A stretch of DNA of 46,238 bases. Origin: Candidatus Magasanikbacteria bacterium CG1_02_41_34. Its GTDB lineage: Bacteria > Patescibacteriota > Patescibacteriia > Magasanikbacterales > UBA922. Where the stretch lies: contig MNVD01000031.1 in the NCBI GenBank assembly GCA_001871445.1, positions 1 to 46,238 of the forward strand, given 5' to 3'. A program made the position numbers and the translations under genes. Position 1 is the stretch's first letter. Each line of letters begins with the position of its first letter. Below are positions 1-46,238 of this stretch, in pieces. A model generated the notes under the pieces. It was not told the origin of the DNA and made no database searches. It saw only the letters and a list, made by a program, of their open reading frames with translations.

Positions 1-230
1 CACCAAGCAAGATAGCACAAATAACAAAAAGTATCACAGCACGAGAGATATTTAGAAAACACCCAGGCGTAAAGACGATGTTGTGGGGAGGAACATTTTG
101 GAGTAGTAGTTACTATTTGAATACGGTGGGCGCCTATGCAAACGAGACCGTAATAAAGAATTACGTAAAAAACCAAGGAAAAACGTATCAAGAGATACAT
201 CGTGAAAAGCAGCTTAAACTACTTATGTAA
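1..230 (+). CDS. tnpA: IS200/IS605-family Y1 transposase TnpA, C-terminal part (5' end outside window)
   Basis: Frame starting at nt 3 reads PSKIAQITKSITAREIFRKHPGVKTMLWGGTFWSSSYYLNTVGAYANETVIKNYVKNQGKTYQEIHREKQLKLLM*, with the LWGG.FWS.(S/G)Y...TVG.....VI..Y pattern typical of TnpA C-termini. Confidence 0.85.
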   Translation, partial: PSKIAQITKSITAREIFRKHPGVKTMLWGGTFWSSSYYLNTVGAYANETVIKNYVKNQGKTYQEIHREKQLKLLM

Positions 231-238
231 GTGATGAG

Positions 239-261
239 ACCCCGTCAGCTTGCTGCGGGGT
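239..261. repeat. Hairpin ACCCCGtcagcttgctgCGGGGT just after tnpA (candidate IS right-end hairpin or terminator)
   Basis: 6-bp inverted repeat 9 nt after the tnpA stop; near-identical inverse copy at 29997-30019. Confidence 0.6.
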
Positions 262-395
262 AATTCATTATAGAAAAATGAGTTGGAACTGCCACGAGCT
301 TATGAGCGATTCCAACTGGTGTCGGGCATAGTCCCTGTTGAAAATAGGGACGGCGACTGATGTGGATAACCTCTCTATAATACAAGTATCCTCTC

Positions 396-424
396 TTGAC
401 AGTCTAGAGAAAGTAAGATACAAT
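396..424 (+). promoter_or_regulatory. Candidate strong sigma70-type promoter for the ribosomal protein operon
   Basis: TTGACA (396-401), 17-nt spacer, TACAAT (419-424); first gene rplC starts at 700. Confidence 0.65.
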
Positions 425-429
425 TGTGC

Positions 430-699
430 CGCACTCAATCAAAGAATTTTTGTGCACGATAGCTTCCATCGCTGAGCAGATAAGATCTTTATCAAGAGTT
501 GCCTTTGGCAATGTAGGGTAATAGAAAACATCTGTAGAGGCTCGAAGATATCAGGAGAAACATACTGATGCATTTCAATTTGATACAAGCCTTTATCTAT
601 TCCAAAGGCTAGAAGGAAAGGACACGATGCCTGTCATCGATATCTTTCTTTCTAGTTTTTTGTTACCTTCCCGAGCAATCGGGAAGCAATAGCGACATT
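430..699 (+). promoter_or_regulatory. Long structured 5' leader of the ribosomal protein operon
   Basis: About 270 nt without a convincing ORF; multiple hairpins including TTGCC-TTT-GGCAA, AGCCTTT...AAAGGCT, CGATG...CATCG and CTTCCCGA-GCAA-TCGGGAAG at 667-686. Confidence 0.5.
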
Positions 700-1437
700 A
701 TGAGATGTATTCTAGGGACAAAAAAATCAATGACACAGATCTTCCGTGAGGATGGTACTGTTGTTCCTGTAACTCGCGTACAGGCAGGTCCATGTGTTGT
801 AACACAGGTGAAGACTGCAAAGCGAGACGGTGTGAGTGCTGTACAAGTTGGATTTGGACCACAAAAAGCATTTCGACTTACGAAACCACTCAAAGGACAT
901 TTGAAAGATCTTGACGCAGTGCGACATATGCGTGATTTTCGTGCACCTGAAAACCATGGTCTGTCACGAGGCGATAGCTTTACTGTGAGTATTTTTTCTG
1001 CAGGAGATCGTGTTCAAGTCGCTGGTGTGTCAAAAGGAAAAGGATTTCAAGGTGTAGTCAAACGTCACGGATTTTCAGGTGGTCCTGCAAGTCATGGACA
1101 CAAAGATCAGCTCCGTATGCCTGGTTCTATTGGATCAGCAGATCCAGCACGTGTATTCAAAGGAATGCGCATGGGAGGCCACATGGGAGATCAGCAAGTG
1201 ACTGTCAAGAATTTGGAAATCCTTGCTATTGATGAAGAAAAAAATGAACTTTTGGTCAAGGGTGCTGTGCCAGGTGCGCGAGGTGGGCTCCTCATGATTT
1301 CTACGGAAGATGGAAAGATTGACGTTTCTACGGGTGCTGACGAAACGAAGGCAGAAGTTGTTATTGAAGACCAAAGCGAAGACGTTTCAATTCCTGAAGA
1401 AAAGACTGCTTCTGAAGAAGAAGCAGTAACCGCATAA
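700..1437 (+). CDS. rplC: 50S ribosomal protein L3
   Basis: MRCILGTKKSMTQIF..DG..VPVT..QAGPCVVTQVKT; acidic C-terminal tail. Confidence 0.97.
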   Translation: MRCILGTKKSMTQIFREDGTVVPVTRVQAGPCVVTQVKTAKRDGVSAVQVGFGPQKAFRLTKPLKGHLKDLDAVRHMRDFRAPENHGLSRGDSFTVSIFSAGDRVQVAGVSKGKGFQGVVKRHGFSGGPASHGHKDQLRMPGSIGSADPARVFKGMRMGGHMGDQQVTVKNLEILAIDEEKNELLVKGAVPGARGGLLMISTEDGKIDVSTGADETKAEVVIEDQSEDVSIPEEKTASEEEAVTA

Positions 1438-1447
1438 TCCTCTACAT

Positions 1448-2068
1448 ATGAAGGTATCAGTTTACAATGTACAAGGAAAAAAAGAAAATGACATGGAATT
1501 GAACGATGCAGTCTTTGGTGTACCTGCAAAAGATGCACTGTTGCATCAGGTATATCATGCGTTAGAGGCAAATGCTCGACAGCCATGGGCTCACACCAAA
1601 ACAAAAGACGAGGTTCGTGGTGGTGGAAAAAAACCTTGGAAACAAAAAGGGACTGGACGTGCTCGACACGGGTCAATTCGCTCTCCAATATGGAAAGGTG
1701 GAGGAGTTACCTTTGGTCCACGAAATGATCGAAATTTCAAACAACGACTGAACAAAAAAATGAAACAAGTCGCCACAAAGATGGCCTTGTCAGAAAAAGC
1801 AAAGGAAGAGCAATTTTTTGTTGTCGATGGCATGGAAACTCTGAAAAAAACAAAAGACATGGCAGCCTTGGTACTCTTGCTTCCACTCAACGGAAAAACA
1901 ACACTCGTCCTTGGTGGAGAAGGAGAAGATCTTGGATTGGCAGTACGAAATATTCCAAAGGTTGATTTGCAACGAGCGATTGATATGAATGTTGTAGATC
2001 TACTGCATCACCAGTACGTTATTGCAACCAAAAAAGCAATTGAAACTCTTGAATCACGATTGGCATAA
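1448..2068 (+). CDS. rplD: 50S ribosomal protein L4
   Basis: RQPWAHTKTKDEVRGGGKKPWKQKGTGRARHGSIRSPIWKGGGVTFGP motif. Confidence 0.97.
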   Translation: MKVSVYNVQGKKENDMELNDAVFGVPAKDALLHQVYHALEANARQPWAHTKTKDEVRGGGKKPWKQKGTGRARHGSIRSPIWKGGGVTFGPRNDRNFKQRLNKKMKQVATKMALSEKAKEEQFFVVDGMETLKKTKDMAALVLLLPLNGKTTLVLGGEGEDLGLAVRNIPKVDLQRAIDMNVVDLLHHQYVIATKKAIETLESRLA

Positions 2069-2069
2069 T

Positions 2070-2450
2070 ATGGGAATTTTGAAACGAAACACAACTAAAA
2101 CGGATGAAAAAAAAATGGAGACAGTATCTCCCGCAACACCATCCACAAAGAGTGTTTCTGTGCCATCTGCACATAAGCGTATTCTTCTTGGTGCTCACGT
2201 GAGTGAAAAAGCAGCAAGTGTGGGAGGTTCTGGTACGTATACCTTTCGTGTTACGATGAAAGCAACAAAAGGAGAAATTTCTGAGGCTATCCGTACACAT
2301 TATGGTATCAAGCCAGTTGCAGTACGCGTGATCAACATTGAAGGAAAACGTGTTCGATTTGGTAAATATTTGGGAAAGCGAAATGATTGGAAAAAAGCCT
2401 TTGTTACCCTCCCAGAAGGGAAGCACATTGATATTCACTCTGGTATTTAA
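2070..2450 (+). CDS. rplW: 50S ribosomal protein L23
   Basis: Position between L4 and L2; VSEKAA...YTFRV...ATKGEI..A....YGIKPVAVRVINI...RVRFGKYLGKRNDWKKAFVTL. Confidence 0.93.
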   Translation: MGILKRNTTKTDEKKMETVSPATPSTKSVSVPSAHKRILLGAHVSEKAASVGGSGTYTFRVTMKATKGEISEAIRTHYGIKPVAVRVINIEGKRVRFGKYLGKRNDWKKAFVTLPEGKHIDIHSGI

Positions 2451-2459
2451 TATCCTGCT

Positions 2460-3302
2460 ATGCCGGTAAAAAAATACAAACCAACAACTCCAGGGCGACG
2501 CGGCGCAAGCGCACAGGATTTTTCTGATATTACAAAAACGCGTCCTGAAAAATCTCTTACAAAAATCATCCAAAAGAAAAGTGGACGAAATAATACTGGA
2601 CAAATTACTGTCCGACATCGTGGAGGTGGAGTAAAGCGTCTGTACCGCGTGGTTGATTTCAAACGATTTTCTTTTGATAAACCTGCAACGGTTGAAGCGG
2701 TTGAATACGATCCAAATCGTAGTGCTCGTATTGTACTTGTGAATTTTGAAGATGGTACAAAAGCATATTACGTTGCAGCAAAGGGACAAAAAGTAGGTGA
2801 CGTACTTATTTCTTCACAACAAAAGATCGAAGCAACGGTGGGAAATCGTATGCCTCTCGAACATATTCCTGTAGGTCTGTTTGTCTACAACGTAGAGCTT
2901 TCACCTATGACAGGTGGTTCTATTGTTCGGGGAGCAGGTACTAGCGCACAGCTCCAAACAATTGAAGGTGCGTTTGCTCAACTCAAATTCCCATCTGGTG
3001 AAATCAGACTTATTCCAAAAAATGCACTTGCATCAGTTGGTACTGTCAGCAATTCTGAATACAATCTTGTTCGTCTCGGAAAAGCAGGACGTATGCGAAT
3101 GAAAGGATGGCGCCCAACAGTAAAGGGACGCGCGATGAACCCTGTTGATCATCCACACGGTGGAGGAGAAGGACGTACGAGTACAGGTCTCAAGGGTGGT
3201 CCAAAGACGCCATGGGGAAAGAAAGCACTAGGTGTCAAGACACGAAATAAAAAGAAAGCGAGTAGTAAATTTATTCTCCATCGCCGTAAAGGCAAAAAAT
3301 AA
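2460..3302 (+). CDS. rplB: 50S ribosomal protein L2
   Basis: GRNNTGQITVRHRGGGVKRLYR; RGVAMNPVDHPHGGGEGR-like motif (KGRAMNPVDHPHGGGEGRTS). Confidence 0.98.
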   Translation: MPVKKYKPTTPGRRGASAQDFSDITKTRPEKSLTKIIQKKSGRNNTGQITVRHRGGGVKRLYRVVDFKRFSFDKPATVEAVEYDPNRSARIVLVNFEDGTKAYYVAAKGQKVGDVLISSQQKIEATVGNRMPLEHIPVGLFVYNVELSPMTGGSIVRGAGTSAQLQTIEGAFAQLKFPSGEIRLIPKNALASVGTVSNSEYNLVRLGKAGRMRMKGWRPTVKGRAMNPVDHPHGGGEGRTSTGLKGGPKTPWGKKALGVKTRNKKKASSKFILHRRKGKK

Positions 3303-3308
3303 TTTAGA

Positions 3309-3369
3309 GAAGGCTTCGAAGGCCTAGAAGGTTCGGAAAGATATTCTTTCTCAGCCTTCACAAGCCTTC
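3309..3369 (+). promoter_or_regulatory. Nested hairpin in the rplB-rpsS spacer
   Basis: GAAGGCTT(3309-3316)/AAGCCTTC(3362-3369), GAAGGC(3318-3323)/GCCTTC(3354-3359), GAAAG(3336-3340)/CTTTC(3346-3350), co-nested. Confidence 0.6.
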
Positions 3370-3390
3370 CAAGCCACCAAGCATTCATCT

Positions 3391-3699
3391 ATGTCACGAA
3401 GTTTGAAAAAAGGACCTTACGTTGACCCAAGAGTGGTCGCGAAGATCATAAAAGCAAAAAACAACAATGATCGTACGTCTATTAAGACGTGGTCACGATC
3501 TTGTACTATTACGCCAGATATGGTCGGTGTGAGCTTTGCTGTACATAATGGTCGAAGGTTTATCGAGTTTATGGTGGACGAAAATATGGTCGGCCACAAG
3601 CTAGGAGAATTTTCACCAACAAAAACGTTCAAAGCACATAGTGGAAAACTTGCAAAAGATGTAAAAGAAATAAAACCACCAGCAAAATCAACAAAATAA
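3391..3699 (+). CDS. rpsS: 30S ribosomal protein S19
   Basis: MSRSLKKGPYVDPR...IKTWSRSCTITPDMVG...VHNGR.F....V.ENMVGHKLGEFSPTKTFKAHS. Confidence 0.97.
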   Translation: MSRSLKKGPYVDPRVVAKIIKAKNNNDRTSIKTWSRSCTITPDMVGVSFAVHNGRRFIEFMVDENMVGHKLGEFSPTKTFKAHSGKLAKDVKEIKPPAKSTK

Positions 3700-3749
3700 T
3701 TGACAAACAGTAACAAACAGCGTATAGTGCGCCCACCTATTATATACAT

Positions 3750-4184
3750 ATGAAACGGCAAGCAACAGCAAAATTGAATAACCTCCGCGTTGCACCACGA
3801 AAAGTGCGACTGCTTGTTGACCTTATCCGAGGCATGCATGTTGCAGACGCACTCATACAGCTCAAATTTTCAAAAAAACACGCCGCAACATCTGTGTTGA
3901 AATTGCTCCGAAGTGGTGTGGCAAATGCTGAACACAATGCAGATATTAATATTGATACCCTCATTGTGAAAGAAGCCTATGTCGACGGTGGTCCAATATT
4001 GTATAGATGGATGCCACGAGCATTTGGTCGCGCAGGAAAGATTCGAAAGCGTACCAGTCATATCACACTTGTGCTCGAGGGTGATGAAAAAACAAAGAAA
4101 GCAACGAAGGTAAAAAAAGTAGCGAAAAAAGCAACTGTAGCTAAGGAAACAAAAGAAGAAAAGGTTACAGAAGAAACTGCATAA
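3750..4184 (+). CDS. rplV: 50S ribosomal protein L22
   Basis: LRVAPRKVRLLVDLIRG...A...L.F; MPRAFGRAGKIRKRTSHITLVL. Confidence 0.96.
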   Translation: MKRQATAKLNNLRVAPRKVRLLVDLIRGMHVADALIQLKFSKKHAATSVLKLLRSGVANAEHNADINIDTLIVKEAYVDGGPILYRWMPRAFGRAGKIRKRTSHITLVLEGDEKTKKATKVKKVAKKATVAKETKEEKVTEETA

Positions 4185-4207
4185 TTCTGAATTCAATATT
4201 CTGATAT

Positions 4208-4939
4208 ATGGGACATAAAGTTCATCCAAAAATTCACCGCACAGGTGTCATCTATACATGGGACTCACGTTGGTTCTCAAAAGATGACTATGCTACCTAT
4301 GCACGGCATGATATTGCTATCCGCACATATCTGCGCAAAAAATTTAAGGATGCACATATTGATCGTATCAGTATTGAACGTGGTCCAAAAAACCTTACCG
4401 TAACTATTCTTGCTGCAAAGCCTGGATACATTATCGGGCGTGGTGGAAAAGGACTTGACGATGTACGAAAACATATTGAACGAAAAGTTCTTCAAATGAA
4501 GATGAAAGTCAAATTGAATGTGCGTGAGGTGACATCACCATCGCTTTCTGCTATGGTAGTTGCGCAGTCTATTGTAGGAGATTTGGAAAAACGTATCCCT
4601 TTTAGACGATCAATGAAGCAGTCAATCCAACGTGTCATGGAATCAAATGCAGGTGGAGTAAAAGTGCAGGTATCTGGCCGTCTCAATGGTGCCGATATTG
4701 CTCGTTCTGAAAAGCTTGCCTCAGGAAAAGTACCATTGATTACATTGCGTGGAGACGTTGACTATGGTTTGGTAGAAGCACATACAACCTACGGAGTGAT
4801 TGGAGTGAAGGTATGGATATACCATGGAGAAGTTTTTGGACAAAAGGACGCGTTTGAAGGATCTGACGAACCACAACCGAAGTCGACAAATAAACGTCGA
4901 AAACGTCCCACAAGACGGCCTGATGCTGATAAGAACTAA
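4208..4939 (+). CDS. rpsC: 30S ribosomal protein S3
   Basis: MGHKVHPKIHRTG; KPGYIIGRGGKGLDDVRKHIE; GGVKVQVSGRLNGADIARSE. Confidence 0.97.
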   Translation: MGHKVHPKIHRTGVIYTWDSRWFSKDDYATYARHDIAIRTYLRKKFKDAHIDRISIERGPKNLTVTILAAKPGYIIGRGGKGLDDVRKHIERKVLQMKMKVKLNVREVTSPSLSAMVVAQSIVGDLEKRIPFRRSMKQSIQRVMESNAGGVKVQVSGRLNGADIARSEKLASGKVPLITLRGDVDYGLVEAHTTYGVIGVKVWIYHGEVFGQKDAFEGSDEPQPKSTNKRRKRPTRRPDADKN

Positions 4940-4947
4940 GATACGGT

Positions 4948-5358
4948 ATGCTTATCCCAAAAAAGGTAAAACATAGAAAATGGCATAAACCCCGACGTGG
5001 AAATAAAGGGACTGCCAGCAGAACCAATACCATTGCATTTGGTACGGTGGGTGTTGTCGCAACGACACACAGCTGGGTGACATCACGACAGATCGAATCT
5101 GCTCGTCGTGTCTTGACTCGATATGTACGACGTGGTGGAAAAGTGTGGATTCGTATTTTTCCAGATCGTCCTGTAACAAAAAAAGGATCTGAAGTGCCGA
5201 TGGGAAAAGGAAAAGGTGCACCGGATCATTATGTGTGTACAGTGAAGCCAGGAACGGTTATGTTTGAAATGGGAGGTCTCCCTATCGACAAAGCGAGTGA
5301 AGCACTTGCACATGCTGGCCACAAACTTCCAGTAAAGACCAAAATTATCACCAAATAA
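4948..5358 (+). CDS. rplP: 50S ribosomal protein L16
   Basis: MLIPKKVKHRKWHKPRRGNKGTASRTNTIAFGTVGV; GKGKGAPDHYVCTVKPGTVMFEM. Confidence 0.97.
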   Translation: MLIPKKVKHRKWHKPRRGNKGTASRTNTIAFGTVGVVATTHSWVTSRQIESARRVLTRYVRRGGKVWIRIFPDRPVTKKGSEVPMGKGKGAPDHYVCTVKPGTVMFEMGGLPIDKASEALAHAGHKLPVKTKIITK

Positions 5359-5366
5359 TGTTATGT

Positions 5367-5561
5367 ATGGAACTTGTTGAACTGAAACAAAAAACAACAC
5401 AAGATTTGAAGACGATTCTTGCAGAACAACGAGTTGTTTTGAGAGATCTTCAGTTTCAGACACGCGAAGGACAGCTGAAGCAAGTACATACTATTAAAAA
5501 AGCCAAAAAAGTAATTGCCCAAATTTTGACACTGCTCAATGCGCAAAACGCACAGCAATAA
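5367..5561 (+). CDS. rpmC: 50S ribosomal protein L29
   Basis: MELVELKQKTTQDLKTILAEQRVVLRDLQFQ..EGQLKQVHTIKKAKKVIAQILTLL, between L16 and S17. Confidence 0.9.
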   Translation: MELVELKQKTTQDLKTILAEQRVVLRDLQFQTREGQLKQVHTIKKAKKVIAQILTLLNAQNAQQ

Positions 5562-5568
5562 TCACCCT

Positions 5569-5850
5569 ATGACTACTCAGACACAGACCACAAAAAAAGC
5601 ACAGACCATCAAACGTGAATTTGAAGGTACTGTTGTGTCATCAAAATCACAGAAAACGATTCATGTTCGTGTGGAGACTGTCAAAATGCATGAAAAATAT
5701 AAGAAACAGTATGTGACGAGCCGAAAGTATTCTGTGCACGATGAAAAAAATGAAGCACAAGAGGGGGATATTGTCAGATTCCGAGAGTGCCGTCCATATA
5801 GCAAAACAAAACGATGGTACATGACAGCAGTCGTAAAAAAGACTGTATAA
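5569..5850 (+). CDS. rpsQ: 30S ribosomal protein S17
   Basis: KREFEGTVVSSKSQKTIHVRVE...H.KYKK.Y..SRKYSVHDEKNEAQEGDIVRFRECRPYSKTKRW. Confidence 0.95.
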   Translation: MTTQTQTTKKAQTIKREFEGTVVSSKSQKTIHVRVETVKMHEKYKKQYVTSRKYSVHDEKNEAQEGDIVRFRECRPYSKTKRWYMTAVVKKTV

Positions 5851-5860
5851 CGAGTGATAT

Positions 5861-6232
5861 ATGATACAAGATGAATCAATGCTCAAAGTAGCAGACAATT
5901 CAGGTGCCAAGAAACTCAAAGTCATTCGAGTACTCGGTGGATATAAAAAGAGATACGGACATGTTGGTGACATTGTGACATGTGCTGTAAAGGAAGCAGC
6001 TCCACGAGCAGCGATCAAAAAAGGTGATGTGGTCCATGCGGTTCTCGTTCGTCAACGAAAAGAAATGCGTAGAAAAGATGGTACCTATATTCGATTTGAT
6101 GAAAATGCAGCCGTAGTGGTTGATAAAAAAAATAAGGAACCAAAAGGAACTCGAATCTTTGGACCAGTTGCTCGTGAATTGCGTGCAAAAGGATTCCAAA
6201 AAATTGTATCCCTTGCTCCAGAAGTACTTTAA
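5861..6232 (+). CDS. rplN: 50S ribosomal protein L14
   Basis: [50 protein letters not shown]. Confidence 0.98.
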
Positions 6233-6240
6233 GATTTGTA

Positions 6241-6560
6241 TGAAGATAAAAACAGGAGACAATGTAAAAGTCCTCACCGGGAAAGATCACGGGAAGACAG
6301 GGAAAGTAACCCAAACACTCTTTCATGAACAAAAGCAGCGATGGTTTGTTGTGGTAGAGGGTTTGAATGCTATGAAGCGGCATATGAAACCACGACAACG
6401 CGGTGAAAAAGGACAGGTTTTGGAATTATCACGACCTGTGGATGCTAGCAATGTTATGGTGATCGACCCATCATCAAAAAAACCAACCCGTGTTGGGTAC
6501 AAAAAAGAAGGTTCAACTAAAAAACGCATTGCAAAAGTTAGTGGGGAATACCTCGACTAG
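6241..6560 (+). CDS. rplX: 50S ribosomal protein L24
   Basis: MKIKTGDNVKVLTGKDHGKTGKV (KOW motif); ORF-track start is upstream of the likely ATG. Confidence 0.95.
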
Positions 6561-6569
6561 TAGTTATAT

Positions 6570-7118
6570 ATGACAGAGCCAACACTCTACACACAATATA
6601 AAACAACCGTTGTCCCAGCACTGAAAGTACAGTTTGGGTACAAAAATGTTATGGAAGTTCCACGTATTGAAAAAGTGGTACTCAATGTTGGCTATGGTCG
6701 ACATGTAAAAGATAAACAGTATATCGAACAAATAGAAAAGACGTTGACACAAATCACTGGACAAAAGCCAGTACACAACAAATCAAGAAAGGCTATTTCA
6801 AACTTTAAAATTAGAGAAGGCATGAACATCGGTGTATCTGTTACGTTGAGAGGTCGCGGGATGTACGAATTTTTAAATAAGCTCATCCATGTGACATTCC
6901 CTCGTGTACGAGATTTTCGTGGTATCAATCCAAAAAGCTTTGATCCACAAGGGAACTATGCTATTGGATTTAAAGAAAATATTGCATTTCCAGAAATTGG
7001 TGGTGATGCTATCGAGCGTATGCATGGACTCGAAGTTATCGTTACTACGACAGCGAGTAATAGAGCGGAAGGTTTTGCACTTTTGAAAGGACTTGGATTC
7101 CCATTTCGGGACAAATAA
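6570..7118 (+). CDS. rplE: 50S ribosomal protein L5
   Basis: NVMEVPRIEKVVLNVGYG; TGQKPVHNKSRKAISNFKIREGMNIGVSVTLRG..MYEFL. Confidence 0.97.
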   Translation: MTEPTLYTQYKTTVVPALKVQFGYKNVMEVPRIEKVVLNVGYGRHVKDKQYIEQIEKTLTQITGQKPVHNKSRKAISNFKIREGMNIGVSVTLRGRGMYEFLNKLIHVTFPRVRDFRGINPKSFDPQGNYAIGFKENIAFPEIGGDAIERMHGLEVIVTTTASNRAEGFALLKGLGFPFRDK

Positions 7119-7127
7119 TATAGTGTT

Positions 7128-7313
7128 ATGGCAACAAAAGGACAAATAGCAAAATCAAAACGCATTCCAAAGTTTAGTACGAGACTCGTACGTCGATGTT
7201 GGAATTGTGGACGAAAGCGAGCTTTTATGAGAAAATTTGGGCTGTGCCGTATTTGTTTCCGGGAAATGGCAAATGATGGAAAACTTCCTGGTGTCCGTAA
7301 ATCAAGTTGGTAA
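7128..7313 (+). CDS. rpsN: 30S ribosomal protein S14, zinc-binding type Z
   Basis: 61 aa; [23 protein letters not shown] double CxxC. Confidence 0.96.
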
Positions 7314-7325
7314 GAAGATTATTCT

Positions 7326-7715
7326 ATGATGACTGATCCAATCGCAGACATGCTCACACGTATCCGAAACGCTGCTTCTGCACGTAAGCGGACTACTGAG
7401 GTACCTTTGTCAAAGGTAAAAAGAGCACTCGCAGACATTCTCAAAAAAGAAGGCTATCTTCAGGATGTCTCAGAAGTAGATGGCAATCCACGTATGCTTA
7501 TCTTGACGCTTGCATATCAAGGAAAGCAGTCAAAGATTCAGTCTATTACTCGTGAGAGCAAGCCAGGACATCGTGTGTACCGAAAATCTGATGAGATACC
7601 TCGTGTTCTCAATGATTATGGTATTGCGATTGTCTCAACATCAAAAGGAATTATGACAAATAAGCAAGCACGAAAAGATGGTATTGGGGGAGAAGTGCTT
7701 TGCAGTATCTATTAA
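7326..7715 (+). CDS. rpsH: 30S ribosomal protein S8
   Basis: MMTDPIADMLTRIRNA; GIAIVSTSKGIMTNKQARKDGIGGEVLCSIY. Confidence 0.97.
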   Translation: MMTDPIADMLTRIRNAASARKRTTEVPLSKVKRALADILKKEGYLQDVSEVDGNPRMLILTLAYQGKQSKIQSITRESKPGHRVYRKSDEIPRVLNDYGIAIVSTSKGIMTNKQARKDGIGGEVLCSIY

Positions 7716-7718
7716 TGT

Positions 7719-8267
7719 ATGTCACGTATAGGAAAAAAGAAAATTCAGATTCCACAGGGAGTGACTGTCACTATCCTAGATGGTGTTGCAAAAGTACAAG
7801 GGCCAAAGGGCACACTTGAGCGTGTCATCAATCCTCTCGTCACCATCTCAGTAGCTGATAATACGGTGACTGTTGATGTTGAAAAAAAAGAAGACAAGAA
7901 AGAACGATCGTTGTGGGGAACTTTTGGTGCACATATCAATAACATGATTGAAGGTGTTACTACTGGATTTAAAAAACAACTCGAAGTAAATGGTGTGGGA
8001 TATAAAGTTGCGATGCAAGGAACTGACCTCAAACTTGATGTTGGATATTCTCATCCTGTTATTTATAAAATACCTCCTGTCGTAGAAGCAAGCGTAGAAA
8101 AAAATGTGATTACACTTGTTAGTGCTGATAAAGAAATGCTGGGAGCAACGGCAGCAGAGATCCGTGTTATTCGAAAACCAGAGCCGTACAAAGGCAAAGG
8201 AATCAAGTATATTGAAGAACAGATCAGACGAAAAGCAGGAAAAGCAGCCAAGTCGGCTGGCGCATAA
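7719..8267 (+). CDS. rplF: 50S ribosomal protein L6
   Basis: MSRIGKKKIQIPQGVTV; GVGYKV...L.L..GYSHPV; IRKPEPYKGKGIKY. Confidence 0.97.
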   Translation: MSRIGKKKIQIPQGVTVTILDGVAKVQGPKGTLERVINPLVTISVADNTVTVDVEKKEDKKERSLWGTFGAHINNMIEGVTTGFKKQLEVNGVGYKVAMQGTDLKLDVGYSHPVIYKIPPVVEASVEKNVITLVSADKEMLGATAAEIRVIRKPEPYKGKGIKYIEEQIRRKAGKAAKSAGA

Positions 8268-8289
8268 TGATACTAGATAGAAATTTTCT

Positions 8290-8664
8290 ATGAATACTAC
8301 ACATCAGACAAAAGAACAAATGCGAGACCGCAGACGTGCTCGTGTTCGAGCTCGTGTAATTGGAACCGCTGTGCGTCCACGACTTTCGGTATTTCGAAGT
8401 CTTCGTGGTATGTATGTCCAGCTTATTGACGATAGCACAGGAGTAACTCTTGTGAATGTTCATAGTAAAAATGAAGGAAAAAATATTGATGCTGGTGAGC
8501 GAACAGGCAAAGAAGCTGTTGCATACGGACTTGGAAAAATTCTTGCAGAAAAAGCTACAAAAGCAAACATTAGTACGGTCGTTTTTGATCGTGGTGGGTA
8601 TGCATACCATGGTCGCGTGAAGGCTGTTGCGGATGGTGCGCGAGACGGTGGTTTGATATTCTAA
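8290..8664 (+). CDS. rplR: 50S ribosomal protein L18
   Basis: RPRLSVFRSLRGMYVQLIDD; VVFDRGGYAYHGRVKAVADGARDGGLIF. Confidence 0.96.
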   Translation: MNTTHQTKEQMRDRRRARVRARVIGTAVRPRLSVFRSLRGMYVQLIDDSTGVTLVNVHSKNEGKNIDAGERTGKEAVAYGLGKILAEKATKANISTVVFDRGGYAYHGRVKAVADGARDGGLIF

Positions 8665-8676
8665 TTTCGATCTCAT

Positions 8677-9234
8677 ATGTCACAACCAGAAGGAAAACGA
8701 AAACGAGGCCCACGAGCCCCAAAAGAAAAACCAGAGTTTGACCAACAAATTGTTGATCTTGCTCGTGTTACTCGTGTGACAAAAGGTGGAAAACAAATGA
8801 GTTTCCGCTGCTGTGTTCTCATTGGTGATCGAAAAGGCCGTGTGGGATATGGTATCCAAAAAGGAAAAGATGTACAGATCGCTGTTGAAAAAGCAGTACG
8901 ACAAGCAAAAAAACGAATGATTTTGATTCCTCTCATCAAAGAAACGTTGCCACATGCTGTTCATGCAAAGTTTAAAGCAGCTAAGGTGTTGTTGAAACCA
9001 GCACCAAAAGGATCTGGTATTATTGCTGGTTCAGTTATCCGAACAGTTCTCGAGATGGCAGGTGTACCAAATGCTTCATCAAAAATGCTTGGAAAGACCA
9101 ACAACAAAATTAACAATATCAAAGCAACATTTGATGCACTCCAATCGTTTCAGACAAAAGCACCAAAGCTAAAAAAGGCAATTGTGTTACCTTTGGTAGA
9201 AGTAAGTGATGGTGAATCAAAGCAAACATCATAA
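8677..9234 (+). CDS. rpsE: 30S ribosomal protein S5
   Basis: VTRVTKGGKQMSFRCCVLIGDRKGRVGYGIQKGKDVQIAVEKA; GSGIIAGSVIRTVLEMAGV. Confidence 0.97.
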   Translation: MSQPEGKRKRGPRAPKEKPEFDQQIVDLARVTRVTKGGKQMSFRCCVLIGDRKGRVGYGIQKGKDVQIAVEKAVRQAKKRMILIPLIKETLPHAVHAKFKAAKVLLKPAPKGSGIIAGSVIRTVLEMAGVPNASSKMLGKTNNKINNIKATFDALQSFQTKAPKLKKAIVLPLVEVSDGESKQTS

Positions 9235-9238
9235 TTAT

Positions 9239-9685
9239 ATGGCAATAGGCGCTCACACAATTTCAAATACTCCAGGCTCTCATCACCGACAGAAGAAGCG
9301 TGTTGGGCGTGGAAATGGATCACAAAAAGGAACTTACTCAAGCCGAGGAATGAAAGGACAACGTTCTCGTTCTGGAGGAAAGAGTAGTCTCAAACTGCAT
9401 GGAGCAAAGCAATCCATCATGAAAGTTCCAAAACTTCGTGGATTCAAAAGTATGCATCCAAAAGCACAGGCCGTTACATTGGCAACACTTGAACGTGTCG
9501 CTAAAGAAGGTGTAACATTGACTCCTACGTTTTTGAAAAACAAAAGCGTTATTAAGAATATTTCTCATCCTGTAAAGATTGTTGCTGGTGGTGAATTGAA
9601 GAAAAAAGTCACTTTGTATGGTTGTGTTGCAACAAAAATAGCAACTGCAGCAATTGAAAAAGCAGGTGGCACACTCAGTTTCTAA
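9239..9685 (+). CDS. rplO: 50S ribosomal protein L15
   Basis: NTPGSHHRQKKRVGRGNGSQKGTYSSRGMKGQRSRSGG; directly after S5. Confidence 0.95.
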   Translation: MAIGAHTISNTPGSHHRQKKRVGRGNGSQKGTYSSRGMKGQRSRSGGKSSLKLHGAKQSIMKVPKLRGFKSMHPKAQAVTLATLERVAKEGVTLTPTFLKNKSVIKNISHPVKIVAGGELKKKVTLYGCVATKIATAAIEKAGGTLSF

Positions 9686-9801
9686 ATATACTCAGTTTCT
9701 TGGCATTTCGAATGTGCTATGGTATATCGTTCTGTGAGGAACGAATATGCATGTATAAGAGAACTGAGATCACTTAGTTAACTACATACACTCAGTATAT
9801 T
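9686..9801 (+). promoter_or_regulatory. Structured rplO-secY spacer with candidate promoter
   Basis: TTGGCA (9700-9705), 17 nt, TATATC (9723-9728); hairpins CGTTC..GAACG and CTCAGTTTCTT/AAGAGAACTGAG. Confidence 0.4.
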
Positions 9802-11082
9802 ATGTTAGAAACACTTCGTCGCATTTGGAACATCAAAAGTTTACGCCAAAACATATTGTTTGTTCTTGGCATGCTTGTTATTTTTCGTGCTGCTGCACAT
9901 ATCCCTATTCCTGGCGTTGATATTGAAGCGTTGCGTAGTTTTCTTTCAGGCAATCAAATTTTGGGACTTTTGAATATATTTTCTGGTGGTACTATTGAAA
10001 ACTTTTCTATTGTTATGCTTGGTGTCGGACCGTATATTACGGCCTCTATTATTTTCCAAGTGTTGACCATGGCAATTCCTCAACTCGAAGAGCTCCAAAA
10101 AGAAGGGGAGTCTGGTCAGCGAAAGATCAACATGTATACACGTCTCGCAACGATTCCACTTGCGATTCTTCAAGCTTTTGCCCTTTTGAGACTGCTTGGG
10201 TCTACTGCAAGTCAGGCTGGAGGCAATATTCTTGGAGCAGCGTCTCCGTTTCAATGGATATCGATGATTACTGCTGTTACTGCAGGTACTATTTTTCTTA
10301 TGTGGATTGGTGAGCTTATCACTGAAAAAAATATTGGAAATGGTATTTCTATTCTTATCTTTTCTGGAATTGTTTCTGGGCTTCCAACCACATTTCAGAA
10401 TATTATTGTAAATTATAATCCGGCTGATTTGCCAACATACATAATGTTTCTTGCTGTTGCTATTGTGACTATTGTGGGTGTTGTGTATATTACTGAAGGA
10501 CAACGCAATATTCCTATTACCTATGCACGACAGGTGCGTGGGCGAGCTGCTGCTGGTATGAAAAATCATTTGCCGCTTCGTTTGAATATGGCGGGAGTTA
10601 TTCCGATCATCTTTGCCGTGTCTGTAGTTTTGTTTCCTCCAATGATCTCACAATTTTTTGCGAATAATCCTGGTACTGGTGGAGTAATTGCTCGTGCTAT
10701 TATTACTTTTTTCAATAATCAAGCATATTACGGTTTGCTATATTTCATTCTCGTATTTGGCTTTACATACTTTTATACTGCAATTATCTTTCGACCAGAT
10801 AAAATGGCTGAAAATTTGCAAAGACAAGGTGCGTTTATTGCTAATGTTCGACCAGGAAAACAGACAGAAGAATATCTTGGTAAAGTCATGAATCGTCTTG
10901 TATTCAGTGGTGCACTTTTCCTCGCTCTTATTGCGGTGTTACCTCTCATTGTACAGGCTTTCACACATTCTCAAGTATTGGCCGTTGGAGGTGTCAGTCT
11001 TCTTATCGTGGTCAGTGTCGCAATTGAAATGGCAAAGCAAGTACAAGCACAGCTGACGATGCATGAATATGATAGAGTGTAG
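9802..11082 (+). CDS. secY: Preprotein translocase subunit SecY
   Basis: MLETLRRIWNIKSLRQNILFVLGMLVIFRAAAHIPIPGVD; multi-TM, 426 aa. Confidence 0.97.
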   Translation: MLETLRRIWNIKSLRQNILFVLGMLVIFRAAAHIPIPGVDIEALRSFLSGNQILGLLNIFSGGTIENFSIVMLGVGPYITASIIFQVLTMAIPQLEELQKEGESGQRKINMYTRLATIPLAILQAFALLRLLGSTASQAGGNILGAASPFQWISMITAVTAGTIFLMWIGELITEKNIGNGISILIFSGIVSGLPTTFQNIIVNYNPADLPTYIMFLAVAIVTIVGVVYITEGQRNIPITYARQVRGRAAAGMKNHLPLRLNMAGVIPIIFAVSVVLFPPMISQFFANNPGTGGVIARAIITFFNNQAYYGLLYFILVFGFTYFYTAIIFRPDKMAENLQRQGAFIANVRPGKQTEEYLGKVMNRLVFSGALFLALIAVLPLIVQAFTHSQVLAVGGVSLLIVVSVAIEMAKQVQAQLTMHEYDRV

Positions 11083-11105
11083 TGTCAAAAACAATAAATA
11101 ATATA

Positions 11106-11133
11106 CAAAACCTCCGTGATGGGGTTTTGTTAT
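11106..11133 (+). terminator. Intrinsic terminator after secY
   Basis: CAAAACC-tccgtgatgg-GGTTTTG followed by TTATTT. Confidence 0.6.
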
Positions 11134-11209
11134 TTCATGTGTGCGAACGCTGTGTATCTTGATTATTTCGTCCAACCACGCTACACTGTCTTTATTATAA
11201 TACACATGT

Positions 11210-11500
11210 ATGGGATTTTTTGAGTACTTTTTTGGAAGCAATACCGCATATTCTTCGGATATGAAATCACTTTCGAGAGAACAGATACGTCTCTACGTGT
11301 CTCAGTCTCGTGTACGTACACTAAATAGTCGTGAAGAAGAGGCTATTGAACATGCCCTCGATACCGCGCGTCAAAATGGAAATATTTCTTTGAGAAAAAT
11401 AGACAAAACACTCCAGTCTTTGGTATCAAAAAAAATAATTAGTATCAATGATAAAAATGGTTTGATGACCATGTTTACACAGTATTTTGAATTGACGTAA
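11210..11500 (+). CDS. Hypothetical 96-aa protein between secY and adk
   Basis: ORF MGFFEYFFGSNTAYSSDMKSLSREQIRLYVSQSRVRTLNSREEEAIEHAL...; followed closely by adk. Confidence 0.7.
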   Translation: MGFFEYFFGSNTAYSSDMKSLSREQIRLYVSQSRVRTLNSREEEAIEHALDTARQNGNISLRKIDKTLQSLVSKKIISINDKNGLMTMFTQYFELT

Positions 11501-11503
11501 GAT

Positions 11504-12091
11504 ATGAAAAAAATTATTATTCTCCTCGGTATCCCTGGTAGTGGAAAAGGAACGCAAGCCATGCGTCTTGTGGAACACTACGGATATGAACATATTTCGA
11601 CAGGAGATCTTCTCCGTGGATTGCAAGGAAGAAAAGATCTTGATCAGGAATTGCAAGAAGCCGTAGACACCATGCTCGAAGGAAAACTCGTGAAAGATGA
11701 TGTTGTATATCGCCTTGGTTTTGATGCTATTCGTGATGCACTTGATGCAGGCAGGGGAGTTGTGCTGGATGGTGTTGTCCGCAATCTTGCACAAGCCGAG
11801 CGGTATCAAACATTTTTTGAAGAACTGGGCTTATCAGATGATGTTCAAGTGATAGAAATTGCACTCGATGATAAGGAGAGTTTTGATCGACTCAAAGCGC
11901 GCATTGCCAGTGGGTATCAATCACGACCTGACGATACTGAGGAGATTCTTCGTGAACGTATCAAAGTACAGGGCAATGAAGCACTTGAGCCTATCAAAGC
12001 ATTTTATAACAAGCACGATCTTCTCGCTGTCGTGGATGGGCGACAATCAATGGATGCTGTGCATGAAGCTATTCTGCGGATTTTTTTATAA
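11504..12091 (+). CDS. adk: Adenylate kinase (short form)
   Basis: MKKIIILLGIPGSGKGTQAMRLVEHYGYEHISTGDLLR; VVLDGVVRNLAQAE; 195 aa. Confidence 0.93.
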   Translation: MKKIIILLGIPGSGKGTQAMRLVEHYGYEHISTGDLLRGLQGRKDLDQELQEAVDTMLEGKLVKDDVVYRLGFDAIRDALDAGRGVVLDGVVRNLAQAERYQTFFEELGLSDDVQVIEIALDDKESFDRLKARIASGYQSRPDDTEEILRERIKVQGNEALEPIKAFYNKHDLLAVVDGRQSMDAVHEAILRIFL

Positions 12092-12103
12092 TAAGAATAT
12101 ATA

Positions 12104-12180
12104 AAAAAACGACCGCCCTGGAGTCCAACATTAGGTGTACACCTAACAGTTTCGTCTCAACAGGAGTGGTCGTTTTTTTT
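12104..12180 (+). terminator. Complex terminator or structured RNA after adk
   Basis: AAAAACGACC...GGTCGTTTTTTTT, inner CCTG/CAGG and internal perfect palindrome TTAGGTGTACACCTAA (12131-12146). Confidence 0.7.
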
Positions 12181-12343
12181 GCCTTTCGGCAATTCTCTAG
12201 AGAATATGTAGCAATGCACCAATGTGCATCTCTACAGAGCTTGCATATTATATATGCATATTGCAGAATTGTCTATGTAGAGCTATGTGGACATCTTGAT
12301 TTTTCCACTATGTGTGTTAGACTAACGACATAAACGATATCCT

Positions 12344-13153
12344 ATGGCATATATAAAAATACAAATAGAACAAGATGCAATTCTCAAAGGAGGACTCCTG
12401 TTGGGCGAAATTTTAGAAGATCTTGGAAACATGGTGCAGCCAGGCATGACAACCCTCGAAATCGATTTGGAAGCAGAACGACGCATTCTCGCTGTCGGAG
12501 GTATTCCCGCATTCAAGGGTTATGCTCCATCTGGCCACAGTCCCTTTCCTGGGACTATTTGTGCGTGTATCAATGATGAAATTGTTCATGGTATTCCGTC
12601 AAAGCATGTACTTATCGAAGGACAAATTTTGAGTATTGATATTGGGATGCAATATCCAGCAAACAGCGGTCTTGGACAAGGTGGCAATGGATTTTTTACT
12701 GATACTGCGATTACCGTACCTGTCGGGGAGATTAATAGCCAAGCACGTCAGCTCATTTCTGTAACAAAAAAATCACTTGATAAAGCTATTGCTGTAGCAA
12801 CCAATGGTACTTCTGTTGCCGAAATTGGTCGTGTCATAGAACGATATATTGAGCCACAGGGCTATGGCATCGTGAGAGACCTTGTTGGACACGGGGTCGG
12901 GCATGAGGTGCATGAAGAACCTGCTGTACCAAATTATTATGAATCATATTTGGAAAAAACCATATTACAACCAGGGGTTGTTATTGCTATTGAGCCAATG
13001 ATTACTGTGGGGGATTATCGAACAGATGTCCTTGATGATGGATGGACAATTGTGACAGATGATGGGAGTTTGTCAGCACATTTTGAGCATACAATTATTA
13101 TTACCGCAGAGGGTGAACCTGTGATCGCAACAAAACGTCCGTCAGAGAAATAA
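12344..13153 (+). CDS. map: Methionine aminopeptidase type I
   Basis: AILKGGLLLGEIL; GYAPSGHSPFPGTICACINDEIVHGIPS; DLVGHGVGHEVHEEPAVPNY. Confidence 0.95.
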   Translation: MAYIKIQIEQDAILKGGLLLGEILEDLGNMVQPGMTTLEIDLEAERRILAVGGIPAFKGYAPSGHSPFPGTICACINDEIVHGIPSKHVLIEGQILSIDIGMQYPANSGLGQGGNGFFTDTAITVPVGEINSQARQLISVTKKSLDKAIAVATNGTSVAEIGRVIERYIEPQGYGIVRDLVGHGVGHEVHEEPAVPNYYESYLEKTILQPGVVIAIEPMITVGDYRTDVLDDGWTIVTDDGSLSAHFEHTIIITAEGEPVIATKRPSEK

Positions 13154-13154
13154 T

Positions 13155-14870
13155 ATGAGTGTGACGTTTTTTTCCTCAACTTTTTTTTCAGCATTGCATC
13201 GAGTATTTATTACTGCAATGCTGTTTTTTATTGTCTTGATTTTTCCACAGAGTGTACACGCACAAACTGATGAATTCCCTATATCCTTGCAAGGCGTGTC
13301 GGAGTCATCTGTTTCTCCTGAGCTTTTTGCCTGTGTGAATGTCGCAAATGATCGATATATGCGTGATGTTTTTATTCGTTACTCAGATTGGCTTGCAGAG
13401 GCAACACAGTGTTATAAGACATACAATGAGATAACGTTGTTGCCTGAATTTTTACAGACATATGATTTTTCTATGGCGTCATCAGATTTTGCTCTTGAAA
13501 ATTGTAATGCCGATGTGCAACGCGGACAATATGGACGTATTACGACCTGTCTCTGGACATCAGGAAACAGTACTGAACAATGTTATGCTGCAGAAAAAAA
13601 TACAACAATACAGTTATTGAGCACCTGTTATCGAGAACAGATACCTGAAGACAGTATTTGGCAATTGTCTTTCATGCAGAAAGAAATTCAACACATACTT
13701 GGAGATGCTGATTACAATACTCTTTCCATGCAGACAAAATATATCCTTGATGCATGTTTGAAAAAGACGTTGGCAGGAGAAAAAAATGATACCATCGATA
13801 CGAAAAAACAGGAGGCTGTCGCCGCGTGCTATGCCGATGTTGGATTGAATACTATTGCTACATTTTTTACGACCTCAAAAGTTGTTGTGGACTGTGCTGT
13901 CGAAGCGGCGCAAGGTCGAGGTCTGACTGATATCAAAACACTGATCACATCACGAACAACAGAAGATGAATCGTATATAGAACAGTGTGTGATCAAAAAA
14001 ACTGCTCCTGTTATATTGGGGATAGCAGCGGTAAATATCCCTTTTGTGGCAGGGTTTGCACAGGTGCTCCTGTATCTTCAATTTTTGATTACGCAACCAC
14101 TCCTGCTACTCCGAGGCTCTCGAAGTAGTTGGGGGCATGTTCTTGATGCTGTGACTGGAGATCCTATCGATCTGTCGGCAGTACGGCTTATTGATGAAGG
14201 AAAAAATCATATTTTACGCAGTATTGTAACTAATAAAAATGGTGAGTATTTCTTTCTTCCACCACTTGGCACCTACCGTGTCGAAGCAAGTAAACAAGGC
14301 TATGCTTTTCCTTCCACGCTGTTGAAAGATACCACGCAGTATTACTTTGGTCATACGTTTACCGTGGATTCCAAAGGAGATGTGGTTGATAAACATATTC
14401 CACTAGATCCTGCGGTTGAGGCTGTTTCTATCCGAGCATTTGTATATAGAAAATGGCGCTATCGCATTGCGACAGGTCTTTCGTTTATCGGACCATCATC
14501 ATCTTTTGTATTTTTATTTTTTGTCCCAAAGTGGTGGGTTGTTCTGTTGCTTTTTGTGCACATTGTCCTCTTTTTTGTGTTCCGTCGATTGTCCTCACAA
14601 CCGAAAGTAAAACAGTTTGGAATAGTGAAAGGTGTAGATAATAAACCTATGTCTGGCGTAAAGGTTTTCTTGTTCAATGGACCGTACAAAAAATTGTTGC
14701 ATTACTATGTCACTGATATTTTTGGTCGATATTATTTTCCTCAAGTCGTTGGTTCCTTTTTGGTACGTTTTGAAAAAAAAGGTATGACTTCTGTGAGTGA
14801 AGAAATAGAGATAGCTCCTGATGACAAAGTGAAAACATTGAATATTGATGTTATATTACAAAAATCATAA
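13155..14870 (+). CDS. Exported/membrane protein with Cys-rich N-terminal region, TM segments and two carboxypeptidase-regulatory-like domains
   Basis: N-terminal signal-like hydrophobic segment ending VHAQ; ten Cys in the following ~230 aa; GHVLDAVTGDPIDLSAVRLIDEG...TNKNGEYFFLPPLGTYRVEASKQGY and GIVKGVDNKPMSGVKVFLF...TDIFGRYYFPQVVGSFLVRFEKKG. Confidence 0.75.
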   Translation: MSVTFFSSTFFSALHRVFITAMLFFIVLIFPQSVHAQTDEFPISLQGVSESSVSPELFACVNVANDRYMRDVFIRYSDWLAEATQCYKTYNEITLLPEFLQTYDFSMASSDFALENCNADVQRGQYGRITTCLWTSGNSTEQCYAAEKNTTIQLLSTCYREQIPEDSIWQLSFMQKEIQHILGDADYNTLSMQTKYILDACLKKTLAGEKNDTIDTKKQEAVAACYADVGLNTIATFFTTSKVVVDCAVEAAQGRGLTDIKTLITSRTTEDESYIEQCVIKKTAPVILGIAAVNIPFVAGFAQVLLYLQFLITQPLLLLRGSRSSWGHVLDAVTGDPIDLSAVRLIDEGKNHILRSIVTNKNGEYFFLPPLGTYRVEASKQGYAFPSTLLKDTTQYYFGHTFTVDSKGDVVDKHIPLDPAVEAVSIRAFVYRKWRYRIATGLSFIGPSSSFVFLFFVPKWWVVLLLFVHIVLFFVFRRLSSQPKVKQFGIVKGVDNKPMSGVKVFLFNGPYKKLLHYYVTDIFGRYYFPQVVGSFLVRFEKKGMTSVSEEIEIAPDDKVKTLNIDVILQKS

Positions 14871-14877
14871 ATATACT

Positions 14878-15252
14878 ATGAATATTCTTGCCATAGATTT
14901 TGGACAAAAACGTATCGGCCTTGCATGGTTGCAGCCAGGCATTGATATCGTGTTACCCTTTGGTGTCATTGCCTATGATACGTGGAAAAAAGAATTACCA
15001 GAACTTATCAAAAGTGAAGGAATACAACACGTAGTCATAGGGAATCCACTCGGCATGGATGGGGGAGAAAATATGAATACAAAACGTGTTCAAGCATTTG
15101 GTGATGAACTCGGTGCTCTTATTCATGTTCCTATAGATTTTTACGATGAACGATTTTCTTCAAAACAAGCCGATGCGATGGGGGGCACGGCGACGAGAGA
15201 TGAAAAGTCGGCCATGGTGATATTACAAAGTTATATTGAGAACAAAAAGTAA
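14878..15252 (+). CDS. ruvX: RuvX/YqgF Holliday-junction resolvase-like protein
   Basis: MNILAIDFGQKRIGLAW; VIGNPLGMDGGE; DERFSSKQAD; ATRDEKSAMVILQSYIE. Confidence 0.92.
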   Translation: MNILAIDFGQKRIGLAWLQPGIDIVLPFGVIAYDTWKKELPELIKSEGIQHVVIGNPLGMDGGENMNTKRVQAFGDELGALIHVPIDFYDERFSSKQADAMGGTATRDEKSAMVILQSYIENKK

Positions 15253-15261
15253 TATTCTCTT

Positions 15262-16032
15262 ATGTACGGTATTGTCCTCTCTCGACGCGATTTTCGTGAG
15301 GCAGATCAAGTGATTTCTATCTTGACGGCAGAGGAGGGGAAACGTGAATATATCGCGCGAGGAGTAAAAAAAATTGTTAGCAAAAATACGTCGCATCTCG
15401 AACCAGCGACGCTTATTAGTTTTGGTATTGCAGAAGGGAAGAAAGAATGGTCGTATTTGACTAATGTGCAACCAGTGGAATCTTTTTTTCATTTGCGACA
15501 ATCTTTGCCAACACTTCATATCATTGGGTATAGTCTTGATGCACTTCTTGTGATGCTCAAAGAGGGGGAACATGATAGTGACATATATCAATTTTTTATT
15601 TCATATCTTCGATTTCTCGACCAACAATCTGTCGTGAACATACTTCTTCTTGATGCATTTTTGATAAAACTTTTTTCTCATCTCGGATATCATCCCTCAC
15701 TCGATGCCTGCGTGGTGTGTGAAAAATCGTATAAAGACATTGGTCTAGAATTTCTCTCTGCATCAGAACAAAAACCTGGTTTTTATTTTGCTGGTGGGGG
15801 AGTGATATGTGTGAGTTGTAAGATAGAAAAACAACGCATTGGAGAAATTATATATCCGTGTGGTATAAAAGAAATTAATACACTACGTTTTTTGTTGGCT
15901 TCCTCATGGCAAGATATTTTTTCTTTTTTACTTGCTGAAGAAGAATACAAACTTGTTCACAAACTTATCTATGAATTCATGTTGTATCATAGTGAGCGGA
16001 AGTGGGAAGATTGGGGAAATATTACTTTCTGA
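15262..16032 (+). CDS. recO: DNA repair protein RecO
   Basis: GIVLSRRDFREADQVISILTAEEGKREYIARGVKKI; CVVCEKS..D; FLSASEQKPGFYFAGGGVICVSC. Confidence 0.88.
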   Translation: MYGIVLSRRDFREADQVISILTAEEGKREYIARGVKKIVSKNTSHLEPATLISFGIAEGKKEWSYLTNVQPVESFFHLRQSLPTLHIIGYSLDALLVMLKEGEHDSDIYQFFISYLRFLDQQSVVNILLLDAFLIKLFSHLGYHPSLDACVVCEKSYKDIGLEFLSASEQKPGFYFAGGGVICVSCKIEKQRIGEIIYPCGIKEINTLRFLLASSWQDIFSFLLAEEEYKLVHKLIYEFMLYHSERKWEDWGNITF

Positions 16033-16110
16033 TTTCTCTGATCATGACATCCCCTGAGCAAAGAAATCATCGGAAGGTCGAGGGCCTTCTGCGACTGTTG
16101 GAGGTTTCCG

Positions 16111-16284
16111 TTACATCTGTCCGGTGGCTTTGAGTAGCATGCCGAACAGGCTGAGCACCAGTAGAAAAATCACTACCCGTGCGCCGAAGCCTAGTACTGC
16201 TGTTACGGTCTGGACTGGGTGGAAGATCAACTTCCACAGCCCTACGATGAACAGAATCGCCAGAATCACCACGACTGCCAACAT
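16111..16284 (-). CDS. Small hydrophobic protein, 57 aa
   Basis: GC-rich; GGAGGAAACGATATG strong SD; MLAVVVILAILFIVGLWKLIFHPVQTVTAVLGFGARVVIFLLVLSLFGMLLKATGQM. Confidence 0.6.
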   Translation of the reverse strand: MLAVVVILAILFIVGLWKLIFHPVQTVTAVLGFGARVVIFLLVLSLFGMLLKATGQM

Positions 16285-16449
16285 ATCGTTTCCTCCAGTT
16301 TCGTCATGCATAGATACAACTTATGTTCTATATATCCATGACAAAACTGAAGAGCCGTGGATTATATACTATATTCTTTTTTCTGTCAACCTTGCTATTT
16401 TCTTCTCCTTTTTGTAGTATAGAAGAACACTCATATATAATATTCTGAT

Positions 16450-17745
16450 ATGAACGTACGTATTTCACAGTTCAAAGACCATGTTGGAAAGGAAGTCACG
16501 ATCCAAGGTTGGGTCCAAGGTGGCAGATCTTCTGGCAAGATTGCCTTTTTTGAGATTCGCGATGGCTCTGGATTTACCCAGGCAGTTGTGGCACAAGACA
16601 GTGTTGCAGAGGATGTTTGGCAAAAGGCTGTTGGGGCTTCGCAAGAGTCTTCTGTACGACTCACTGGGACGGTCTCGGCACATCCAAAAAAAGAAGGGGT
16701 GTACGAACTCCAAGTTTCAAGTATGGAGATAGTAGGAACATCGGAAGAATATCCTATCGGAAACAAAGAACATGGACCAGACTTCCTCATGAATCATCGC
16801 CATCTGTGGCTCCGTAGTAAAAAGCAATGGGCGATTCTTCGCATTCGAGATACGGTAGAGCGAGCTATTATGAATTATATGCATGAACAAACATTCGTGC
16901 GGACTGATTCTCCTATTTTTACCCCAAATGCATGTGAAGGCACGACAGATCTTTTTCCTGTGCCATATTTTGATCTGGGGGAAGCGTACCTGTCACAGTC
17001 TGGACAGCTGTATATCGAAGCGGCAATTGCGAGTGTTGGACGATGTTATGATTTTGGGCCAGTATTTCGTGCAGAAAAATCTGTCACAAAACGGCATCTC
17101 ACAGAATTTTGGATGATGGATGCCGAAGCTGCCTTTGTCGAGCATGATGAAAACATGAATATTCAAGAAGGTCTTGTGAAATTCATTGTGAGTGCGTGTT
17201 TGAAAGAATGCACAGAAGAATTTGTTATTCTTGAACGAGATACTGCGCCACTAGAAAAAGTACTAGAACTATCATTTGAACGACTCGAATACGACGATGC
17301 TATTGTTCGATTGAATGAACTTGGGTCAGATATAAAGCATGGAGAAGATCTGGGAAATGATGATGAAGGATTGCTGACACAACATAGTGATGTACCGGTG
17401 TTCATTCATAAATGGCCAAAGCATATCAAGCCATTTTATATGAAAATCGATCCAGAAAATCCGGCACGTGTGTTCAACAATGATCTTATTGGTATTGAAG
17501 GATCTGGAGAAATTATTGGTGGGTCACAGCGTGAAGATAATTTTGACCTTCTTCTCGAACGTATCAAGGCTGATGGTTTGAGCCCAGAAGAGTACGAATG
17601 GTATCTTGATCTCAGAAAATACGGCAGTGTACCCCATTCAGGATTTGGTATCGGGCTTGAGCGTATGGTGAGATGGATGTCTGGTACAGAGCATATTCGT
17701 GAATGTATTCCTTTTCCACGATTGGTGAATCGAATAAAACCGTAA
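16450..17745 (+). CDS. asnS: Asparaginyl-tRNA synthetase
   Basis: OB-fold GWVQGGRSSGKIAFFEIRDGSG; FTPNACEGTTDLFPV; FGPVFRAEKSVTKRHLTEFWMMDAEAAF; GFGIGLERMVRWMSG. Confidence 0.93.
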   Translation: MNVRISQFKDHVGKEVTIQGWVQGGRSSGKIAFFEIRDGSGFTQAVVAQDSVAEDVWQKAVGASQESSVRLTGTVSAHPKKEGVYELQVSSMEIVGTSEEYPIGNKEHGPDFLMNHRHLWLRSKKQWAILRIRDTVERAIMNYMHEQTFVRTDSPIFTPNACEGTTDLFPVPYFDLGEAYLSQSGQLYIEAAIASVGRCYDFGPVFRAEKSVTKRHLTEFWMMDAEAAFVEHDENMNIQEGLVKFIVSACLKECTEEFVILERDTAPLEKVLELSFERLEYDDAIVRLNELGSDIKHGEDLGNDDEGLLTQHSDVPVFIHKWPKHIKPFYMKIDPENPARVFNNDLIGIEGSGEIIGGSQREDNFDLLLERIKADGLSPEEYEWYLDLRKYGSVPHSGFGIGLERMVRWMSGTEHIRECIPFPRLVNRIKP

Positions 17746-17748
17746 GAA

Positions 17749-17787
17749 AGAGAAATGCCCGCTGTTCGATTTCTCTACTAGGCGGGC
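17749..17787. other. Interlocked inverted repeats (H-type pseudoknot geometry) after the asnS stop
   Basis: AGAGAAAT(17749-17756) GCCCGC(17757-17762) tgttcg ATTTCTCT(17769-17776) acta g GCGGGC(17782-17787): A-B-A'-B' order. Confidence 0.4.
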
Positions 17788-17811
17788 TTGGTCGTCTCGT
17801 CCCTTCGTATG

Positions 17812-18003
17812 TCAGCGGATTATTTCCGCGAGGTGGCTTTGCCACCGCTCGATCTGTGGTCGCTCGTATGTCATCCAGATCATTCGCCGGAGGTCAGGTA
17901 GGACGCATGCGAGCGCGATCCTGGTGTCGCCATAGGCGACATAGCCAGTCAGCACGGCGAGCTGGAAGCGTGGGAACGAAACGAAGTTGAGGAACTTCCT
18001 CAT
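17812..18003 (-). CDS. Small hypothetical protein, 63 aa
   Basis: GC-rich; AAGGAGACCACATG strong SD; MRKFLNFVSFPRFQLAVLTGYVAYGDTRIALACVLPDLRRMIWMTYERPQIERWQSHLAEIIR. Confidence 0.5.
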   Translation of the reverse strand: MRKFLNFVSFPRFQLAVLTGYVAYGDTRIALACVLPDLRRMIWMTYERPQIERWQSHLAEIIR

Positions 18004-18080
18004 GTGGTCTCCTTGTGAAAGCAGTATACAAGATATGGTACAGGACCTACGGATATTGGCAAGCATAACACTTAATATAT

Positions 18081-19106
18081 ATGTCAAGAAAAAAAAGAAG
18101 AAAATCCGCCCGAGGCGGATCCGCCTCGGGCGGAAAAAAGAAACCAGTATTCCCATCAGAAATACCACAGGAATTTTTTGACAGGCTGACAGAGATGTTT
18201 GGCGATGCGTTGTCATCTGAATTACAACAGACATTCATTGATCGATCAACGACGTTTCGTGTGAATACGTTGCGGGCAAAGGAGAAAGATATCCTCGCAA
18301 TATTGAAAGAAAAAGAATTTGAACTTGAACATGTTGCATGGCTCTCAGATACGTATATATTACGCAATAAAGAAAAGCGAGATATTTGTGATCTTGACAT
18401 ATACACTGATGCAAAAATTTATTTGCAAAGTATTGCAAGTATGATTCCACCTCTGGTGCTGGATCCAAAGCCAGGAGAAATTGTGCTTGACCTCACAGCT
18501 GCTCCTGGGAGTAAGACGAGCCAGATGGCGATCATGATGAAGCAAGAAGGTGAGCTCGTGGCAAATGATAAAAACAAGATTCGTTTTTTCAAGCTCAAGC
18601 ACAATATGGAACAGCAGGGAGTGATCGATGATTCAAAAAAAGATTGGTCATGTACACTTCGCATGGAACCAGGGACTGTCTTGTTGCAAGAGTATGAACA
18701 ATATTTTGATAAGATATTGCTCGATGCACCGTGTAGCTCTGAAGCTCGATTTGTGGTAGGAAATCCAAAATCATTTGGGTACTGGAAAGATCGAAAAGTA
18801 AAAGAAATGGCGTATACACAGCGACGGCTTTTGCTATCTGCATGGAAATCGCTGAAACCAGGCGGTACACTTGTGTATAGTACCTGTACGTTTTCGCCAG
18901 AAGAAAATGAAATGCAAATAGATAGATTGCTCGAACGCTTTGATGATGTCGATGTGCTCCCTGTAGAAATTCCCGATGTTGAGAGACTGCCTATTATGAA
19001 AGAATGGCAGGGAAAAACATTGTCACCAGAAGTGCAGAAATGTTTTCGTGTAAAACCGACAAAAGATATTGAAGGATTTTTTATAGCCAAGCTTCAGAAG
19101 AAATAA
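18081..19106 (+). CDS. RsmB/NOP2/Sun-family RNA (cytosine-C5) methyltransferase
   Basis: LDLTAAPGSKTSQMA; DAPCSSEARF; LLSAWKSLKPGGTLVYSTCTFSPEENE. Confidence 0.92.
   Translation: MSRKKRRKSARGGSASGGKKKPVFPSEIPQEFFDRLTEMFGDALSSELQQTFIDRSTTFRVNTLRAKEKDILAILKEKEFELEHVAWLSDTYILRNKEKRDICDLDIYTDAKIYLQSIASMIPPLVLDPKPGEIVLDLTAAPGSKTSQMAIMMKQEGELVANDKNKIRFFKLKHNMEQQGVIDDSKKDWSCTLRMEPGTVLLQEYEQYFDKILLDAPCSSEARFVVGNPKSFGYWKDRKVKEMAYTQRRLLLSAWKSLKPGGTLVYSTCTFSPEENEMQIDRLLERFDDVDVLPVEIPDVERLPIMKEWQGKTLSPEVQKCFRVKPTKDIEGFFIAKLQKK
18105..18134. repeat. Perfect 30-bp palindrome TCCGCCCGAGGCGGATCCGCCTCGGGCGGA inside the methyltransferase ORF
   Basis: Exact self-complement; half unit TCCGCCT(C/T)GGGCGGA recurs at 23527-23541. 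Confidence 0.9.
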
Positions 19107-19110
19107 TCGT

Positions 19111-19356
19111 ATGGAAGAGATTGTCATCGGTGGCATTTACAAACATTATCGCAGAGGAGGGGAGTATGAAGTAATTGGCTTTGCCCGACATTCAGAAACA
19201 CTCGAAGAACTTGTGGTGTACAAACCCTTATATGACTCACCAGAGTTTCCAGAAGGAACGCTCTGGGTGAGACCGAGAGAGATGTTTTTGGAAGATGTGG
19301 AAGTTGATGGGGAAATGGTGAAGCGGTTTCAATATCAAGAAAGAAAAACGAGCTAG
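19111..19356 (+). CDS. DUF1653 family protein
   Basis: GGIYKHYRRGGEYEVIGFARHSETLEELVVYKPLYDSPEFPEGTLWVRPREMFLEDV. Confidence 0.88.
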   Translation: MEEIVIGGIYKHYRRGGEYEVIGFARHSETLEELVVYKPLYDSPEFPEGTLWVRPREMFLEDVEVDGEMVKRFQYQERKTS

Positions 19357-19371
19357 GAACTCGTTTTTTGT
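19345..19371 (+). terminator. Intrinsic terminator overlapping the end of the DUF1653 gene
   Basis: AAAACGAG-ctaggaa-CTCGTTTTTTG. Confidence 0.65.
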
Positions 19372-19421
19372 TTGTGCTGTATTTCATCTAAACATTTTTT
19401 TCCGTTTGGTGTGGAGGAAAG

Positions 19422-19449
19422 AGAAAAACAAAAAGGGTGAATTGCCCTT
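19422..19449 (-). terminator. Candidate intrinsic terminator for the minus-strand 37-aa ORF
   Basis: Minus strand AAGGG-caattca-CCCTTTTTGTTTTT. Confidence 0.5.
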
Positions 19450-19501
19450 CCCTAAAATACAATTTCAATTTACTAAAAACTAGTGAGCAGGAACCTAATT
19501 A

Positions 19502-19615
19502 TTAGTTAGGAGTTGACTTGCGATGTTCTTTTACAAGAACTCGTTTGCCATTAGGCATAGTGCGATAGTGTCGGCGTACCTCGACTATTTTTTTGCCTTT
19601 TTGTGTTTTAGCCAT
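19502..19615 (-). CDS. 37-aa basic protein, divergent from the lexA-methyltransferase gene
   Basis: Not in supplied ORF track; MAKTQKGKKIVEVRRHYRTMPNGKRVLVKEHRKSTPN*; start preceded by T, terminator downstream. Confidence 0.55.
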   Translation of the reverse strand: MAKTQKGKKIVEVRRHYRTMPNGKRVLVKEHRKSTPN

Positions 19616-19648
19616 AGTGTTATAACTTAATATTGTTAATAAACAGAG

Positions 19649-19707
19649 GATCTCGACTCATCCCCACCACGAGATACTTTTAGTATCCTATGGAGGAGGG
19701 TCGAGAC
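19649..19707 (-). promoter_or_regulatory. Hairpin-structured leader of the 37-aa ORF
   Basis: TCTCGAC/GTCGAGA outer stem, GATACT-TTT-AGTATC inner hairpin. Confidence 0.45.
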
Positions 19708-19803
19708 TTGATTAATTAACGCATAAGTTAGCCACCGACTAAACCTACTCACTAGTTTTTAAAAAACTGTGGACAAATAGGTTTAAAATTCAGTCAATTT
19801 TCA

Positions 19804-19820
19804 GTATAATACAATTATAC
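19804..19820. promoter_or_regulatory. Candidate operator overlapping the -10 box of the lexA-methyltransferase gene
   Basis: GTATAAT-ACA-ATTATAC perfect palindrome containing TATAAT (19805-19810), about 32 nt upstream of the ATG at 19852. Confidence 0.6.
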
Positions 19821-19851
19821 CGCTAGGTAATATAAATTGTCAAGAATTTTT

Positions 19852-21417
19852 ATGCTAAATTTGACCAAAAAACAAAAACAAATTTTTGATTACATTGCAT
19901 CATTTATTGATAAAAAAGGATTTTCTCCAACTCTCGAGGAATTGAGGAAGCACCTAAGGTTGAAAGCTTTATCTGGTGTATATCAGCATGTCAATGCTTT
20001 GATAGAAAAAGGTTATATCACTCGAGATGAAAATGCAACTCGTGGTCTTGGAATTAGGAAGCAAGGAAAGATAGATACAATTGAAATACCTTTGGTTGGT
20101 ACAATTACCGCTGGTCAACCAATAGAAGCAATAGAGACAAGAGGAAATACAATTACAATTGCCCGTGATACTTATTTTGATCCAGAACAACTGTATGCTT
20201 TGAAAGTTGTTGGCGACAGTATGATTGAAGATGGTATTTTTGATGGTGACATGGTCGTTATAAAAAAACAAGAAACTGCTGATAACGGTCAGACAGTCGT
20301 AGCTGTTATAGATGAAAATGAAGCTACTCTGAAAAAACTTTATCGCGAAAAAAATAAATTTAGACTGCAACCTGCAAATCAAAATTTGCTTCCGATTTTT
20401 AGGACCGAAGTAGAAATTCGTGGTATTGTAATAAAAATTATTAGAGATTTTAATAATCAATTGCAAAAAACAAAATTGTTTAAGACTATTGATCTTTTTG
20501 CTGGTGTAGGTGGAATAAGGCTTGGTTTCGAAAAAACTGGTTTTGAAACTGTGTTTGCAAATGATTTTGAATCACAATGTAAAGATACCTATGATCTTAA
20601 TTTTGATGGAACAAAACTTTTTGTAGAGGATATCCAAAAAATAAATGAAAAAAAATTGCCAGATTTCGATTTCTTACTGGGTGGTTTCCCTTGTCAGGCA
20701 TTTTCAATTGCTGGATATAGACAGGGATTTCATGATGAAAAGGGACGTGGAAATTTATTTTATGATGTTGCAAGAATCCTCAAAGAAAAACAACCAATGG
20801 GGTTCATGCTTGAAAATGTAAAAAATTTAAAAGGTCATGACAAAGGAAAAACATTTAAAATTATTATTGATACGCTTGAAGATTTGGGTTATCATGTAAA
20901 ATCAAAAGTTTTGAACAGTATGGAATATGGTAATGTTCCTCAAAATAGAGAAAGAATTTATATTGTTGGTTTTAGGGACAAAAGACATTACGAAAAATTT
21001 AGTTTTCCAAGCACTGTAAGACTTACAAAGAAGATTACGGACTTACTCGAAGAAACTGTTGATGAAAAGTATTATTACAATGGAAAACCACTTTATAAAC
21101 ATTTAAAAGACGATGTTACAAATAGAGAAACTGTGTATCAATGGAGAAGAAAGTATGTACGTGAAAATAAAAAAGGAGTGTGCCCAACGCTTACTGCCAA
21201 CATGGGTATGGGGGGACACAATGTTCCAATTATTAAAGACAAAAAAGGAATAAGAAAACTGACCCCTCTTGAGTGTGCTAGGATTCAGGGTTTTCCAATG
21301 AATTACAAACTTCCAAAAAATATTTCAGACTCTGCATTGTATAAGCAATTTGGTAATTCCGTAACTGTACCTGTTGTGCAAGCTGTAGCAAGACAAATTA
21401 AGAAGGCGATAGAGTAA
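19852..21417 (+). CDS. LexA repressor fused to DNA (cytosine-C5) methyltransferase
   Basis: LexA: LTKKQKQIFDYIASFIDKKGFSPTLEELRKHL, PLVGTITAGQPIEAIE (Ala-Gly), VVGDSMIEDGIFDGD (Ser), EATLKKL (Lys). MTase: IDLFAGVGGIRLGFE (I), GGFPCQAFSIAG (IV), MLENVKNL (VI), NVPQNRERIYIVGF (VIII), RKLTPLECARIQGFP (IX), LYKQFGNSVTVPVV (X). TTG at 19837 is an alternative start. Confidence 0.93.
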   Translation: MLNLTKKQKQIFDYIASFIDKKGFSPTLEELRKHLRLKALSGVYQHVNALIEKGYITRDENATRGLGIRKQGKIDTIEIPLVGTITAGQPIEAIETRGNTITIARDTYFDPEQLYALKVVGDSMIEDGIFDGDMVVIKKQETADNGQTVVAVIDENEATLKKLYREKNKFRLQPANQNLLPIFRTEVEIRGIVIKIIRDFNNQLQKTKLFKTIDLFAGVGGIRLGFEKTGFETVFANDFESQCKDTYDLNFDGTKLFVEDIQKINEKKLPDFDFLLGGFPCQAFSIAGYRQGFHDEKGRGNLFYDVARILKEKQPMGFMLENVKNLKGHDKGKTFKIIIDTLEDLGYHVKSKVLNSMEYGNVPQNRERIYIVGFRDKRHYEKFSFPSTVRLTKKITDLLEETVDEKYYYNGKPLYKHLKDDVTNRETVYQWRRKYVRENKKGVCPTLTANMGMGGHNVPIIKDKKGIRKLTPLECARIQGFPMNYKLPKNISDSALYKQFGNSVTVPVVQAVARQIKKAIE

Positions 21418-21420
21418 ATA

Positions 21421-22296
21421 CTATTCAACAAAGTTTACCTCTAAATTTTTTAGTTTATCTATTTCATTTTTAAGATAATCTGGACCTATATCTTGTTCAC
21501 GAAGATTAATATGTGTGGGGATAAATGATGTTGTTATTTTTAAAGACATGCCATTTTCTATCCATGTTTTTGGTCGTAATCTCAGTTCTAATCTTTTTTT
21601 TGCTTTATAAATTTTTGTACCACCGTATGCATCGTCAATAAAATTTTTCAAAAATACAGATTTAGTAGTTGTTCTTTTTTTGTCTACTTCAACTTCTTCA
21701 AGATTTTTTAGATTTATGACTGCTCCTGTAAAATAAAAGTCTGCACCTTCTATTTGAGTTCCTGGACGAAGGATAAAAAAGTAATATATTGTTTCAATAG
21801 GATAATTCTTTTTTAGAGATTCGTATTTTTCATTGAATAATTTAACCCATTGATTTTTGATATCTGTGTATTTCTTTTTTTTGAACATCTCATCTAAATT
21901 TATACCGGGTCCTTCAAATTTTTGTCCAAGAGATGCTTCACCACTATCACCATTTGTTACACTTCCAGATGAATCGAGTTTTATATTTAGCATCTTAATA
22001 TCGGCCCCCCATTTTTCTCGTTCATTGTAAATATCAATTGGATATGAACCCGCTCCAACTGGCTTAACATCGAGAGATTGGGTGAACCATTGTTCAATAT
22101 GTTCTTTTGGTATTTGAATAGGTAGCGTTTTCTGTTCTTTTTTTGGTTCGGGCTGTGAAAATAAAGATTTTATGAGAAAATACTTAATAATTTTTTTTGA
22201 TTTTTCATCAAGAAAACTTTGTAGTTCATCGGGGCTTAGTGGGTTGATTACAAATTTTGTTTTTTGTTTACTTTTATTGTTAATTGATTTTTTCAT
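21421..22296 (-). CDS. Candidate restriction endonuclease, PD-(D/E)xK-like
   Basis: Convergent with the MTase; GAGSYPIDIYNEREKWGADIKMLNIK fits PxD-X10-DxK; low-GC; ATG at 22296 (track start 22335 is a TTG). Confidence 0.6.
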   Translation of the reverse strand: MKKSINNKSKQKTKFVINPLSPDELQSFLDEKSKKIIKYFLIKSLFSQPEPKKEQKTLPIQIPKEHIEQWFTQSLDVKPVGAGSYPIDIYNEREKWGADIKMLNIKLDSSGSVTNGDSGEASLGQKFEGPGINLDEMFKKKKYTDIKNQWVKLFNEKYESLKKNYPIETIYYFFILRPGTQIEGADFYFTGAVINLKNLEEVEVDKKRTTTKSVFLKNFIDDAYGGTKIYKAKKRLELRLRPKTWIENGMSLKITTSFIPTHINLREQDIGPDYLKNEIDKLKNLEVNFVE

Positions 22297-22359
22297 ACGC
22301 AAGTTCGTGTCTATGTATTTTTTAAATAAAAACAAATATCTAAGATATCCTATATTTTT

Positions 22360-23349
22360 CTACCCCTCTATACACGCATTATACCCACTCACTACCACAT
22401 TATATTCATTTACCAACGACTCGGTATCACCGATGAGCGTATTGTATTCAGCAACAAGTGCATTGTAGAGATTTACTTGTTCTTTGTATGCATCACCTTG
22501 CTTTGGCTCGTATGCATCGAGTGCTGTTTTTTGTGTAGTGAGTTCTTCTTGTTTTGTTTTGATAGCTTCTTGATTTGCTGTGATCAGCGCTTTCATATCT
22601 GTACTTGGCAACGGACAGTTTGGTAGTGGTTTGCCAAAGACTTGGACTGCGAGCCATGTTTCTCGTCCATCATACATGCCTTTGCCCACAGCAACACCAA
22701 TTTCTGTATATTCTGGTTTCAAAATATTTGCTCTGTGGCCAGGACTATTCATCCATGCAGTCACAAGATCGGTATCTCCAGAAAAGTCTCCTAACGCAAG
22801 ATTTTCTCCGGTGAGTCTGTAGGTGTATCCTGCACCTTCTACCCAATCTGATGGTTTTGTCCCGTCAGGGCCTTCGTGTGCAAAGTATTGTTTTGCAAAC
22901 ATATCAGCAAGTTTTGCTGCTGCAGCACTCGACAGTTTTGTATTGAGGGAGAGCGTAAAGAATCCTTGCGCGGTTCTTTCAGCATTTGTCACAGCAATCA
23001 CTCCTGGGACAGTGAGCGTTCCTACTGCAGAGAGTGATGGACGGGTTAGTGGTTCTGGTGCGTGGATTTCTGTTTTTGTAGCTGTGATTTCGCGCTCGGT
23101 AAAGGTTGGGAGTGGGTTCGTTACGTTCGTTTGTTGTGTTTCTTTGATTCCTGGATTCGTGGATAGTTCTTTTGTTTTGCCAGCGGTTCCTGTTGAGTCA
23201 GAAGCCTCTGTGAGGTGTTGTGAGGTGTTGTAACGGGCTAATTCTTCTATGTCTACACTTACGAGTGCTTGGTGGAGAGAAAGGCGAAATATGAAGATAG
23301 CCCCAATAGTGAGGCCTGCGAAGAAGAGTATTGAGAAGAGTCGTCTCAT
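22360..23349 (-). CDS. CAP/SCP (YkwD-like) domain exported protein
   Basis: N-terminal TM; VIAVTNAERTAQGFFTLSLNTKLSSAAAAKLADMFAKQYFAHEGPDGTKPSDWVEGAGYTYRLTGENLALGDF...WMNSPGHRANILKPEYTEIGVAVG. Confidence 0.92.
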   Translation of the reverse strand: MRRLFSILFFAGLTIGAIFIFRLSLHQALVSVDIEELARYNTSQHLTEASDSTGTAGKTKELSTNPGIKETQQTNVTNPLPTFTEREITATKTEIHAPEPLTRPSLSAVGTLTVPGVIAVTNAERTAQGFFTLSLNTKLSSAAAAKLADMFAKQYFAHEGPDGTKPSDWVEGAGYTYRLTGENLALGDFSGDTDLVTAWMNSPGHRANILKPEYTEIGVAVGKGMYDGRETWLAVQVFGKPLPNCPLPSTDMKALITANQEAIKTKQEELTTQKTALDAYEPKQGDAYKEQVNLYNALVAEYNTLIGDTESLVNEYNVVVSGYNACIEG

Positions 23350-23454
23350 AAAGGCTTGCGTAAAGGGGAGGATATTGCTACAATACGAAGGCAAAAAATG
23401 CTTTGTACAGAGAAATCTTTCTCATAAAGTATACGTAAAAAATACTATTTAATC

Positions 23455-23550
23455 AACTCCCCTCAGAAATCTGATAGGGGGTATATGGAAATGCTTCGCG
23501 TGAAATCGCGGGGATAAAAAATCTCGTCCGCCTTGGGCGGATTCAAGTCT
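23455..23550 (+). promoter_or_regulatory. Structured aspS 5' leader
   Basis: CCCCTCAGaaatCTGatAGGGG; CGCGtgaaatCGCG; TCCGCC-ttg-GGCGGA (23527-23541). Confidence 0.4.
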
Positions 23551-25317
23551 ATGATACTCAGAACACACACGTGTGGGGAATTACAACATACACAGGTAGG
23601 AGAGACTGTCACCTTGTCCGGGTGGGTACATAAACGGAGAGATTTTGGTGGGATCTTATTTGTTGACCTCAGAGATCGGTATGGTCTGACACAAGTTGTG
23701 TTTCATCCCGATACGCTCAAAGATTTTTCTGTGGCGGAGAGTTTGAAATACGAATATATTATTACTGTTTCTGGAAAAGTTGTTGCCCGAGATGAAAAGA
23801 CAATCAATACAGATTTGGCGACAGGTGAGATAGAAATTCATGCGACAGATTTGATTATTCAATCCACGGCAAAGCCAATGCCGTTTGAAATTTTTGAAAC
23901 ACAAAAAGGTGAAGAAGATGAAGATTTGCGATTGACCTATCGGTTTTTGGAATTACGTCGAGAGAAATTAAAAGAAAATGTGATCTTCCGAAATAAGATG
24001 GAGCAACATATTCACAAGTACATGCAAGAAAGAAATTTTTTGCATATTGCAACACCCATTCTTACGGTAAGTTCACCAGAAGGTGCACGCGATTTTCTTG
24101 TGCCAAGTCGTATTCATCCGGGCAAATTTTACGCGTTACCACAGGCACCACAACAATACAAACAGCTCCTCATGGTTGCAGGATTTGATCGATATTATCA
24201 GATCGCGCCATGTATGCGAGACGAAGATCCACGTGCAGACAGATCGCCGGGAGAATTTTATCAGCTCGATACAGAGGTCAGTTTCATGTCGCGTGATGAA
24301 TTTTTTGAGCTTATGGAACCATTGTTTGTCGAACTCACCGAACAAGTGGCTGGCAAACAAGTTCAAAACACCCCATTTCCACGTATTCCATTCAAACAAG
24401 CAATGGAAGTATATGGGAGTGACCGACCAGATCTTCGATTTGATTTGAAACTCGTGGATGTGACGGCGTGGGGCAATGCAAGCGAGTTCAAAGTTTTTGC
24501 AAACGCACCTTTTGTTCGTGCGATCAAGATTGATGGGGGGCAGGAGTGGAGTCGAAAACAAATTGAAGAAGAATTTGAAGATGCAGCAAAACGTATGCAT
24601 GCAAAAGGACTCGCTTGGATGAAAATTGTGGACGGCAAGGCTGATGGTGGCATTGCTAAATTTTTCTTAGAAGAACAACTTGAAACATTGAAAACATCAC
24701 TTGACGTCACGGCAGACTGTATCGTTTTCTTTGTTGCCGATGAGTGGGAAGTGAGTTGTAAAGCACTTGGTGCTGTACGAGAATATGCAGGCAAGAAGCT
24801 TGCGCTTGCTGATCAAAACGTGATTGCGTGGGCATGGATTGTAGATTTTCCCTTTTTTGAAAAGAATAGTGAAACAGGGAAGATCGATTTTGGACACAAT
24901 CCATTTTCTATGCCACAAGGTGATCTTGATGCACTGAATTCACAAGACCCTCTCGATATTCTTGCAGACCAATATGATATTATTGCAAACGGTTTGGAAC
25001 TCAGTTCTGGAGCTGTCAGAAATAAAGATCCGGAAGTCATGTACAAAGCGTTTGACATTGCAGGATATACAAAAGAACAAGTTGATAAAAAGTTTGGTCA
25101 CATGATAAAAGCGTTTGAATACGGTGCGCCTCCCCATTGCGGTTTTGCGCCTGGTATTGAACGTATGGTGATGGTATTGAAAGGAGAAACGAATATTCGT
25201 ACCGTTATTCCATTTCCAAAAAATCAAAAAGCAGAAGAACCTATGATGGGAAGTCCTGCTGTGGTAGATGAAGCACAATTGAAAGAATTGGGGATTGAGA
25301 TTTCACATAACACGTAA
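23551..25317 (+). CDS. aspS: Aspartyl-tRNA synthetase
   Basis: MILRTHTCGELQHTQVGETVTLSGWVHKRRDFGGILFVDLRDRYGLTQVVF; ARDFLVPSR; GFAPGIERMVMVLKGETNIRTVIPFPKNQKAEEPMMGSP. Confidence 0.96.
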   Translation: MILRTHTCGELQHTQVGETVTLSGWVHKRRDFGGILFVDLRDRYGLTQVVFHPDTLKDFSVAESLKYEYIITVSGKVVARDEKTINTDLATGEIEIHATDLIIQSTAKPMPFEIFETQKGEEDEDLRLTYRFLELRREKLKENVIFRNKMEQHIHKYMQERNFLHIATPILTVSSPEGARDFLVPSRIHPGKFYALPQAPQQYKQLLMVAGFDRYYQIAPCMRDEDPRADRSPGEFYQLDTEVSFMSRDEFFELMEPLFVELTEQVAGKQVQNTPFPRIPFKQAMEVYGSDRPDLRFDLKLVDVTAWGNASEFKVFANAPFVRAIKIDGGQEWSRKQIEEEFEDAAKRMHAKGLAWMKIVDGKADGGIAKFFLEEQLETLKTSLDVTADCIVFFVADEWEVSCKALGAVREYAGKKLALADQNVIAWAWIVDFPFFEKNSETGKIDFGHNPFSMPQGDLDALNSQDPLDILADQYDIIANGLELSSGAVRNKDPEVMYKAFDIAGYTKEQVDKKFGHMIKAFEYGAPPHCGFAPGIERMVMVLKGETNIRTVIPFPKNQKAEEPMMGSPAVVDEAQLKELGIEISHNT

Positions 25318-25352
25318 CATGTAGCACATAACACGTAACACGTAACACGTAA
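25304..25352. repeat. Heptanucleotide tandem repeat, 7 units (consensus CACGTAA)
   Basis: CACATAA CACGTAA CATGTAG CACATAA CACGTAA CACGTAA CACGTAA. Confidence 0.9.
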
Positions 25353-25429
25353 CACAATCAGCTTCTTTGTCGATACCAATGGAGGCAACACTTCGTCTGT
25401 CAAGCCATGAACAATTGAAATTTGTATTC

Positions 25430-26122
25430 ATGATGGACTTAAATATAAAACAATTTACTGGCCCTTTTGATCTTCTGTTGTCTCTTGTCGAGCAGCAGGA
25501 ACTTCGGATTACAGAAATTACACTTTCTGAAGTGACAGAACAGTATCTCACGTATCTCGATACGATCGAAGAAGATCGTGTTGAAGAATTGGCAGATTTT
25601 CTTGTTGTTGCGGCAAAATTACTGTATCTCAAATCAAAACGACTTCTTCCAGACTTTCTTCCTGAAGAAGAGGATGATACTGATGGTCTTGAAGCGCAGT
25701 TGAAACTTTACAAGCAGTTTGTGGATGCAAGTAGAATTATAGACAAGCGTTGGCTTGGTGCACACAAGAGTGCTTTCAGAAAAGAGCCTCCCAAGGCACC
25801 TGAAGCATTCTCATTGCCCCCAGGACTGGATCTAGAGGCATTGGCACAATCTATGGTACACTTAGTGTCCAAGATTGCTCCTCCAAAGCAATTGTCACGG
25901 ACACATATTGATAGAGGTGTCTCTTTAAAAGAGCGTATTGATTCGATTCGGAAACTGTTGAAAGAACGAAAAAGTTTTCGTTTTGCAGATGCACTTTCTG
26001 ATGCAAATAATAAGACAGAAGTGATTATAGGCTTTCTTGCAATTCTCGAACTCGTGAAGCAAAAATCGCTTCGACTTGATCAGGATACGATGTTTGGGGA
26101 TATCATGATTACGCGTACCTGA
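25430..26122 (+). CDS. scpA: Segregation and condensation protein A
   Basis: MDLNIKQFTGPFDLLLSLVEQQELRITEITLSEVTEQYL; VEELADFLVVAAKLLYLKSKRLLP. Confidence 0.93.
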   Translation: MMDLNIKQFTGPFDLLLSLVEQQELRITEITLSEVTEQYLTYLDTIEEDRVEELADFLVVAAKLLYLKSKRLLPDFLPEEEDDTDGLEAQLKLYKQFVDASRIIDKRWLGAHKSAFRKEPPKAPEAFSLPPGLDLEALAQSMVHLVSKIAPPKQLSRTHIDRGVSLKERIDSIRKLLKERKSFRFADALSDANNKTEVIIGFLAILELVKQKSLRLDQDTMFGDIMITRT

Positions 26123-26136
26123 GTGTAATTATATTT

Positions 26137-26682
26137 ATGACGTTATTATCAAAAATAGAATCTATTCTCTTTGTTGCATCAAAACCACTGACGATTGTTC
26201 AGCTTGCAAAAGCACTCGATACAAGTAAAGAACATATTATTGAAGCATTGGATACACTTGTGATGAAATATAATCGTGAGGAGAGCGGTATTCACATCCT
26301 TCATGAAGCAGAAAGTGTACAAATGGCAACAAATCCTGGAAATCTAGAAGCTATCGAAGGATTTTTGAAAGATGATGTTTCGGGGGAATTGACCAAAGCA
26401 CAACTCGAAACATTGACGGTGATTGCATATCGTTCACCAGTCACACGCGCAGATCTTGAACAGATTCGTGGAGTAAACTGTGCTGTTATTTTGCGAAATC
26501 TCATGATGCGTGGATTGGTAGAACAATATGACAGTAGTGATGAAATTCTTTCCACATATATTCTTACAATGGAAGCACTTGCTGCACTGGGTATTTCCGA
26601 AACGATTCAATTGCCACAATACAAAACATTGCACCAGCATGATCATATAGAGCATGCGTTGCAACAGAATGAACAAGAATAA
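26137..26682 (+). CDS. scpB: Segregation and condensation protein B
   Basis: LLSKIESILFVASKPLTIVQLAKAL; LTKAQLETLTVIAYRSPVTRADLEQIRGVNC. Confidence 0.93.
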   Translation: MTLLSKIESILFVASKPLTIVQLAKALDTSKEHIIEALDTLVMKYNREESGIHILHEAESVQMATNPGNLEAIEGFLKDDVSGELTKAQLETLTVIAYRSPVTRADLEQIRGVNCAVILRNLMMRGLVEQYDSSDEILSTYILTMEALAALGISETIQLPQYKTLHQHDHIEHALQQNEQE

Positions 26683-26685
26683 TAT

Positions 26686-27744
26686 ATGAATTTTCTCGAT
26701 ATACAATCTGGGGCACAAGATAGATCAAATACCTGGCGTAATATTATCGCGATAGGTATTCTTGTGGTTACTCTTGGTGGTATTGGCTGGTCATTTGCAT
26801 CATCATTTTCCTCTGGAAAAGTATCCACCTTTCTTGCGCGGGTTACGCCCGAGGTATTTCCCACAGCAGAAGATAAAGATGTTGTGAAGGCTGGTGGGGA
26901 TATTACGGTAGAGCCAGTCAATCTCCCTGTGCCACCAAAGCTTATTGGGGAGCTTGTTCCTGCAAGCACGTTTGCGGCAGAAGGATTGATTGTCAAAGAT
27001 GTAAAAACGGGATCATTGCTCTATGAAAAACATGCATATGATCAGCGTCCGATTGCGAGTATTACAAAACTCATGAGTGCACTCGTCATCCTCGAAAAGT
27101 CTCCAGATTGGGCAACGTCTACTGTTGTTATTTCAGACGATGTGCCAGATACGCACATGTACGCAGGTGATACGTATACACTTGGAGAACTCTGGCGCGC
27201 TGCACTCGTAGGTTCTTCAAATAAGGCTATTTTGACGCTTGCTGATGCTGTTGGTTGGCCACGAGACGCATTTATCGAACGGATGAATCAAAAGGCACGT
27301 GAGCTTGGGATGCTGGATAGCGTGTTTACCGACCCAAGTGGTCTTGATGCTGGAAATATTTCTACACCTTCTGATCTGGTGCTCCTTCTCAATGAAGCAT
27401 TGTCACATGAGGAAATTCACCAGGCATTACTTATCACAGAAGTTCAGCTCTATTCAAAAGAACGAAATAAACAGCATCACATGTGGAGTACTGATTGGCT
27501 GTTGCTTGGGTGGATTCAGCATGGATTTGCAAATATTATAGGTGGAAAAACAGGGTATATTCCAGAATCTGGGTACAATTTTACTGCCCGAGTAGCAGAT
27601 ATTCGTGGACATCAACTTGATATAGTAGTATTGGGAGCGCCAACACATGAAGAACGGTTTACGGTATTGAGAGATGCGGGTGAGTGGGCATTTCAAAATT
27701 ATATGTGGTTGGATTCATCTTCCACAGTATCGGAGGGATTATGA
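26686..27744 (+). CDS. D-alanyl-D-alanine carboxypeptidase (S11 family)
   Basis: SITKLMSALVIL (SxxK), SSNKAI (SxN), GGKTGYIPESG (KTG); N-terminal TM. Confidence 0.92.
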   Translation: MNFLDIQSGAQDRSNTWRNIIAIGILVVTLGGIGWSFASSFSSGKVSTFLARVTPEVFPTAEDKDVVKAGGDITVEPVNLPVPPKLIGELVPASTFAAEGLIVKDVKTGSLLYEKHAYDQRPIASITKLMSALVILEKSPDWATSTVVISDDVPDTHMYAGDTYTLGELWRAALVGSSNKAILTLADAVGWPRDAFIERMNQKARELGMLDSVFTDPSGLDAGNISTPSDLVLLLNEALSHEEIHQALLITEVQLYSKERNKQHHMWSTDWLLLGWIQHGFANIIGGKTGYIPESGYNFTARVADIRGHQLDIVVLGAPTHEERFTVLRDAGEWAFQNYMWLDSSSTVSEGL

Positions 27745-28304
27745 AAAAAAGAAAACTTATTCGAAATATTCTTTTGCTTGCATGCGTCTTCCTGTTTATC
27801 GCATGGTTGAATGTTTTTTTGATTAAAAATAGCGAAACAGTAAGATTGGTGGTATCACAGTTTGGATATGCCGGCATGTTTGTTGTTGCGATTATTAGTG
27901 GATTTAATGTGGCTGTCCCTATCCCTGTGATAGGATTTTATCCATTATTTGTCGAACTCGGGTTTGTTCCTGTATTTATTATCCTCACTCTTTCTCTTGG
28001 CATGACACTTGGCAATACGGTAGGGTACTTTGTCGGATTTGCCGGAAAGGGTTTTTTTGAAAGAGCGTCGAGCATACGTGTAAGAAAGATGTTTGATCGG
28101 CTCTATCTTCGACATCAGTCGTTGCCGTTTGTGTTCTTATTTTTTTATGCTGCCTTTGTTCCATTGCCAAATGAATTATTGGTAATTCCTATGGCCATTG
28201 CTGGGTATCGATTTTGGCAGATGGTAGTTGTATTACTTATTGGAAATATCATTTTTAATATTGTGGGCGCATTTGGTATTTCTACCATTGTTTCTTTTCT
28301 GTAG
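27741..28304 (+). CDS. VTT/DedA-like (SNARE-associated) membrane protein
   Basis: Start ATGA-overlaps the upstream stop; multi-TM with GFNVAVPIPVIGFYPLFVELG, GNTVGYFVGFAGKG and AAFVPLPNELLVIPMAIAGY. Confidence 0.6.
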   Translation: MKKRKLIRNILLLACVFLFIAWLNVFLIKNSETVRLVVSQFGYAGMFVVAIISGFNVAVPIPVIGFYPLFVELGFVPVFIILTLSLGMTLGNTVGYFVGFAGKGFFERASSIRVRKMFDRLYLRHQSLPFVFLFFYAAFVPLPNELLVIPMAIAGYRFWQMVVVLLIGNIIFNIVGAFGISTIVSFL

Positions 28305-28314
28305 TCGTTATTGT

Positions 28315-28815
28315 ATGTATCTTAATCCTACAACATGGTTTGCATCACTTCCTCATGAATGGGCTGTCTTTTTTTTGTCGATGTTGCCTATCACAGAGCT
28401 CAGAGCTGCTATTCCAATAGGACTTTCCGTGTATCATCTTTCTATTCTTACGACGTGGTTCATGGCAGTGTTTGGAAATCTTGTTCCTTCATTTTTTTTG
28501 TTGCTTTTATTGCCTTGGTTTCATGAATGGATTCTACGGCAAAAGTTTATTGGTCCAATATTCAAAAAAAAACTTGAAGATGCTGAGCGGTTTTTTTCTG
28601 GGAAGCATGCGAGGTATGGCGCCATTGCGCTTGTTGTGTTTGTCGGAATTCCACTCCCTATGACAGGTGCGTGGACAGGATCACTCGCATCGTTTATCTT
28701 CAAAATTCCTTTTAAAAAATCTTTTCCTTTGATTGCACTTGGTGTCGCACTTGCTGCGACGATTATGACGTTGCTGACACTCTTTGCCGGAGGAGCATGG
28801 CGAGCGTTGTTTTAG
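28315..28815 (+). CDS. COG2426-like small multidrug export family membrane protein
   Basis: LSMLPITELRAAIPIGLSVY; VFVGIPLPMTGAWTGSLASFIF...ALGVALAATIMTLLT. Confidence 0.8.
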   Translation: MYLNPTTWFASLPHEWAVFFLSMLPITELRAAIPIGLSVYHLSILTTWFMAVFGNLVPSFFLLLLLPWFHEWILRQKFIGPIFKKKLEDAERFFSGKHARYGAIALVVFVGIPLPMTGAWTGSLASFIFKIPFKKSFPLIALGVALAATIMTLLTLFAGGAWRALF

Positions 28816-28850
28816 AAAAGCGGGAGTATACCGTTGAAAAAACACTCGCA

Positions 28851-29966
28851 CTAACGTGTGTTTTTTCTTTCCTGAATGATTGTTTTTATTTCATGTACAA
28901 TGATATTGATGAGTTTTTTTGTTTTTTGTTTTGATGAACGGATTTCATCATATTCCCAGTATATTCCAGGATTCGAATTGCCTTCGACAAAATAGAGATT
29001 TCCATTGTTAGTTCTGATGTAGTCGAGCGCGTAGAGGGAGTGACTAATGTCGGATGTTGCGTCTAATATTTTTTTTACTTTTCTGTTCATAGCCAACACA
29101 TCTTGTGGAATTTTTTTTAATGATATATAAAAAGAATTTCCACCTTGGTGTTGGTTTGCCAAAAAATTTCCTTTTTTTGCCACACGTATATAGCTTTGAA
29201 GTGTTTTTTTGTAGAGCGTGATGACGCGCAGATCGATTGTTCCGTGGTGCTTTTTGAAGTGAAAGCCAGTGTCACAGGCTAGAAATGGCTGGAGGAGATA
29301 TGATATTTCTTTGTTATTTTTTTTACAGTGTTCTATTATTTTTTTTACACCAGCTTTTGTAAACTGTACTTGATAAATATTGAATCCACCAGATCCTTTT
29401 TTATTTTTTATAATATACCGATCTAAAAAATCTTCAGCATGTGGATGCATTTGAAGAATTTTGTCCAACCGTTTTTTTGCGAGAAAAATTGCTTTTTCTG
29501 TCCCACCTTTTATCTCTATCGTCGGTATGGCAAATTCTTTGAACGTATTGTACGTGTGGATCTTATTATTAAAAAGGTATTTGATTCCTCTGTTGTTGAA
29601 CGTATAGACTTTGTCGCTAGACGTCAGAAGGGCAAGTTGCGCAGTTTGGAGAGCATTTTTTGGAGTAAATTTGTCAAAAAGAATAGTGGTTTTTGCTTTA
29701 TGTTGATGTCTTTTCCAGGCATGATCATACGTCCAAAAACTTTTGAACAGTCCTGTACCGCAAATATCTGTGGATGTTGCAAATGCGGCTTTCAATCCCT
29801 TTTTGTGACATCTTTCCAAAAAATATCGATAACTGTCATTATATACCCCCATTTTACTTCTTGGAGAAAAGGGAATTTTGTCTGTGTATGTGCTATTACT
29901 GGCACTTTTTGCCTTCATGCCTGAATACACAATAATAATGTCAAATTTTTCTATTTGTGTATTCAT
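28851..29966 (-). CDS. ATP-grasp superfamily protein
   Basis: RYIIKNKKGSGGFNIYQV, YLLQPFLA, IDLRVITLYKK, LANQHQGGNS, YALDYIRTNNGNLYFVEGNSNPGIYW. Confidence 0.75.
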   Translation of the reverse strand: MNTQIEKFDIIIVYSGMKAKSASNSTYTDKIPFSPRSKMGVYNDSYRYFLERCHKKGLKAAFATSTDICGTGLFKSFWTYDHAWKRHQHKAKTTILFDKFTPKNALQTAQLALLTSSDKVYTFNNRGIKYLFNNKIHTYNTFKEFAIPTIEIKGGTEKAIFLAKKRLDKILQMHPHAEDFLDRYIIKNKKGSGGFNIYQVQFTKAGVKKIIEHCKKNNKEISYLLQPFLACDTGFHFKKHHGTIDLRVITLYKKTLQSYIRVAKKGNFLANQHQGGNSFYISLKKIPQDVLAMNRKVKKILDATSDISHSLYALDYIRTNNGNLYFVEGNSNPGIYWEYDEIRSSKQKTKKLINIIVHEIKTIIQERKNTR

Positions 29967-29996
29967 GATATATGTGCACTGATAATGCAATCAATC

Positions 29997-30019
29997 ACCC
30001 CGTAGCAAGCTGACGGGGT
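29997..30019. repeat. Second copy (inverted, 1 mismatch) of the tnpA-end hairpin
   Basis: ACCCCGTAGCAAGCTGACGGGGT vs reverse complement of 239-261 ACCCCGCAGCAAGCTGACGGGGT. Confidence 0.85.
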
Positions 30020-30154
30020 GTGAGAAGAGATATGATGTTGTCTCCAAAAGGGAAGCAAGTCTTCTTATCCAGAACGCATCTGGAGAAGATGTAATATATA
30101 TTCATACTACCATATATACATGTATCTGTACATATATATTTCTCAGAATTTTTC

Positions 30155-31129
30155 TTACTCCACCCTTAACAACACCACTTCTGGAGGATTGAACAATCTT
30201 GCACGCGGACCACTTTCTCCTGTCCCGCTGGTAACAAAGATCTGTGTATCTTCATCTACCTGATGTAGCCCTTGATACCAATCGATGGGGATTGGTTCAT
30301 TGAGTCGACCGATGGGACCAAAAAAAGGCAATCGTATCTGTCCACCGTGAGTATGTCCTGAGAGGACAAGGTCTATATCTTCTTTTGTGGCAAGCCATAC
30401 GGCACCAGGATTGTGGATGAGCGCAATTGTAGGTATATCCTTGGGTTTGTTTTTTAGTACATCAAAAGAAAGTTTTTTTGCAAGATATGAATCTCCTCCA
30501 AAAATCGCAATGTCTTGATCGTGGATTGTGGTGGTGACGAGTGTATTCGTCAGATAGTTAATTCCAATAGCTTTGAACGCACGCTCTGCTTCTTTACTGA
30601 TATCTCCAAAAAAGTGTTGTGTCTCTGTACTGGGACGTTTTCCTCCAATACCATACTCGTGATTTCCTGGAATTGCATATACAGGAATTTTGGCATCGAT
30701 AAGGCGAGAAAGTGGAGTAATGTAGATTGTTTCATCTATATCTCCAGGAGTATTGTCAAGTTGGTCTCCTGCAAGCATGACGATATCTGGATGAAGAGAG
30801 AGTATTCGGTCGACCACACGATCAACATGCTGATTTTGGTTGTATATACCAAGTTGAAAATCAGATACAAGGGCGATGGTAAATGGATGTTCAATGCCTT
30901 GTAGATCAATGGTTTGTTCGTGTGTAATGAGAAGACGTGGTTCTACAAAACTTCCATAGAGCATCAAGATTGCACCAAAACATAACAAAAAAACTGCTAT
31001 ATATGTCAGTCGTGGATGTTGATATTCCCAGCTTTGTGTTCGTTTTTTTGTACTATAATACAAAAAGTATGCTGGCAAGAGAGTGCTCACCAGACCAATG
31101 GCGATGAGCAAGTCAAAGTATACTTGCAT
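30155..31129 (-). CDS. YkuE-like metallophosphoesterase with N-terminal TM segments
   Basis: LVSDFQLGIYN, MLAGDQLDN, YAIPGNHEYG, LVLSGHTHGGQIRLPFFGP. Confidence 0.9.
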   Translation of the reverse strand: MQVYFDLLIAIGLVSTLLPAYFLYYSTKKRTQSWEYQHPRLTYIAVFLLCFGAILMLYGSFVEPRLLITHEQTIDLQGIEHPFTIALVSDFQLGIYNQNQHVDRVVDRILSLHPDIVMLAGDQLDNTPGDIDETIYITPLSRLIDAKIPVYAIPGNHEYGIGGKRPSTETQHFFGDISKEAERAFKAIGINYLTNTLVTTTIHDQDIAIFGGDSYLAKKLSFDVLKNKPKDIPTIALIHNPGAVWLATKEDIDLVLSGHTHGGQIRLPFFGPIGRLNEPIPIDWYQGLHQVDEDTQIFVTSGTGESGPRARLFNPPEVVLLRVE

Positions 31130-31142
31130 AGGGTTTCAATTG

Positions 31143-31224
31143 TGCCGCCGGTCGGAATCGAACCGACACGGATTTCTCCACACGATTTTGAGTCGTGCGT
31201 GTCTACCAATTCCACCACGGCGGC
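31143..31224 (-). tRNA. tRNA-Leu (anticodon CAA), CCA not encoded
   Basis: GCCGCCG...CACGA-CTCAAAA-TCGTG...GTCGG-TTCGATT-CCGAC...CGGCGGC-A; variable arm present. Confidence 0.92.
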
Positions 31225-31307
31225 TTTCTATACTGCAAAGTAGTCCATACTATAGCGAAAAATGGCAGGGTTGTCAATTTTATGATATACTTTGATTTAG
31301 TTATTTT

Positions 31308-32075
31308 ATGGCTAAAATTATTGCTGTTGTAAACCAAAAAGGTGGTGTGGGAAAGACCACTACCGCCATGAACCTTGCCGCTCACCTCGCTGAACTTGGC
31401 AAATTTGTGCTTCTTGTGGATATGGATCCCCAAGGGAACGCAACAAGCGGTCTTGGCATAGGTATACATGAGTTGGAATATGGTGTGTACGAAGCCTTGG
31501 CAAAACAAAAACGGGTGCATGATGTTATTCAAAATACGACGCACGAGGGACTTCGAATTTTACCTGCTACGACCAATCTTGCTGGTGCAAACATTGAGCT
31601 TGTAGATATGGATCGACGTGAATTTCAGCTTTCAGACCTCCTTGGAGAAGTGACGCATGCATATGATTACATTATTATCGATTGTCCACCTTCTCTTGGA
31701 TTACTGACTATCAATAGCCTTGTTGCTGCGAATGAACTGTTGATTCCTGTACAAGCAGAATACTACGCACTTGAAGGGCTTGGTCAATTGCTGAAGACTA
31801 TTCATCTTATTCGAGAACATATCAAACCAAATCTTGAGATTCTTGGTGCGGTTATTACGATGTTCGATAAACGGACGAAATTGTCTGGTGACATCATGGA
31901 TCAGTTATATAAATATTTTCCTGATACTATTTTTAGATCCGTTATTCCTCGAACCGTACGACTCGCAGAAGCACCAAGTTTTGGACAGACGATTCTCCAA
32001 TACGATCCAAAAGGGAAGGGATCTCGCGCGTATGAGAGATTAGCAAGGGAGATTTTGGAGAAGCATCAGATGTAA
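31308..32075 (+). CDS. parA: Chromosome partitioning ATPase ParA/Soj
   Basis: MAKIIAVVNQKGGVGKTTTAMNLAAHLAELGKFVLLVDMDPQGNATSGLG; IIIDCPPSLGLLTINSL. Confidence 0.97.
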   Translation: MAKIIAVVNQKGGVGKTTTAMNLAAHLAELGKFVLLVDMDPQGNATSGLGIGIHELEYGVYEALAKQKRVHDVIQNTTHEGLRILPATTNLAGANIELVDMDRREFQLSDLLGEVTHAYDYIIIDCPPSLGLLTINSLVAANELLIPVQAEYYALEGLGQLLKTIHLIREHIKPNLEILGAVITMFDKRTKLSGDIMDQLYKYFPDTIFRSVIPRTVRLAEAPSFGQTILQYDPKGKGSRAYERLAREILEKHQM

Positions 32076-32080
32076 ATTAC

Positions 32081-32185
32081 AAATTTCTAATTACCTAATT
32101 CACCTAATAAAATTTCAAAATAGTATCCCTCATTAGAATTTTTGCATTTTATTTTGAATTAGATAATTAGATGAATTAGAAATTT
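32081..32185. repeat. AT-rich inverted repeat in the parA-parB gap
   Basis: AAATTTCTAATT (32081-32092) / AATTAGAAATTT (32174-32185), symmetry degenerates inward. Confidence 0.7.
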
Positions 32186-32192
32186 ATAGCAT

Positions 32193-33053
32193 ATGGCTCT
32201 AGGCAAAGGATTGGATTCCCTCATTCCAACATACTCAAACAGAAAAATGGTACGCAAAGAAACCTCTTTTTCGGGTAATAGTGCAGACCGAGTATGGCAT
32301 ATTCCACTTTCTGATATTACCCCAAATCCAAATCAGCCACGAAAAGAATTTTCCCATGCTGAGATGGAACAGCTTGTTGCATCTATTAAAAAACATGGTG
32401 TGATGCAGCCTATAACTGTGACGGAAAAAGAAGATGGTGGATATGAAATTATTGCTGGAGAACGTCGATTCCGTGCCTCTACTATTGCAGAGCTTCCGAC
32501 TATTCCTGCGCTGGTTCGGAGTGCGACAGAGCAAGAAAAACTTGAGCTTGGTCTTATTGAAAATATTCAAAGACAAGACTTGAATTCTATTGAAGAGGCA
32601 TTTGCGTATCAGCGTCTCACTGATGAATTTGGCTTAACCCAGCAAGAAATTGCTGATCAAGTCGGCAAAAGTCGTCCGTTGATTGCCAATACAATTCGTC
32701 TGTTGGATCTTCCTGAAATTATACAAAAAGCACTTATCAACGGGCATCTGTCTGTTGGAAAAGCGCGCGCATTACTTAGTCTCAAGGATGAAAAAGAACA
32801 ACTGCAGATGTATCAAAATATGATGGGGACGACAGCAACAGTTCGCGAAGTAGAGCAAGCTGTCGCAGGTAAGGGGCAACAATCAAGAAAGGGATCTGTG
32901 CGTCGTGATCAACAATTCTCAAGTGCTGAAAAAATTATCGAAGATCGTCTTCGTGCAAAAGTACACATTAGTGGCAAAGGAGAAAAAGGAACTATTCAAA
33001 TTTCGTATTATTCTAAAGATGAGTTGAAACGACTTATTGAAGAGCTTTCGTAA
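32193..33053 (+). CDS. parB: Chromosome partitioning protein ParB/Spo0J
   Basis: IPLSDITPNPNQPRKEFSHAEMEQLVASIKKHGVMQPITV; GERRFRAS; LIENIQRQDLNSIEEA; GKARALLSL. Confidence 0.96.
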   Translation: MALGKGLDSLIPTYSNRKMVRKETSFSGNSADRVWHIPLSDITPNPNQPRKEFSHAEMEQLVASIKKHGVMQPITVTEKEDGGYEIIAGERRFRASTIAELPTIPALVRSATEQEKLELGLIENIQRQDLNSIEEAFAYQRLTDEFGLTQQEIADQVGKSRPLIANTIRLLDLPEIIQKALINGHLSVGKARALLSLKDEKEQLQMYQNMMGTTATVREVEQAVAGKGQQSRKGSVRRDQQFSSAEKIIEDRLRAKVHISGKGEKGTIQISYYSKDELKRLIEELS

Positions 33054-33061
33054 ACAGTAGG

Positions 33062-33104
33062 ATACGTAAAAAAAGGCATTTATACAATGCCTTTTTTTAC
33101 GTAT
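33062..33104. terminator. Bidirectional intrinsic terminator between parB and the rel gene
   Basis: ATACGTAAAAAAAGGCATT-tatac-AATGCCTTTTTTTACGTAT, 19-bp perfect stem. Confidence 0.93.
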
Positions 33105-33129
33105 GTTGCATATGTGCTGATTCTACTTA

Positions 33130-34608
33130 TTACTTATTTGGCAATACACTTTTTATCCAGCTCGTATGCTTTCGTTTTGCTGCATTTTTAATATGTGTTT
33201 TTGCGGTATGTGTTTTTACAAAGTGTATCCAGTCTTGATTTGGTTCTTTTCTGTTTTTATCGAGGATAATGTCAATGACATCTCCGTTTTTTAATTCTGT
33301 ATCCAGACTGACCATTTTATCATTCACGATTGCTCCATTACATTTGTTGCCTACATCAGTATGGATGTGGTACGCAAAATCTATAGGTGTTGCACCATCA
33401 GGAAGGTCAATAACATCACCCTTTGGTGTGAAAACAAAAATACGTGATTGCAAAAAATCAACTTTCATTTCTTCGAGGTCATTGAGTTTTGTGAGCATGT
33501 CTTTTTGAATTTCTGCGAGTTCTTTTGCCCATGCCACTTCCTTTTTTGGCATACGTGCTCCATGTTCATCGTAGTGCCAGTGTGCAGCAATACCAAATTC
33601 TGCCTCCTCGTGCATTTCTTGTGTTCGTATTTGAAATTCCACATGTTCTCCTTCTGGAGTAAACACCGTGGTATGAAGTGATTTGTACCCGTTTGGTTTT
33701 GGTTGTGAGATATAATCTTTGATGCGTCCTTTCATTGGTCGCCATATGTAGTGAAGTATACCGAGCGCGGCATAACAATCTGCAACAGTCGGTACAATAA
33801 CACGAATAGCGACGAGATCGTAAATTTTTGCTATCTGGTTGTCTTTACGAAGTAATTTTTGATAAAAACTATACAGGCGTTTTTCTCTGCCGTAGAGTTC
33901 TTTGACTGGGACGCCTGCGAGTGCAAGTTCTTTTTTTGCTGTATCTTCTATATGCTTCAAAAACTTTTCTTTTCCTGCCAATTTTTCTTCTCGAATTTTT
34001 TTTGTGCGCTCGTACTCTTTTGGATACACAAATTTAAATGAAAGATCTTCGAGTTGTCCTTTCATGTCTGCCATTCCAAGACGATTTGCAATTGGAGCAT
34101 AAATTTCTAGACTCTCGAGTGCAATACGATATCTTTTTTGTGGTGGAAGTGCATCGAGTGTAGAAAGATTGTGAATGCGATCTGCAAATTTGATAATCAT
34201 GACGCGGACATCCTCGGCCATTGCCACAAACATTTTTCGTAAATTTTCGATATAGCGTTCAACACCGCGATATTTCAATTTTCCTAGTTTTGTGATTCCT
34301 TCTACTAATTTTCTGATTTCTTGACCAAAGTTTTTTTCAAGTTCATCGAGTGTAACTTCTGTATCCTCTGGTACATCGTGAAGGAGTGTCGCCACAATAA
34401 TGACAGGATCAATTTTCATGTCAGCGACGATGTGGGCAGCACCAAGCGGGTGAATAATGTATGGTTCACCAGATTTTCGAAATTGGCCGTCATGCGCATC
34501 GTAGGCAAATTCGTAAGCAAGCTTGATTAAGTCTAGGTCTGCCTGTGGAGCGTATTCCCGTACCTTTTCGAGTAGGCCTTCTATTGTTTGTTTTTTTTGT
34601 TTTGTCAT
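33130..34608 (-). CDS. RelA/SpoT family (p)ppGpp synthetase/hydrolase, ending after the TGS domain
   Basis: HPLGAAHIVADM, VATLLHDVPEDTEVT (HD); YDLVAIRVIV, KGRIKDYISQPKPNGYKSLHTTVF, EFQIRT.EMH; TGS IFVFTPKGDVIDLPDGATPIDFAYHIHTDVG; 492 aa. Confidence 0.93.
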   Translation of the reverse strand: MTKQKKQTIEGLLEKVREYAPQADLDLIKLAYEFAYDAHDGQFRKSGEPYIIHPLGAAHIVADMKIDPVIIVATLLHDVPEDTEVTLDELEKNFGQEIRKLVEGITKLGKLKYRGVERYIENLRKMFVAMAEDVRVMIIKFADRIHNLSTLDALPPQKRYRIALESLEIYAPIANRLGMADMKGQLEDLSFKFVYPKEYERTKKIREEKLAGKEKFLKHIEDTAKKELALAGVPVKELYGREKRLYSFYQKLLRKDNQIAKIYDLVAIRVIVPTVADCYAALGILHYIWRPMKGRIKDYISQPKPNGYKSLHTTVFTPEGEHVEFQIRTQEMHEEAEFGIAAHWHYDEHGARMPKKEVAWAKELAEIQKDMLTKLNDLEEMKVDFLQSRIFVFTPKGDVIDLPDGATPIDFAYHIHTDVGNKCNGAIVNDKMVSLDTELKNGDVIDIILDKNRKEPNQDWIHFVKTHTAKTHIKNAAKRKHTSWIKSVLPNK

Positions 34609-34687
34609 AGGACAAATGTGTATATATTCATCCTAGCGTAGAGAAGAAAATTTTGCAAGTTCTAGTCTTTTTTTATAAAAATATCCT

Positions 34688-35368
34688 TTATAATGACGGA
34701 CGTTGAGGCTTCTTTGTCTTGCAGGTTTGCCCTCCTTCGAGATCAGAAAAATCTCGTAAACTCTCCCATTTTTCACGAAAATCTGCTGCATCGAGATATT
34801 CTACAAAGGTATTGTATTGGGAATGTGATTTTTGTATGCGTGCTGCATGTTTGATAGGGCACCAGTATCGTTCAGTTCGTCCTGCGATTTCTGTTGCAAA
34901 GCGCATCAGATTATTGAAATAACTACAGTACAAGCAATTGAATTTTTCAAACCAGTTGAGATAGGGAAGTCGTTGACGGTCGTATACAAAATAGTATCGT
35001 GCTCTGACAAGAGGAATGTTGTACAAGCGGAATGCTACACGGTGGTATATCTCAAGGCCTATATGAAAAAGTATTGCTGGAATAATCATGCCATAGATAA
35101 ATGGCATACTGATAAGATGAGGAACACTAATTGGAAAAAAACTTTCGAGAAAACTAATTTTCCATGTTTTTAATTGTCCTCTTTTTTTCTTAAGTTCTGT
35201 AAATATATTTGTCTTTGCGTTGACAGCTTGCATCGCTCTGTCAAATGCTGCAAATACGTCATCACCAAGTTCTGAAAGTTTTTTTATTTCCAAGTCTTTT
35301 GTCTTGCCCAAACGTTCTTGGATATTTTTTAATCTTTTTTGTAGTTCTTGTTTTGTTTTATTTATCAT
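34688..35368 (-). CDS. Conserved-looking hypothetical membrane-associated protein
   Basis: N-terminal coiled-coil region, central hydrophobic segment, CLYCSYFNNLMRFATEIAGRTERYWCPIKHAAR. Confidence 0.6.
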   Translation of the reverse strand: MINKTKQELQKRLKNIQERLGKTKDLEIKKLSELGDDVFAAFDRAMQAVNAKTNIFTELKKKRGQLKTWKISFLESFFPISVPHLISMPFIYGMIIPAILFHIGLEIYHRVAFRLYNIPLVRARYYFVYDRQRLPYLNWFEKFNCLYCSYFNNLMRFATEIAGRTERYWCPIKHAARIQKSHSQYNTFVEYLDAADFREKWESLRDFSDLEGGQTCKTKKPQRPSL

Positions 35369-35407
35369 AATCGATGTTACCACATTCTACATAGAGAACA
35401 TGAGTAT

Positions 35408-35446
35408 ATCAACAAAGGTGCATATCGTATATGCACCTTTGTTGAT
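35408..35446. terminator. Hairpin terminator at the 3' end of topA
   Basis: ATCAACAAAGGTGCATA-tcgta-TATGCACCTTTGTTGAT, 17-bp perfect stem. Confidence 0.75.
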
Positions 35447-37737
35447 TATTCACTTTTCTTCTTCTTTGCCCACTTTCGTTTTGGTTTTTTCTTTGCTTCC
35501 TCAATCAATTCCTGACATTGTTCAAGTGTGAGCGTAGTAGGATCTGTATCTTTTGGAATTTTTGCATTTATTTTGCCGGCTTTTATATATGGTCCATAGC
35601 GCCCCTCACGTATTTCTATTGTTTCTTCTGCATCAAATGTTTTGATCAATGCTTTTGCTTTTTTTTCTTGTTCTGCTTTTACTATTTCTTTTGCACGTTC
35701 AAACGTTATTGTATATGGATCGTCTTCTTTGATAGAAAAATACTCTTTGTCAATCTGGACATATGGTCCAAATCTGCCAATCGCCACAGTCATATCTTTT
35801 CCATCCGTTGTTTGTCCTATTACTTTTGGAAGTGACAATAAATGCATGGCTTCTTCCATCGTGACTGTCTGTACTGATTGTCCTTTGCCAAGACTCGCAA
35901 AGGTTGGTTTTTCCTCATCTTCTTTGTCACCGAGCTGGACAAATGGACCAAACCGTCCAATGCGTGCAAAGACTGGTTTACCACTTGTTGGATCTATGCC
36001 GACTTCTCGAATTTGGAGTGTATCTTCGCGGGAAAGTTCTTCTTCTTTTTTTACGAGATTGTCATGGAAGGGATGATAAAATGTTGCAATGATGGGTTTC
36101 CAATCCCGTTCACCTGTTGCGATTTCATCGAGATTTTGTTCCATGAGTGCTGTGAAATCATAGTCAACAATATCTTTGAAATGTTCCACGAGTAAATCAT
36201 TGACGACCATTGCGATGTCCGTTGGTTTTAGTCGTTTGTCTTCGAGTCGTTCTACATAGCCACGTGCTTCGATTGTCCCAATCGTTGGTGCATAAGTAGA
36301 AGGACGGCCTATGCCACGTTCTTCCAGTGCTTTGACAAGTGTTGCGTCTGAATAGCGTGCGGGGGGCTTGGTAAAGTGTTGTTCTGGTTTCAATGCTTCA
36401 CACAACAGTGTTTGTCCTTGTGATAATACAGGAAGCATTTCGTGTTTTATACTTTCGGGATAGAGGGCAAGCCATCCATCGAAGACGCATGTCTGACCAT
36501 TTGCACGGAATGTATATGTGAGTGCGGTAATATCAACTGCTGTTTTATTCAATTTTGCAGCGCTCATTTGTGTCGCAACTGCCCGTTTCCATATTAAAGA
36601 ATACAGCTTGAATTGATGGTCATCAAGATATTGTTTGATTGATTCAGGAGTACGTGCAGGATCTGTCGGGCGGATTGCTTCATGTGCTTCTTGTGCACCC
36701 TTTGCTTTCTTTGTATACACGCGTGGCGTATCGAGTGTATAGGTTGTACCGTATGTTTTTTGTACAAAGGTGTTTGCTTCTGTCAAAAACTTTTCAGACA
36801 AATTTGTAGAGTCTGTACGCATATAGGTTATCAGTCCTGTTGTTCCTTCTTCACCGATAGTGATTCCTTCGTAGAGTTGTTGTGCGAGTCGCATGGTTTG
36901 TTTTGCAGAAAAACCAGATACATTGTTTGCTGCCTGTTGGAGGCTGGATGTGATAAATGCTGGTGGGGGAGTTCGCTTTGTTGCTCTTTCTTCAATATGT
37001 GAAATCGCGTATGATGCACCATCAAGATCTTTCAAAATGGTATCGATAGTTCCTTTTTCATGCAGTTCCAATTTTTTGAGGGATTTCCCTTTTATTGCAT
37101 GAAGTTTTGCCACAACTGGATCTGGAAAACTTTTTTTTTCATCTTGAAATAATCCTTCGAGCGTCCAATATTCTTCTGGAATAAATGCTTGGATTTCCCG
37201 TTCTCGTTCAACAGTAAGTCGTACGGCGACTGATTGTACACGCCCGGCAGAAAGTCCTCGGGCTACTTTTTTCCATAAAAAAGGAGAAAGTTCGTACCCC
37301 ACGAGTCTATCAAGGATACGACGAGCTTGTTGTGCGTCAACCAATTTTTGATCAATAGTGCGTGGATGTGCCAGTGCTTCCTCTATAGCATGTTTGGTAA
37401 TTTCGTGAAAAACAATGCGATGCGCATCTTCTGGTTTTACTTTCAAAATATGTGCCAAGTGCCAAGAAATGGCTTCTCCTTCTCTATCTTCATCAGTTGC
37501 GAATATGATTTCATCGCTTTTGGCAGCAAGATCTTTCAGTTTTTTTACTTGGGCTGTTTTATCTTTGGAAATGGCATAGGTCGGCTCGAATGTCCCACCC
37601 TCAATATCTATCCCCATTTTGCTCTTTGGCAGGTCTCTGACATGCCCAAAAGAGGACTCTACATAGTAGTCCTTGCCAAGAAATTTGCTGATAGTCTTTG
37701 CTTTTGTCGGTGACTCAACGATAACAAGTTTTTTCAT
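35446..37737 (-). CDS. topA: DNA topoisomerase I
   Basis: MKKLVIVESPTKAKTISKFLGKDYYVESSFGHVRDLP; FATDEDREGEAISWHL; ITYMRTDSTNLS; repeated GRFGPFVQ/GRYGPYIK C-terminal motifs. Confidence 0.97.
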   Translation of the reverse strand: MKKLVIVESPTKAKTISKFLGKDYYVESSFGHVRDLPKSKMGIDIEGGTFEPTYAISKDKTAQVKKLKDLAAKSDEIIFATDEDREGEAISWHLAHILKVKPEDAHRIVFHEITKHAIEEALAHPRTIDQKLVDAQQARRILDRLVGYELSPFLWKKVARGLSAGRVQSVAVRLTVEREREIQAFIPEEYWTLEGLFQDEKKSFPDPVVAKLHAIKGKSLKKLELHEKGTIDTILKDLDGASYAISHIEERATKRTPPPAFITSSLQQAANNVSGFSAKQTMRLAQQLYEGITIGEEGTTGLITYMRTDSTNLSEKFLTEANTFVQKTYGTTYTLDTPRVYTKKAKGAQEAHEAIRPTDPARTPESIKQYLDDHQFKLYSLIWKRAVATQMSAAKLNKTAVDITALTYTFRANGQTCVFDGWLALYPESIKHEMLPVLSQGQTLLCEALKPEQHFTKPPARYSDATLVKALEERGIGRPSTYAPTIGTIEARGYVERLEDKRLKPTDIAMVVNDLLVEHFKDIVDYDFTALMEQNLDEIATGERDWKPIIATFYHPFHDNLVKKEEELSREDTLQIREVGIDPTSGKPVFARIGRFGPFVQLGDKEDEEKPTFASLGKGQSVQTVTMEEAMHLLSLPKVIGQTTDGKDMTVAIGRFGPYVQIDKEYFSIKEDDPYTITFERAKEIVKAEQEKKAKALIKTFDAEETIEIREGRYGPYIKAGKINAKIPKDTDPTTLTLEQCQELIEEAKKKPKRKWAKKKKSE

Positions 37738-37782
37738 ACAAAGCCGAGCATAGAGGAAGATCGTTTATTTGTCAACCTGCCT

Positions 37783-39114
37783 TTAGAAGAAGTCCTTTAT
37801 TTCGCTGCTTACAAACAGTGAGCCGGTAACAAGCAGTATATCATGTTTTGTGACATGTTTCTGTGCCCATGTGAATGCATCTTTTGGCTGAAGAAATATG
37901 TCTGTTTTTGTATTGCTCAATTTTTTCCAGACATGTGCGATATCATAAGGTGATGCCACTTTGCGAAAATGATTGATCGTGTTTCTGGTGCAGGCGACAG
38001 CTTTTGGTCGTAGTGTTGCTAACTGTACAATCATTTTTTTGATATCTTTGTCTCCAGAAAAGCCATTGATGATATAAAGGTTCTCTTTGTTATGTTTTGT
38101 GCGTATTTCTTGGAGTGCTTGAACCGTTGTTTTTATTTTATCTTCATTATGCGCACCATCGAGAATAATCATTGGCATGTCAGATAGTAGTTCCATGCGG
38201 AGTGGCTGGGTTGTTTGTAGTATTCCTTTTGCAATGTTTTTTTCATCAATACCAATACTTCTTGCCACGTCAATCGCGACACTCGCATTCATACTTTGGT
38301 GTGAACCGATTGCTGTGGTGTGGTATTTCGTGCTTTTATACGTGAACGATGTCCCTGACAAATCAATTGCAATATGTGAGATATCTTTTTTTGCAATGAG
38401 ATGCATGGGGGAGTGTTGCTTGTGTGCTTGAGTTTCTATTACTTTTCGTATTGTTGCATTCTGTTCGCTAGTAATAACCGTGCAAGGTTCCTTCCCGTCT
38501 GGAGGCGAGATAATAATACCTGCCTTTCTAGCCACAATTTCTTTTTTTGTTTTCCCGAGAAGTTGTGTGTGATCAAGACCAACATTGGTGATCACAGCAA
38601 CGTCTTTGTATGGAATAATATTTGTTGCATCGTATGTTCCACCACAGCCTACTTCTAGAATGGCCCACGCAACTTTTTTTTGAGCAAAATAATACAGTGC
38701 AATGATTGTCGTTAGGTCAAAGTATGAGAGCATGTCATATGGAGATGTTCGTACATATATATCAAGAATAGGGGAGAATGTTTCTATAATGTCAGCGAAT
38801 TCTTTTTTAGACATGTATGCATTTCCTATCTTCCACCTTTCTGTGAGCGATGTTGGGTGTGGGGATGTTGTGCTTGCAACGTTCTTACCTGCTGCCAGTA
38901 GAATATTGTGAATGTAGTGTACTGTGGAACCCTTGCCACTCGTTCCTGTCACGTGAATATAGTGAGGTATTTTTTTTTCTGGGTTGCCCAGAAGGTCAAG
39001 AAAGAATTGTACGCGAGGTAAATATTCCGAACAGTCTTTACTATCAGTCATGTACTCTTTCCGTGGAAGATTCGTTAGAGAGTAAAGGAATTGCTCGGCT
39101 TCTTTGAAGGTCAT
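37783..39114 (-). CDS. folC: Mur-ligase family folylpolyglutamate/dihydrofolate synthase-like protein
   Basis: HVTGTSGKGSTVHYIHNILLAAGKNVASTTSPH; EVGCGGTYDATNII; ITNVGLDHTQLLG; ILDGAHNEDKI. Confidence 0.88.
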   Translation of the reverse strand: MTFKEAEQFLYSLTNLPRKEYMTDSKDCSEYLPRVQFFLDLLGNPEKKIPHYIHVTGTSGKGSTVHYIHNILLAAGKNVASTTSPHPTSLTERWKIGNAYMSKKEFADIIETFSPILDIYVRTSPYDMLSYFDLTTIIALYYFAQKKVAWAILEVGCGGTYDATNIIPYKDVAVITNVGLDHTQLLGKTKKEIVARKAGIIISPPDGKEPCTVITSEQNATIRKVIETQAHKQHSPMHLIAKKDISHIAIDLSGTSFTYKSTKYHTTAIGSHQSMNASVAIDVARSIGIDEKNIAKGILQTTQPLRMELLSDMPMIILDGAHNEDKIKTTVQALQEIRTKHNKENLYIINGFSGDKDIKKMIVQLATLRPKAVACTRNTINHFRKVASPYDIAHVWKKLSNTKTDIFLQPKDAFTWAQKHVTKHDILLVTGSLFVSSEIKDFF

Positions 39115-39138
39115 ATGAGTGTTGTTGAAAACTGAGGT

Positions 39139-39843
39139 TTACTTTGCAATCATTTCTTCAGTCATATCCTTGCCATGCTTCAGCCACTTTACAAGTGCAT
39201 AGGCGAATGGCGTGTCGAGAAGAGCAAAGAGGGATTTGATAAGCCAGTATGTGATGGAAAGATGGAGAATAAACACTGCGGTGAATTTATCATTGATATG
39301 ATAAAAGGCAATGTACATGAAGAGGAGAGTATCGATGGCTTGACTCACGATCGTTGATGCATTATTTCTGATCCACAAATGTTTACCATGTGTTTTTTTC
39401 TTCCACCATTCAAATGCCCAGATGTCATGTGCTTGTGCAAAGATAAATGCGACGAGGCTTGCGATGATCATACGAAGGCTGCCTTGAAAAACAGTGATGT
39501 ATGCATCGTTTGTTGTATATCGTGTTGCTGGTGGAAGCACGATTGAAAGCCATGTAAGAAAAAGGACTAAAATTTGTGCAATGAATGCCGCATACACTAC
39601 TTGTTGTGCTTTTTTCTTTCCGTATACTTCTGCAATAACATCTGTCATGAGGAATGTCAGTGGATAAGAAAAAATAGCAACTGACATCGTTATCCCAAAA
39701 AGAGTCGTCACTTTTGCGCCAAGAAGATTTGCCGATATCAATCCTGCAATAAATATTGAAGAAAGAATGGTAAGTTTAAAATGTTGACTTTGCATAGCGT
39801 AAAATAATAAATATAGAGTGCAGAATATTGAACCGATCATCAA
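39139..39843 (-). CDS. VUT/YhhQ-family queuosine precursor transporter
   Basis: ANLLGAKVTTLFGITMSVAIFSYPLTFLMTDVIAEVYGKKKAQQVVY; multi-TM; internal ATG at 39795 is an alternative start. Confidence 0.85.
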   Translation of the reverse strand: MMIGSIFCTLYLLFYAMQSQHFKLTILSSIFIAGLISANLLGAKVTTLFGITMSVAIFSYPLTFLMTDVIAEVYGKKKAQQVVYAAFIAQILVLFLTWLSIVLPPATRYTTNDAYITVFQGSLRMIIASLVAFIFAQAHDIWAFEWWKKKTHGKHLWIRNNASTIVSQAIDTLLFMYIAFYHINDKFTAVFILHLSITYWLIKSLFALLDTPFAYALVKWLKHGKDMTEEMIAK

Positions 39844-39879
39844 TAGCGTACTTTTTAGAAAGACTTGATCACTAGTAAT

Positions 39880-40965
39880 TTATCTAGCTACAACATAGTG
39901 CATGTTTCCTATATTACGTACTTTTCCTTTCATCTCCATGAGGGTGAGCGTACTATTTACCTCGCGACTTGTCAAACCACTGTTTTTTGTGAGTACATCA
40001 ACATGTATAGGTTCTCGTGAGAGATGTTCAAGAATAGCTGCTTCTTCTCTACTATCTGGAATAATAGAGGCATTTTGGGTAAAGGTTTTTAGTTCATTCA
40101 AATTGAGTACATCGATAATATCCGATGCTGACGTTACCATTTGAGCACCTTCTTTGAGGAGTTTGTTTGGTCCTGTACCTGTAGGTGATGTGATAGGATG
40201 TGGTACTGCAAAAATTTCTCTGCCGTGTTCGAGGGCGTAACTTGATGTGATGAGTGCACCGGATTTGTCGGCTGCCTCAATCACAAGTGTTCCGAGTGTT
40301 ATTCCAGCTATAATACGATTTCGTCTGGGGAAGGTAAATTTTGAAGGGAGTGATCCTGGTGGATATTCAGAAATTACTGCACCATTTTTTTCTATAATCC
40401 TTTCTGCCAGTTGTTTGTGAACTGCTGGATAAATGTGATGTCGATTGATGCCACTGCCGAGGACAGCAATAGTTGTTCCTCCTGCTTTAAGCGTTGCTTC
40501 GTGGGCAATGCCATCGATTCCAAGTGCAAGACCACTGACAATTGTAAGGCCATGTTGTGCCAGTCCTGTTACAATTTCGTGTGTGATTTGTGTGCCATAG
40601 TTGCTACACTTTCGTGTTCCTACCACAGCAATAGGATATTGATTTCTCAAATCAAGTGTTCCGCGAATAAAAAGACAAAATGGAGGGTCATAAATTTGTT
40701 TCAAGAGTGGTGGATATGCATCGTCATCTTGTGTGAGGATGCTAATTTTTTCTTGTGCCAATATTTTTTTTATACGATTGATATCGAGGTCTTCACGCCA
40801 TGCAACAAATTGGTCGATGAAGTTTTCATCCCACGGTAATTGTTTTTTAATTTCTTGGTTGCTTGCAAAAAAAAATGCATCTGGAGATCCAAATGCAGCC
40901 ACGCCTTCTCGAAATCGTTTGACGGTCATTTTTGGGAAGTAGGCAAAGAGAGCTTCACTTTTCAT
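39880..40965 (-). CDS. dprA: DNA processing protein DprA
   Basis: YPIAVVGTRKCSNYG; IVSGLALGIDGIAHEATLKAGGTTIAVLGSGI; HIYPAVHKQLAERI; TFPRRNRIIAGIT. Confidence 0.95.
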   Translation of the reverse strand: MKSEALFAYFPKMTVKRFREGVAAFGSPDAFFFASNQEIKKQLPWDENFIDQFVAWREDLDINRIKKILAQEKISILTQDDDAYPPLLKQIYDPPFCLFIRGTLDLRNQYPIAVVGTRKCSNYGTQITHEIVTGLAQHGLTIVSGLALGIDGIAHEATLKAGGTTIAVLGSGINRHHIYPAVHKQLAERIIEKNGAVISEYPPGSLPSKFTFPRRNRIIAGITLGTLVIEAADKSGALITSSYALEHGREIFAVPHPITSPTGTGPNKLLKEGAQMVTSASDIIDVLNLNELKTFTQNASIIPDSREEAAILEHLSREPIHVDVLTKNSGLTSREVNSTLTLMEMKGKVRNIGNMHYVVAR

Positions 40966-41501
40966 GTGATCCAGTCAGTAATGTGTTTCTGTGCATCTTC
41001 TGCCATTTTTTTTATAGCTCTTTTTTCAAACAAACTAAATTTACCAAGAACAAATGTAGCTGTGTCTTCCATTTGTCTCTGGTGTTCTGAAGCAATACCT
41101 AGTCTGATACGAGAAAAATTTTGAGTGCCCAGGTGCTCTATAATTGATTTGATACCATTGTGACCTGCTGCACTACGATCTTTTTGGACTTTCATTGTAC
41201 CAAGTGTTATATCTTTGTCATCATGGAGTACCATTAAATCCTTGGTTGGATCGAGTTTGTAATACTGCATGATCAGCCCAACTGACTGGCCGGAATTGTT
41301 CATAAATGTCATGGGTTTTACGAGTACTATAGATTCATGCATGAGAGATCCTTCGCTGATCTCTGCATTAAATTTTTTGCTCAGTGTCCATGCGTTCATG
41401 TTGGGCATTTTTTGTAATTCATCAAGCACAAGAAACCCTGCGTTGTGACGGGTTTTTTCGTAACGTTTTCCTGGATTGCCGAGACCTACAATGACTTTCA
41501 T
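40962..41501 (-). CDS. pth: Peptidyl-tRNA hydrolase
   Basis: MKVIVGLGNPGKRYEKTRHNAGFLVLDEL; PMTFMNNSGQSV; HDDKDITLG; RSAAGHNGIKSII. Confidence 0.95.
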   Translation of the reverse strand: MKVIVGLGNPGKRYEKTRHNAGFLVLDELQKMPNMNAWTLSKKFNAEISEGSLMHESIVLVKPMTFMNNSGQSVGLIMQYYKLDPTKDLMVLHDDKDITLGTMKVQKDRSAAGHNGIKSIIEHLGTQNFSRIRLGIASEHQRQMEDTATFVLGKFSLFEKRAIKKMAEDAQKHITDWIT

Positions 41502-41588
41502 AGATGTAGATGTATATGTGGATAATCCAGATATACAGATTGTTTCTAAGATAACTCACTATTTGGGAGGGATGTTCTATCCGTAAAA

Positions 41589-42983
41589 CTATCGTTTCAT
41601 CTTTGTCAGTTTTATTATAATAGGTACACCGTAAAAATCAAATTGTTCGCGGAGACGGTTTTCTAAATAATTTAAATAAGAACGATGTACTGATGTGCGA
41701 TATTTGACAAAGAGCTCAAATACAGGAGGCGTGTCACCAATTTGTCTGATACCCATAAGTTTTGGATGGCGAGTCCCTTTTCCACGAGATGGAGCATGGA
41801 CACTTGTTGCTGTTTTGAGGAATAATTCGAGTGCTTTTACGGGAATTTTTATTTGACGTGCTTGCCATGCATGAATGAGTTCTGGAAAAATTTTGTGAAC
41901 ACTATATCCAGTTTTTCCACTCACGAGGAGCATAGGCGCAAAACTAAGGTGAGGAAAACACTGACGCATCATGGCAATAATTTCGTTTCGTTTTGTATCT
42001 TCTTTTTCATCTGAAAGATCCCATTTATTGAGCAAAACTAATACACTTTTTGCATGACGTTCTAGTAGCCCTCCAAGTTGCATGTCTTGCGTGGAGATCG
42101 GTGCTGTCCCATCCACAACAAAAAGAACAATATCTGCTTTTGTTACAGCATCAATACTTTTGTGAATACTTTCGCGTTCGAGTCTCGTCCCCACTCGTGC
42201 TTTTCTACGGATACCGGCTGTATCGATGAACGTTATTTTGTAAGGGAGCGCCTCTTCCTTTGTATCTGGTTGATATAGTACATCGGTATCGTGTGGTTCT
42301 CGAGTGGTGTGTTCGATATCACTGACAATAACTTTTTCTTCTCCAATGAGTTTATTGAACAATGAAGATTTTCCTACATTTGGTTTGCCGATAAGTGCTA
42401 CCGCAAAGGAATCTTGAACCGCAACTGGTGTTTCTATTTCATGTCGGACTTGTTTTGTCAGATCAACAATGATATCGAGAAGATCTCCTGTATTGCGGCC
42501 ATTGGCAGCAGAGAGCGCAAATGGTTCGCCAAGCCCAAGTTTGTACCATGATTGGTCAGTAAGATCTCGTTCGTGTCTTCTGTTGTCTGCTTTGTTTGCA
42601 ATCAAAAGGACTGGTTTTTTTTCAATCTTTCTCAATTGTTTTGTTAGTTCATATTCTTGTGGAAGCACTCCTGACTGTGCATCTGTAACAAACAAAATAA
42701 CATCAGCTTGTTTCATGGCAGCTTTTGATTGTTCGAGAATTTCTTTTTCAAAAGGAACGTCATCGGTAAATGTCAATCCACCCGTGTCGATGAGTAAAAA
42801 TTCTTCTCCACGCCAGATGATATGTCCTTCATTGTTTGTTCGTGTGGTTCCTGGGACGTCAGAAACAATTGCCTTTTGACTTTCAATCAGACGATTGAAT
42901 AATGTTGATTTTCCAACATTCACTCTCCCTACAAGTGCTATGGTAGGAAGTGATGGTTTTGTTTGTGTATATTGCTTTGTCAT
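41589..42983 (-). CDS. der: Ribosome-associated GTPase Der/EngA
   Basis: Two G domains: GRVNVGKSTLFNRL...DVPGTTR and GKPNVGKSSLFNKL...IEHTTREPHDTD; C-terminal KH-like. Confidence 0.95.
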   Translation of the reverse strand: MTKQYTQTKPSLPTIALVGRVNVGKSTLFNRLIESQKAIVSDVPGTTRTNNEGHIIWRGEEFLLIDTGGLTFTDDVPFEKEILEQSKAAMKQADVILFVTDAQSGVLPQEYELTKQLRKIEKKPVLLIANKADNRRHERDLTDQSWYKLGLGEPFALSAANGRNTGDLLDIIVDLTKQVRHEIETPVAVQDSFAVALIGKPNVGKSSLFNKLIGEEKVIVSDIEHTTREPHDTDVLYQPDTKEEALPYKITFIDTAGIRRKARVGTRLERESIHKSIDAVTKADIVLFVVDGTAPISTQDMQLGGLLERHAKSVLVLLNKWDLSDEKEDTKRNEIIAMMRQCFPHLSFAPMLLVSGKTGYSVHKIFPELIHAWQARQIKIPVKALELFLKTATSVHAPSRGKGTRHPKLMGIRQIGDTPPVFELFVKYRTSVHRSYLNYLENRLREQFDFYGVPIIIKLTKMKR

Positions 42984-42986
42984 ATG

Positions 42987-44429
42987 CTATTCTTCAAAAT
43001 CTTCTCCCAAGATCACGAGCACTTGTGTCCCCACCGCATGGCGAAGATTTTCTTGAGGCTCTTTAATAGGAATGTCGAGTGCACCTTTGATAGCCTGTGC
43101 AGCATCTTGTCCGAGTGGTTCGAGAACATAGATCGCACTTTCCATGCTAGGACGTTCGTCTGTATTGCCTACAGCTGACACAGAGATATCTTGATCCTCG
43201 AGCGTCTTTTCTATTCGTGCTGCGAGTCCTGCACGCCATGTGCCATTTTGTACTTCCACAATGGTTGGTGGCAGTTGGGGTTGTTCTTGTTCTGGTGTAT
43301 CTATTTTTTCTACTTTTTGTAGTATAACATCTGGATCAAAAATATGTTCAAACAGATAGGAAATATCATCGAAATTTTCTGTCACAGGTTCAAGGATAAA
43401 TGCACCACCTGGATTATAGCCATTTTTTAGATATCCACCTACAGAACTATCCAGCACAACAGTTTTGATATTTGAAAAGTTTACTTCTTTTGCTAATTTC
43501 ATCATCGACATAATGTCGGAGAAGAGCATGTTTGTGGAAATATGTTTGTCGAGGGTTGAAAGAATACTATGTATGCGTATAGGATTTGATAATGTTTCAA
43601 AGGAAAGTACTTTCTCCTTTAGAGCGAGTATCATTCGTTGTTGTCGTCTTGCTCTGGCAAAATCGGATCCTTCCCCATTATTTCCATGCCTTGAGCGGGC
43701 ATATTCGAGAGCAATCGTCCCATCCATGGTCTGGATACCTTTTTGAAAGGAAATAGTTTGGTATTCACGATTGTCGGCTGGAAATTCAGTATCGGTAAAA
43801 CTTCGCTCCACATCTACGGTAATACCACCAACATCATCGACTATTTTTTGGATTGCTTGAAAATCGACGCGAATGTAATAGTGAATATCAATATGAAATG
43901 TATCGCTAATGACTTTTGCTGCCAAAGCAGATCCACTCCCAGATTGACTTGCTTCTCCAAATGCGTTCGCATGATTGATCTTGTACCATCCCTGGCCTGG
44001 AATGTCAACCCCTAAGTCTCTGGGAATAGACATCAGCGCGACTTCTCCTGTTGATGGTTGGATGCTTGCAATAATGATCGTATCTGTAAGATATGGGCCA
44101 TCATGGCCTGGGCCACCAATGCCGAGGAGTAGGATATTGATCCTATCTTGCTTTTCTCCTGCAAGAGGCTCCTCTTTGTTAAAGACAAAGTGTTTTATTT
44201 TACTGAGGAGGCCTTCTGGTTCAATTGGCTCAAGCGTTACTGGGTCATATGCTAGTGGATTATTTGACAGTGTGTTTTCTATAAACACTCTTCCTACGCA
44301 TCCAGAAAGGAATAATATGGCACCAACAACTATAAACAAAAAAAGACGCTTCCGTTTTTTTTTTGAAGGTTCGATGATGTGTGGTTCTTGGGGAGAATTG
44401 TTCAAAAAATTTGTTTGGCGGGTTTCCAT
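42987..44429 (-). CDS. LytR-CpsA-Psr (LCP) family protein
   Basis: INILLLGIGG...TDTIIIASIQPSTGEVALMSIPRDLGVDIPGQGWYKINHANAFG; GGITVDVERSF; ALEYARSRHGNNGEGSDFARARRQQRMI. Confidence 0.93.
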   Translation of the reverse strand: METRQTNFLNNSPQEPHIIEPSKKKRKRLFLFIVVGAILFLSGCVGRVFIENTLSNNPLAYDPVTLEPIEPEGLLSKIKHFVFNKEEPLAGEKQDRINILLLGIGGPGHDGPYLTDTIIIASIQPSTGEVALMSIPRDLGVDIPGQGWYKINHANAFGEASQSGSGSALAAKVISDTFHIDIHYYIRVDFQAIQKIVDDVGGITVDVERSFTDTEFPADNREYQTISFQKGIQTMDGTIALEYARSRHGNNGEGSDFARARRQQRMILALKEKVLSFETLSNPIRIHSILSTLDKHISTNMLFSDIMSMMKLAKEVNFSNIKTVVLDSSVGGYLKNGYNPGGAFILEPVTENFDDISYLFEHIFDPDVILQKVEKIDTPEQEQPQLPPTIVEVQNGTWRAGLAARIEKTLEDQDISVSAVGNTDERPSMESAIYVLEPLGQDAAQAIKGALDIPIKEPQENLRHAVGTQVLVILGEDFEE

Positions 44430-44522
44430 AGCTCGGATAGTATACGCAAAAAATGTGCTTTTTGCAATCTTGTGGGTTTTTGGCTAACTATGCTATACTT
44501 TGGTTAATAATTGCATACACAT

Positions 44523-45023
44523 ATGCCAGAAAAATTGACAGATCATACATTAACAGGAGATGTCTCTGCTGAGTGGGATGTTGTGGAATATGAACAACAC
44601 GTACGAGGCACATTGTGGCATGTTCTTGTGATATCATTTGGTATTATACTGGTCATCTACGCCTTGGCGACAGATAATTTTTTGTTTGCCATTATCATTA
44701 TCCTTGCTGCCATTATTTTGTTTTTGCAGTCTGCCGTTGAGCCTGTACGCGTTTATTTTGCGATTACTGATCTTGGTATTATTTTGGGCAATCGATTTTA
44801 CAATTACGATGAATTCCGGGCTTTTTATATGATATATACTCAGGAGGTACAGACGATTTTCTTTGATACAAAATCTGCCATGCGTCCAGATGTACGGGTG
44901 CCAATGATAGAAGATGTTGATCCTATGGAAATACGAGAGATGCTTCAGGAAGTGCTTGAAGAAGATCTTGAAAAAGAAGAACCGTATGCCGACAGGGCTG
45001 CGAGACGGTGGAAGATGCATTGA
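44523..45023 (+). CDS. Hypothetical two-TM membrane protein
   Basis: ORF MPEKLTDHTLTGDVSAEWDVVEYEQHVRGTLWHVLVISFGIILVIYALATDNFLFAIIIILAAIILFLQSAVEPVRVYFAITDLGIILGNRFYNYDEFRAFYMIY. Confidence 0.75.
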   Translation: MPEKLTDHTLTGDVSAEWDVVEYEQHVRGTLWHVLVISFGIILVIYALATDNFLFAIIIILAAIILFLQSAVEPVRVYFAITDLGIILGNRFYNYDEFRAFYMIYTQEVQTIFFDTKSAMRPDVRVPMIEDVDPMEIREMLQEVLEEDLEKEEPYADRAARRWKMH

Positions 45024-45080
45024 ATATATTGAAAAAACATGTCCCATTTTTTGGGTCATTTTTTTTCTTTTTTAAAGATG

Positions 45081-46157
45081 TTAACTAGTTAATCGAACTA
45101 TATTATCTGCGTGCATTACTTGTACGCCATGCTGACTAGAAAAACTTTTTGATAATAATTCTTCGGAAGATATATCAACAACACCAAATGCGATTCCTTC
45201 TTTTTGATTGTTCAAAATCTCAACGCTTGTTCCTTCTTTGAACTGACCATATACTTGTGTTATTCCTACAGCAAGCAAGCTTTTTCCATTTTGAATTGCA
45301 TTCGCTGCTCCATTATCCACTTCTATTGATGCGGCCGAGGTCCGTGCGACTAAAACCCATTTTTTTCTATTTTTTAATGCATTTTGTGGGATGCGAGCGA
45401 CACATCTTGTTCCAACATTTCCTGATTCAAACGCAGTAGCCAATGCATCAGGATTTGTTCCATTGATAATATATGTTTCAGTACCAATATTTGTTGCCAA
45501 TCTTGCAGCTTTCATTTTTGAGATCATACCTCCACGACCTACGGATGAGGTGGTGACATCGCAGTACTTCATGAGTTCCTGGTTGATATCATGGACTTCA
45601 GAAATAAGGGTCGCTGTTGAGTCTACAGAAGGATCTGCTGTATATAAACCATCGATATGAGAAAGAATAATGAGACGTTTTGCTGCAAAGGAAATAGCTA
45701 ACGATGCTGATAATGTATCATTATCTCCAAATCCCCACGCAGTATCTGTTACCATAACATCATTTTCATTGATAATCGGCAAAATGTTTTTATCACGAAA
45801 TTCGGCTATGGTCTGTTGAAATTTGAGAAAGAGTTCACGCTCTACAAGATGAGGACGGGATACTAAAATTTGTGCGATGGTAAGATCAAGTGTCTCTGCA
45901 ATCGATTTATATAATGACATTAAATAAAGTTGCCCAACAGCAGCTGCAATTTCTCGGGATTCATTGGGTATATTGTTTTTTTGAAGAACACTTCTGCCTA
46001 CTGCTACAGCACCAGAAGAAACGAGGAGAACTTGGTTTCCTTTTTGTTGTTCCTTTTGTATATTTTGAAGTACGATCTGAATAATTTGTTCACGAAAAGC
46101 ACCTGTATCGTCTACGATTAAACTTGATCCTATTTTTATTATGGTTATATTTTTCAT
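45081..46157 (-). CDS. proB: Glutamate 5-kinase with C-terminal PUA-like domain
   Basis: IIKIGSSLIVDD; LLVSSGAVAVGRSVL; PIINENDVM; FGDNDTLSASLAI; TSSVGRGGMISKMKAARLATNIGTETYIINGTNPDAL. Confidence 0.92.
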   Translation of the reverse strand: MKNITIIKIGSSLIVDDTGAFREQIIQIVLQNIQKEQQKGNQVLLVSSGAVAVGRSVLQKNNIPNESREIAAAVGQLYLMSLYKSIAETLDLTIAQILVSRPHLVERELFLKFQQTIAEFRDKNILPIINENDVMVTDTAWGFGDNDTLSASLAISFAAKRLIILSHIDGLYTADPSVDSTATLISEVHDINQELMKYCDVTTSSVGRGGMISKMKAARLATNIGTETYIINGTNPDALATAFESGNVGTRCVARIPQNALKNRKKWVLVARTSAASIEVDNGAANAIQNGKSLLAVGITQVYGQFKEGTSVEILNNQKEGIAFGVVDISSEELLSKSFSSQHGVQVMHADNIVRLTS

Positions 46158-46238
46158 AAAATTGTGAGCAGGAAGATATGTATCGTATCAAAAAAGAGTG
46201 TATGTTGCTAGTTTTTTGTATGAAAAAGAATTGGGAAG

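Follow-up and report, generated by a model that had tools for sequence, protein, structure and literature searches.

The window, a 46,238-nucleotide stretch of Candidatus Magasanikbacteria bacterium CG1_02_41_34 (contig MNVD01000031.1), contains a gene that encodes a LexA repressor and a cytosine-C5 DNA methyltransferase (MTase) as one protein. It is met tail to tail by a convergent gene whose stop codon lies 3 bp from that of the fusion. The features of the locus, in order of position, are:

19768–19776, plus strand: DnaA-box-like 9-mer TGTGGACAA, which differs from TGTGGATAA at one position and lies upstream of the predicted operator by 21 bp
19782–19810, plus strand: promoter read from the sequence (−35 TTTAAA at 19782–19787, −10 TATAAT at 19805–19810), spanned by the predicted operator
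19789–19805, plus strand: predicted operator TTCAGT-N5-TTCAGT, a direct repeat with an 11-bp period, from family statistics and co-variation
19804–19820, no strand assigned: perfect inverted repeat GTATAATACAATTATAC over the −10 (arms GTATAAT and ATTATAC about ACA), from the sequence
19852–21417, plus strand: LexA–C5 MTase fusion gene, 521 aa from an ATG start, single open reading frame
19852–20046, plus strand: LexA winged helix-turn-helix (HTH), residues 1–65 (PF01726 LexA_DNA_bind, 1.3e-15)
20089–20433, plus strand: S24/LexA autoprotease and dimerisation domain, residues 80–194 (PF00717 Peptidase_S24, 1.5e-29)
20110–20115, plus strand: predicted self-cleavage site Ala87-Gly88
20218–20220, plus strand: catalytic Ser123
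20332–20334, plus strand: catalytic Lys161
20449–20478, plus strand: linker between LexA and MTase
20479–21405, plus strand: cytosine-C5 DNA methyltransferase domain, residues 210–518 (PF00145 DNA_methylase, 8.7e-98; TIGR00675)
20689–20697, plus strand: PCQ motif of the MTase
21421–22296, minus strand: convergent gene, 291 aa from ATG, probable restriction endonuclease with a PD...GADxK-like motif

Searches against NCBIfam scored residues 1–200 as a full-length LexA (TIGR00498 lexA, 188.8 bits; cut-off 110.95) and the enzyme part as TIGR00675 dcm (354.7 bits; cut-off 100.65), and the reading frame contained no stop codon between the two domains. The head comprised the complete winged HTH, with Gln at recognition-helix residue 45, and an S24 domain with the Ala-Gly site and the Ser/Lys dyad, in place of the short 434-repressor-like HTH of the M.SsoII/M.EcoRII type. 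C5 MTase motifs I, IV (PCQ), VI (ENV), VIII and X were present in the enzyme part, and DLFAG-GG, FPCQ, ENV, QNRERIY and GNSV were invariant in a 32-member alignment (A3). LexA for the head and M.HhaI for the enzyme were the closest relatives in the PDB. In the AlphaFold2 model, two parts were folded with confidence, and in the linker between them residues 202–207 had pLDDT values below 50.

Distribution of the LexA heads and their convergent neighbors

Sixty-eight further LexA–MTase fusions were found, nearly all of them in Patescibacteria. Thirty-six were full-length or near-full-length LexA–C5 fusions from a scan of species-representative genomes, with hosts among the Magasanik-, Parcu-, Pacei-, Staskawicz-, Nomura-, Shapiro- and Saccharibacteria, several metagenome-assembled genomes (MAGs) and one Propionibacteriaceae MAG. 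Searches of the whole genomes of relatives also placed LexA heads on N6/N4 MTases (PF01555), D12-class MTases (PF02086) and Eco57I/N6_Mtase-type enzymes (PF07669/PF02384); about 15 of the 32 fusions found outside the scan were classed directly by Pfam and the rest by catalytic motif. At least 20 of 380 Patescibacterial genomes in an even sample carried a LexA–MTase fusion. This recurrence ruled out a chance or frameshift joining of the two domains. An assembly error was excluded because the 36 C5 fusions, which stem from independent assemblies and include that of the complete chromosome of the Saccharibacterium TM7i (L029), share this frame. A phage-borne origin was not supported, with no phage record at 80% coverage; of the viral contigs, 50 had a LexA-like match, and a long fused frame was present in only one of these (L206).

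An earlier note on this DNA had described an intact LexA and a complete C5 MTase in one frame with retained cleavage chemistry, had proposed a database search for this architecture, and had named a stop or frameshift between the domains as a refutation. The domain models, the uninterrupted frame and the 36 further C5 fusions bear this description out, and the cleavage residues were kept throughout the family (see below). Its treatment of the protein as a single oddity did not hold, since the fusions form a recurrent class.

In a tree of the LexA heads, the MTase classes clustered (10 changes versus 38.5 in shuffles) and the host lineages were intermixed; therefore heads and enzymes mostly travel together. 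The C5 fusion of the Propionibacteriaceae MAG (L035) lies in a locus of 55% G+C, and its head groups with those of Saccharibacteria. Either the parasite passed the gene on to the actinobacterial group of its hosts, or the locus was binned wrongly.

In the genetic context analysis, a convergent gene stopped within tens of bases of the fusion at 62 of the 69 fused loci, often with overlapping stop codons. These 62 neighbors fell into 23 sequence clusters, which included about ten families of recognised Type II restriction enzymes. Pfam assigned nucleases of the NgoFVII, Bsp6I, PDDEXK_5, TaqI, MvaI/BcnI, MamI, BglII, EcoRV, HindIII and ScaI families and an endonuclease-VII type. Among the non-fused C5 relatives, by contrast, 35 had a clear neighbor, and the layout was tail to tail in only 7 of these, the others being collinear (Fisher p about 6e-14, calculated with 27 collinear non-fused loci; a recount of the list gave 28). 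By a simple criterion, no terminator was visible between the convergent genes at the 62 loci.

The partner gene in the window belongs to a six-member family found solely in this convergent position, with an invariant PID...GxDxK pattern that resembles a PD-(D/E)XK site. Nothing significant was returned for the protein from Pfam, NCBIfam, PADLOC, PDB sequences or an AlphaFold2 model searched with Foldseek. Because no database recognises it, the name nuclease follows from its position, and the gene is a probable restriction endonuclease. Recognised Type II enzymes in the same place at sister loci lend support to the earlier proposal of a cognate nuclease next door. The fusion and its partner have G+C contents of 33% and 29%, markedly lower than the 42–43% of the flanking genes, as expected of an acquired restriction-modification (R-M) cassette. 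A GCNGC target is suggested through guilt by family, from the NgoFVII and Bsp6I nucleases of sister loci; in a weak test of avoidance, GCNGC had an observed/expected ratio of 0.91, which made it only just the lowest among 16 patterns of its kind.

Promoter elements of the fused genes

In 55 of 68 fused promoters (shuffle mean 0.96, maximum 4), the −35 and −10 elements were spanned by a direct repeat of the form TTCNN-N6-TTCNN. Identical 7-mers 11 bp apart were present in 32 of the 68, and 0–4 promoters had them at every other period tried. The half-site changed together with recognition-helix residue 45: Glu or Gln was paired with TTCGG at 32 loci, and Phe, His or Tyr with TTCTA or TTCGA at 22. 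The two thus agreed at 54 of 55 loci, the sole exception being the window itself (TTCAG with Gln). On a tree made without the HTH, all five informative independent pairs agreed and none disagreed; five pairs alone are too few for significance, but close relatives show the contrast directly, as L148 does with L145 and L146. Because the repeat sequence co-varies with residue 45, the LexA head very likely represses its own promoter. This co-variation is the best sequence-level evidence that the head binds there, and a predicted operator at its own promoter is a further feature that the fusion has in common with LexA. The palindrome GTATAATACAATTATAC was also considered as a palindromic LexA box; a related repeat, TATAAT-N1-4-ATTATA, occurred in 12 of 68 fused promoters (0.15 in shuffles), and the direct repeat was preferred as the operator because the palindrome was limited to these 12.

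TTCGG direct repeats also precede several separate lexA genes of Patescibacteria, and direct-repeat LexA sites in this phylum have probably been reported already (Sanchez-Osuna 2017, via PMC7739468). In the window genome (96.8% complete), no protein but the fusion has a LexA HTH, as would be expected if it served as the general SOS repressor of the host and carried an MTase incidentally. That role is nevertheless improbable, given that at least eight of the fusion-bearing genomes in the even sample encode a separate LexA as well, that operator variants such as TTCTA differ from the operators of the separate lexA genes inspected, and that the exact operator pattern occurs only twice in the 1.04-Mb window genome. 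One copy is at the fusion's own promoter and the other at G000:C28:26600, a locus whose open reading frames include a metG-like gene. The window genome also encodes RecA and, at G000:C28:33412–33765 (L003), a UmuD-like S24 protein without an HTH (NF007621, 163 bits).

An operator at the fusion's own promoter and co-variation with the DNA-binding helix require no cleavage, and MTase–repressor fusions are a known strategy (PMC12707154). The head could accordingly be a plain autorepressor that acts like the HTH of M.SsoII or M.EcoRII, with the S24 domain serving for dimerisation only and cleavage being vestigial. We regard this as unlikely, because a mere dimerisation domain should lose the cleavage residues in some lines, whereas the cleavage site (Ala-Gly in 67 heads and Gly-Gly in one), Ser and Lys were retained in 68 of 68 fused heads, across four MTase classes and despite differing operators and hosts. 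This conservation argues that self-cleavage of the fused heads is used. The cleavable autorepressor proposed in the earlier note thus gains support from the retained cleavage residues, the predicted operator and its co-variation with the helix.

The 9-mer TGTGGATAA, whose reverse complement is the DnaA box TTATCCACA, was present without mismatch in 40 of 68 fused promoters (0.7 in shuffles). By comparison, it occurred in the promoters of 1 of 15 separate lexA genes and of 0 of 31 non-fused C5 genes. Where both elements occur, it starts 18–29 bp, mostly 21–24 bp, before the operator. In one genome it clusters around dnaA, with 13 copies within 3.5 kb. Of 19 genomes checked, 18 had DnaA; none was found in the assembly that contains the window, in which the box has its one mismatch. 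As a lead and not a proof, the element points to replication-coupled control of the fused MTase genes. Neither the operator nor the 9-mer was seen at any of 62 restriction-gene promoters, and therefore only modification appears to be under this control.

Proposed control by self-restriction and relation to known systems

The reading that we consider likely is that of an autorepressed, damage-cleavable MTase of a Type II R-M system, induced when RecA filaments form. Bound to the direct repeat across the promoter, the LexA head would hold MTase synthesis at a low steady level. Should the partner restriction enzyme cut undermethylated host sites, RecA filaments would form on single-stranded DNA, whereupon, we infer, the S24 domain would cut itself at Ala87-Gly88. 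The DNA-binding part would then leave the operator, and the derepressed gene would supply a burst of MTase that restores protection. The fusion thereby probably allows protection to be stepped up in a cell whose restriction enzyme has begun to cut the chromosome. Self-restriction is the most natural trigger because in E. coli the SOS response is set off both by an imbalance of R-M activity and by post-segregational killing (PMC3874152), and RecA filaments arising at cut undermethylated sites are a simpler trigger than the newly repaired unmethylated DNA envisaged earlier. On entry into a naive host, the MTase would be made first, since the repressor is absent there. Induced transcription of the MTase gene may also run into the tail-to-tail restriction gene and damp the nuclease through an antisense effect; other R-M systems are known to be regulated by convergent and antisense transcription (PMC12707154).

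After cleavage, the C-terminal parts may stay dimeric. LexA cleavage fragments are protease substrates in E. coli and are degraded there, so the freed MTase might be short-lived. Damage could in that case switch modification off, with methylation falling as the MTase fragment is proteolysed and the nuclease killing the damaged or infected cell; R-M systems are able to act as killing modules (PMC3874152). We find this outcome hard to credit, however, in that the same cleavage would derepress the MTase gene and oppose the loss of modification, and the nuclease gene carries no operator.

Beyond induction of the MTase by self-restriction, the fusions may constitute a new class of R-M control, in which an MTase-borne SOS sensor reads the RecA filaments of self-restriction and restores methylation, receives a replication input through the DnaA box, and serves as an interchangeable part for many unrelated Type II systems of one phylum. 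This broader claim stands, in our judgement, evenly poised.

M.SsoII, M.Ecl18kI and M.EcoRII likewise combine a C5 MTase with an N-terminal DNA-binding domain that regulates transcription of their own R-M system, and they act as autorepressors (PMC3978073, PMC12707154). Their domain is an approximately 70-residue phage-434-type HTH without a protease domain or damage sensor and is found on C5 enzymes only, whereas the present family has a full LexA head, extends to N6/N4, D12 and Eco57I-type enzymes, and has 11-bp direct-repeat operators. The window fusion is thus a functional counterpart of these MTase–repressors and not a member of their group. With LexA itself (TIGR00498 and the separate Patescibacterial LexA), the fusions share the full-length score, the Ala-Gly, Ser and Lys residues and TTCGG direct repeats, but they are joined to an enzyme, have one main target (their own gene), and show the additional DnaA-box 9-mer and variant operators. 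M.HhaI-like C5 MTases have the same catalytic motifs, M.HhaI being the nearest solved relative, and the Bsp6I and NgoFVII systems (GCNGC/GCSGC) have nucleases of the types seen in sister loci; the fusions differ from both in the LexA head and in a nuclease gene that is convergent and not collinear. C-protein R-M systems and the antisense-controlled Eco29kI and EcoRI solve the same problem of making MTase before nuclease. In contrast to these, the fusions have no C protein, and the regulator is the MTase itself, which could respond to DNA damage.

Autoregulated MTase–repressors are already known; what appears to be new here is an autoregulated R-M system with an SOS-type head. No description of a fused LexA–methyltransferase was found in the literature searched, a search outside which the study by Sanchez-Osuna et al. 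(2017) of the Patescibacterial damage network fell, and a review of R-M biology from 2025 is silent on LexA. If the proposed control is true, autoimmune damage would feed back directly on the protection that a restriction system gives; the reviews searched describe no such link. The head resembles a plug-in control module, placed before four MTase classes and paired with about ten nuclease families. Its hosts are tiny uncultured bacteria, difficult to cultivate and poorly understood in their gene control. Because the operator co-varies with the head, a few constructs in E. coli would suffice to test the idea.

Related arrangements were observed at several other C5 loci. In L049 and L053, RadC (UPF0758_N and RadC JAB domain by Pfam) is N-terminal to the same type of C5 MTase, with a collinear NgoFVII-type nuclease gene, and constitutes a second DNA-repair-related head for the same enzyme; L058 and L066 are similar to these two in lengths and layout. 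A separate complete LexA gene is divergent from the adjoining C5 R-M genes in L056 (200–832). In L044 (1613–2275), a separate complete LexA is followed in a row by a Vsr-like gene and an MTase, and the nuclease gene is convergent. These two loci are possibly the unfused form of this control. Vsr-like genes of one family adjoin several C5 systems, upstream of the fusion, in L004, L015, L019, L044, L065, L078 and others, and that of L019 was confirmed as PF03852.
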